Below the pieces are notes generated by a model that had not been told where the DNA came from, searched no databases, and was given only the letters and a program-made list of their open reading frames with translations. A DNA stretch of 41,294 nucleotides from an uncultured Schlesneria sp. (GTDB lineage: Bacteria > Planctomycetota > Planctomycetia > Planctomycetales > Planctomycetaceae), in the NCBI GenBank assembly GCA_903899985.1, contig CAIULL010000146.1:1-41294 (forward strand), written 5' to 3'. Shown here piece after piece: positions 1-41,294 of this stretch; within the stretch, counting starts at the first letter, position 1; every line of letters starts with the position of its first letter. A program made the translations under genes and the position numbers.

Positions 1-711
1 CCAAAATGCGACACGATTTTCCAGAAATGGCCGAAGACGTTCGAAATTCCGCTGTAGCATGATTCCTAGTAGAAACATGTAGAGATGAGGTAGCGGCGTG
101 ACCATCTGCAGTTTGGTCCATTGACTGTCGGGGTCGGCGTGTACCGACAATTGGAACCAGTACGCGAACGAGGCCAAAGCGAGCACCGCCAGACCAAAGT
201 CGGCCCCGCGGCGACGGACTCGATTCACAAACCCGACGTAGAGAGCTGGCAGTAAAACATAAAAACCCAGTTCAACGGGAATCGTCCAAAGGCTCCCATT
301 TAATACACCAAGCCCGAACCCTCGCATGAACGAGGGGTTGTAGACCTGAACGAAAGTTGTCTGAGCGACGATCCACAGTACAAATGACGGGCTGGTCGCA
401 ATGGCAGGAGTGATTGCGCCGAACGCGGTCGCAACGAGAATTCCAACGGCCAATTGGACCCACAATGCTGGATAAATCCTCAACACGCGTTTTGTCGCGT
501 AGTCTCGCCAGTTGTCCGATCGTTCCCACGACCGCGAGATCAAAAATCCGCTGATCGTGAAAAAAATCGGGACTCCCGGAAACCAGTGAATGAAATTGGA
601 GAGCGTCGGATCACCGATTCCCGTCGTAATTCCCAGGTGCCAGCAGGTATGGCAATAGACCACCTGTAATGCGGCAAGAAGTCGAATGAGATCGAAGTTG
701 TTGGGACGCAT
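1..711 (-). CDS. Acyltransferase 3 family membrane protein (partial, cut by window edge)
   Basis: Reading the minus strand from an ATG at 711 gives an uninterrupted 237-codon frame running off the left edge, so the C-terminus is missing. The N-terminus has the acyltransferase-3 (OafA/YrhL-type) signature: FDLIRLLAALQVVYCH, with Arg10 and the family's putative catalytic His21, then a hydrophobic GVPIFFTISGFLI segment at about 46-58 and several further membrane helices. Family members transfer acetyl or other acyl groups onto sugars of surface polysaccharides at the cytoplasmic membrane. It is the last visible gene of the minus-strand glycan operon, 129 bp after the aminotransferase, which fits decoration of the polymer made there. 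The acyl donor and sugar acceptor cannot be inferred. Confidence 0.88.
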   Translation of the reverse strand, partial: MRPNNFDLIRLLAALQVVYCHTCWHLGITTGIGDPTLSNFIHWFPGVPIFFTISGFLISRSWERSDNWRDYATKRVLRIYPALWVQLAVGILVATAFGAITPAIATSPSFVLWIVAQTTFVQVYNPSFMRGFGLGVLNGSLWTIPVELGFYVLLPALYVGFVNRVRRRGADFGLAVLALASFAYWFQLSVHADPDSQWTKLQMVTPLPHLYMFLLGIMLQRNFERLRPFLENRVAFW

Positions 712-840
712 ATTTACTTCTTTCTCTCGAGGACCTTGACGCTGGAAGTGTCGACAGAGTTCCTTACCTTGATGGAGCGGGCGCTCCTGGAGAACCGCCT
801 GCTGCGGCTCCCGAGGAACTGATCCGAATGATCTGCCTGC

Positions 841-2118
841 TTATGCCGCTCGGCTTTTTTCTGTCGTCGTTGATTGAGTGAGATCCTTCTTAGATGCGAC
901 GTTCATGACTTTCTGAATCGCTCGTGCGGTTTCCTCGATCTCTGTGACTTTCAGGGTCGGGTGGACCATGAACATCAGGCTTGTCTCGCCCAGTTCACGA
1001 GCGACCGGAAGTCGAACTTTCGGTCGAAGTCCTGGTTGATCGAAGGCCTTTTCCAGGTAGATCTCGCTGCACGAACCAGGGCCGCAGGAGACCCCTTCCG
1101 CTTGAAGATTCTGGACGATTCGATCACGGGTCCAGCCTGCATTTAAATACTCAGGCCGCACAAAGGCGTAGTACTTGTAGTAACTGTGCGACATATGAGC
1201 TGGAGCCTGTGGAATTCGCAACGCGGGGATTGTCGCCAGGGAACTGGTGAGCATGGCCGCGTTTTTGCGTCGTGCGTCAATCCATTCAGGCAATCGCTTC
1301 AGCATCACGCGGCCCATGGCGGATTGCATTTCGGTCAAACGCCAGTTCGTTCCGAAACTTTCATGCAGCCAGCGGAACAGATGCGGCTGATGTGGTTTCT
1401 GGATTGCCGACAGGCTTTTGCCGTGATCTTTGAGACTCCAGCACCTATTCCATAATTCGCGGTCATTGGTGGTCATCAACCCACCCTCGCCGCCTGTGGT
1501 CATGATCTTGTCCTGGCAGAAGGAAAATGCACCGACATGTCCAATCGTACCGACGTGGCGACCTTTGTATGTTGCATGATGCGATTGGGCACAGTCTTCG
1601 ATGACCTTGATTCCGTAAGTCCGTGCCAGATCCATGATCGGGTCCATATCGCATGGCCAGCCTGCCAGATGGACAGCGACAATTGCGCGGGTCCGGTGGG
1701 TCAACACTGCTCGAATCGTATCAACATTCAGAGTCTGGCTGTCTCGGTCGACATCAGCGACCACAGGTTTTGCGCCGCGCATGACAGCACAACTGGCAGA
1801 AGCGATGAATGTACGAGTAGGGACGATGACTTCGTCGCCAGGACCGATTCCCAATCCATAAAGCGCCAGTTCCAGAGCAACCGTCCCGTTCGTCAAGGCG
1901 ATTGCGTGTTTTGAGCCGATGGCTTCGGCGTATTCTCGTTCGAAGAGTTTTCCTTCTTCTCCCGTCCAGTAATTGACCTTGTTGGACCGCAGGACTCTGG
2001 TTGAAGCCTCGATGATTTCTTCATCAAAATAAGGCCAGGGCGAGAACGCTCCTTGTCGAACGGGTTTTCCACCTTCCGGGGCCAAAACGTGATCTTCAAA
2101 ATTGACCGTCTTCGACAT
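841..2118 (-). CDS. DegT/DnrJ/EryC1/StrS family sugar aminotransferase
   Basis: This 425-residue protein has the full fold-type I PLP aminotransferase layout of nucleotide-sugar aminotransferases. The VIEDCAQSHHA segment carries Asp175, which should contact the PLP ring nitrogen, and FSFCQDKIMTTGGEGG carries the Schiff-base lysine, Lys204. Family members aminate keto-sugar nucleotides, such as UDP-4-keto sugars, for glycan building blocks. AAGGA lies just upstream of the ATG at 2118. It follows the phosphoglycosyltransferase/acetyltransferase fusion by 163 bp on the same strand. That pairing suggests the aminotransferase makes the 4-amino sugar which the PglD-like domain N-acetylates, as PglE does in Campylobacter or PglC in Neisseria. 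The exact substrate is an inference, and the sequence could also fit other DegT subfamilies such as perosamine-type enzymes. Confidence 0.9.
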   Translation of the reverse strand: MSKTVNFEDHVLAPEGGKPVRQGAFSPWPYFDEEIIEASTRVLRSNKVNYWTGEEGKLFEREYAEAIGSKHAIALTNGTVALELALYGLGIGPGDEVIVPTRTFIASASCAVMRGAKPVVADVDRDSQTLNVDTIRAVLTHRTRAIVAVHLAGWPCDMDPIMDLARTYGIKVIEDCAQSHHATYKGRHVGTIGHVGAFSFCQDKIMTTGGEGGLMTTNDRELWNRCWSLKDHGKSLSAIQKPHQPHLFRWLHESFGTNWRLTEMQSAMGRVMLKRLPEWIDARRKNAAMLTSSLATIPALRIPQAPAHMSHSYYKYYAFVRPEYLNAGWTRDRIVQNLQAEGVSCGPGSCSEIYLEKAFDQPGLRPKVRLPVARELGETSLMFMVHPTLKVTEIEETARAIQKVMNVASKKDLTQSTTTEKSRAA

Positions 2119-2281
2119 CGAGAATCCTTCCGGCGCGAGAATTGGTTGGTTTAATTGGTTTCTGATTGCAGCGATTTCAAGTTGAGTAACGTCAATGCGT
2201 TCCCGTGATTTCTTGTCTTCCTTCAGTCTCGGGCACCATAAAGGTGACTGGGTTTAATGCGTGGAAAATCGTGTCCGGCGC

Positions 2282-3535
2282 CTAAGCCGACTTCTTCAGT
2301 TCGACGGGTTCTGCCTGGCGAATGATTCGGGGTGTTGGTCCAACGACAGTACATCCGCGTGGCAGGTCGTGGATGACGACGGTTCCAGCCCCGACAGTGA
2401 CATCCGCTTCAATTCGAATGTTTGGAATCACACTACTACCTGTGCCCAGCAGGCTGCGATGGTCAACACAAACTGTCCCGGATAAATGCGCCCCCGGTCC
2501 AATACCAACATAATCCCCAACCTGGCAGTCGTGATCGATTGAGGCTGAAGTGTTCACGATCACGTGGCGGCCAACGGAAACATGTGGCTGGACCACTGCA
2601 CCAGCGAATACGACTGTTCCAGCTCCCAATTTGACAGACTCATGGACGAATGCGCGAGGGTGAATTGCGGTGATCCATTCGATGGGTAACGATTCAACCA
2701 GTTGCTGTCGAATTCGAGCATCACCGATTCCGATGATCCCTGAGAACTTTTGCGGAGTGGCTTTCACCTCTGCAATCGGTCCGCGAACAGGAATTCCCAG
2801 GATCGAAGTTCCCCAGAGTTGTGCGTTGTCATCATAAACCGCGTCGACGGTAACACCGGCTGCCTGCAGCGTGCTCACGACGACCTTCCCATGACCACCG
2901 GCTCCGATCACCACAACTTGCTTAGACCCTTCGAAGTCCGGCATGGAAACGTGGCCTTCAGCCGTGATTCCCTTCCGACCGAAAACTGCAGCAAACGTCT
3001 TCCAGAGGATTTGCAGGTCCAGCCACAAACTTTGATTGTCGACGTACCAGACATCCAGCTGGAATCGTTCGTCCCAGCCGACCGCATTACGACCGTTCAC
3101 TTGCGCCCAGCCAGTGATGCCTGGTGTGACATCGTGTCGGCGAGCTTGTTCTGGCGAGTACATTGGCAGATATCGAACTTTGAGTGGACGAGGTCCGACG
3201 AGGCTCATCTGGCCAGTTACCACATTCCAAAGTTCTGGAAGTTCATCCAGGCTGCTGGCTCGTAGAAATTTACCGAACGCCGTCAGCCGCAAGTCATCGT
3301 AAAGTAATGCACCATTCGCGTCGCGCGCGTCGGTCATCGATCTGAATTTGCAGATTTTAAATAGTTTTCCGCCACGCCCAGGACGTTCCTGACGGAACAG
3401 TACGGGCGAGCCGAGGAAAATACGCACGAGGACTGCCGTGACGGCCAGGAGAGGCGCGAACACGATCAATGCGGGAACGGCGACTGAGAGATCAAACAGC
3501 CGTTTGCCGAATCTGCGATAAAAGCCTTTCGACAT
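2282..3535 (-). CDS. Fused phosphoglycosyltransferase / PglD-like sugar N-acetyltransferase
   Basis: Two complete domains lie in one 417-residue chain. Residues 1-200 are a monotopic phosphoglycosyltransferase of the PglC/bacterial sugar transferase family: an N-terminal membrane helix at about 13-40, KFRSM at 63-67, the catalytic Asp97-Glu98 in SSLDELPELWN, VGPRPL at 113-118, and the family-typical GITAEGHVSMPDF tail. Residues 206-405 are a PglD-like acetyltransferase: nucleotide-binding GAGGHGKVV at 211-219, then a left-handed beta-helix with hexapeptide repeats and probable catalytic His335 in NTSASIDHDC. The architecture matches Neisseria PglB, which acetylates UDP-4-amino sugar and transfers the phosphosugar to undecaprenyl phosphate. 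I prefer the ATG at 3535, with AAAGG upstream and one base after the previous stop, over an upstream TTG at 3580. The exact sugar is inferred. Confidence 0.9.
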   Translation of the reverse strand: MSKGFYRRFGKRLFDLSVAVPALIVFAPLLAVTAVLVRIFLGSPVLFRQERPGRGGKLFKICKFRSMTDARDANGALLYDDLRLTAFGKFLRASSLDELPELWNVVTGQMSLVGPRPLKVRYLPMYSPEQARRHDVTPGITGWAQVNGRNAVGWDERFQLDVWYVDNQSLWLDLQILWKTFAAVFGRKGITAEGHVSMPDFEGSKQVVVIGAGGHGKVVVSTLQAAGVTVDAVYDDNAQLWGTSILGIPVRGPIAEVKATPQKFSGIIGIGDARIRQQLVESLPIEWITAIHPRAFVHESVKLGAGTVVFAGAVVQPHVSVGRHVIVNTSASIDHDCQVGDYVGIGPGAHLSGTVCVDHRSLLGTGSSVIPNIRIEADVTVGAGTVVIHDLPRGCTVVGPTPRIIRQAEPVELKKSA

Positions 3536-3536
3536 T

Positions 3537-4757
3537 TCAGGCGACCTTTTTATTGCCGATCTTTTGGACAAGTTCACCAAATTGCAGAGCTTGCTTGTTC
3601 CGATCGAAGAATTTGATCACGTAGTCGCGAGCAGACCGACCCATCTGTTCACTTCGCGGTCGATTTGAAAAGAGCGTCCGGACGGCGTTTGCCATCGCTT
3701 GAGGATTTCCTGGAGGGACAGGAATACCACCGTCCGCGGCTTCAATCACCTGGCGGATGACGCCATCGATTGCCAGAACGACGGGTCGCGATGCCGCCAT
3801 GTAATCGAACACCTTGTTCGGATAGGTCGTACGAAACATCGGGATGTCGCGAAGCACGGCGAGGCACACGTCGGACTCGGCCAAAATCTCTGGCATTTGT
3901 GATTTTGGTCGCGATCCGGTGAATGTCACGTTTTTCACATTCATTTCTCGAGCGAGTTCTTCGAGTTTTGGTCGGTCTTTTCCATCGCCAACCATGAGGA
4001 AGTGCACGTCGGGAACATCGCTGAGCATCGTCGCCGCTTCGAGTACGACTTCGAGATTATTGGCCATTCCCATGGCACCGGCATATGTGACGATGTATTT
4101 GTCTTGAAGGTGGAATTCTTGGCGCAGGCCACCTGCCGAGGGTTTGACGTGGAACATGTCAGGATCGACCCCGTTGGCGATAAAGCTGATTTTTGCTGCG
4201 GGGATCCCGAGACCAATCAAGTAATCGCGATAAGCGGGTGAGTTCACAAGCAGGTGATTTGCCCTTGCGTAAAGAAAACGTTCAAGCCTTCTTGCGAGCC
4301 AGATCAAAACCGGATTCTTCAAGACACCCATGTCGACCGCAAACTCAGGCCACAAGTCGCGAATTTCCAGCAGGAAGGGACACCATTTGACGACGGAGAT
4401 GACCCAGGCCGAGACTGCCTGGAAAATCGGGGGAGATGTGCCAATCACCAGGTCCACATTTTTGACTTTCAGGGCAGCCCAGACGGAACTGACCATGAAC
4501 GAGAGAAACGAAACGATTCGCCACATGAAACTGCGGTGCAGGGCTGAATACGTCCACGCCCGTTGAACTTTGACTCCGTCAAAATCTTGAACTCTTTCGT
4601 CTGCAGCACACTTCTTCCCGCTGAGATAACTCAGGTCACTCGCCACGATTGAGAACGCATGTCCTCCGTCGACGAACCGCCGCGCGAGTTCATAATGTCG
4701 CGTACCACCGGCATCGTCGGGTGAGACAAACGCTTGATGGATTAACAGGACGTGCAT
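3537..4757 (-). CDS. GT4-family glycosyltransferase (WcaI/WbuB-like)
   Basis: A 406-residue GT-B glycosyltransferase. The N-terminal acceptor domain starts MHVLLIHQAF and contains a glycine-rich DDAGGTRHYE segment and EIRDLWPE at 131-138. The donor domain has IANGVD at 193-198, YAGAMG at 225-230 and a nucleotide-sugar-binding segment of the family 4 type (SDVCLAVL, then YPNKVFDYMAASRPV at 312-326). It should add a sugar from an NDP donor to a lipid-linked glycan on the cytoplasmic face, probably soon after the initiating phosphoglycosyltransferase encoded one base downstream. Upstream in-frame codons exist, but the ATG at 4757 is preferred because the fold begins there and GGAG lies nine bases before it. 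The gene overlaps the lyase gene by 16 bp, pointing to translational coupling. Donor and linkage are unknown. Confidence 0.9.
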   Translation of the reverse strand: MHVLLIHQAFVSPDDAGGTRHYELARRFVDGGHAFSIVASDLSYLSGKKCAADERVQDFDGVKVQRAWTYSALHRSFMWRIVSFLSFMVSSVWAALKVKNVDLVIGTSPPIFQAVSAWVISVVKWCPFLLEIRDLWPEFAVDMGVLKNPVLIWLARRLERFLYARANHLLVNSPAYRDYLIGLGIPAAKISFIANGVDPDMFHVKPSAGGLRQEFHLQDKYIVTYAGAMGMANNLEVVLEAATMLSDVPDVHFLMVGDGKDRPKLEELAREMNVKNVTFTGSRPKSQMPEILAESDVCLAVLRDIPMFRTTYPNKVFDYMAASRPVVLAIDGVIRQVIEAADGGIPVPPGNPQAMANAVRTLFSNRPRSEQMGRSARDYVIKFFDRNKQALQFGELVQKIGNKKVA

Positions 4758-7036
4758 CTGCGAAACTCCGGAATCAAATGTGGCAGTAAATGGTTGGGGG
4801 CAGAGAGATTCTTTTCGAATGAACTGTCGGTATGGACGGATGCCACTAAGGGCATTCCTTTGGCGTTGATGACGTTGAGTGACGCGGAGGCATTCCATTC
4901 CGAACCGCGCACATTTACGAGATCACGATCGATCGAGACACTTTGAGCATCTGGACCCAGCAATGTCGCAAAGACAATCTCAGACGAAGTCGACTCGATA
5001 CAGGCTGATAATGCGGGCTCGACAGAATGGTAGTAACTTGACCGCCAACCTCGAGCGGAATCAGCACCTGCTCGAGTCACGTTGAAGTTCACTGAAGTGG
5101 ACGACGAGGCGATGACAACGCGATAAGGCCCCTTCGGCGTCTCGATTTCAATTGACGTATCCGTCTGATCCGTTTTGAAAGGTCCATCCGCGAGTAACCA
5201 GTGCAGACGATAATCATGGGATTGGCGGCCGCTGAGCGAATCGACAACCAGCCAGTGTTCCGCACCTAATCGGACGAGGCCACGACGATGCGTCACGGGA
5301 TCAGTCAAACGCCGATAACCATCGTGCTCGCCATTCCAGCATGAGACATCACCCCGACACGGAACATTTCGTCCGTAAGACTTCCCTTTCAGCCACGGCA
5401 ACCAGAGAAAGCGACTTGCACGGTCCATCTGATCCTGGCCGTCAACGGTGACCGTATTATGAAATGAGGTATGCGCAAAAGGGTTATTCCACGGTGGCGG
5501 TGAGTTATAGCTATAGGTTCCGGGATCGATCGCGATGTTCTCGCCTCGCCACCAGATATCCACGTGCAGCATATCCGCTTGCGAAGGACGATGTTGGAAT
5601 GTTGCGGCACGAGTCACAGCGTATCCATCCGCCGCTCGTAACGTTGCATAGCCACCAATGGGTGCGTCAAAGTCAGTACGGCAAGAGATTTCAGAATTGC
5701 CGGTCGATCCTGTTTGTGAAGGATGTAATGCACCGATGCCGGATCGGTTATCTTGAACAGTCTGCTTTGTATTCTCGTTAACGCCGAACAGCCAAAGTAA
5801 ATCTTCATCCCAGGGGCCTGAGTCATAGCGACATTGGCCTGTTGTCAGGAAACTGGCCGCCTGGACGACCGGACGATAGTCACGATAGTCCAGATTGTTC
5901 AGAGGAAGAATTAACGCTCCGTCATCCTGTCCATAACAGGGGACGCAGCCGGTTGATTCGTCTTGAAGCTGAAAGACAAACTCTCCCGCCTTTGCAATAC
6001 GATCGCGAAGCGAGTCAGAGAATGGCTGCTGTAACACATCGCCCAGCCGGATCGACCAGATGTAGTCGTGTAACATGACACGATGATAATTCATCGAGTG
6101 CTGTGAGAACGCACCATCGTCGTAAATCAATTCAACAGCCTGACTCTCCAACAGTTGTTTGCCGCGTGCGGCCCACCGTTTGGAATCAAGAAATTCAGGG
6201 AACAATGAGCCAATTGTCCAGAGTCCCATGGCCTCACTGAGCCCGTGATTATTCCGTTGGCTCAGTGCATAACCGATATTGGATTCAATTCGCATCCCGG
6301 ACACGGCAATCATCTGAGCCAGCATCGCCAATCGAGTTGGTGTCGTTGCCTTGCAGGCTGCGAAACCATATAGCCCAAAACACCAGGCCATCACCCGCAG
6401 GCTGATTTCTTGTCCGCATTTCCAGTTTACACCCGTTTCAGGCGGATTTGCTTCTCGCCAACTTTCGATCAGTTGCCAGAAAAGTTCCGCGTACTGAGTG
6501 TCACCAGTTCGCCAGAAGGCTCGAACAAGTGGAAAGACGAACGCAAAGCGATTGGTTTCCCACGCCAGCTTGATGTCACCAGCCCCGAAGTCACTGATCT
6601 GGCTCCAGTGTTGGTCTTTTGGAAATTCTTTGACATGGATCGGATCTGAGTGCCAGCGAGGAGGAAACCCGACGTTCATTCGCTCGTGGGAAAAAAACGA
6701 TACAAAACCTCGCCCAACGTCATCAGCTGCCAAAAGAGGCGATCTTAGGGATGAGTCCCATTTATCAAAAATGTGCTGAGACGCTTCGCGTTCATGTGGA
6801 TCAAAAAAGAATTGGGGGGCTGAGTGAAGCCGATATTCTGCATATCGTACAGGATCGATAAGCGATTGATCGGTCAAGAACATGGCAACGGGCTGTTCTT
6901 CCCATGTCGTGACGGGAAGTTGAAGCCGAACCAGACCACTCTTCAAACGCATTGCATGCCATGTCCGATACATCAGCCACTGAGGGCCAAAATATCGCAG
7001 CAGCTGCGAACAACGATGAAGGTGGGAGACATTCAC
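4742..7036 (-). CDS. Heparinase II/III family polysaccharide lyase-like protein
   Basis: A 764-residue protein with the alginate-lyase/heparinase II/III layout. An N-terminal region at about 1-130 resembles those attached to such enzymes in exopolysaccharide loci. An alpha/alpha toroid follows, with ALSQRNNHGLSEAMGLW at 257-273 and the SQHSMNYHR tyrosine at about 317. The C-terminal beta domain contains HVDIWWRGENIAIDPGTYSYN and NPFAHTSFHNTVTVDG. Family enzymes cleave uronic-acid polymers by beta-elimination. Within a biosynthesis operon such a protein may trim, release or otherwise process the polymer. No clear signal peptide is visible, so its location is uncertain. The start is GTG at 7036 with AGGA upstream; the next Met, residue 22, would remove conserved N-terminal sequence. 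The gene overlaps the GT4 gene. Confidence 0.87.
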   Translation of the reverse strand: MNVSHLHRCSQLLRYFGPQWLMYRTWHAMRLKSGLVRLQLPVTTWEEQPVAMFLTDQSLIDPVRYAEYRLHSAPQFFFDPHEREASQHIFDKWDSSLRSPLLAADDVGRGFVSFFSHERMNVGFPPRWHSDPIHVKEFPKDQHWSQISDFGAGDIKLAWETNRFAFVFPLVRAFWRTGDTQYAELFWQLIESWREANPPETGVNWKCGQEISLRVMAWCFGLYGFAACKATTPTRLAMLAQMIAVSGMRIESNIGYALSQRNNHGLSEAMGLWTIGSLFPEFLDSKRWAARGKQLLESQAVELIYDDGAFSQHSMNYHRVMLHDYIWSIRLGDVLQQPFSDSLRDRIAKAGEFVFQLQDESTGCVPCYGQDDGALILPLNNLDYRDYRPVVQAASFLTTGQCRYDSGPWDEDLLWLFGVNENTKQTVQDNRSGIGALHPSQTGSTGNSEISCRTDFDAPIGGYATLRAADGYAVTRAATFQHRPSQADMLHVDIWWRGENIAIDPGTYSYNSPPPWNNPFAHTSFHNTVTVDGQDQMDRASRFLWLPWLKGKSYGRNVPCRGDVSCWNGEHDGYRRLTDPVTHRRGLVRLGAEHWLVVDSLSGRQSHDYRLHWLLADGPFKTDQTDTSIEIETPKGPYRVVIASSSTSVNFNVTRAGADSARGWRSSYYHSVEPALSACIESTSSEIVFATLLGPDAQSVSIDRDLVNVRGSEWNASASLNVINAKGMPLVASVHTDSSFEKNLSAPNHLLPHLIPEFRRCTSC

Positions 7037-7099
7037 TTCGTCGGAATCCTTCGAGTTCGAAATCGAACTCGTTGGGTAGTATGAAAAATCGAATTCGAC

Positions 7100-8197
7100 C
7101 TAAGCGGCACGCCGTTGCGGAGCAGCTTTGACATTCAGGACAACATCTGCAATTCGTTCCGAGGCAGATCCATCCCACAGCGGTGGAATACGTCCTCCCT
7201 TTCCATGCCCTGCCAGAATCTGAGAAACCTCTCGGCTTAACAGTTCCATATCCGTACCCACGAGTGTGTTAGTGCCGTGTGTTACGGTGACTGGCCGTTC
7301 CGTGTTTTCTCGGACCGTCAAGCAGGGAATGCCTAAGGCGGTGGTTTCTTCCTGAAGTCCGCCGGAGTCAGTGATGACGACGGTCGCTCGTTGTTGTAAG
7401 GCAAGACATTCGAGATAACCTGTTGGGGGGATCGCAAAGAATCTCGTCGAGTCCTCAAAATCGAAGCCGAGGTTTTCGATTCGAGCCTTCGTTCGAGGAT
7501 GAACCGGGAACACAATTTGAAGTCGATCGCTGATTGTTGTTAACGTTGTCAGGATGCGTTTCAGTGTTGCCGGATCGTCAACGTTGGATGGACGATGCAG
7601 CGTGACCAAAGCAAAGTCATCGCTTAAATTTGGAATTTCCGGCATTCGCGCCTGCGGCAGCAAAGTCCGTAACGTATCGATCATCACATTTCCGACGAAA
7701 TAGATTTTGTCACTGGCCACCCCTTCGCGAAGAAGATTGCCTTCCGCCTCAGCCGACGGGATCAGCAGCATGTCGGCCAGTTGGTCCGTGACAAGACGGT
7801 TGATTTCTTCGGGCATAGTCCGATCAAACGATCGCAATCCCGCTTCCACGTGCGCGAGTTTTGTTCCAAGTTTGGCGCAAACTAATGTCGCTGCCACAGT
7901 TGAATTGACGTCGCCGTAGACAAGCACAAGGTCAGGCTTTCGTTCGAGAATTGTTTTCTCGAACCGAATCATGACCTCCGCCGTTTGTACGGCATGCGAC
8001 CCGGAGCCGACTTCAAGCGAGACATCAGGTCGCGGAATTTGTAGTTGTTCAAAGAAAATATCGGACAAGTTGGCATCGTAATGCTGGCCTGTGTGAACGA
8101 GCGACTGTCGAACACCCGCTCGCTTGCGAAACGCTGCGTGAACGGGAGCCACCTTCATAAAGTTCGGCCTTGCGCCGACAACGTGTAAAACGTGCAT
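7100..8197 (-). CDS. wecB: UDP-N-acetylglucosamine 2-epimerase (non-hydrolysing)
   Basis: Interconverts UDP-GlcNAc and UDP-ManNAc in the cytoplasm, supplying ManNAc-type sugars for surface polysaccharides. The 365-residue length is normal. Family motifs are all present: GARPNFMK at 8-15, HTGQHYD at 35-41, YGDVNST with Asp96, HVEAGLRS with Glu118, TLHRPSN with His201, and the C-terminal TVRENTERPVTVTHGTN loop. The Asp, Glu and His match the catalytic residues of the E. coli enzyme. It sits 15 bp after the bi-domain oxidoreductase and 63 bp before the lyase on the same strand. The product may be oxidised to a uronic form, but no typical WecC-like UDP-ManNAc dehydrogenase is in view. Confidence 0.95.
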   Translation of the reverse strand: MHVLHVVGARPNFMKVAPVHAAFRKRAGVRQSLVHTGQHYDANLSDIFFEQLQIPRPDVSLEVGSGSHAVQTAEVMIRFEKTILERKPDLVLVYGDVNSTVAATLVCAKLGTKLAHVEAGLRSFDRTMPEEINRLVTDQLADMLLIPSAEAEGNLLREGVASDKIYFVGNVMIDTLRTLLPQARMPEIPNLSDDFALVTLHRPSNVDDPATLKRILTTLTTISDRLQIVFPVHPRTKARIENLGFDFEDSTRFFAIPPTGYLECLALQQRATVVITDSGGLQEETTALGIPCLTVRENTERPVTVTHGTNTLVGTDMELLSREVSQILAGHGKGGRIPPLWDGSASERIADVVLNVKAAPQRRAA

Positions 8198-8212
8198 GGG
8201 AGTCCATTCCTA

Positions 8213-10441
8213 TTATGCCGTTCGAGCGAACGGCTCGATCTCTTGAGCATCTGAACCATGGTTGCGAGGCGAGCAGCGGACAACTTCCTGTGTTTCAGCC
8301 GCGCGCATCACGTCAAAACTCACTCGTGTGACTTCTGCCAGTTCTTCTATCGAAATTGGGGAAGCGCCACCTTTTTCGATGGCTTCCAGAAACGCCTTGA
8401 CTTCTGCGACATGCCCCTTGTCTTGCTGCCACAGGTTCATGCTACGAAATTTTTTCCAGCCCACCGCAGTCATTCGGCGAAAGTTATCAAGCTGAATCAC
8501 TCGGCCTGCACAGAAGACTTCCAGTCGCTCTTTCGAAATTGACCGGTGTCCGTTTGCAAGATAGTGCACGGTTCCGAACGAGCCATCTGCAAAAGAGAGC
8601 GTGATCGACATTTTGTCGTCACGAATCTCAACGGCAGAATCTCGTCCGAACATTGTTGCCTGAACGGCAACAACCGGATGGCCACAGAGAAAACGCAGAA
8701 GATCGATAAAGTGACAGCCTTCACCAATCACTCGGCCACCACCTGCGACGGGATCGTGAACCCAATGATTGCGTGGAATATTTCCTGCGTTGACTGTCAT
8801 TACGAACGATTTTGGTTCTTGAACCTCGCACAACAGCGACTTCATTCGTTGGATTTGAGGTGCGAACCGGCGATTAAAACCGACCGTGAAAATCGGTGCG
8901 TAACCAATTTTGTCTTGCGAAACGCGTTCGTAAGTTTCGACGACTCGGGCCAGATCGACAGCGTTCAATGCCATCGGCTTTTCGACGAAAACATGCTTTC
9001 CGGCTTCAAGTGCCCGGCACGCCAGGCTCGCATGGCTGTCGTGCTGAGTTGCGACCACGATTGTGTTAATTTCCGGGTCTGCCATCACGGCATCCAGGTC
9101 ACTGGTGGCCTTTTCAAAGCCGAACTTTCGTGCAGCATAAGCGGCGGTTAGTCCATTTCGTGACGCGACACAGGCGAGTTTCGCTCCGTTTTTCCGAAAC
9201 GCCGGAATCAAGACCTGCGAGGCATAGTTACCAGCTCCGATAATCGCCACTCGGGCGTCGATTACGGATTGGGTCTCGCAAGCAACTTGCAATCGGACAG
9301 TCCGTTGACGAAGTGGGGACGTCGCCACAGGTTCCGATTGAGGATATTCAAGCAGAACTCCCAGCGAAGGCTGTTTGCTTGAGATCAAATCATAAGCAGC
9401 GACAGCAGAGTCGATTGAGAACCGATGTGTGACAAGCGGATCGGGATTGACCCGGTTGTCGGCCATCATGTCGAGCATGGCTTCGAAATTGCGTTGTTCA
9501 GTCCAGCGAACAAAGCCAATCGGATAATCGTTTCCGCGTTGTTCGTAATCCGAATCATAACGGCCGGGGCCATAAGAACACGAGACCTGGAATGTCAATT
9601 CCTTTTCATAGAAGTCAGCTCGAGACAGCTTCAAACCAACCACTCCAACCAGCACAATGCGACCACGTCGTCGGCACATTTGAGCGGCTTGATGCATCGG
9701 TTCATCGCTGTCGGTGGCCGCTGTTATGATGACACTGTCCACACCTCGGCCACGCGAAAACTGCCTTGCCGCAGCCACGGGATCGCCGCTGCCGAGATTA
9801 AATGTCTCGGCGCCAAGATCCTCAGCCAGCTTCAGCCTCGACGGCGAGAAATCCAGGCCCAGCACTCGGCAACCATGAGCTTTCAACAGTTGCACGGTCA
9901 ACAGACCGATAAGACCCAGTCCCGACACAACAAATGCTTCGCCAAGTGTCGGTTGTGCAAGACGAACTCCCTGCAATCCAATTGACCCCAGGACAGTAAA
10001 CGCCGCCGCTTCGTCGCTGACACTATCGGGAATCTTGGCGCACAAATTCTTCGGAACACAGACGATTTCTGCATGGGGACCATTGCTTGCGACGCGGTCT
10101 CCCACTTGAAATTCGTTGACGCCCGCCCCGACTTCAAGAACTGTTCCCACATTACAGTAACCCAGCGGGATCGGCTGATCGAGCTTGCTTCGAACGGCCA
10201 TCAACGTTGGAACGAGCCCATCGGTTTTGACTTTGTCGAGGACCTGCCAGACTTTATCGGGCTGTCGCCGAGCCTTTTCGAGTAAGCTCGCCTTGCCAAA
10301 TTCAACCAACATTCGCTCGGTTCCAGCCGAAACGAGGCTGACCCGAGTTTGAACGAGTATCTGGCCCGGCCCAACTGCAGGGCAGGGGACATCCACTAAC
10401 TCTGTCTGACCATTCGCCAATGATTGCAGTATCTGTCGCAT
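8213..10441 (-). CDS. Bi-domain oxidoreductase: zinc-type MDR dehydrogenase fused to Gfo/Idh/MocA
   Basis: A 742-residue fusion. Residues 1-370 form a medium-chain dehydrogenase/reductase with an N-terminal GroES-like domain (SLVSAGTER, GYCNVGTVLEVG) and a Rossmann fold carrying SGLGLIGLL at 173-181. Residues 395-730 form a Gfo/Idh/MocA oxidoreductase with GAGNYAS at 402-408, the VFVEKP motif at 484-489 and the C-terminal alpha/beta domain (GGGRVIGEGCHFIDLLRF). This fusion recurs in exopolysaccharide and O-antigen loci beside UDP-GlcNAc epimerases and heparinase-like genes, but its reaction is not settled. A two-step redox change on a nucleotide sugar or polymer intermediate is plausible. It is the first gene of the operon, and the promoter should lie in the spacer above 10441. 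The Shine-Dalgarno is weak. Confidence 0.9.
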   Translation of the reverse strand: MRQILQSLANGQTELVDVPCPAVGPGQILVQTRVSLVSAGTERMLVEFGKASLLEKARRQPDKVWQVLDKVKTDGLVPTLMAVRSKLDQPIPLGYCNVGTVLEVGAGVNEFQVGDRVASNGPHAEIVCVPKNLCAKIPDSVSDEAAAFTVLGSIGLQGVRLAQPTLGEAFVVSGLGLIGLLTVQLLKAHGCRVLGLDFSPSRLKLAEDLGAETFNLGSGDPVAAARQFSRGRGVDSVIITAATDSDEPMHQAAQMCRRRGRIVLVGVVGLKLSRADFYEKELTFQVSCSYGPGRYDSDYEQRGNDYPIGFVRWTEQRNFEAMLDMMADNRVNPDPLVTHRFSIDSAVAAYDLISSKQPSLGVLLEYPQSEPVATSPLRQRTVRLQVACETQSVIDARVAIIGAGNYASQVLIPAFRKNGAKLACVASRNGLTAAYAARKFGFEKATSDLDAVMADPEINTIVVATQHDSHASLACRALEAGKHVFVEKPMALNAVDLARVVETYERVSQDKIGYAPIFTVGFNRRFAPQIQRMKSLLCEVQEPKSFVMTVNAGNIPRNHWVHDPVAGGGRVIGEGCHFIDLLRFLCGHPVVAVQATMFGRDSAVEIRDDKMSITLSFADGSFGTVHYLANGHRSISKERLEVFCAGRVIQLDNFRRMTAVGWKKFRSMNLWQQDKGHVAEVKAFLEAIEKGGASPISIEELAEVTRVSFDVMRAAETQEVVRCSPRNHGSDAQEIEPFARTA

Positions 10442-10703
10442 CCGTGCGATTCACTCATCAAATGACCATGACTTTTATTAAGAACGAGCGGGAAGATACG
10501 TGGACATCTCAAGTGCTACAAGTGCAGTTTCGGGACCCCACAACTGCCATCCCCCGCAGTTTGAACAGATCCTTGTTTTCGGGAGTGCAAGGTTCCATCC
10601 GAGCCGTCTTTTCTGTTTTGTCCCAAACCCGTTGGATGCGGTCGAGTCATCGAGTTCCACCAAAACCAAAATAGACATCCAGGCGAGCCGAGCGGCTTAA
10701 GCC

Positions 10704-10801
10704 CCCGGACCGGCCCAGCCGGTTTTCATGCGCGTCGCACGACGGGTTGAAAATAGGGCAATCATTCGCGCGTTGACGAGAAGAGCCCAGGTAAGTTAGG
10801 G
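10704..10801 (+). repeat. Tandem repeat copy A (98-bp unit)
   Basis: First of two adjacent 98-bp units. The first 77 bases match the unit at 10802 with only a handful of substitutions; the remainder is looser. The unit starts with a GC-rich hairpin and T-run, continues with a core beginning GCGCGTCGCACGACGGGTT, and passes through AATAGGGCAATCATTCGCG. The core is shared with copies at 28421 and 29813. Confidence 0.85.
10709..10726 (+). terminator. Terminator-like hairpin in repeat copy A
   Basis: ACCGGC and GCCGGT form a perfect six-pair stem around a CCA loop, followed by a T-run (TTTT counting the last stem base). It has the form of a small intrinsic terminator on the plus strand. No plus-strand gene lies close upstream, so it may simply be part of the repeat. 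Confidence 0.5.
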
Positions 10802-10899
10802 CCCGGACCGGCCCGGCCGGTTTTTATGTGCGTCGCACGACGGGTTAAAAATAGGGCAATCATTCGCGCATTGACGAGGTGAGACCGGGTACGTTAGCC
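10802..10899 (+). repeat. Tandem repeat copy B (98-bp unit)
   Basis: Second unit, directly abutting copy A at an offset of 98 bp. It carries the same hairpin, core (GTGCGTCGCACGACGGG) and AATAGGGCAATCATTCGCG segment as copy A. The two units have diverged slightly, for example in the hairpin loop (CCG instead of CCA). Confidence 0.85.
10807..10825 (+). terminator. Terminator-like hairpin in repeat copy B
   Basis: ACCGGC and GCCGGT pair around a CCG loop and lead into TTTTT, so this is an intrinsic-terminator-like structure on the plus strand. It is slightly better than the one in copy A because the T-run is longer. Confidence 0.5.
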
Positions 10900-11449
10900 C
10901 TCAGACTTTTCGTTATTTTCTTCCCTTCGTTAACTTCCTTAAATTCTGTTCAAAATCTTCTCATCCGTTCTACTGTCAACAGGCCACCGAGAAACTCAGT
11001 GTCAAATTTCGATCCAGTTCAAATTTCATCATTCCTCCCAGGCGAGCCGAGGATTTTAATTTTTGAAGTCTTGGTGAATTTACCAACCAGGCTCCTGACG
11101 CCATGGCAAACAACGAACCGCCCGAATCAGCCCATACCAATCGGCGGCAGCGGGCGATCCGTTTTCAGTTCGTTTAAATATGTAAAATATAGATAACGAC
11201 AATTTGTTATAAGAAAAGAATTCGAGTGTCAACGGTAAGTTCTGAGCAGCTTCTTAACGTTTGGAAGGTGTTTGTAAAATTGGTTGTCGATCAGCCGGCT
11301 GTTGCTTGGTAGGAGGCACACTCCGGTTCCCTCGCCAAGACGAAATCTTGATATAGCCAGGCGCATCACCCACTGCCTATATTAGCTTCAGGAAAATACT
11401 TCCAAAAGATCTGCGGGACGCAAGATTTATCCGGTTCTTTAAAAGGACG

Positions 11450-11974
11450 ATGTCTCTGGAATTCAATGGGGGAATTGAAATTAAAGTTGTGTTTTGGCCG
11501 ATCAACAAAGGGAGGTGGCCATTTGAATCGTTGGCATCTTGCACGGTCAGTGTTGACTCAGGTCGAATTCACCGTACATACGACGTCGATGGGATCTTGA
11601 ATTTCTGTCGTGCTTGGGACCTCAGGTACGATGGGAAAAGGATTCAGCGAAAAAGCATAGAGATTAAGAAACAATTGTCATGGTTGCCGCAAATACGGAT
11701 TATCCGTTGCGCATTCGAAATCAGGCGTGACGGGGAGGCCATTGCGACCATCAAGCCGAGAGGTGGGCGCTGGCGGTATTTCGACTTTGACTGCGGTGGA
11801 AGGACATTCGAGTTCACAAATACTTGGAGGCATCCGTCCCTGATCTGTCGGCAACTTGACATGAAGCAGGTCGATGTTAACGCTTACACCCTCAATGAAA
11901 CGGCTGATGAGCTTGACCCAGACGCAATCGCCATGCTGTGCGTTTACTGGCGGGAGCATTGTCTCTCTGATTAG
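11450..11974 (+). CDS. Protein of unknown function (174 aa)
   Basis: I do not recognise this protein. It is soluble, with no signal peptide or membrane helix, and rich in aromatic and basic residues. Alternating hydrophobic strands suggest a beta-rich fold (for example IRIIRCAFEIRRDGEAIATIKPRG, then WRYFDFDCGGRTFEF). A LURP-one/Tubby-like beta barrel is a loose visual resemblance only. AAAAGGA precedes the ATG, but only two bases separate it from the start, which is unusually close. The gene stands alone on the plus strand between the repeat-bearing spacer and the convergent sigma-54 activator. Coding appears real because the frame is long, has a plausible ribosome site and uses codons like its neighbours. 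Confidence 0.6.
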   Translation: MSLEFNGGIEIKVVFWPINKGRWPFESLASCTVSVDSGRIHRTYDVDGILNFCRAWDLRYDGKRIQRKSIEIKKQLSWLPQIRIIRCAFEIRRDGEAIATIKPRGGRWRYFDFDCGGRTFEFTNTWRHPSLICRQLDMKQVDVNAYTLNETADELDPDAIAMLCVYWREHCLSD

Positions 11975-12013
11975 ACAACGTGTCATGTGTTGCCTGCCCG
12001 CGCTTTTCAAGTT

Positions 12014-13072
12014 TTATCGTGCTTCTGCCTGCAGGCTGTAGTCATCGATCTTTTTATGCAACGTGTTCCGATTGATACCGAGTTTTACCGCAGCCTTGGT
12101 CTGTGTTCCCTGGCAGGTCCGAAGTACTTGAAGAAGCACTTCTTTTTCGACTAACGAGACGATTCGTTCGTGTATGTCCTGTGCATCATCCCCAGCTTCC
12201 ATCAAACCGAGAGTGACAAGTTCGCTACACATCTTTTGAATCCCGCCTGATTTGGCGCGACTGATTCTGACTGGCGCTAAGCCACGAACGTGCGGTGGGA
12301 ACAGGTCCATCGCCAATGTTTCCGACGTGCAGAGAACCGTAGCACGCTCGATATAATTCTGCAGTTCGCGTACGTTGCCGGGCCAGGAATAGGCTTGAAG
12401 CATCGAGATCACGTCAGCGGGAATTTTGGGGATCGGTCGTCCGTTCGCAGCCGCGTATTTCCTGGCAAAAAATGTGACCAGTGCTTCAATATCTTCTGGA
12501 CGGTCGCGAAGCGGAGGCAAATAGACAGGAACGACGTTCAATCGATAATAAAGGTCTTCTCGAAATCGCTCTGCGTCGATTTCATCGAGCAGGTCGCGGT
12601 TCGTTGCAGCGACAATCCGACAGTCGACACGAATCGTCTTTGTATCCCCAACCCGCTCAAATTCTTGTTCCTGAAGCACTCGAAGCAGTTTCACCTGCAA
12701 CGTGTAACTCATCGAATTGATTTCATCCAGAAAAATCGTACCGCCGTGTGCGGCTTCGAATCGTCCAGTCCGATTTTCGTGAGCACTCGTGAAGGCCCCT
12801 TTCACATGTCCAAAAAGCTCGCTTTCCAGCAGGCTTTCACTCAGGGCACCACAATTCACTCGAATAAATGGGCCTGATGCACGGGGGCTCAGTTCGTGCA
12901 GGGCACGTGCGATTAATTCTTTCCCTGTTCCCGTTTCTCCCATCAATAGAACAGTTGCCGAGGTACTGGCGACCTGTCTGGTCAGGCGATAGACATCGGT
13001 CATGGCAGGACCGTTGCCGATCATCCCGTCCAGGACGATGGAGCCATTTTTCCCGTTCCCAGCAGTACTCAT
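12014..13072 (-). CDS. Sigma-54-dependent transcriptional activator without sensory domain
   Basis: A 352-residue bacterial enhancer-binding protein. The AAA+ domain starts almost at once: Walker A GETGTGKE at 45-52, the sigma-54-contacting loop GAFTSA at 92-97, Walker B GGTIFLDE at 110-117, the [11 protein letters not shown] arginine-finger segment at 170-180, and sensor-[10 protein letters not shown] at 230-237. A Fis-type helix-turn-helix ends the protein ([18 protein letters not shown]). It should activate sigma-54 promoters by ATP-driven opening of RNA polymerase. There is no receiver, GAF or PAS domain, so its activity must be controlled by expression or a partner. The loop reads GAFTSA, not the canonical GAFTGA. 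A GAGGAAG segment precedes the ATG. It is divergent from the DUF1549 gene, and target genes are unknown. Confidence 0.95.
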
Positions 13073-13512
13073 CTTCCTCTACCCCTCGTATTCCTATGCT
13101 CGTCCGTCGAACATCTTGCTTCTATTATGAGCCGAGACTCAGGAATTCAAGGCCAAGTCACGAAAGTCAATTAAGTTTTCACAACTAAACACGATTGAGA
13201 ATGCGGAAAATGCGCGTTTTGTCATCATGAAAGCCTGTAAATAGAGCATAACATCACGCTACAGCTTCCATGCGGGCGTTTCTCCATTGATATGCAAGCA
13301 ACATGCCCGTTCGCGAGGAATGCGGGTGTCCAGATTCAAACTCGCTAAAAAAACGACACCTTGGCGATTGCTGAAAACTCCATAAGGAATTTTTTCTGAT
13401 CGGGAAAGTCGTCAGAGCTTTGTGTAGAATTCTCCAATCCGATCCAAAAACTTATTTTAACAGTTCTGTAAAAGCCATCGCTGAGGTCCTGATCTCATTG
13501 AAGGGTTCGAAT
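13073..13512. other. 440-bp divergent intergenic region
   Basis: Lies between the minus-strand sigma-54 activator and the plus-strand DUF1549/DUF1553 gene, so it should contain both promoters. I found no clear -24/-12 sigma-54 site (GG-N10-GC with the usual flanks) and no strong -35/-10 pair. An in-frame extension of the downstream gene back to 13420 exists but begins without a ribosome site. Confidence 0.5.
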
Positions 13513-15471
13513 ATGTTTCGTAGCTCGCGTGTAATGTTGTCCATTACCGGAACTCTCGTTTGGGGACCGTTCGTTACCGCAATTTTTTTCGTATCAGGAT
13601 TTGGCGAATTGCTGGTGCTTTCGGCTAATGCGGCTTCCCCCAAGGCGCCTAAAAAACCTGAACCTCCACCACATGTCGCCGAAAGACACCAAAATGTCGC
13701 CAAGGTTGATCCGAGTATTCGAACTGCCGTGTTGGCTTCCGCCGCCAAAATCGATGCGATGGTGGACGCTAATTATGCCCGGCACTCGGTAACGCCGAAT
13801 TCGATCACCACTGACGAGCAGTTTCTGCGTCGAATTTACCTCGATATCACTGGCACAATTCCCAGTCTGAAGCAGGTTCGGCTATTTTCTTCCAACAGCG
13901 ATTCGCAAAAGCGATCAAAGTTAATCGACATTCTTCTTAATCAAGAGGGATATGCCAGCAACTTCTATAACTACTGGTCCGATATTCTTCGCCTTAAAGA
14001 CGGGCAAATAACCAATAACGTTCCCGGGAAACCGTACTGTGAATGGGTCAAGGAATGCCTTGAGACCAACAAGCCCTATGACAAATTTGTCTATGAGATG
14101 CTTACCGCAGAAGGAAAGGTCTGGGACAACCCCGCTTCCGGTTACATCTTGCGGGATTCGGGTATGCCACTGGATGCGGTGAATAACACCGTCCGCGTGT
14201 TTCTCGGGACACAAATCGGTTGCGCCCAATGTCACAACCACCCATTCGATCATTGGACTCAGAAAGAGTTCTATGAAATGGCGGCCTTCATGGTCGGTAC
14301 GACAACTCGCCGAAACGGTCAGGACAAAAAATTCGGGGGTGGCAATGTCATCAACAAGCTGAAGGATGAACTAAAGAAGACTGATCCGAAATATGATGGA
14401 GGCGGAAAGTATAATCGGTTTTTCAACGGCAATCTGATGGAGGTCTACGACCGTCCGGCGAAGCTGCAGCTTCCACATGATTATCAATACGACGATGGAA
14501 AGCCAAAGCAAAATGTCGAACCGAAGACCATTTTCGGGCCACCCGCGAAGATTGAAAAAGGAGAATCACCACGGATTGCTTTCGCCAAATGGATTACGTC
14601 GCCGGAAAACCCTCGATTCGCCAAGGTGATCGCAAATCGCCTGTGGAAGAAATCTTTCGGTGTCGGACTGATCGAACCGATCGACGACATCAAGGATAAC
14701 AGCCAGCCAGAGAATCCTGAATTGATGGAGTTTCTGACTCAAGAAATGATCCGTCTGAAATTCGATGTGAAAGAATATCTCAGGATCATTTACAACACCA
14801 AAACCTATCAGCGGGAAGCAACCCACGCCGAGATCACTCCTGGCGACGAATATCACTTTCCCGGCCCCGTGCTCCGGCGGATGACGGCCGAACAGATCTG
14901 GGACAGCTTTATCACTCTGGCGGCTTATAAACCCGGCGAATATCAGGCCGAGCCGGCAAGTGTCGAAGCAAAATTACTGAATCTTGATCTGGCCAACGCC
15001 ACAGCAAAGCAGATTTACGACCGCGAACAACAACTTAAGTCTGCTGAATTGAAAAAGGCTCGCGAGGCCCGTGACAAAGATCACACTTACAAAGGTTTAT
15101 TGCTGGTTCGTGCATCGGAATTACCATCCCCACGGCCACCGGGGCACTTCCTGCGGCAGTTCGGGCAATCAGATCGCGAAGCGATTGAAGTCTCGTCCGT
15201 TGATGGATCGGTTCCACAAGTCCTGCAAATGTTTAATGGTCCGATTACGCACATGCTGCTTGAACCGAAATCCGTTATTTACAACAACGTGATTGCAGAA
15301 AAGTCGAATGAATCACGCATTGACGTCATCTTCCAGTCGATACTGAGCCGCAGGCCTTCGAAAGAAGAGCGTCTTGCGGCATTTGCCGAAGTCAAAGCGC
15401 ACGGTGATCCTGGCTATGGAAATGTGATCTGGGCTCTGGTCAATACGCGTGAGTTCCTGTTCATTCAATGA
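13513..15471 (+). CDS. Secreted DUF1549/DUF1553 protein (planctomycete cytochrome-like family)
   Basis: A 652-residue exported protein. A hydrophobic signal segment is followed by a likely cleavage site around ANA-AS at residues 38-42, then a proline-rich linker. DUF1549 spans about 75-280 ([38 protein letters not shown]) and includes a CxxCH sequence at 237-241 that could bind c-type heme. DUF1553 covers about 370-640 ([38 protein letters not shown]). These proteins are expanded in Planctomycetes and almost always precede a DUF1501 gene. Their role is unproven; links to periplasmic redox or polysaccharide breakdown have been suggested. The ATG at 13513 is chosen because AAGGG lies seven bases before it and the signal peptide starts there. 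Confidence 0.93.
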
Positions 15472-15718
15472 CCAGTAAACGATGGTGTTCCGAGTAATAT
15501 CCGTGTGCGAAAAATGAAACGCAAAAATACAAATGCCGAAAGTAAAGAGGTGGAATACTCAACTACGCTAATCTGCACGAAAACAAGAAACAGTTAGTTA
15601 TTTGTTATTAGTGCCAATTAGTGTTTGTGTTCTCTTTTTTCGGTACTTTGGTGTTTGAAAACGAGTTCCACAAAATCTTACTGTCAAAATGTTACCGTGA
15701 AGACAAAGGCAACGAAAC

Positions 15719-17044
15719 ATGTCTAATGAGCTAAATGACTTCGTCTCTCGCCGCATGTTTCTGGAGTACGCCGCAAGAACAATGCTTGGGGTTACCATTC
15801 TTCCCGTTGGCCTGGCAAATGCCGCTGACGACAAAACTTCAAACAAGAAGGACGATAAGGGGTCTAGCAGCAGTACTGAAGCGAAGGAAGGTTCAGCCAA
15901 GCATGTTATTTTCTTGTACATGAACGGAGCAATGTCCCACCTGGATACGTTCGACTTAAAGCCCGGTCGCGAAACGCAAGGAGAAACAAAGGGCATTTCC
16001 ACGAACGTCCCAGGAATGCAATTCGGTGAAACCTTACCCGAATTGGCGAAGGTCGCCAGCGAAATGGCGGTGATTCGATCACTGCATACCGAAACCGGCG
16101 ATCATGAAGGGGGCCGCTATTTCATGCGGACCAGTTACAAGGAAATCGCCTCAATAAGACACCCTGGTATGGGAGCATGGGCCCTGAAGATTCTTGGCCG
16201 CCAAAACAGAACACTTCCTGACAACGTTCTGATTGGCGGCGAGGCACGCCATCCTGGTGCCGGGTTTCTTGAGCCCGCATTCACCCCAGTTCCCGTCGGT
16301 GACCCGAACGCCGGCCTGCAAAATACGGTGACGCCGAAATACCTGACCGACGCCTCCTTCGAAAAACGAATGGAACTGATCAACAAGTTCGATTCGGACT
16401 TCCGGAAGAAGTATCCTCAGAAACAGGTTGATGCCTATTCCGATTTCTATCGTCAGGCCAATCAATTGGTTCATAGCGACGAGCTGAAAGCCTTCGACCT
16501 GAATCAAGAGAAGCCCGAAGTTCGTGACAAATATGGTCGAGATCAGTTTGGTCAGGGATGCCTGCTCGCACGACGTCTCGTTGAGCATAATGTGCGCTAC
16601 ATTGAAATCAGCCTTGGTGGCTGGGATATGCATACCGAGATTTTTTCGCGAGACAAACTTCCTGCTCGCGCCGCCATCCTCGACCGAGCGGCATCGGTGC
16701 TGATCTCTGATCTGAAGTCCAAAGGGCTGCTGAAGAACACTCTCGTCGTTTTAGGGACGGAGTTTGGTCGCACTCCGCATATTAATGCGAACAGCGGTCG
16801 GGACCATCATCCCGGCGTATTTTCCGGTTTTTTTGCCGGGGGTGGGATCAAAGGTGGCCGCTTTTATGGGACCTCCGACAAAAATGGCTATAGCCCCGAA
16901 GAAGATGACGTAACCGTCGCCGACTTTAACGCGACAATTGCTCATGCCTTAGGACTACCAATTCAAAAAGAATTCTTTTCGAAGTCAGGCCGTCCGTTCA
17001 AAGTGGCCCATGATGGAAAACCACTTGTTAAGCTGTTTTCCTGA
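15719..17044 (+). CDS. DUF1501 family protein with Tat-like signal
   Basis: A 441-residue protein beginning with a twin-arginine-like signal: SRRMFLEYAART at 10-21, a hydrophobic stretch and GLANAA near 31-36, implying export of a folded protein. The body has the DUF1501 (sulfatase/alkaline-phosphatase-fold) features: HVIFLYMNGAMSHLDTFDLKPG near the N-terminus, the EISLGGWDMHTEIF region, and the C-terminal VLGTEFGRTPHIN and GRDHHPGVFSGFFAGGG segments, whose His and Asp residues could bind metals. It follows the DUF1549/DUF1553 gene by 247 bp on the same strand, the usual planctomycete pairing. AAAGG lies nine bases before the ATG. The gene ends 24 bp before the convergent C45 gene. No substrate is known. 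Confidence 0.93.
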   Translation: MSNELNDFVSRRMFLEYAARTMLGVTILPVGLANAADDKTSNKKDDKGSSSSTEAKEGSAKHVIFLYMNGAMSHLDTFDLKPGRETQGETKGISTNVPGMQFGETLPELAKVASEMAVIRSLHTETGDHEGGRYFMRTSYKEIASIRHPGMGAWALKILGRQNRTLPDNVLIGGEARHPGAGFLEPAFTPVPVGDPNAGLQNTVTPKYLTDASFEKRMELINKFDSDFRKKYPQKQVDAYSDFYRQANQLVHSDELKAFDLNQEKPEVRDKYGRDQFGQGCLLARRLVEHNVRYIEISLGGWDMHTEIFSRDKLPARAAILDRAASVLISDLKSKGLLKNTLVVLGTEFGRTPHINANSGRDHHPGVFSGFFAGGGIKGGRFYGTSDKNGYSPEEDDVTVADFNATIAHALGLPIQKEFFSKSGRPFKVAHDGKPLVKLFS

Positions 17045-17068
17045 GTCGATTTCGTTGTTTCAAATGAC

Positions 17069-18331
17069 TTATTGTTCAGTCCGCGTCGCCGATTGACGAT
17101 TTGCCGTTCGTTGTAGCAAAGGAAGTTCTGGACTGTCTGTTGATGGGCGTCGCTTGAGAAGTTCTGAAAGCTGAAACGAATAATATTTCTGTTCTGCGGC
17201 TGGCTTTCGGTCGGAAGAGGCGTTGGCAACCCAGAACTGAGTCGTTGCGGGTTCAAACAAGACATTGTGCAAGTTCGAGTTCATGGCGATTGGGCGATCC
17301 ATTAAATGAATCGCTGTTTCCGCCGTAAAAGTTCCGTATCCCGCAGAAGTTTGTTTCGAGAGTTCTTCATAACGAGATCCGGCTGAGAGAAGAACGCAAT
17401 CTTTCACCGGCTTGGAGAGCATCGTGTGGGATTCGCCAGGCCTGATCACGGTAAAAACATCCCAGGACGCTTCCATGCCGACGGCTTCGTTCGTCTCACC
17501 GTCGGCGATCACGTAGTAATACTGGCAGGTTCGGGGCCCGTCCCGAAAGGTGGCAATCGCTTCGTCGAGTGACTTTGCGGTTTCTAATGCCTCGCGAACG
17601 AGCAGAGCCATCGGACGGCCATTCCAGTGACCCAGGCCACCTCCACCCATCTCACCAATTGAAATGTGTTCGGCATTCATTCCGGTGACAGAACCAATGA
17701 ATCCTGCGTAGCTGACATTGATCCAGGGGAGTCGACCTTCGGGTTCGTAAACGATGACAACGGCGTGGTCTTGCAGACCCCAGTCGATCGCGTAGTCGAG
17801 TACTCGTCCGTGTAGCAAGTTTCCGTTCTTTGTCGCCGACTTCGCGAGGGCGAAACCACTGCAATGAAACAGTTCGGGGATGAAATTCCCTGCGCGGACA
17901 TCGGCGACCTTCTGGCCTGATCCGGCTGCCAATCCGTCCATTTCTTCAAAATAGCGTGATTCGACGTGCGGTTGCTGGAACGCAACGATCATATCGATTG
18001 CTGTTCGCGGAGTGACTTTTAATGGCCCGATATCGACCAAAGTCAACTCGTCAGCACGGTCAACCAGGATTGTCTTCATATTCTGACGACAGTGGTCGCG
18101 AAGCAACGATCCGTGCTGAAACCCCATTTCATAGGGCGTCCCTTTAAGATGCAGCACGGGATACCCGTCGATCGTTTCCAGCCATCCCTGCCCACAGCGA
18201 GCGATTGTCTTCGCCGAGACTGCCGTTCTGGGCGGCAGTGATTGAGCTGAGACGATGTGACCAGAATCCGCAATCACCAGTATCGCGACGAAGGTCACCA
18301 GACTTCGAAAACGTAATTCTGTTCGAGTCAC
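17069..18331 (-). CDS. Secreted C45-family autoproteolytic acyltransferase/peptidase-like protein
   Basis: A 420-residue protein with a signal peptide (hydrophobic LVTFVAILVIADSGHIVSAQ at about 11-30). It belongs to the acyl-CoA:6-aminopenicillanic acid acyltransferase-like Ntn-hydrolases. The conserved GTPYEMGFQHG segment is at 64-74, and LFHCSGFAL carries the expected nucleophile Cys157, at which family members cleave themselves. LLHGRVLDY and GFIGSVTGMNAEHISIGEMGGG follow. Members hydrolyse or form amide bonds; here the enzyme would act outside the cytoplasm on an unknown substrate. It lies 94 bp downstream of thymidylate kinase on the same strand and converges with the DUF1501 gene. Confidence 0.87.
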   Translation of the reverse strand: MTRTELRFRSLVTFVAILVIADSGHIVSAQSLPPRTAVSAKTIARCGQGWLETIDGYPVLHLKGTPYEMGFQHGSLLRDHCRQNMKTILVDRADELTLVDIGPLKVTPRTAIDMIVAFQQPHVESRYFEEMDGLAAGSGQKVADVRAGNFIPELFHCSGFALAKSATKNGNLLHGRVLDYAIDWGLQDHAVVIVYEPEGRLPWINVSYAGFIGSVTGMNAEHISIGEMGGGGLGHWNGRPMALLVREALETAKSLDEAIATFRDGPRTCQYYYVIADGETNEAVGMEASWDVFTVIRPGESHTMLSKPVKDCVLLSAGSRYEELSKQTSAGYGTFTAETAIHLMDRPIAMNSNLHNVLFEPATTQFWVANASSDRKPAAEQKYYSFQLSELLKRRPSTDSPELPLLQRTANRQSATRTEQ

Positions 18332-18425
18332 AATTCAGTCTCCAGAATTCTTACCCCCTTGAAGCACGACTGACATCAGCATAATTCAGTTTGCTTTGGG
18401 AAAACAGACCTGGATGATTCGTGAG

Positions 18426-19097
18426 TTACCCCGGCAAAGAAGCTTCGACGATTGTGGCGATTTCCGCTGCAATCTCGTCGATGGTCCGGACGTGGGTTCC
18501 CTGCACGCAATTGATGCTTGTCCATCGCTGTTCGTGTGCCAATTCGAGGTACACATCGCGAACTCGGCGCAGGTAGTTTGCATCAGCTTCCTGGAGATCT
18601 GCAGCCTTGTCGGTGTAGTCTCGTCGGGATTTCGCGGCGATTAATTCTTGAGCATGTTCGACGTCTACATCAAGAAACAGTGTCATATCGGCGCGGGGAA
18701 GTTGATAGATTGAATATTCCAGATGTTGAATCCAATCGATTAATTCTTTGCGCTCCGTTCCCGACGCCTTGGCTCCCTGATGAGCGACGTTCGAGGCGAC
18801 GTATCGGTCGCAAATCACGACATGATGATTTGCGATTGCCGTCTGAATAAGGTTGTGGGATTCGAATCGATCACCCGCAAACAAGAGTGATACAAGCACT
18901 GGATGGACGGATTCCAGCGTTCCAAACCGACCATTCAAAAAATCGCCGACCTTCTGGCCGAACATTGTCTGCTGGTATCGAGGGAAGCTGAGCAACGCAC
19001 TTTTGTGCCCTTTGGACATTAAGTACGCGTGCAGCCTCGCCGCCTGTGTTCCTTTTCCAGACCCGTCGATACCTTCGATTGCGATAAAAAGAGACAA
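18426..19097 (-). CDS. tmk: Thymidylate kinase
   Basis: Phosphorylates dTMP to dTDP with ATP in the cytoplasm, an essential step of dTTP synthesis. The 223-residue chain has the P-loop IEGIDGSGKGTQ at about 7-18, FPRYQQTMFG in the nucleotide-binding region, the ICDRYVASNVAHQGAKA segment with the DRY motif, and a LID segment (AAKSRRDYTDKAADLQE). Length and order fit the family. It starts 12 bp after the SirB1-type gene, so the two are probably co-transcribed. Confidence 0.95.
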   Translation of the reverse strand: MSLFIAIEGIDGSGKGTQAARLHAYLMSKGHKSALLSFPRYQQTMFGQKVGDFLNGRFGTLESVHPVLVSLLFAGDRFESHNLIQTAIANHHVVICDRYVASNVAHQGAKASGTERKELIDWIQHLEYSIYQLPRADMTLFLDVDVEHAQELIAAKSRRDYTDKAADLQEADANYLRRVRDVYLELAHEQRWTSINCVQGTHVRTIDEIAAEIATIVEASLPG

Positions 19098-19109
19098 GCC
19101 GATGGTCCT

Positions 19110-19949
19110 TCAATTCCATTTCGACAAATTATGCTCGGCGATATGAAGCTGACTGAGAATCACAGGGCGATCCTTTGGCGAGCAGTCTTTGAGGCACTTC
19201 TCGAGCAAATCGATCGCCACACCGGGCCGGTTTGTTTTAATGGCAATTAATGCGAGGTCCCGGCGCTGATCAAAGGCTTGGCTATGCAGGGCCAGTAGTC
19301 GCCGCTGGACATGCCACGCGTGTTCCCAGTCTTCTTGATTGACGTGGAGTGCCTTCAAATTATTAAGCATTCGAATGACAACATCTCTGGGTGTCGCCGG
19401 CTCAAGCGACCGCTCAATCTCATTGCTTGTTAAGCCACTCAGTGACTCGATCCACTCAATGCACTCGTCGTAATTAAGCACTTCGCCGGCGTTAAACGCA
19501 TCGACAAAGAGTGGCCCTTGCACTGTGTCAAACCGGGTCAAAAAATGCATTGGCGCGGCGACACCGGTCAATTCGAGGCCTGCCGCCTGAGCGACGGCAA
19601 CGTAGACGACTGAAAGGCTGATCGGAATGCCAACACCCGTTTCGATGACGCGATTGATATAGCTGCATTCCGCCCGCTGATACGCTTGCTTGTCGCCGTG
19701 CAGGCCATGTGTTCCAGCCAGGCAGCGAACGAGTTCCCGTAATATTTCTCGATCACTTCGAACTCGCAGAATATGACTGCGCAACTCTGTCGAACGTTTG
19801 CCGATCCACGTCAAAGTATGTTCAAAATCAAGTTTCGGCTGAGCGTCGCGAGCGAGTTCCAGCGCCACGTGCGTCAGATCAATGTCCTGCCGTCTTGCTA
19901 AAAGCTTGCAGAATTCAGGATCATTCGAAAAATCGGTGTCGAGCGTCAT
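19110..19949 (-). CDS. SirB1 family protein (transglutaminase-like core with TPR tail)
   Basis: A 279-residue protein with the SirB1/transglutaminase-like pattern: CSYINRVIETGVGIPISLSVVYVAVAQAAGL, then GVAAPMHFLTRF and FVDAFNAGEVL. The C-terminus is helical and TPR-like, with MLNNLKALHVNQEDWEHAWHVQRRLL followed by a second repeat. The molecular activity of this family is not known; members are widespread housekeeping-type proteins. I place the start at the ATG at 19949 because family similarity begins there. The frame stays open upstream to 20216 with another ATG at 20006, but neither has a good ribosome site and the extension is low-complexity. It is the first gene of a probable operon with tmk. 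Confidence 0.85.
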   Translation of the reverse strand: MTLDTDFSNDPEFCKLLARRQDIDLTHVALELARDAQPKLDFEHTLTWIGKRSTELRSHILRVRSDREILRELVRCLAGTHGLHGDKQAYQRAECSYINRVIETGVGIPISLSVVYVAVAQAAGLELTGVAAPMHFLTRFDTVQGPLFVDAFNAGEVLNYDECIEWIESLSGLTSNEIERSLEPATPRDVVIRMLNNLKALHVNQEDWEHAWHVQRRLLALHSQAFDQRRDLALIAIKTNRPGVAIDLLEKCLKDCSPKDRPVILSQLHIAEHNLSKWN

Positions 19950-20372
19950 CCGTCGGATATCCAGAGAGCAAAATCTAAAGCGGAACGCAATTCTACGATC
20001 TGTCATCAAACTCGTCGAGACAGACTCGTTACGGCAAGCCGCAGCTCGAACGGGGCCTTGAGACAATCGTTTGCAACGATTTTCAAAAGCTGATGACGAT
20101 TGGAATCCTGTGTTGAGAAACGGGACAGGTTTGGAGGTGGGTGATTTGCGACGTCCTGGTTTGTTGATTGCCACTTTTGGGTTGACCGGTGGCCTCTTTA
20201 TCGACGCTCGCATCAAAGCCTGCTTGCAAAATGCCGTCGCTCAATTGCATTGCCGTGCTCGAAGGTGGGTAAGCTGACTTCGATCGCGAGTATTCCTGAT
20301 GATTTAGCACAAAGTGCGATCATTCGCGGATGGTGATCAGCGCGGCTCGCACAGGACACGTTCCGATTTTTA
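19950..20372. other. 423-bp divergent intergenic region
   Basis: Separates the minus-strand SirB1-type gene from the plus-strand PEP-CTERM gene and should hold both promoters. A minus-strand frame continuous with the SirB1-type gene covers 19950-20216. It encodes a basic, low-complexity extension that I judge unlikely to be translated. No hairpin or repeat stands out. Confidence 0.45.
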
Positions 20373-21083
20373 ATGAGCAACGAAATGCAGATCAGCGACC
20401 TTTATTACTCGATGTCCATAGTCTGCCGATATCTGTTAGTTCTGGTACTGATGTTGAATGCCTCGGTTTCCAACGCCGGGCAGATTACACGTCAAGAGTT
20501 CAGTCCCAGCGCCAGCAATTATGGATTCGAGAGTGCCACATTCGAGGCAACAACGGCCAGTGATGGCCTGATGACTGTTTCACAAGGGACTGTTTCGCAA
20601 GTTCCTGTTCCCATATCGAATTCACTTTCAACCCCCTATTTTAAGGGGATGGTATTTGTTACTTACTCGGCAGTTGTGCCGTACACTCCGATCAAGCTTG
20701 AATGGAGCAGTCCCATTTCAGCGGTTGGCATCGAGATTCTCACCAACCTCAACAAAGATGTGACGTTGGAATTGTTTGATGCCAATAACCAGCTCCTGGA
20801 ATCACTGACGATCCTGAGCGCTGACTTGACCAACGAATCTTTTGCAAATTCAGGGTTCATCGGCATCGACTATGGCACAAACCGCGTGGCCTCGGCCCTC
20901 ATCAGCGGCAATGGCACCGACTTGCAGATCGACAGTGTGGTATATCAAGCCGTCCCCGAACCCGGCACCTTTGTGCAATTCGTGGCAGGCCTGTGCGGGT
21001 TGGCCGCAATCGGCCATTGGCGCCGCCGACCTCATTTTGGCAATTCTGGAATTTTTGAAAACTCCGGAACGCTGCGCGTTTAG
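20373..21083 (+). CDS. PEP-CTERM sorting-signal protein
   Basis: A 236-residue exported protein. An N-terminal signal (CRYLLVLVLMLNASVSNAG, residues 18-36) precedes a Ser/Thr/Asn-rich beta-type domain. At the end comes a classic PEP-CTERM module: VPEPGTF at 194-200, a hydrophobic helix (VQFVAGLCGLAAIGH) and an RRR cluster at 217-219. Such proteins are processed by an exosortase and linked to extracellular polysaccharide production; no exosortase gene is in this window. A 17-residue tail after the arginines is longer than usual. The start is uncertain: Met1 at 20373, Met5 at 20385 or Met14 at 20412 could serve, and none has a strong ribosome site. Confidence 0.85.
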   Translation: MSNEMQISDLYYSMSIVCRYLLVLVLMLNASVSNAGQITRQEFSPSASNYGFESATFEATTASDGLMTVSQGTVSQVPVPISNSLSTPYFKGMVFVTYSAVVPYTPIKLEWSSPISAVGIEILTNLNKDVTLELFDANNQLLESLTILSADLTNESFANSGFIGIDYGTNRVASALISGNGTDLQIDSVVYQAVPEPGTFVQFVAGLCGLAAIGHWRRRPHFGNSGIFENSGTLRV

Positions 21084-21352
21084 AAATCAGGACGAATCCA
21101 TCGTTTCGCAGGCTCGCGGTCAATGTTTCTGATCGCCAATTTCGACTGATACTTATGGGTCTTGCAACGCCAGGACATCGTCAATACGGTCGAAACCGGT
21201 CGTGTCCACATCGATCCTTTTACCGTTCGGTCGAATCGTCCGCCGTTCGATTCGTTTTCGGTTCCCAATCTGAACTGTCAATCTGAGCGTCTTCGCCTTA
21301 AGATTATCTGGCATTTCCGGGTCGAATTTTCTTCTCACGGCGAACAAAGCGG

Positions 21353-22312
21353 ATGGTCGATCAGTTTCGACGAGATCGAGTTGGGCTTGGCCTGATCGGG
21401 CTTGGTCCGAGTTGGGAAGAGCGTTATCTCGATGCGCTCATTCGCCTTCAAAATCGTTTGACGATTCGGCTTGTCTATGACCCCGTCGAAGCCCGAGCCA
21501 AATCGGTCGCCAGTGAATTCAATGCCGACGTTGCTGGCAGTCTGCGGCAAATGCTTAGCCGACCAAAATTGCAGGGATTGCTCGTCCTTGATCCTGGATG
21601 GTTAGGAGCCGGAGCTTTAAGCCTGATTGCTGGCAGCGGCAAACCTGTTTTTCTTGCCGACCCAATCTTGCGACAAGTCCCCGCACTCGAAGCTCTGATT
21701 CAACCTTGTCCGGCTTCGAAAACACAGGCGCAGCAAACAATCAATGCAGATGATCTCTGGATGCCCGAGCTTGGGCTTCGTTTTACCCCTGCAACTTGCC
21801 GCTTGCGTGAATTAATCGCCACCAGGCTTGGCCGCATAAAACGCATCTTGATTGAATGCGATCTTTCCGCAGAAAAGACCGAAACGGCTCACCTTGTCGA
21901 TTGGTGCCACCATCTGATGGGCCAGTCGTCGACTCTTGTTTCGGCAACATCAAATGGCCAGTCTCCCGCAAATCACGGAATCGAGCTCGATTTCTCATCG
22001 TTAGCCCCTGCCAATCCGCGGAATGCGAAACTACAGCATCAACCTGAGGGGCAGGGGGCTCCCAGGTTTTCAATTGAATGCGAAAACGGTCATGCGACAC
22101 TTGCCGATCGAACGCGAATCACCTGGAAAACTTCGACCGAATCCGCAGACGAATCGCTGGACGACGAGCGATCAGAAACAGACATCCTGATCGATCAATT
22201 CTGTCGTCGAGCTCTTGGGGGGTTAAACCCGGTCGGTCGATTGAGCGATTTTTTCAGAGCGATCAAGGTTCTTGAATCACTTTCTGAATTTGGAATTTCT
22301 AATCAGCATTAA
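21353..22312 (+). CDS. Gfo/Idh/MocA-like oxidoreductase, degenerate
   Basis: A 319-residue protein whose N-terminal 120 residues fit a Rossmann NAD(P)-binding fold of the Gfo/Idh/MocA type: VGLGLIGLGPSWEERYLDAL, then RLVYDPVEARAKSVASEFNADVAGSLRQML and GLLVLDPGWLG. The usual E-K-P motif is replaced by PVFLADP, and the remainder is shorter and more divergent than canonical enzymes. It may be a non-catalytic or specialised member. The C-terminal FRAIKVLESL segment resembles the family's end. The ribosome site is weak. It stands alone on the plus strand, convergent with the proline catabolism gene. Function unknown. Confidence 0.7.
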   Translation: MVDQFRRDRVGLGLIGLGPSWEERYLDALIRLQNRLTIRLVYDPVEARAKSVASEFNADVAGSLRQMLSRPKLQGLLVLDPGWLGAGALSLIAGSGKPVFLADPILRQVPALEALIQPCPASKTQAQQTINADDLWMPELGLRFTPATCRLRELIATRLGRIKRILIECDLSAEKTETAHLVDWCHHLMGQSSTLVSATSNGQSPANHGIELDFSSLAPANPRNAKLQHQPEGQGAPRFSIECENGHATLADRTRITWKTSTESADESLDDERSETDILIDQFCRRALGGLNPVGRLSDFFRAIKVLESLSEFGISNQH

Positions 22313-22451
22313 GCAATTTTCGCCGCGCATCGAACAATGTGTGCGGTCACGAGCGACGGTCTTACTGACCAAAAAGTCCGTACAGCGTGAACACGATCTG
22401 TTTTGATCGAGGCCTTCTGTCGGATTCTTTGACCATTTGACGCCTTCAAAA

Positions 22452-25400
22452 TCATTCCTCTTCAGTTTGCGGTGCGAATCCGCGACGAAGAGTGTTTTCG
22501 GTGACGTTGATTGGAATCAAAAAATGCTTCAGATAGTCTGGACCGCCAGCTTTGCTGCCGATGCCGCTAAGCTTGAATCCGCCGAATGGCTGACGTCCGA
22601 CTAAGGCTCCGGTAATCGGACGGTTCAGGTATAAATTACCCACGGAAAATTCCTGGCGAACCCGCTTTAAGTTCGCCGGGCTACGACTGTAGCAGCCGCC
22701 TGTCAGCGCATAGTCCGTACCGTTGGCGATCGTAAGTGCCTCGGTCAAGTCCTTGGCTTTGAACACAACCAGGACAGGACCAAAAATCTCCTGCTGGGCA
22801 ATCTTTGCATCGGGCGGGACGTCAACAAAAATGTGTGGTCCGATAAAATAGCCTTCTGCCGCCAAGTCTGGATCGACGCTTCCTAAGACGAGTCGCCCTT
22901 CCGTTTCACCGATTTCGATGAATTTCAAAATTCGGGTGGCCGCATCTTCGTCGATCACAGGTCCAATGTCGGTCGAAGGATCTTCGGCAGGGCCAACTTT
23001 CAGTGACTTTGCCGCTTCGATCAACCGAGCGAGAAACTCGTCGTACGCGTCTTCCAGCACGATCGCACGTGAGCAGGCTGAGCACTTCTGACCTGAATAC
23101 CCGAATGAACTGTGGATGACGCCGATGACGGCTTCGTCGAGATCTGCGTCGTTGTCGATGATAATGGCATTCTTACCACCCATTTCGGCAATGACGTGCT
23201 TGACCCCCAGTTGCGAAATATGTGATGCCGCAGCCTGCTCGTTGATTGACAGGCCAACCTGCCTCGAACCAGTGAAGGCGATGCAATCGACGTTGGGGCT
23301 TCCAACAAGTTCCGGTCCGACTTCCTCACCGATTCCGGGCAAAAAGCTGACAACGCCATCGGGGATACCCGATGCTTGAATGACTTCCAGGAATTTGGTT
23401 GCCACGACCGACGATTGCTCCGCCGGTTTCAGGACGACGGTATTTCCTGTGACCAGGGCGGCTGCTGTCATGCCCGCCAGTATCGCCAGCGGGAAATTCC
23501 ACGGTGCAATCACGACCACGACACCACGAGCTCGATAGAAATAGCGGTTTTCTTCACCCGGCAAGTCGACATGCTGCGGATATTCGAGTTCTCGCATTTG
23601 CTGCGCGTAGTACATGCAAAAATCAATGGCTTCACAGACATCGCCATCAGCTTCGGCCCAGGGCTTACCGCATTCGAAGACCTGCCAGGCCGCCAGTTCA
23701 TAGCGACGCTGTCGCATCTCGTTCGCCATCAGTTCCAGGTATTCCGCGCGATATTGGACTTCCAGGCGTGACCAGGACGAAAATGATCTTCGAGCGGTAT
23801 CGATGGCCAGGACCGCATCGTCGGCGGATGCCGATGCGATACGCCCCACGATCTGCTGCTTGTGCGAAGGATTTCTCGAGATCATCATCGGACGGGCATG
23901 GATCGCCTTTCCGCCAATCACGATCGGGTACTCTTCTCCCAGATCGTCTGAAACGGCTTCGAGCGCGGCTGCCATCGCCTCGCGAACTTCTTTTCGAGAA
24001 AAGTCGGCAATCGCTTCGTTAACGAATTCCGGCTTTGGTGGCTGTTTTTTTGGTGGAGTCTTTTTGGCGAGATTGGCGGGTTTCATGAGCAAGTCCTCGA
24101 TCTTCACATTTTCGTCGTAGCTGTGCCGCAGGAACGAATCGTTCGACGTATTTTCCAAAAGCCGCCGGACGAGATACGCCATCCCCGGCATCAGGTCTCC
24201 GAAGGGAGTATAGATCCGAACACGGTGTCCCAATTCGCTGAATGCACGTGCCTGTTCCTCCGCCATTCCATACAGCATTTGCAGTTCGAATGCCCCTTCG
24301 GGAACATCCAGTTGTTTTGCACATGCGACGGCGTGGGACAGACTTCGCAGGTTATGGCTGCCGAACGCTGGTCGTAAGACGGTGTAATTCTCCAGAAGAA
24401 TTCGTGTCAGCTGTTCGTAACTGTCGTCCGATTGCCACTTTTCCTGAAACACAGGTGATGGCCAGTTGCGGCTTTGCGAGATCACAGTCTCGTAATCCCA
24501 GTAGGCCCCTTTGACAAGTCGAATCCAGACCGGTGTACCCCTTGCGCGAGACCATTCCAACAATCCGACAAGGTCGCGTTCGGCGTCAGGGAGATAGGCC
24601 TGAACGACAATGCCGACATCGGACCAGTCACGGAATTCCTCTTCCATCAGCGTCTGTTTGAAGATCTCAATCGTCAGATCTTTAAATGCATATTGTTCCA
24701 TATCGACATGCACATACGCATGTCGTTCGCGAGCCTTTCTCAGCAGCGGGCGTAGTCGTTGTTTGACGGCCAGGGCCGTTCCCACCGCATCCATCGGGCT
24801 AAAGTGACTGACGAGTGCCGATAGCTTGACCGAGACATTGACGCGTGGAATCGCTCCTTCATGATCGTAGTCTGTCTGTGCATTTTCAGGCCACGCATTG
24901 ACCACCGGAGCAAGGCCCTCCAGCAAATCGAGGTAGGCATGCTGGTAGGTTTCAGCTTCCGATTCGCTGATCACCGCCTCACCCAGCAGGTCCAGAGTAA
25001 ACGCGAACCCCTGCTTTCGAAGAGAGGTGACCGATGTCAGAACTTCACTGACGTTTGAGCCCGCGATGAACCGACGTGCCATTCGAGCGGCGTTGCTTCG
25101 CGCGTTATGGGCCAACGCTCGGGAAAGGACGGAATCGGGTGAAAGATGTTCGACCCCGAAACGAACCATCTCGATCGCGAAAGGGAGATGTTCTTTCACC
25201 TCCAGAAAATATTCCTGCAGGTGCCGCGTGACATCACGATGCGTCCTCAGTCGGGGGAGCACATCGACGAACCGAAACATCTGAACCTTCAGCGATTCGT
25301 CGGCCATCGCGGCACCGAGAATGCGATCGTCCCACCATCGACGCTCAAACATGGAAGGGCGGCGGCGAGACAGGTGTTGCCAGATCTCGTTTCCCAGACG

Positions 25401-25544
25401 ATGCGTATCCGCTTCGAGCCGTTCGTCATCCCAGACGATCGGTGCCGCAGGAGAAGCAGCCGATTTCTTTTGAGACAACGGTTTCGCCACCGTAGGTTTC
25501 GGTGTCTCGGTGTCGATCGATTTTCGAGCGGACTTCTTGGCCAA
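22452..25544 (-). CDS. putA: Bifunctional proline dehydrogenase / L-glutamate gamma-semialdehyde dehydrogenase (PutA-type)
   Basis: Oxidises proline to glutamate in two steps: FAD-dependent proline dehydrogenase (about residues 80-480, with RLVKGAYWDYE and the SHNLRSLSHA region) and NAD-dependent P5C dehydrogenase (about 530-1010). The second domain has APWNFPLAILAGM, FTGSRQVG, AEMGGKNAIIID, the GQKCSACSR nucleophile Cys821 and EIFGPVL. A basic Pro/Lys-rich linker (KKTPPKKQPPKPE) joins them. There is no N-terminal ribbon-helix-helix, so unlike E. coli PutA it is not expected to repress its own transcription. The 1030-residue frame starts with TTG at 25544; no in-frame ATG lies immediately upstream and the ribosome site is weak. 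The N-terminal 35 residues are Lys/Pro-rich. Confidence 0.93.
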   Translation of the reverse strand: MAKKSARKSIDTETPKPTVAKPLSQKKSAASPAAPIVWDDERLEADTHRLGNEIWQHLSRRRPSMFERRWWDDRILGAAMADESLKVQMFRFVDVLPRLRTHRDVTRHLQEYFLEVKEHLPFAIEMVRFGVEHLSPDSVLSRALAHNARSNAARMARRFIAGSNVSEVLTSVTSLRKQGFAFTLDLLGEAVISESEAETYQHAYLDLLEGLAPVVNAWPENAQTDYDHEGAIPRVNVSVKLSALVSHFSPMDAVGTALAVKQRLRPLLRKARERHAYVHVDMEQYAFKDLTIEIFKQTLMEEEFRDWSDVGIVVQAYLPDAERDLVGLLEWSRARGTPVWIRLVKGAYWDYETVISQSRNWPSPVFQEKWQSDDSYEQLTRILLENYTVLRPAFGSHNLRSLSHAVACAKQLDVPEGAFELQMLYGMAEEQARAFSELGHRVRIYTPFGDLMPGMAYLVRRLLENTSNDSFLRHSYDENVKIEDLLMKPANLAKKTPPKKQPPKPEFVNEAIADFSRKEVREAMAAALEAVSDDLGEEYPIVIGGKAIHARPMMISRNPSHKQQIVGRIASASADDAVLAIDTARRSFSSWSRLEVQYRAEYLELMANEMRQRRYELAAWQVFECGKPWAEADGDVCEAIDFCMYYAQQMRELEYPQHVDLPGEENRYFYRARGVVVVIAPWNFPLAILAGMTAAALVTGNTVVLKPAEQSSVVATKFLEVIQASGIPDGVVSFLPGIGEEVGPELVGSPNVDCIAFTGSRQVGLSINEQAAASHISQLGVKHVIAEMGGKNAIIIDNDADLDEAVIGVIHSSFGYSGQKCSACSRAIVLEDAYDEFLARLIEAAKSLKVGPAEDPSTDIGPVIDEDAATRILKFIEIGETEGRLVLGSVDPDLAAEGYFIGPHIFVDVPPDAKIAQQEIFGPVLVVFKAKDLTEALTIANGTDYALTGGCYSRSPANLKRVRQEFSVGNLYLNRPITGALVGRQPFGGFKLSGIGSKAGGPDYLKHFLIPINVTENTLRRGFAPQTEEE

Positions 25545-25728
25545 GGTCGCATCCGTGCAGGGCAGGGGAATACTTTAATTGAATTGCAGATTCGCTCGCG
25601 GTTCAAAGACACGTACGATCGAAACCACAATTCGGTGATCCGGGATTCTATGCGAGGGTCGACTCAGTTGGGTAGAGTGCGTTCAAATCGCGACCAAGAA
25701 ACTCTAACCCATCTCTGAAAGTTGATGA

Positions 25729-26472
25729 ATGCCCCCGATTCCAAAACCGTTTGCCAGCCAGTCGATTTCCGATTGGATGACACAGTTGCAAAAGGATGAT
25801 TCCCCGGAACAACGCTTGCGCGCCCTCCAGGCGATCGGTTTGTTGGGATCACCCGACGAAATCGCTCAGTGGGCAACTCATGCTCTTCGCGACAGTGATT
25901 CAACAATCAGAGCTCTCGCGGCCAAACTGATCGGTGGACTTCGTCGACCCGTTCCAGCGGAGCCTGAAACATTAATCCTGTCGCTGTTGCAAGACAGTGA
26001 CCCTGACACGCGGTTTGAGTCTGCAAGAGCGTTGCTTCGGACGAGATCGAACCGGTCAGATGCCGTGACGCCGATCCTTTTTGCGTTTCTCGACGAAGAA
26101 GAAACGCAACCGCTGATGGTGGCAGCGATTCTCAATACGTTCGTTGAAGCAGAATCGATCCCAGGTCCCGTCGTTTCTGAACTGATTCCTCGACTGCTGC
26201 GATTCATCGAACATGATCGGGCAGAAGTCCGCGAGGCAAATTCTGCGGTATTTGCCAAATGGCCAGCATTATGCGAGTCGTGCACTGACCACTTATTGCC
26301 GTTGCTTGACGATAGTGAACCGGTCGTTCGCGAGCAAATTGCTTTGGCGTTCGGCAAATCGGGGATCAACAGCGAAAAGATTCGGGAAGGACTTCGGATC
26401 GCCAGCCAGGACGAAGATACCGAGGTTGCCCGAGTGGCAGCTGAAGCATTGCAGCGTCTGGGACAAAGTTAA
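25729..26472 (+). CDS. HEAT-repeat protein
   Basis: A 247-residue soluble protein built of about six HEAT-type helical repeats. Examples are SPEQRLRALQAIGLLGSPDE, DSDSTIRALAAKLIGGL, DSDPDTRFESARALL, DRAEVREANSAVF, DSEPVVREQIALAFGKSG and DEDTEVARVAAEAL. Such solenoids act as protein-binding scaffolds, and no catalytic motif is seen. There is no signal peptide. It is divergent from the putA-type gene with 184 bp between them. The Shine-Dalgarno is weak; an overlapping ATG four bases earlier is out of frame. Confidence 0.8.
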   Translation: MPPIPKPFASQSISDWMTQLQKDDSPEQRLRALQAIGLLGSPDEIAQWATHALRDSDSTIRALAAKLIGGLRRPVPAEPETLILSLLQDSDPDTRFESARALLRTRSNRSDAVTPILFAFLDEEETQPLMVAAILNTFVEAESIPGPVVSELIPRLLRFIEHDRAEVREANSAVFAKWPALCESCTDHLLPLLDDSEPVVREQIALAFGKSGINSEKIREGLRIASQDEDTEVARVAAEALQRLGQS

Positions 26473-26608
26473 AAGTACGAGTTTGCGGCTTCAAAAAAGC
26501 TTCTTTATGTTAGGGCGATTCTGTGGCCCTGCCGCGACGCCGCCCGGCATAGCTATATCAAGAAACCCTTCTATATCAAATTGCCATAAAGGGAATGAAC
26601 GGGCCAAA

Positions 26609-26639
26609 ACGAAAGCTCACCAGCCCGATGAGCTTTCGT
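26609..26639 (-). terminator. Strong hairpin terminator after the PepSY-like gene
   Basis: ACGAAAGCTCA and TGAGCTTTCGT form a perfect 11-base-pair stem around a nine-base loop. On the minus strand the stem runs into a short T-run. It lies about 35 bp past the stop of the PepSY-like gene. It may also end transcription from the plus-strand HEAT gene, which stops at 26472. Confidence 0.75.
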
Positions 26640-26673
26640 CCGGCTCTATTCAGCAGACTGCGTTAACACGCAA

Positions 26674-27309
26674 TTACTTTTTCCGAGTCCCCGCTTCTTT
26701 TCCTGTTGCCTTGGCTTCGACAGGAGCGGGAACGGGATCGGCATCCTTTTCGTCGTCGAGCACTTTCGAAATCAAGGTACCGTCTTCCATGACAATGATC
26801 TGGTATTTTGATTTCTGATGGACAACGTTCAAGACAAAGTGGGCTCGTTTTCCTTCGACCACCTTTTCGACCGATTCAACCTTGGCGCCTTTCGCCTCTT
26901 CAGCGAGCGTCTTGGTGACGGGGGCAGGGCAGTCCTCAATCGTCACTTCGGTGGTCACCATCTGCAGGATTTTTTCCAGCAGCAGACCATTCTCACCCAC
27001 AGCAACCTCATAATTGTGGCCTGCCGCGTTGCCGATCAAAGCTTTGTAGAACACACCCCTGTCGCTTTCCCCTTTGCCGAGGAGCTCGATCTTGCCACCT
27101 TTGACTTCTTCCTTGAAAGTCTTCTGGACGGCAGCAGGAGCGGCGGTGAATTTGATAATTCCAGGTTCTAATTTCTCTTCCGCTGGCTGAGCCTGTTTCG
27201 CCTCTTTGGCCTTGGCTTTCGGTTTGTCATCGGCAGCTCGCAGGGCAACAACGGTGGAAACAGATAATCCGGCCAGCAACACCGACATTCCCAGGTAACG
27301 GAGTTTCAT
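26674..27309 (-). CDS. Secreted protein with two PepSY-like domains
   Basis: A 211-residue exported protein: a signal peptide (LGMSVLLAGLSVSTVVALRAAD, about residues 6-27), a Lys/Ala-rich linker (28-47), then two homologous domains at about 51-116 and 122-186. Each begins with a helix (VQKTFKEEVKGGKIE; VTKTLAEEAKGAKVE) and continues with strands ending in an (E)NGLLLEKIL or EDGTLISKVL hairpin, the PepSY-like pattern. Related domains are small periplasmic or inhibitor-like modules with no known catalysis. A charged, Pro-rich tail follows. The start at 27309 is supported by AAAGGA seven bases upstream. A strong hairpin terminator follows the gene. Confidence 0.8.
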   Translation of the reverse strand: MKLRYLGMSVLLAGLSVSTVVALRAADDKPKAKAKEAKQAQPAEEKLEPGIIKFTAAPAAVQKTFKEEVKGGKIELLGKGESDRGVFYKALIGNAAGHNYEVAVGENGLLLEKILQMVTTEVTIEDCPAPVTKTLAEEAKGAKVESVEKVVEGKRAHFVLNVVHQKSKYQIIVMEDGTLISKVLDDEKDADPVPAPVEAKATGKEAGTRKK

Positions 27310-27449
27310 CGCAAATCCTTTCGTGACGACCGTAATTTTTGGGGGAGGCGGTTGGCTGCTCTGCAGCCAACCGCGCGTGCAATCCCTCTCATTCCAAAAA
27401 TCTACCCGAAGTTGATTACTCTGGAAATACGGGTTCGGAACCGTTCCGA

Positions 27450-27962
27450 TCAACCCTTGGCAGCGGCCAGAGCAGCTTCGTAATTCGGATGTTCTGCGAT
27501 TTCACCAACATATTCGACAAACGTGATTTTTCCAGCGGGATTCACGACGAAAATGGCTCGGGCAAAGCAGCGATCGAGTGGTCCGCCGCTGATCAGCACG
27601 CCGTAATCATTGCCAAAGTCATTGCAGCGATGGGCGCTCAGTGTTTTTACCGTTTCGACACCTTCGGCGCCGCACCATCGCTTGGCCCCGAACGGCAGGT
27701 CCATGCTGACCACCAGAACTTCGACATTCGACAACTTCTTGGCTTCGTCGTTGAACCGCTTGGTTTCCTGATGGCAGACGGGTGTATCGAGCGATGGAAT
27801 CGTGGCGATGATGCGAGTCTTACCCGCACTGGAAGCGAGGGTCACATCAGCCAGACTGTTGTCTTGCAGATTAAAATCAGGAGCATCATCGCCCACTTTC
27901 AGAGCTCGCCCCTTCAGATCGACAGGATTCCCCTTCAGCTTCGTGGCACCGGTACGCTTCAT
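27450..27962 (-). CDS. tpx: Thiol peroxidase (atypical 2-Cys peroxiredoxin)
   Basis: Reduces hydroperoxides using thioredoxin-type electrons. The 170-residue chain has the Tpx signature: VGDDAPDFNLQDNSL, then PSLDTPVCHQETKRFN with peroxidatic Cys63, and DLPFGAKRWCGAEGVETV with resolving Cys97. The 34-residue spacing equals that of E. coli Tpx (Cys61/Cys95). The ATG at 27962 is preferred, with GAGGAAA upstream, over longer in-frame starts. The PepSY-like gene starts 140 bp downstream on the same strand. Confidence 0.95.
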   Translation of the reverse strand: MKRTGATKLKGNPVDLKGRALKVGDDAPDFNLQDNSLADVTLASSAGKTRIIATIPSLDTPVCHQETKRFNDEAKKLSNVEVLVVSMDLPFGAKRWCGAEGVETVKTLSAHRCNDFGNDYGVLISGGPLDRCFARAIFVVNPAGKITFVEYVGEIAEHPNYEAALAAAKG

Positions 27963-28346
27963 TTTCGTTTCCTCATTTATTGGCGACTTAATTGTCAAAA
28001 ACAACGGCGCCAGCAGTATTGCAACTATGCCAAGAGTTTCAAGCAGGTCACGCCTGAACAATTGTGGAAGCACAGGTCCATTCCGTGCGAGCCGGGCGGT
28101 GTAAACCTGAGGATTCTGCCTCGTTCCGACCCAAAGAAGTTCGCCATGCAGGAAACCCGTTGATCGGAACTTTCGCTGGCGTAAAGCCCGTGATTTTCTA
28201 TCGTTTTCCCCGGGAGCTTGTTTTCACACCCGAAACCTTCATAATTGCGGGAACGGATAACTCAAATTTGACGACATGAGGCAGCATCAATTGTTGTTCT
28301 CCCACGCCGAATGCGACTCGATTTGGTTTGTCAATATTTTCCGTAA
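27963..28346. other. 384-bp intergenic region before the tRNA
   Basis: Lies between the minus-strand tpx gene and the plus-strand tRNA-Arg. It should contain the tpx promoter and the tRNA promoter. I see no further gene, repeat or strong hairpin. Confidence 0.45.
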
Positions 28347-28420
28347 GCTCTCGTAGCTCAATTGGATAGAGCGTCGGCCTCCGAAGCCGAAGGTTGCAGG
28401 TTCGACTCCTGCCGGGGGCA
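28347..28420 (+). tRNA. tRNA-Arg (anticodon CCG)
   Basis: The 74-base cloverleaf folds fully. The acceptor stem GCTCTCG pairs with CGGGGGC through two G-U pairs, followed by discriminator A. The D arm is GCTC/GAGC, the anticodon stem TCGGC/GCCGA with loop CTCCGAA gives anticodon CCG, and the T arm GCAGG/CCTGC encloses TTCGACT. It reads CGG codons. CCA is not encoded. A six-T run directly follows the gene and could serve as its terminator, leading into a dispersed repeat. Confidence 0.97.
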
Positions 28421-28480
28421 TTTTTTACGCGCGTCGCAGGATGGGTTTAGAATAAGTTTATCGCTTCCGCGTTGATCGCG
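28421..28480 (+). repeat. Dispersed repeat copy C, immediately 3' of tRNA-Arg
   Basis: Directly after the tRNA, a T-run is followed by ACGCGCGTCGCAGGATGGGTT, then AGAATAAG, a TATCGCTTCCGCG segment and TTGATCGCG. This matches the cores of copies A/B (10730-10780, 10829-10878) and D (29817-29870) in the same order and spacing. Confidence 0.7.
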
Positions 28481-28816
28481 TTGATGATGACTCGCACAGC
28501 CGCAGTGAATCTGTGGTTTCTCTTGGGCGGGGCGGACCATACCGTAAGCTTGCTGAAATATGGCTCTTCTCGCAATCAGATTCATCCAACGATTTCTCAC
28601 GGTCTGGTTGCGCAATTCCAAGCGAAGATGCCAGCGTCAAAGTTCCTCAATCCTGGTTGACTGAAGGCAAGATTGGCGTTCCTGAAGAAGGGATGCCAAT
28701 CGTTTGATACGTCTTGTTCGAAAAACAATAAGTAGCGATAACACCAAAACTGTTTGAGGCTTCGAGTCCGCATCATCGTTGCGGAAGCCCCTCAATCGTT
28801 ACAGGAGACGCGTCGC
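28421..28816. other. 396-bp intergenic region after the tRNA
   Basis: Begins with repeat copy C and otherwise shows no gene I can support. The in-frame stretch just upstream of 28817 lacks a ribosome site. The promoter for the CxxCH protein gene should lie here. Confidence 0.45.
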
Positions 28817-29812
28817 ATGAGGCTCATTGTCAGGTTTGTGCTTTGTGCCCTCGTCGTCGCATTCCCAATTTCCATCGGACACACCCTCGTCTGGATCGAA
28901 GCGAGTGAACCCGATGACGCGAAGATCTCACAACCTGATGCGGATGATTGCCAGGAATATCGTGAAGCCGACGACTCATGGGCTGATCGCGATACGCCAG
29001 GATATCAGTTGTTTCCTGTGACCGCAGGGCATGTCGGAATTGCCTGCAACTTCGAAAATCTGAACGAGCAAAGCGCGCCGTCGCCACTCCCTATCGTTTG
29101 TGACCAAAACGAAGCGTTTTCCCGCTTTCACAACTGGTTCCAATCCGAATTTACTAAGGAAGAGTCCGATAGAGGGCACTGGTTCGCCGGGCACCGGCGC
29201 CGGGGTTACTCGGACGTCGATCGATTGGCTTTCGGAAATATCCGGAACTGGTACATCGTCGAATGGTCTGGAAATCGCTGGATCGAGCCGAAACTGTTCC
29301 TGTCCGTTGACGAATTTCATTCAGTCAAAGTCGATCTGATCTCGAAAAAATCGCGCTTCCTGCGAACCACGAAGCCCCACGCTTTCAGGAACACCGAAAC
29401 TTTTGGCACCCCTGAAGAAGATTTTGAGCGTTCAATCGTGAGGTACGATCCACTCGTCCGACTGCTCGAAGCATCAAACGAGCGAGCTGTCAGAACTGAG
29501 TGGACAATCGCTCGATTGCAATTGATCCCTCTGATGAAACAGACCGCCTCGGGCTCGGTCAGCGACCATTGCAAGCTTACGGCCTGGGAAATATACGAAT
29601 CATCACCAGAGAAGCTGAACGCTTTCGAACAGCGTGCTGTGGCACAGTTAGAATCGAATCTGGCAGAAAAGGTTGTCCTGACTTCGTCCGATGGCGAGAT
29701 TCAAGTGGTAGGCCCGTTGCGAGCGGTCGGGCGTTGCACGAAATGCCATCAAGTCCCCGATGGCACCTTGCTTGGTGTTTTGAGCTATCGGCTGACGCGG
29801 TCAGACCCATAA
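28817..29812 (+). CDS. Secreted protein of unknown function with C-terminal CxxCH
   Basis: A 331-residue exported protein. Residues 1-30 form a signal segment (MRLIVRFVLCALVVAFPISIGHTLVW). The middle has no motif I can name. Near the end, RCTKCHQVPDGTLLGVLSYRL carries a CxxCH at 307-311, a potential covalent c-heme site. The CH-x-x-x-x-G-LLG-LSY pattern resembles single-heme or heme-sensor tails of planctomycete proteins; attachment of heme is inferred. The ATG at 28817 is chosen over an upstream in-frame ATG at 28754 because AGGAG lies nine bases before it and the signal peptide begins there. Repeat copy D starts at the stop codon. Confidence 0.72.
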   Translation: MRLIVRFVLCALVVAFPISIGHTLVWIEASEPDDAKISQPDADDCQEYREADDSWADRDTPGYQLFPVTAGHVGIACNFENLNEQSAPSPLPIVCDQNEAFSRFHNWFQSEFTKEESDRGHWFAGHRRRGYSDVDRLAFGNIRNWYIVEWSGNRWIEPKLFLSVDEFHSVKVDLISKKSRFLRTTKPHAFRNTETFGTPEEDFERSIVRYDPLVRLLEASNERAVRTEWTIARLQLIPLMKQTASGSVSDHCKLTAWEIYESSPEKLNAFEQRAVAQLESNLAEKVVLTSSDGEIQVVGPLRAVGRCTKCHQVPDGTLLGVLSYRLTRSDP

Positions 29813-29870
29813 TTTTATGCGCGTCCCACGATTGGTTCAGAATGGGTTTGTCGTTCACGCGTTGAAGGCG
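29813..29870 (+). repeat. Dispersed repeat copy D
   Basis: Starts at the base after the stop of the CxxCH gene: TTTTATGCGCGTCCCACGA, then a GGTTCAGAATGGG segment and TCGTTCACGCGTTGAAGGCG. It matches copies A-C over about 55 bases but has no hairpin in front. Confidence 0.7.
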
Positions 29871-30133
29871 ACTTCGAATCAGTTCAGATAAAATGTCAAC
29901 GAAATCGTGCAAAGCCGCTAAGTTCAACGGATGGCATCATTGGACAGATTTCTTTCCATTGCGTCCTGGCTCTTGCGCCTTTGCGTTGAGTTCCTCTTCA
30001 CCTACGAATGAATTCTGAAGACGAAGCCTCAATCACTCTCAATTGACGCACTCAAGACGCTTTGTCATTGTGATCGTCGACAAATCATGCACACAACGCC
30101 GTTGAGGTGGTGTGGAATTTGATTGGAGGATTC
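29813..30133. other. 321-bp intergenic region before the paralog array
   Basis: Holds repeat copy D at its left end and presumably the promoter for the tandem membrane-protein genes that start at 30134. No gene or other structure was seen. Confidence 0.45.
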
Positions 30134-30613
30134 ATGAGTGAGTATTTCAGGGGATGGCAAAGAAAAGTCGGGGTCCTGACGCTCGTCATGGCGTGTGTGC
30201 TGACGACGATCTGGTTGACTTGCTTGACCAATCCAAGCCTGATTAATCGCCTGTTCGATCGCATGGTTCCCTACAGTGGTGGCGGAGTCACTCTCTTTAC
30301 CGATGGAAACAGGATCTCGCTCGTCAAAGGCGAGGTCATCACAACGATTGACGAGGTTGAGACTATCGATAATTCGAGCCATCCAACCACGCTCCCGGAA
30401 AGTAATCAAGATGCATCGCAAGACGATGATCAATCCACGGACGGTGTTTCGCAGATGACGGTGCCAGTACGTTTGGTCACTCTGAACCTGACATCAATGG
30501 TTGATATTCCGTTCTGGTCCATCGTCGTCCCTCTGATTTTGGTGTCAGCATTCTTGCTGCTCACCAAGCCGCGCAAATCGACCGTAAAGAAAATCCGTGA
30601 ACCCAATCCATAG
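30134..30613 (+). CDS. Tandem paralog 1: small two-helix membrane protein
   Basis: First member of a six-gene family of unknown function, 159 residues. The conserved N-terminus is MSEYFRGWQRKVGVLTLVMACVL, a basic Trp-Arg segment running into membrane helix 1 (about 12-30). The middle (about 31-125) is variable and here acidic, with a Ser/Asp/Gln-rich stretch near 85-102. The conserved C-terminus is IPFWSIVVPLILVSAFLLL (helix 2, about 126-144) and a Lys/Arg-rich tail. By the positive-inside rule both ends should be cytoplasmic and the middle outside. GGAGGA just before the ATG at 30134 fixes the start. This member differs most in its first residue pair (MS, not MG) and is 15 bp from the next. 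Confidence 0.75.
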   Translation: MSEYFRGWQRKVGVLTLVMACVLTTIWLTCLTNPSLINRLFDRMVPYSGGGVTLFTDGNRISLVKGEVITTIDEVETIDNSSHPTTLPESNQDASQDDDQSTDGVSQMTVPVRLVTLNLTSMVDIPFWSIVVPLILVSAFLLLTKPRKSTVKKIREPNP

Positions 30614-30628
30614 GATGGAACTTGAATC

Positions 30629-31150
30629 ATGGGTGAGTTCTTCAGAAGTTGGCGGCGGAAAATTGGCGTTTTGACGCTGCTGATGGCGTGTTTGCTCATG
30701 GCCGGGTGGATGAGGAGCTTAACAACGATTGATTGGCTGACGCTGGAAACTTGGAACAGCTTTTGGAGATTAACGATCGAGCACGGGACTGTGGAACTCT
30801 CTCGATACCAATATGTCAGCGGCGATCGACCGCAACTGAGTTTCAAAAATGGCGGTCTGAGTAGCTGGACCTCGGAAAATCTTGTGAATCCTGACGGGCA
30901 GATATCCAGGTTTGGGACGAGCAGAGCTAACCTGGCCACGGCGGATACAAATGCGGAATTCTGTGGGTTAGCCTACGCGACACGAAAGTGGATTACACCC
31001 ACATTTGTTGTCGATACGTCGTTCTTCGTCGTCACGTATCATTACTTGACCATCCCGCTCTCACTGCTGTCGGCTTATTTATTGCTCAGTAAGCCCCGCC
31101 CATCGCTCTCAGTAAAACCCCCTGAACCTTCCATGAAGGAGGGCACGTGA
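30629..31150 (+). CDS. Tandem paralog 2: small two-helix membrane protein
   Basis: A 173-residue member of the same family. It starts MGEFFRSWRRKIGVLTLLMACLLMAGWMRS, and helix 1 spans about 12-27. The middle (31-140) is unlike the other members and rich in Trp, Ser and Thr. The C-terminal helix is TIPLSLLSAYLLLSKPR, but the usual PYWSI in front of it is replaced by TYHYL. A conserved ATCATGGG junction sits before the next member, whose start lies three bases after this stop. A GGAGGG segment inside the last codons of this gene probably serves as the ribosome site for the next. Confidence 0.75.
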   Translation: MGEFFRSWRRKIGVLTLLMACLLMAGWMRSLTTIDWLTLETWNSFWRLTIEHGTVELSRYQYVSGDRPQLSFKNGGLSSWTSENLVNPDGQISRFGTSRANLATADTNAEFCGLAYATRKWITPTFVVDTSFFVVTYHYLTIPLSLLSAYLLLSKPRPSLSVKPPEPSMKEGT

Positions 31151-31153
31151 ATC

Positions 31154-31660
31154 ATGGGTGAGTATCTTCGCGGATGGCGAAGGAAGATCGGGGTTGTGGC
31201 CCTGTTTATGGCCTGCGTGATTGTGGGGGCGTGGGTAAGAAGTTTAATCCGACATGATCTGGTCATGATTCCATATGGCAATGATACTTTTTGTATCGAA
31301 TCAATGTGCGGTGAGATTGAATTCGCACGATTGACGACACGGGATAACAATACGAAACCAAAGTGGATCTCCAACGCAATCACGCCGGGACACTGGCGAT
31401 GGCTGGACGACGCAGGAAATCCACGAGCGGTAGATCACTTGGCGGAATTAGCCGAAAATGAACTTGATTGGCGATGGGATTGGGCGGGGTTTCACTTTGG
31501 AGCTGGACATTCAATCAATGACCGAGAAGAAGATTATATGCTCCCTTACTGGTCCATCGTGGTCCCGCTGACCCTCGCCTCACTTTGTCTTTTGCTATCC
31601 AACCCCGGTAAATCGGCATCGAAGAAAAACACGGCACCTGATGCGAGCGAAGGGGCGTGA
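31154..31660 (+). CDS. Tandem paralog 3: small two-helix membrane protein
   Basis: A 168-residue member: MGEYLRGWRRKIGVVALFMACVIVGAWVRS, a variable middle at about 31-128 with an aromatic WRWDWAGFHFGAG motif near 106-118, then LPYWSIVVPLTLASLCLLL and the tail KSASKKN. The aromatic segment, W-x-W-x-x-x-x-F, recurs in altered form in paralog 6 (WQWKVGEFEIGEH) and suggests a shared strand in the outer domain. Start and stop are each three bases from the neighbouring family genes. Confidence 0.75.
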   Translation: MGEYLRGWRRKIGVVALFMACVIVGAWVRSLIRHDLVMIPYGNDTFCIESMCGEIEFARLTTRDNNTKPKWISNAITPGHWRWLDDAGNPRAVDHLAELAENELDWRWDWAGFHFGAGHSINDREEDYMLPYWSIVVPLTLASLCLLLSNPGKSASKKNTAPDASEGA

Positions 31661-31663
31661 ATT

Positions 31664-32167
31664 ATGGGCGAATTTTTTCGGGGATGGCGTCGGAAAGTTG
31701 GCGTGGTGTCGCTCCTGATCGCGTGCTTGTTTGCCGCAGGATGGGTACGCAGTCAACACATCGTTGATTGCATTTTCGTAGGGCATCCAGGACGGGTTCA
31801 CCATTTGTCCTCGGATGCATTTGGAATTTGGTCGGCGTACACCAATTATCGACAGACTCATCAAGGTGTCACAACTCGGCTTCTGCCTGAATTCTCATAT
31901 CGATCATTTGAAGAACCACTTCGCCCAATCTCACCGGATTTTGAATTCAGCACCGATCATTATACCGCACGAACGTTTTGCGGCTTCTACTTCGCCGTGG
32001 CGACACAAAACGACGATTCTATCATTGAGGAGGAATCAACGTGGATTATTCCCTATTGGTCCATCGTCATCCCGCTGACCTTGCTTTCCGCTTTGCTGCT
32101 CCTCTCCATGCCTGGAAAATCGAATCAAATCAAAATCCATCAATCGACGAAAAACGAAGACACGTGA
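31664..32167 (+). CDS. Tandem paralog 4: small two-helix membrane protein
   Basis: A 167-residue member: MGEFFRGWRRKVGVVSLLIACLFAAGWVRS, a variable middle at about 31-128 (for example YTARTFCGFYFAVA near 99-112), then IPYWSIVIPLTLLSALLLL, the best match to the family consensus, and a Lys-rich tail. At the nucleotide level it shares a 23-base identical stretch with paralog 5 over the start of the conserved region (31682-31704 against 32189-32211), while the middles are unrelated in sequence. Both flanking gaps are three bases. Confidence 0.75.
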   Translation: MGEFFRGWRRKVGVVSLLIACLFAAGWVRSQHIVDCIFVGHPGRVHHLSSDAFGIWSAYTNYRQTHQGVTTRLLPEFSYRSFEEPLRPISPDFEFSTDHYTARTFCGFYFAVATQNDDSIIEEESTWIIPYWSIVIPLTLLSALLLLSMPGKSNQIKIHQSTKNEDT

Positions 32168-32170
32168 ATT

Positions 32171-32683
32171 ATGGGTGATTATTTTCGAGGATGGCGTCGG
32201 AAAGTTGGCGTCGTGACGCTGCTGCTGGCGTGCGTGTTGGCAGCGGCCTGGATCAGAAGCATCGGACGGGAAGAAGGGGTCTATTTTGATTCGAAAGGTC
32301 AAACCCCTTTGATGCTCTGCTCACGCAACCACTTCCTGACCATCATCTTCTCAAGACATTTCACTCGGCCGGTTGTTTTCACTCAACTGAAGCTCCGCTG
32401 GTTTGACCAGACCTGTTCAGAGGAAACGAATGAAGAATATTGGACGTTAGCGAATGCCGGCTTTACTAGCGTGGTGACAAACGCTTGGACTCTCAGCGGA
32501 ATGATGATCGGGTCCGCATTTGACACCTCGATTTCGAATCCGTTGAAGAGATGGTTTATCTCTTTCCCCTACTGGTTGATCACGATCCCATTGACCTTCG
32601 TCTCCGCTTATTTGCTCGTTTCCAAACCCAAAAGTTCGACTTTAAAGAAACCCATCGACCCCGATGTGAGCGATGGAACGTGA
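32171..32683 (+). CDS. Tandem paralog 5: small two-helix membrane protein
   Basis: A 170-residue member: MGDYFRGWRRKVGVVTLLLACVLAAAWIRS, a variable middle at about 31-133 with an extra hydrophobic stretch (ANAGFTSVVTNAWTLSGMMIG), then FPYWLITIPLTFVSAYLLV and a tail with KPKSSTLKKP. Start and reading frame are supported by the conserved junction sequence. The family run is interrupted after this gene by a small unrelated membrane protein. Confidence 0.75.
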   Translation: MGDYFRGWRRKVGVVTLLLACVLAAAWIRSIGREEGVYFDSKGQTPLMLCSRNHFLTIIFSRHFTRPVVFTQLKLRWFDQTCSEETNEEYWTLANAGFTSVVTNAWTLSGMMIGSAFDTSISNPLKRWFISFPYWLITIPLTFVSAYLLVSKPKSSTLKKPIDPDVSDGT

Positions 32684-32730
32684 AATACAGAAGCGCTTTT
32701 TGGATCCGGCAAAGAAGGGAGGGGATGGCC

Positions 32731-32973
32731 ATGAAATCGTTTTTTGGGAATGGGCGGCGATATTTCATCGGGCTGTTGGCTTTCGTCCCATTTTTAACGA
32801 TGCTGACCCTCCATCGCCTGCTTGGGTTGTCCGACGCATTCATGTCCAAACCAAAGCCAGATGAACCTTTTTGGCCGGGCTATAATGAGGTGATGGTCAT
32901 CGCTTTTTATGCGGGAATACTTGGTTATCTTGCTTACCTGTGGAACACTGGTTTCCGGAACCCAGATAAATGA
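32731..32973 (+). CDS. Small membrane protein of unknown function inside the array
   Basis: An 80-residue protein with two hydrophobic segments (YFIGLLAFVPFLTMLTLHRLL and VMVIAFYAGILGYLAYLW), separated by a Pro/Lys-rich loop (FMSKPKPDEPFWPGY). It is not a member of the surrounding paralog family and I do not recognise it. The ATG at 32731 is preferred to the one at 32725 because GGAGGGG ends at 32724, leaving a usable six-base spacing. It lies between paralogs 5 and 6 on the same strand and may be co-transcribed. Confidence 0.6.
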   Translation: MKSFFGNGRRYFIGLLAFVPFLTMLTLHRLLGLSDAFMSKPKPDEPFWPGYNEVMVIAFYAGILGYLAYLWNTGFRNPDK

Positions 32974-33088
32974 CGGTCATGCCTCATGCATGAGTTCGCG
33001 CCAGAATGTTATTTTGAAATTGTCTCTTCGGAACGAACGATTCAAACGAAAATCACTGAACCCACTGGCTGGCGAGGATGCGTGAATC

Positions 33089-33580
33089 ATGGGCGAGTTC
33101 TTTAAAACGTGGCAACGTAAGTTCGGCGTTATGACGCTGCTGATGACGCTGGTGTTTACAGCAGGGTGGGTGAGGAGCTACGTCCTGTTCGAAAAATTCT
33201 GTTTTCGCGTCGAGCGGTTTTCAACGAGTCATCAGCATCTGTATTCGACGAATGGCCAGATCTGGTGGTCAAGATTATTAGAGGAGCAGGGTGGGCTTCA
33301 TTGCAATTGGCATTGCAGCAACAAGAGCTCGAATGTGATCATCTGCGATCCAAACGAGATCACCTGGCAGTGGAAAGTGGGAGAATTCGAGATCGGAGAA
33401 CACCCCGATATCGGGATCGGCAGGGTGACCTACGCCATTATCCCGTATTGGTCTATCGCACTTCCACTGGCCGCCGTCTCGGCATTCTTGCTGCTCTCGA
33501 ATTCCGGCAAATCGCCTTCGAAAGAACTCGCCGATCCCGCACCATTCGCTCCGATTCGTCAGGGGGAGTTTCCCCTGTAA
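33089..33580 (+). CDS. Tandem paralog 6: small two-helix membrane protein
   Basis: A 163-residue member: MGEFFKTWQRKFGVMTLLMTLVFTAGWVRS, a variable middle with WQWKVGEFEIGEH, then IPYWSIALPLAAVSAFLLL and a shorter tail. It is the last family gene, separated from paralog 5 by the 80-residue protein and about 115 bp of spacer. The conserved junction (GCGTGAATCATGGG) is retained before its ATG although no family gene directly precedes it. That suggests the junction was duplicated with the gene. Functional role unknown. Confidence 0.75.
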   Translation: MGEFFKTWQRKFGVMTLLMTLVFTAGWVRSYVLFEKFCFRVERFSTSHQHLYSTNGQIWWSRLLEEQGGLHCNWHCSNKSSNVIICDPNEITWQWKVGEFEIGEHPDIGIGRVTYAIIPYWSIALPLAAVSAFLLLSNSGKSPSKELADPAPFAPIRQGEFPL

Positions 33581-33617
33581 AGCTAACGGAGTTACTACGG
33601 AAGAAATTTGAATCCGA

Positions 33618-33950
33618 CTATTCGCTGATGTCCAAGTCACTTTGTGTCAGCAGATCCTGCCCGGTGCCGCGCACCGTAAGGACTTGGATGTCCTTTTCAC
33701 GAATGATAAACACCAGCCGGTAGGTATTACCTCGCCGTGTTTTGAATAACCGTTGTCGCAAATCGATTCCCACATCTTCCACCTCGGGAGCTGGCGTACT
33801 CGACATCGCATTTTCAGAAAGTTCAGTCACGCTCATTTCCAAGGCGTTCAACCAGCTTATGGCACCTTTCGATGAGCGGCTCTTTATCCATGATGCTATC
33901 TCGCGTACATCTCGTTTAGCACGATTTGAGAATTGAACGCGAAAGCTCAT
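33618..33950 (-). CDS. ParE/RelE-type toxin
   Basis: A 110-residue protein with the RelE/ParE toxin fold signature: VQFSNRAKRDVREIASWIKSRSSKGAISWLNAL, then RQRLFKTRRGNTYRLVFIIREKDIQVLTVRGTGQDLL. ParE-like members poison DNA gyrase and RelE-like ones cut mRNA at the ribosome; which applies here cannot be told from sequence. It is translated downstream of its probable antitoxin with a four-base ATGA overlap, a usual arrangement for type II toxin-antitoxin operons. Confidence 0.88.
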   Translation of the reverse strand: MSFRVQFSNRAKRDVREIASWIKSRSSKGAISWLNALEMSVTELSENAMSSTPAPEVEDVGIDLRQRLFKTRRGNTYRLVFIIREKDIQVLTVRGTGQDLLTQSDLDISE

Positions 33951-34177
33951 GCCTCATTCATTTCTGCTCGAATCTCACGCATGACATCCTCCGACGGATA
34001 CGTACGTCCCGCTTCGACATCCGCGAGTCCTTCGCGAATCGCAGCCAAAGCTTCTTCTCGCTCTCGCCAAAGTGCGAGCGCCAGTTCTGGCGACATTTGA
34101 GCTGCAGCGTCAGATGCCAGTTGTTCACCGACGAACTGGTGAAAGCTTGCAAGATTGTTGGTTTGCAATGACGGCAT
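33947..34177 (-). CDS. Antitoxin partner of the ParE/RelE-type toxin
   Basis: A 76-residue acidic, helical protein encoded directly upstream of the toxin, overlapping by ATGA. The C-terminal REGLADVEAGRTYPSEDVMREIRAEM segment is typical of antitoxins that wrap their ParE/RelE-type toxin. The N-terminal part (SLQTNNLASFHQFVGEQL) is less typical and no strong DNA-binding motif is evident. GGGAGGAAAC before the ATG is the strongest ribosome site in the neighbourhood, which fits the need for antitoxin excess. Confidence 0.8.
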   Translation of the reverse strand: MPSLQTNNLASFHQFVGEQLASDAAAQMSPELALALWREREEALAAIREGLADVEAGRTYPSEDVMREIRAEMNEA

Positions 34178-34249
34178 TGTTTCCTCCCATCACTTATTCG
34201 AACCAATTCAGAGTACCACAGTGATTGGGATCGGTCAAAGTTTGAGCCG

Positions 34250-34858
34250 TCAAAGTGACATTTGCAGAACCAGATCCGCTCGTTCGCGGCACCCGTCCGC
34301 CAGAATGACTTCGGCGTTGACTCGGTCGTTGGTTATCGCGCGCTGACGGCCCTCAGCTTCAGTTGACGCCAGGCCCGTTTCAACGTGTCTGATTGTTAAG
34401 CGATTAACTGCATCATCCAGATCGCAGTCGAGAAAAACTCGCAGATCGAACAATGGTTCGGCACGCCAGGACTTCATCAGTACGTAAATACCCTCGACGA
34501 TGACGAGCGTTACGTCAGGCGTCACACGAACCGCGCCGGGGCGTGGATCTTTCTCGGCATGATCAAAGCCAGGAAAAATTCCCTGGCGAGTTTGTCGAAG
34601 TGCCAACATGTCTCGATAAAAGGCATCTCCGTCGAATGTGTGTAGGGCTCCTCGCCGACGCATCCCTTCCTCATCGAGGCGACTTCGCGGGAGATGATAC
34701 CCATCCATCGGCACGACGACCGCGTCCGGTCTGCGAGAGATGATTGAGCGGCAAAAGGTGGTCTTGCCACTGCCGGGGACTCCCGCGATTCCGACCATGT
34801 AAACGTCCGGTCGCTGCTGCAATGCCGAGAAAAAGGTTTCGATGATCGATTCGTTCAT
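34250..34858 (-). CDS. P-loop nucleoside/nucleotide kinase family protein
   Basis: A 202-residue P-loop kinase of the phosphoribulokinase/uridine kinase/PanK-like group. Features are Walker A GVPGSGKTTF at 26-35, VPMDGYHLPRSRLDEEGMRRRGALHTFDGDAF, the PGFDHAEKDP substrate-binding segment and LVIVEGIYVLM (Walker B-like). The MDGYHL and RRGA.HTFD motifs place it with YggC/fructose-transport-kinase-like proteins of uncertain substrate. The ribosome site is weak. It is 72 bp upstream of the antitoxin on the same strand but is probably an independent gene. Confidence 0.88.
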   Translation of the reverse strand: MNESIIETFFSALQQRPDVYMVGIAGVPGSGKTTFCRSIISRRPDAVVVPMDGYHLPRSRLDEEGMRRRGALHTFDGDAFYRDMLALRQTRQGIFPGFDHAEKDPRPGAVRVTPDVTLVIVEGIYVLMKSWRAEPLFDLRVFLDCDLDDAVNRLTIRHVETGLASTEAEGRQRAITNDRVNAEVILADGCRERADLVLQMSL

Positions 34859-35165
34859 GACTTTGAAATTACGGGGGATTCAAGCCCATCGTCAACGAAA
34901 AAGAAAGATCGCGTTTTCACCGTGGATCGCCAATCTGAGAAATGTCCGCAGTTCCCGGGGGCAAGTGACGGCCCGATCCAAGAATACGTCGCGCTAAAAA
35001 ACAAAGTGTTACGACGATCCCATACAGGGTGTTTCTGGCAAGGTCTTTCTTGTTTTTGATGAGTGGTGTCGAGTCTTCGAGTTTATTTATCAAAAGCGGA
35101 TATCATGTGCGCCATTTCATGCAGCAGGCATTGAACGGGAAACTTCCGACGACCGATCAGCGCGA
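34859..35165. other. 307-bp intergenic region
   Basis: Between the kinase and the five-helix membrane protein, both on the minus strand. It contains a short minus-strand open frame (35083-35165 and beyond into the membrane-protein gene) that ends in a fortuitous-looking HEMAH sequence. No convincing gene, repeat or strong terminator was seen. Confidence 0.4.
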
Positions 35166-35744
35166 CTAAGGTTTTTTGCGGGTGACCAGTATCGCTCCCG
35201 CGCACACAAGCGTTGCGCCGACCAGTTCCATCAAGGAATTGAAGTGAGTACCAATCAATGGCAGATGATTCAGTCGTCCAACCCGAGGATTGAACGACAA
35301 CGCACGAATACCAACAAACGCCAGTAGATCGAGGATACCGAGGCAGGCCAGAATATAGGATTTTCCGCGTTTGCAGACGACCGTCATCAGGGCGAACAGA
35401 ATCGGAATGGCAATCGAAGCGCACCCGAAAACAACCACAGACTTGACCGAGTTGCGATCGGAATACCACCCGCCTCGCATCGCCATATCGCGACCTATCT
35501 GCATGAGTAGTGTTTGCAGATCGAGTTGTTTATTGAACCCTAATCCGAACATGAAAGCTGCGAGTCCGAACCAGAACCAGGGGTATCCAATACACCCGCG
35601 ACGTATCGAAACAGCACGTTGATGTCGTCCTGCGTAGACGCACAGTCCGCCGGCGATCAGGTAAACGAAGGTGATGATCCATCCAATCGGTTCAGGATCG
35701 CCGATCGTCGGTCGCCACGTGATTTCCGCCAATAAGCTGTTCAT
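35166..35744 (-). CDS. Five-helix integral membrane protein of unknown function
   Basis: A 192-residue protein with five predicted membrane segments, at about 20-39, 54-69, 103-124, 129-149 and 170-188, and a short Arg/Lys tail. The order WFWFGLAAFMFGLGFNKQLDLQ then a long loop, and a final NSLMELVGATLVCAGA segment, resembles a conserved bacterial membrane-protein family of unknown role whose members are often mislabelled as isopropylmalate isomerase. No catalytic motif is seen. The ribosome site is weak and the gene is alone on the minus strand. Confidence 0.65.
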   Translation of the reverse strand: MNSLLAEITWRPTIGDPEPIGWIITFVYLIAGGLCVYAGRHQRAVSIRRGCIGYPWFWFGLAAFMFGLGFNKQLDLQTLLMQIGRDMAMRGGWYSDRNSVKSVVVFGCASIAIPILFALMTVVCKRGKSYILACLGILDLLAFVGIRALSFNPRVGRLNHLPLIGTHFNSLMELVGATLVCAGAILVTRKKP

Positions 35745-36160
35745 TCAAGGAATATATCTGAGAAAAGGGTTTGAAGTCACGCGAACTTGCCGACCCGGAA
35801 GCGTAATCACGGCGACTGATTTTTACGGATTGATTCCGACGTCGATTGTCTCAAATTCTCTGCGTAAACTTTATGCAAATCTGATGAGTTTTGTGGATGA
35901 CCGAAATCTAAAGCTTACTCTCCACTGTGGCCAGACTGTTTCAAAAATCCGAAGGCAGGAGTTTTAATGCACGTCATAACTCGTGTGGTGACAAGACACT
36001 TCGCGACTTAAAGAATATCAAACCGCATGCGAAGCACGCAGCCCGCTCGATTGGAATCAGGTTTGCTCGCTGAATTGTGAGAGTGATGACTGAGCATATT
36101 CAGTGTTGATGTTTCTCGGGCGGTTTCGAAGTTGACGAGCTTTTCGACAGGATTGATCCA
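35745..36160. other. 416-bp divergent intergenic region
   Basis: Separates the minus-strand membrane protein from the plus-strand secreted protein and should carry both promoters. A plus-strand frame reaching 35967 begins inside the membrane-protein gene and has no support. No hairpin or repeat was seen. Confidence 0.4.
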
Positions 36161-36769
36161 ATGAAGCTGATGATGGCGATGATGACAGTTGGATTGGTCT
36201 TCTTAGGCGGGATAACGACGATTCGTGCAGAGACTTTCGCGACCAGTGAAGCTGCGCGACAGGATTCAAACGAGGCCAATTCAGCGATTTCATTTCCTTC
36301 TGGCCTTCATCCCGTGGATATGGCACCTTCATCTTCAGCCGCAAAAGGCATCGTTGAGAATGGTCGCGATCGAATTGACGAGAATAACATTCGGCAAAAA
36401 ATCTCTTCAGACCGTGTGGATCTAGTGATCAAGCGTTCCCGTGATGGAATCAAGATCACGTTCGCACCTCAATCGGATCGCGGTGTCAACCGAAATCATT
36501 TTAACTGCGTGAAATCGGGCAGTGGTGACTTTGATGAGTCTCTCAAGATTGGTTCCTTCGCTGAGGATTCCGTTGAACCAAAATCAGTAAAGTCCGTGAA
36601 GAAGAGGGATCCTGCAGCGTCAGGAAAATTCGGTCTCACGAAACGTGACGGCTTATCCAACATGAAATTGAGTGATTTCCCTGGATTAAGCAGTCTGATG
36701 CTTGCGACGTTGGATTTGATCGGTGTGGTCATTGGCTGTTACCGCCAGCGTCGTTCATTCGTTGTTTAG
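36161..36769 (+). CDS. Secreted protein of unknown function with C-terminal membrane anchor
   Basis: A 202-residue exported protein. The signal peptide (MKLMMAMMTVGLVFLGGITTIRAET) is followed by a polar, low-complexity body rich in Ser, Asp and Lys. It ends in a hydrophobic helix (FPGLSSLMLATLDLIGVVIGCY) and basic RQRRSFVV. This signal-body-helix-basic tail layout resembles sorting-signal proteins, but no PEP, LPXTG or other known motif precedes the helix, so simple membrane anchoring is the default. AGGATTG lies upstream of the ATG. The gene is followed by a hairpin terminator. Confidence 0.55.
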   Translation: MKLMMAMMTVGLVFLGGITTIRAETFATSEAARQDSNEANSAISFPSGLHPVDMAPSSSAAKGIVENGRDRIDENNIRQKISSDRVDLVIKRSRDGIKITFAPQSDRGVNRNHFNCVKSGSGDFDESLKIGSFAEDSVEPKSVKSVKKRDPAASGKFGLTKRDGLSNMKLSDFPGLSSLMLATLDLIGVVIGCYRQRRSFVV

Positions 36770-36913
36770 CCGATGTGTGATGTTGAAAGGAGAATCGGCT
36801 GAGGAATTGTCCGTTAGACGAAGCAGCATGTGTTGACGTGGGTGAAAACCCCTTCTGCGTATTCGGAGAAATGGATGGAACAAGAGAAACATTTTTGACC
36901 ACCAACTTCACAA

Positions 36914-36937
36914 AAGCCGCTCCATGTAGAGCGGCTT
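36914..36937 (+). terminator. Hairpin terminator before the HEAT-vWA gene
   Basis: AAGCCGCTC and GAGCGGCTT form a perfect nine-pair stem around a six-base loop, followed by the T-rich CTTGCATTT. It lies 145 bp after the secreted-protein gene and 67 bp before the HEAT-vWA gene, so it probably ends transcription of the former. Confidence 0.7.
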
Positions 36938-37003
36938 CTTGCATTTAAAGAACACGTTATCATATTCAATGTTGAAGCCAGACAAATCTGTTCGGAGCAG
37001 AAT

Positions 37004-38344
37004 ATGCAAACAGGTGCGCAGTTACGATGCGGTCTTACCGTTGCCGGGGTGATCTTGTTCGCCTTTTCATCCGCCGTGGCGGCGCCGCCTGATTCCGAAC
37101 TTCTGGCTGCCAGGCAAACATTTACCAAAGAGATGAAAAAGAAGTCAGCCGCCGCTCGCGTGACTGCGGTCGAGAAGCTGGCTGAACTCGTCAAGCCGGA
37201 AACCGCCGACCTGTTATTGAAACGGGGAATTACAGACGACGATCGCAGTGTTCGCGTGGCTGCACAAAAAGGTTTGCGACAATTTGTTGAAGATCGGACG
37301 GTCGGCGAATACCTCTTCAACGAATTGAAAAAGTCGTTTCGTAAACCTCCTGCCAATGATGCCGTGGCCATCGAATTATTGCGTGCACTGATCACGACTG
37401 ATGACGAATCCCGACAGGAAGATCTCGTCACAATGCTCGACGACTTTCTGGGATCGCCCAAAGCACATCCACTGATTCCGATGACGGTGATCGACGATTG
37501 CGGTACCGAGGGGGATGGTCCCGCCTTTCAGTCTGTCTTGCGGTTGTCCAAAGTGAAGGTGTTCGAGTCGAATTTCGGTTATCGTCGATGCGTCGTACAG
37601 GCGATGTCCCAGATCCGCGAACCCGAAGCGATTGGATTCTTAATCGACCTTCTTCCCAAAACCCAGGGGTTGATACAGCATGACGTGATCCAGTACTTGA
37701 CCCGGGTGACATCGCAAAAGTTTCGGGATAATGATCGGAACTGGGCCAACTGGTGGCGAGAAAATCAGAAGGATTTCAAGTTTCCACCGGCAGGAACGGC
37801 CCTTTCCGAGGCAAGTCTTGACGATCAGCAGCCGACCTATTACGGCATCCCGATCTGTGCAAAACGGATTGTTTTTGTGCTCGACACTTCGATGAGCATG
37901 CGAGGACAGCCGATTGTTGTGGCTAAACAGGCACTCGTGAAGACGATCGAATCACTGCCAGAAGCGGTGAAGTTCGACATCATCTTTTTCGACGCGACGG
38001 CTGCAACCTGGCAACCACGACTTGTTCCCGCCAGCGCCGACGCAAAAGCAGAGGCGTCGCAAATCATTGCCGATCGAGGACTGAAATTAGGAACCGTTTC
38101 AAGTGCTGCATTAAACGCGGCATTCGAACTCGACCCGGAAGCGATCTACTTTGTGTCAGACGGTGAACCGACCGACGGACAGCCCGCTCAAATTGTGAGC
38201 CTCGTCAGCCAGTTCAATCGGACCCGTCGTGTATCGATTCACACGATCGGCGTGGTGACCATACGCAACGGCGGAGCCGGGCTCACGTCTTTTATGCAGC
38301 CAATCGCAAACCAGAACTACGGTAAATTCCTGCTGGTCGAATAA
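37004..38344 (+). CDS. Secreted HEAT-repeat / von Willebrand factor A domain protein
   Basis: A 446-residue exported protein. The signal peptide (CGLTVAGVILFAFSSAVAAPP, about 9-29) is followed by HEAT-like helical repeats at about 45-250, for example AARVTAVEKLAELVKPETADLLL and DRSVRVAAQKGLRQFV. A vWA domain at about 287-446 follows, with the MIDAS motif DTSMS at 294-298 and SDGEPTDG at 385-392. vWA domains bind partners through a metal ion. The arrangement suggests a periplasmic or envelope scaffold; binding partners are unknown. GGAGCAG precedes the ATG. The gene ends two bases before the convergent MMPL gene. Confidence 0.87.
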   Translation: MQTGAQLRCGLTVAGVILFAFSSAVAAPPDSELLAARQTFTKEMKKKSAAARVTAVEKLAELVKPETADLLLKRGITDDDRSVRVAAQKGLRQFVEDRTVGEYLFNELKKSFRKPPANDAVAIELLRALITTDDESRQEDLVTMLDDFLGSPKAHPLIPMTVIDDCGTEGDGPAFQSVLRLSKVKVFESNFGYRRCVVQAMSQIREPEAIGFLIDLLPKTQGLIQHDVIQYLTRVTSQKFRDNDRNWANWWRENQKDFKFPPAGTALSEASLDDQQPTYYGIPICAKRIVFVLDTSMSMRGQPIVVAKQALVKTIESLPEAVKFDIIFFDATAATWQPRLVPASADAKAEASQIIADRGLKLGTVSSAALNAAFELDPEAIYFVSDGEPTDGQPAQIVSLVSQFNRTRRVSIHTIGVVTIRNGGAGLTSFMQPIANQNYGKFLLVE

Positions 38345-38346
38345 CC

Positions 38347-40605
38347 TTATCGAGCGGCTCGGATTCTTCGAGGGACCGCAGGCAATTCGGCAGGGAAGGG
38401 GTGAATTTCGGGTCCGACTTCAGCCGCCTCAGGCATTTCGACCGTTTCCGAATCGACCGTCAACGTCGCCGGCGTTTCTGCGATCGAAACCGGTTGTGTC
38501 GAGCTGACTCGTCGACCGGGTCGACAGCTGAGCATTGCAGGAAGCAGAACTAATTCGCCCAGCAGCGATGCGGACATCTGAGCCGCCATCAGACATCCAA
38601 ATCGAGCGGTCGGTGCAAAACTGCTGAAGCACAACGCCAGCATCCCCAGTGCCGAGATCAACGTCGAATCGAGCATCGGTTCGCCTGAATGTTCGAGTGA
38701 TTGCAGCACCGCTTCCGTCGAAGTGGCTCCATTCTTGTAGGCCGCCTGATATTTCACCAGGAAGTGGAAGGTACAATCGACCGAGATCCCCAGGGCGATG
38801 CTTCCAGTCATCATCATGCCGATATCGACGGGCATTCCAAGAAAGCCAACGCCACCAAAGACCAGCCAGATGGGAATGATATTCGGAATCATCGCGATGA
38901 CACCCGCCACCACGGATCGCAACGACAGGATCATCACGATTGAAATTGTCAGACAGGCGGCCGTAAAGCTTTGCCAGAAGCCGTCGAAGATCTCTTGTTG
39001 AGCGTTCTTGAGCAGCGGGGTCAGCCCGGTGAAATGAACGGGTTCACCGGAAAGTTCCTGCGTTAACTGGTTCAGAACATCAACCGGGCTGAGGTTTGCA
39101 TCGTGCCGGATTCGAGCAGAAATTCTCCATAAGCGCTGGCGGCCGGCAATCAGACCCTCTTCACCAGAGTAAGACTTGGCATGACCGAGGATTCGAGCCG
39201 CTTCCATTGCATTTTCGGGCATCTCTTCAGGGAAGAACGAGGCGAGTGACAACGTGTGTCGGACACCGGGGTGAGCTGCAATGCGAGCCTCGATTCCACG
39301 GATCTTCTGAAGCTGATCCATGAACGCCAGCTTCTCACCACCCAGATCGACCACCGCTTCGATCGAATCGATGTTCGTCAGGTCGTGTTCGATGCGATGC
39401 AGGTCGGCCAGGATCTTGCTTTTTCGCGGCAGGAATTCTGCTGGATTAATGCTCGGCTGCAGTTGCATGATGCCAATCGCTGTCACTCCCAGCAGCAGGG
39501 CCGCAGCGGTGAGGATACTGACACGACGGGCAGCAACTCCCTCGCCCCACTTCCGGAAGTTCACGTGGTATTTGACGGAGCGAACGGTGCACTGTGGCAT
39601 CACTGTCAGCAGGGCAGGGGTGACTCCCAATCCGACGATCAACGCGACAATCGCTCCGCACGCGGCGGCGTAACCGAACTGGCTGACGGGAAGAATTGTG
39701 CTGACGTTCAGCGAGACCAACCCGAGCAGCGTCGTGAGAGTGGAAAGCATGCAGGGATTCCACGACTCGATCACGGCAGCGGCCAGAGGTTCCGCATGGC
39801 CTTCTTTCTGAGCAGTGTCGTAGTAGCTGACAACATGGACGGCAATCGACAGCGTGAAGATCATCACCATCACAGAGAGCGACCCCATGATGAAGTTCAT
39901 CTCACCACCGAGCATCACCATGACTGTTTGATTCAGGAAGATCCCCCACAGGGCCGTACCCAGGACGGCCAGCGACAAGCCCCAATGTCCGAACGAGTAA
40001 TAAAGCAGGCCAAGGCTGACGGCACACGTGAGCAGGAAGAATTTGCGGCTGGATTTCTGGCTGCCGAGTCGATCAAGTTCGGTCACAATGACAGGGGCAC
40101 CCGTCAACGCGACCGATTCGAGAGGCAACTGGCAATAGGTGAGCGTGCTTTTCACATCGTCAACGATTTGAGCCCGGTTTTTGATTCCGGCTTCTGACAA
40201 CATCGCCACAACGCCAATCAAATCACCAGATTTGGAGGTCAAAAGACCATCCAGTCGTCCGCGGGCCACGTCTTCGTGAACACCAAATTCTTTCATCCGT
40301 GCGGTCATCCGGTCTGGCGTCCAGACGTGACGAATTCCCGTCAATCGTTCCATACGTCCCGCAAAGGCCTCGACCAGTTTCGGGGTCGCCTGTTCGCGGG
40401 GCAGGCCGATCACCAGAACTTCTTCTGCGCCAAAGTCCTGTTTGAATTCTTCGTAAAGGAGGCGAACCGGGGTCTCACGAGGAAGCCACGTCTCGATGTC
40501 GTTGTTAGACCGCATCTGTTCGGCTTGATACCACAGACACGGGAAGCTGAGAGTGACCAGCCAGAGAACGGTCACGCTGTATCGTCGATAGAATTGGGAA
40601 ATCAT
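38347..40605 (-). CDS. MMPL/RND superfamily transporter
   Basis: A 752-residue inner-membrane transporter with the two-fold RND layout. Each half has one N-terminal membrane helix (about 8-28; 365-385), a large extracytoplasmic loop (30-185; 390-535) and a bundle of roughly five helices. The first bundle contains LSIAVHVVSYYD and the second the conserved GISVDCTFHFLVKYQ. The C-terminus is soluble, Pro/Glu-rich. Such pumps use the proton gradient to export lipids or hydrophobic compounds, and some planctomycete members resemble hopanoid or lipid exporters. The substrate is unknown. The Shine-Dalgarno is weak. A 60-residue gene precedes it by 24 bp, probably in the same transcript. Confidence 0.9.
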   Translation of the reverse strand: MISQFYRRYSVTVLWLVTLSFPCLWYQAEQMRSNNDIETWLPRETPVRLLYEEFKQDFGAEEVLVIGLPREQATPKLVEAFAGRMERLTGIRHVWTPDRMTARMKEFGVHEDVARGRLDGLLTSKSGDLIGVVAMLSEAGIKNRAQIVDDVKSTLTYCQLPLESVALTGAPVIVTELDRLGSQKSSRKFFLLTCAVSLGLLYYSFGHWGLSLAVLGTALWGIFLNQTVMVMLGGEMNFIMGSLSVMVMIFTLSIAVHVVSYYDTAQKEGHAEPLAAAVIESWNPCMLSTLTTLLGLVSLNVSTILPVSQFGYAAACGAIVALIVGLGVTPALLTVMPQCTVRSVKYHVNFRKWGEGVAARRVSILTAAALLLGVTAIGIMQLQPSINPAEFLPRKSKILADLHRIEHDLTNIDSIEAVVDLGGEKLAFMDQLQKIRGIEARIAAHPGVRHTLSLASFFPEEMPENAMEAARILGHAKSYSGEEGLIAGRQRLWRISARIRHDANLSPVDVLNQLTQELSGEPVHFTGLTPLLKNAQQEIFDGFWQSFTAACLTISIVMILSLRSVVAGVIAMIPNIIPIWLVFGGVGFLGMPVDIGMMMTGSIALGISVDCTFHFLVKYQAAYKNGATSTEAVLQSLEHSGEPMLDSTLISALGMLALCFSSFAPTARFGCLMAAQMSASLLGELVLLPAMLSCRPGRRVSSTQPVSIAETPATLTVDSETVEMPEAAEVGPEIHPFPAELPAVPRRIRAAR

Positions 40606-40629
40606 CTAATACGGCGTCTTTCTGGCGAA

Positions 40630-40812
40630 TCAACGAGTGTCGGTTCTTGTATGGGCCGGAACGCAGTGATCTTCCCTTGAATGCTCGGTCGTCAAATCCT
40701 TGACTTTTCCGGTAGACACGCGGAAGGCAGTGATTGGATCACCAGACTTGCCGCAGCAATAGACGAAAGATGAGTCTCCCAAGTCGATGACGAAACTCCG
40801 TTCGTTCGACAT
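40630..40812 (-). CDS. Small protein of unknown function upstream of the MMPL gene
   Basis: A 60-residue protein, MSNERSFVIDLGDSSFVYC... , with an N-terminal strand-like stretch and a His/Thr/Arg-rich, polar C-terminus. TAAGGCGAG lies about nine bases before the ATG at 40812. A longer in-frame start at 40938 exists but lacks support. Its 24-bp spacing from the MMPL gene suggests one operon. I do not recognise it; it could be a non-coding frame. Confidence 0.4.
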   Translation of the reverse strand: MSNERSFVIDLGDSSFVYCCGKSGDPITAFRVSTGKVKDLTTEHSREDHCVPAHTRTDTR

Positions 40813-41029
40813 TGCAAAACTCGCCTTACAATTTCTCGACGGTTTTGCGTTGCGCTTTGATCGTTTCACGCTGACGTTTTCATAAGCTTGACCGTTCTGC
40901 GGCGAAGACCCCTGCGGCGTAAACTTTGCCGGGGTCAAAAAAATTGTTCACGATGGGAAAGAATGAAGGATTGTGACGTGATCAGAGAGGCGAGCCCGGC
41001 GACTTCAGTCCAGCTCAAGGGCATGTTGA

Positions 41030-41137
41030 TCGTTTAACCGCGCCTCGCAGAGAAGCGGGAAGTGATCGGCGGAATTGCCGACATCGAGGTGTCAATTCTG
41101 GTTGGGGCGTTGCGAAAAGTCGGGCCTGGGGCAACGG
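41030..41137 (+). repeat. Direct repeat copy 1 (108 bp)
   Basis: Begins TCGTTTAACCGCGCCTCGC and ends GGGCCTGGGGCAACGG. It is almost identical to the copy at 41186, differing by a substitution and one inserted base near the middle (GACATCGAGG against GTCATCCGAGG). All frames are interrupted by stops within the repeat or shifted by the insertion, so it is probably non-coding. Confidence 0.9.
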
Positions 41138-41144
41138 CTGAAAA

Positions 41145-41163
41145 GATCGGCTGAACGCCGATC
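41145..41163. other. Hairpin in the spacer between direct repeats
   Basis: GATCGGC and GCCGATC pair perfectly (seven base pairs) around TGAAC. It lies between the two direct-repeat copies, and the 156-bp period suggests it may be part of a larger repeating unit. Confidence 0.55.
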
Positions 41164-41185
41164 CGCCTGCGCCGATGGCTTCTTG

Positions 41186-41294
41186 TCGTTTAACCGCGCC
41201 TCGCAGAGAAGCGGGAAGTGATCGGCGGAATTGCCGTCATCCGAGGTGTCAATTCTGGTTGGGGCGTTGCGAAAAGTCGGGCCTGGGGCAACGG
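41186..41294 (+). repeat. Direct repeat copy 2 (109 bp, ends with the window)
   Basis: Second copy, at a period of 156 bases. The window ends at the same base at which similarity to copy 1 would continue into the spacer, so the array may go on to the right. Confidence 0.9.

Follow-up and report, generated by a model that had tools for sequence, protein, structure and literature searches.

The locus raises the question of how six neighbouring genes come to encode proteins with the same two ends and quite different centres. The window, ie the whole 41,294-nt stretch of Schlesneria DNA analysed here, carries the six on its plus strand, and their products are 159 to 173 residues long (Table 1). 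The N- and C-terminal ends are common to all six and the middles are unlike. The first-pass annotation had described the genes as consecutive. They are indeed tandem and on one strand, but genes 5 and 6 are separated by 405 nt containing a small hydrophobic ORF, for which searches of Pfam and NCBIfam gave no match. The spacers between genes 1 to 5 are 15, 3, 3 and 3 nt. Among 82 units collected across the genus, TGAATC precedes the ATG at 25 junctions and TGAATT at 4. A search with Rfam at gathering thresholds found a single tRNA in the window. A ParE gene lies 3' of the array and is absent from all alignments to the three related genomes G008, G010 and G012.

Table 1. Features of the array and its surroundings, in window coordinates.
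Feature	Position	Strand	Details
tRNA	28347-28420		
Gene 1	30134..30613	+	159 aa; N-end 30134-30223, middle 30224-30508, C-end and tail 30509-30610
Gene 2	30629..31150	+	173 aa; middle 30719-31033
Junction TGA-ATC-ATG	31148..31156	+	stop, single Ile codon, start
Gene 3	31154..31660	+	168 aa; middle 31244-31543, motif WRW.W.GFHFG
Junctions TGA-ATT-ATG	31658-31666, 32165-32173	+	
Gene 4	31664..32167	+	167 aa; middle 31754-32050
Gene 5	32171..32683	+	170 aa; middle 32261-32566
Hydrophobic ORF in gap between genes 5 and 6	32725..32973	+	82 aa; kept in relative G010
Probable remnant of the tail of a lost unit	33038..33088	+	abuts gene 6 upstream; ..KITEPT.. then TGAATC
Gene 6	33089..33580	+	163 aa; middle 33179-33442; ortholog in G008

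The shared ends are homologous and do not merely reflect generic helix composition, as 14 columns are invariant in an alignment of the six proteins and gene 4, used alone as query, found further copies in the same assembly (G000) with E values down to 1.6e-19. The middles had been called almost unalignable, which is true of pairwise comparisons (the nucleotide identity of the six is 0.47-0.55, equal to background) but not of profiles, where most are matched. The profile was trained on 28 middles from four other genomes and scored against shuffled copies. In G000, 11 of the 13 middles tested exceeded the 99th percentile of the shuffles and 9 exceeded every shuffle; the corresponding numbers for G008, G010 and G012 together were 31 and 29 of 41. 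Within the window, genes 3 and 6 scored clearly, genes 2 and 5 barely passed the 99th percentile, gene 4 fell slightly below it and gene 1 was unmatched. Gene 3 is no independent case, the training set holding its counterparts of 52-54% identity. The locus is a tandem array of distantly related paralogs of the same type, with the middle of gene 1 outside the profile, and has the layout of TipC arrays, ie conserved blocks near the start and end with a variable centre.

All 82 units carry a net positive charge in their first 13 residues. The middle, with a mean of -2.9, is negative in 57 of them, and the C-terminal tail has only a weak tendency to be positive (50 of 82). AlphaFold2 models of genes 3 and 4 have the order helix, beta domain, helix (pLDDT 83 and pTM 0.72 for gene 3, 81 and 0.70 for gene 4). 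These charges and models support the original picture of constant membrane anchors with a varied outer domain; topology and fold are predictions, and the extracytoplasmic placement of the middle is probable. Conservation of the middles in both fold and surface had been named as evidence against diversification, and in the two models the fold is conserved, the surface sequence not. Foldseek searches of the PDB with both models returned no convincing solved relative, and the gene 4 model gave no match at E <= 0.001. CYTH-like matches of the gene 3 model (E 6.0e-4 and 7.2e-4) were rejected as a fold, their TM-scores being 0.17-0.18. The TipC fold (6DHX) was absent among the 50 PDB matches listed for each model, and a search of PDB sequences with the family profile gave none at E <= 1.

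The family profile, built partly from the very copies that it recovers, found 22 near-full-length members in G000 (E 5.5e-50 to 1e-30). The remaining 19 of the 41 matches fall short of near full length, some copies are split over frames, and the loci are dispersed over 19 contigs. Double units in one reading frame, of 525 and 358 aa, exist in the family as well. Matches occur in 12 of 15 Schlesneria genomes, with 2 to 110 apiece. The three genomes with none are small (4.7-6.8 Mb), and two larger ones, of 8.4-8.5 Mb, yield no more than 13 and 23 matches. Among 59 sampled genomes of other genera in the same taxonomic family, one had a match, so that the proteins are nearly confined to Schlesneria.

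Four species of the genus (species, not strains) were compared at the syntenic locus. If the G000 array is written 1-2-3-4-5-6, G010 has 1-2-3-5, G012 has 1-2-W-5-Y and a fragment, and G008 has X-4-Y-6-Z, where Z is a double unit. Both the number and the type of units therefore differ between close relatives. Gene 1 has orthologs in G010 and G012, where genes 2 and 5 are also kept in place (91% and 85% identity for gene 2, 86% and 75% for gene 5, respectively). Gene 4 is missing from those two arrays and has an ortholog in G008, and the position of gene 3 is occupied in G012 by a unit with another middle. Taking the 34 middle entries of G000 as a whole, 8 (from 7 genes) are matched by a middle of G008 at 71-91% amino-acid identity and 2 by one at 45-58%; the remaining 24 have best matches that do not exceed 39% identity or do not exceed 21 residues. 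Among the pairs listed within G000, no two middles are more than 38% identical over more than half their length.

The replacement unit in G012, W, is a clear chimera, so that there is at least one such unit. Its C-end and tail have a nucleotide identity of 0.89 to gene 3 of G010 and 0.75 to gene 3 of G000, and no more than 0.68 to genes other than gene 3; its middle, at 0.52, is unrelated to that of gene 3 (background 0.45-0.55). When 3270 pairs with unrelated middles were scanned, the pair of W and gene 3 ranked first in C-end identity (0.86). Below about 0.8 a C-end by itself is a poor discriminator, since 128 of these 3270 pairs attain 0.67, the lower quartile for orthologs. Unit X of G008, with an N-end like that of gene 2 (0.79-0.83), is a weak chimera, as two G008 units elsewhere have N-ends no further from gene 2 (0.82-0.83). 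Other arrays contain pairs sharing the N-end only (G011; N 0.82-0.87, C 0.47-0.62) or the C-end only (G009; C 0.84, N 0.64 and 0.76). Because the species sets differ and W keeps the C-end of gene 3, ends and middles have partly separate genealogies, as if the ends were sites of recombination.

Ends are more alike within arrays than between them (N-end +0.031, C-end +0.036, both p <= 0.0005 by label permutation), a small difference that a common genome composition or ancestry could explain in part. The middles display no within-array excess (+0.002, p = 0.18, same test), being too diverged to reveal array-specific likeness. In 15 of 20 ortholog pairs the ends had diverged more than the middles at third codon positions. 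A pairwise mosaic test confined to these positions, with tails removed, was positive (p <= 0.05) in 3 of 20 ortholog pairs and in 10 of 54 control pieces from flanking genes; as there is no excess over the flanks, frequent exchange of ends inside orthologous genes is unsupported. Within-gene mosaics of the maximum chi-squared type were dropped as evidence, the 7 of 20 pairs positive at p <= 0.02 with tails included being largely driven by the variable tails. Some breaking of BLAST homology at the ends is to be expected, since the ends of paralogs align among themselves.

The proposal that the middles are under diversifying selection did not survive comparison with orthologs. Pooled dN/dS for the array middles was 0.20 (0.13-0.30) against G010, 0.23 (0.16-0.34) against G012 and 0.19 (0.11-0.31) against G008, ie about 0.2, which rules out fast amino-acid change within orthologs as the source of variety. 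The dN values of the middles (0.048, 0.082 and 0.071, in the same order) are close to those of flanking genes (0.044, 0.045 and 0.076) in two comparisons and approximately 1.8 times as high in one. The short, variable tails are almost unconstrained, with a dN/dS of 0.55-1.07. The dS of the array was low relative to the flanks for G010 (0.24 against 0.56), with ends and middles affected alike. The variety arises from differing sets of units, together with some recombined units, and constant ends around a variable middle need not signal positive selection. Selection for a varied repertoire, without rapid amino-acid change within a lineage, is possible.

In our preferred reading the six genes form an array within a large Schlesneria family of small inner-membrane proteins with two predicted helices. 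Both ends would make up a membrane scaffold, with the N-terminus and tail predicted to be cytoplasmic, and the middle of about 95 residues is predicted to be a seven-stranded beta domain outside the cytoplasmic membrane. Units would be gained, lost and sometimes recombined, the shared ends providing sites for homologous recombination that joins different units; related species would thereby carry different middles on the same scaffold, and retained middles would be under purifying selection. We hold this part, scaffold plus turnover, with good confidence, and recombination in the ends may be its general motor. As to function, the leading candidate is a bank of envelope-facing protective (immunity-type) proteins with one middle per attacker, comparable to TipC arrays and polyimmunity loci; such an orphan-immunity role, suggested by analogy, is tentative. 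To the whole statement, ie scaffold, turnover and immunity bank, we assign a probability of roughly 0.35. If it is true, planctomycetes own a large, quickly reshuffled repertoire of envelope proteins with a logic comparable to that of firmicute immunity arrays on another scaffold and scale, which would account for unannotated proteins filling dozens of genes per genome and offer a testable system in which each middle answers some attacker. A broader version, which we offer as a speculation that is possible rather than probable, is a genus-wide open pool of outer beta-domain cassettes on one unchanging two-helix scaffold, at about 20 loci in this genome, swapped between loci and species via the scaffold-coding ends and with no match to a named immunity family. 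That would be a membrane-borne repertoire system in Planctomycetota whose anchors serve both as structure and as recombination arms.

Ancient paralogs undergoing ordinary birth and death would give much of the same pattern, with an old repertoire, species-specific losses, ends conserved as scaffold and recombination incidental. The many partial or frame-split copies, the mosaics no more frequent than in flanking genes, the conserved orthologous middles and the lack of recent duplicates among the G000 middles all fit it, and we consider it a possible, though not a probable, account. It is opposed by unit W, in which the C-end and tail of gene 3 are attached to another middle, and by the G011 array, where N-ends are nearly alike across much of the array and middles and C-ends are unlike. 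It is also costly: with about 30 and 55 copies in two genomes and about 10 shared, independent losses would require, by rough arithmetic, about 165 in the ancestor. The idea that a small membrane module expanded neutrally or nearly so, with decaying copies and no repertoire function, draws on the same partial copies, on the want of a known partner and on the near restriction to one genus. It is very improbable given the purifying selection on orthologous middles, where the upper limits of pooled dN/dS are 0.30, 0.34 and 0.31.

The remaining alternatives concern function. A family of sensors or signal receptors, in which the outer beta domain binds a ligand, the helices relay the signal and expansion tracks metabolic or environmental breadth, would suit the modelled two-helix topology with its small outer domain and the smallness of the three genomes without matches, yet the genomes of 8.4-8.5 Mb also have few. 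A signalling domain in the cytoplasm is lacking, since about 10 residues lie there at the N-terminus and the tail is short, variable and nearly unconstrained, and near-equivalent tandem units with 3-nt spacers would fit a bank better; we think sensors unlikely. Blocks to phage DNA entry, ie inner-membrane proteins of the superinfection-exclusion type with middles matched to different phages, are slightly less likely again. An arms race would fit membrane proteins that are short, vary in their outer parts and turn over fast as a repertoire, but none of the 41 members matched PADLOC or PHROGs at E <= 0.01, and the single members tried, gene 3 against phage and plasmid records and gene 4 against IMG/VR, gave nothing. 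The immunity bank has its own negative searches. No immunity family was matched by the six proteins in Pfam or NCBIfam, or by the 41 members in Pfam, where the single match was TMEM125 (E 0.0029). Imm17, which has a Pfam model, was matched neither by the six (E <= 1) nor by the 41 (E <= 0.01). No secreted or cognate toxin was evident near the copies in the 25 of 58 Pfam families listed for 63 neighbouring ORFs, and no description of the family was found at the level of titles and abstract openings. A link to a family of two-helix proteins that end in a zinc ribbon found no support, the exact degenerate DNA pattern of the motif occurring in none of 119 genomes.

Several known systems resemble the array. 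With homogeneous polyimmunity loci it shares distantly related tandem paralogs in the same orientation with short spacers, no toxin gene in between, a content varying among close relatives, and fused multi-domain versions, to which the double units may be compared (PMC3482391). Such loci usually occur once per organism and their members are recognised immunity families, whereas the Schlesneria loci are many and dispersed and their members match none; extended ones are reported only in certain proteobacteria, bacteroidetes, firmicutes and actinobacteria (PMC3482391). TipC, of the streptococcal type VII secretion arrays, has a lipoprotein-type signal in place of two helices and is encoded at a locus with a known toxin gene (PMC9484751), whereas no toxin partner was found for the dispersed Schlesneria loci; unlike TipC arrays, the family resembles no known immunity family in sequence. 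Recombination of paralogs via the conserved blocks counts among the traits of TipC-type arrays; for it the Schlesneria data give unit W and the end-sharing pairs on one side and the lack of a mosaic excess over flanking genes on the other. EsaG of the Staphylococcus aureus immunity arrays neutralises the nuclease toxin EsaD of its own locus, and the passages describe no membrane helices in it (PMC9484751). Imm17 has two transmembrane helices separated by a region with WxW and an R (PMC3482391), and the Schlesneria consensus likewise has a W-R-W motif between two predicted helices; the Schlesneria proteins differ in the beta domain of about 95 residues placed there and in the lack of an Imm17 match among the 41 members.

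General paralog expansion is described for planctomycetes, and among the 12 of 31 passages listed from that source none mentions the Schlesneria family (PMC8567305). The one match in another genus, in genome G230, is a protein of 152 aa (E 5e-17 to the family profile). A search for its relatives in 246 genomes across the phylum gave three, G230 included; the other two were G000 and G255, the latter with one short weak match. Like the Schlesneria proteins it has two hydrophobic ends and a similar middle, but it is the only match in its genome, and this single copy possibly represents the unexpanded state.

The window sequence bears out the first-pass annotation of the six genes with their lengths and common ends. 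The spacers between genes 1 to 5 are 15, 3, 3 and 3 nt, and the junctions 2-3, 3-4 and 4-5 read TGA-ATC/ATT-ATG. In the 82 full units collected across the genus (a unit is one family gene, ie an N-end helix, a middle of about 95 residues, a C-end helix and a short tail), TGAATC stands immediately 5' of the ATG in 25 and TGAATT in 4. Genes 5 and 6 are 405 nt apart; the gap holds a stretch resembling the remnant tail of a unit since lost, and an ORF (Table) which could encode an unrelated small membrane protein. No fitting Pfam or NCBIfam family was found for the six proteins, the few matches at E ≤ 1 all falling under the curated cut-offs.

Features of the array, its surroundings and variant family copies
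Feature	Position	Strand	Remarks
Gene 1	30134-30613	+
Gene 2	30629-31150	+
Gene 3	31154-31660	+
Gene 4	31664-32167	+
Gene 5	32171-32683	+
82-aa hydrophobic ORF	32725-32973	+	between genes 5 and 6; kept in G010; without family match
Gene 6	33089-33580	+
ParE-type toxin gene	33618-33950	-	Pfam PF05016, E 1.1e-9; directly 3' of array
Small open frame upstream of ParE gene	~33950-34180	-	antitoxin position; without Pfam match
Upstream gene	28754-29812	+	best Pfam match not significant (E 0.1)
202-aa ORF	36161-36769	+	no Pfam match
Double-length proteins, two units in one frame	L047:5749-7323, L079:9153-10226	+	525 and 358 aa
G000 copy broken across two frames	L031:6843-7340, L031:6854-7291	-	G008 counterpart is a single open frame

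The genes flanking the array are syntenic in three other Schlesneria genomes, G008, G010 and G012. The order is 1-2-3-4-5-6 in the assembly containing the window (G000), 1-2-3-5 in G010, 1-2-W-5-Y with an additional N-terminal fragment in G012 and X-4-Y-6-Z(double) in G008, where letters denote other units; single-member searches agreed with this comparison on unit content. With the G010 and G012 copies, gene 2 shares 91% and 85% identity and gene 5 shares 86% and 75%, respectively. Gene 3 is 83% identical in G010 and at most 54% elsewhere, gene 4 84% in G008 and at most 46% elsewhere. BLASTN blocks between the window and its relatives stop within the conserved ends, for example at 31236 and 31544 (G012) and at 31746 and 32051 (G010), but such block ends alone prove little because paralogous ends align to one another. 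Of 34 G000 middle entries, 8 (7 genes) had a close counterpart in G008, another 2 had one of intermediate similarity and the remaining 24 lacked any, the G008 set comprising the 66 of 69 matches that fell in the stretches retrieved, with three short matches left out. A conserved scaffold with turnover of units is a likely description of the family (probability about 0.8).

Diversifying selection on the middles, suggested earlier from their divergence, was not borne out. Pooled dN/dS for the array middles was 0.20 (0.13-0.30) against G010, 0.23 (0.16-0.34) against G012 and 0.19 (0.11-0.31) against G008, from 4, 3 and 2 genes, respectively; repertoires differ in which units they contain rather than through rapid amino-acid change. 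The flanking genes gave 0.08-0.09 and the putative cytoplasmic tails 0.55-1.07. The middles are therefore constrained, but less than the flanking genes, and the tails are nearly free.

As we read the sequence comparisons, the N-end, middle and C-end have partly separate genealogies. The C-end and tail of unit W match gene 3 at a nucleotide identity of 0.89 in G010 and 0.75 in G000 (other genes, at most 0.68); its middle is at background, 0.52, and the identity of its N-end to gene 3 (0.70-0.73) does not exceed that to other genes (up to 0.78). Unit X, with a gene 2-like N-end (0.79-0.83) and a middle at background, makes a weak case for a chimera, because two G008 units elsewhere have N-ends equally near gene 2 (0.82-0.83). 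Between G000 and G008, gene 4 has a middle identity of 0.91 and a C-end plus tail identity of just 0.71. A scan of 3320 unit pairs, excluding 26 ortholog-like and 24 intermediate ones, left 3270 with unrelated middles, and the top C-end identity in these was W with gene 3 of G010 (0.86). N-end identity was at least 0.80, the orthologs' lower quartile, in 25 of them; 7 of the 16 listed lie within the array of another genome, G011 (N-ends 0.82-0.87, C-ends 0.47-0.62). Two pairs in the G009 array agree at 0.84 in the C-end, against 0.64 and 0.76 in the N-end. The orthologs' lower quartile for C-end identity, itself low (0.67), was reached by 128 pairs. Over 177 same-array pairs the ends showed excess identity of +0.031 and +0.036 (both p ≤ 0.0005), and the middles none.

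When the tails were excluded, a pairwise mosaic test reached p ≤ 0.05 in 3 of 20 family pairs versus 10 of 54 control pieces from flanking genes, so frequent exchange of ends inside orthologous genes is not shown. The ends had diverged more than the middles in 15 of the 20 pairs; the strongest single cases were gene 4 and the pair L110/L081, from two other stretches (p = 0.003 each), with p ≤ 0.01 in 5 of 54 controls. The array genes have a lower dS than the flanks, which would be accounted for by recent interspecies exchange: in G010 the middles gave 0.24 (0.18-0.32) against 0.56 (0.51-0.60) for the flanks, and in G008 the gene 4 middle 0.19 (0.08-0.32) against 0.84 (0.78-0.92). Unlike gene 4, the gene 6 middle in G008 gave 0.74 (0.41-1.46). 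Other causes are possible, however, and in G010 the ends have low values as well.

Two AF2 models, whose input alignments were shallow (19 and 22 sequences), had pLDDT of 81 and 83 and pTM of 0.70 and 0.72. Both place a helix at about 8-30, seven strands inside 33-131 and a helix at about 132-148, an agreement that is not independent as the alignments overlap in sequences. Foldseek against the PDB returned no convincing relative of either. N-termini are positive in all 82 units, middles negative in 57 and tails positive in just 50; the positive N-termini and negative middles support a location of the middle outside the cytoplasm.

Of the 41 family-profile matches in G000, which are spread over 19 contigs, 22 are nearly full-length. 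With a single-member query, 12 of 15 genus genomes had 2 to 110 each, counted as matches and not genes; three (4.7, 6.3 and 6.8 Mb) had zero. One of 59 genomes from other genera of the same taxonomic family had a match, a single one, as did 1 of 293 further genomes sampled across the phylum, with scoring limited to 12 candidates per genome. Variants include units with shorter middles and double units; the two-frame G000 copy on L031 is probably a recent pseudogene, or else an assembly error.

The array resembles polyimmunity loci (PMC3482391) and TipC/EsaG arrays (PMC9484751) in its tandem near-equivalent genes, short spacers, unit turnover among relatives, fused doubles and conserved end blocks, and in that no toxin is recognised within it. 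Searches of Pfam and NCBIfam with the six proteins, and of Pfam with 41 members, assigned none to a named immunity family, there was no match to known defence or phage families, and ORFs beside dispersed copies belong mainly to metabolic or generic Pfam families, among 25 of 58 families listed. For these reasons we say that the arrays may work like such systems, not that they are such systems, and regard an immunity role, our best guess by analogy, as less likely than not.

Near the dispersed copies, one ORF has a strong DpdE-like score (E 1e-237), and there are two matches to phage integrase and one to resolvase. No blastn alignment of the window with the corresponding G008, G010 and G012 loci includes the ParE-type stretch. 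The gene upstream of the array has dN/dS of 0.28-0.31 against three relatives. The 202-aa ORF is just 51% identical in G010 and G012, with its nearest genes on either side at 72-97%, and is another fast-changing gene near the array.
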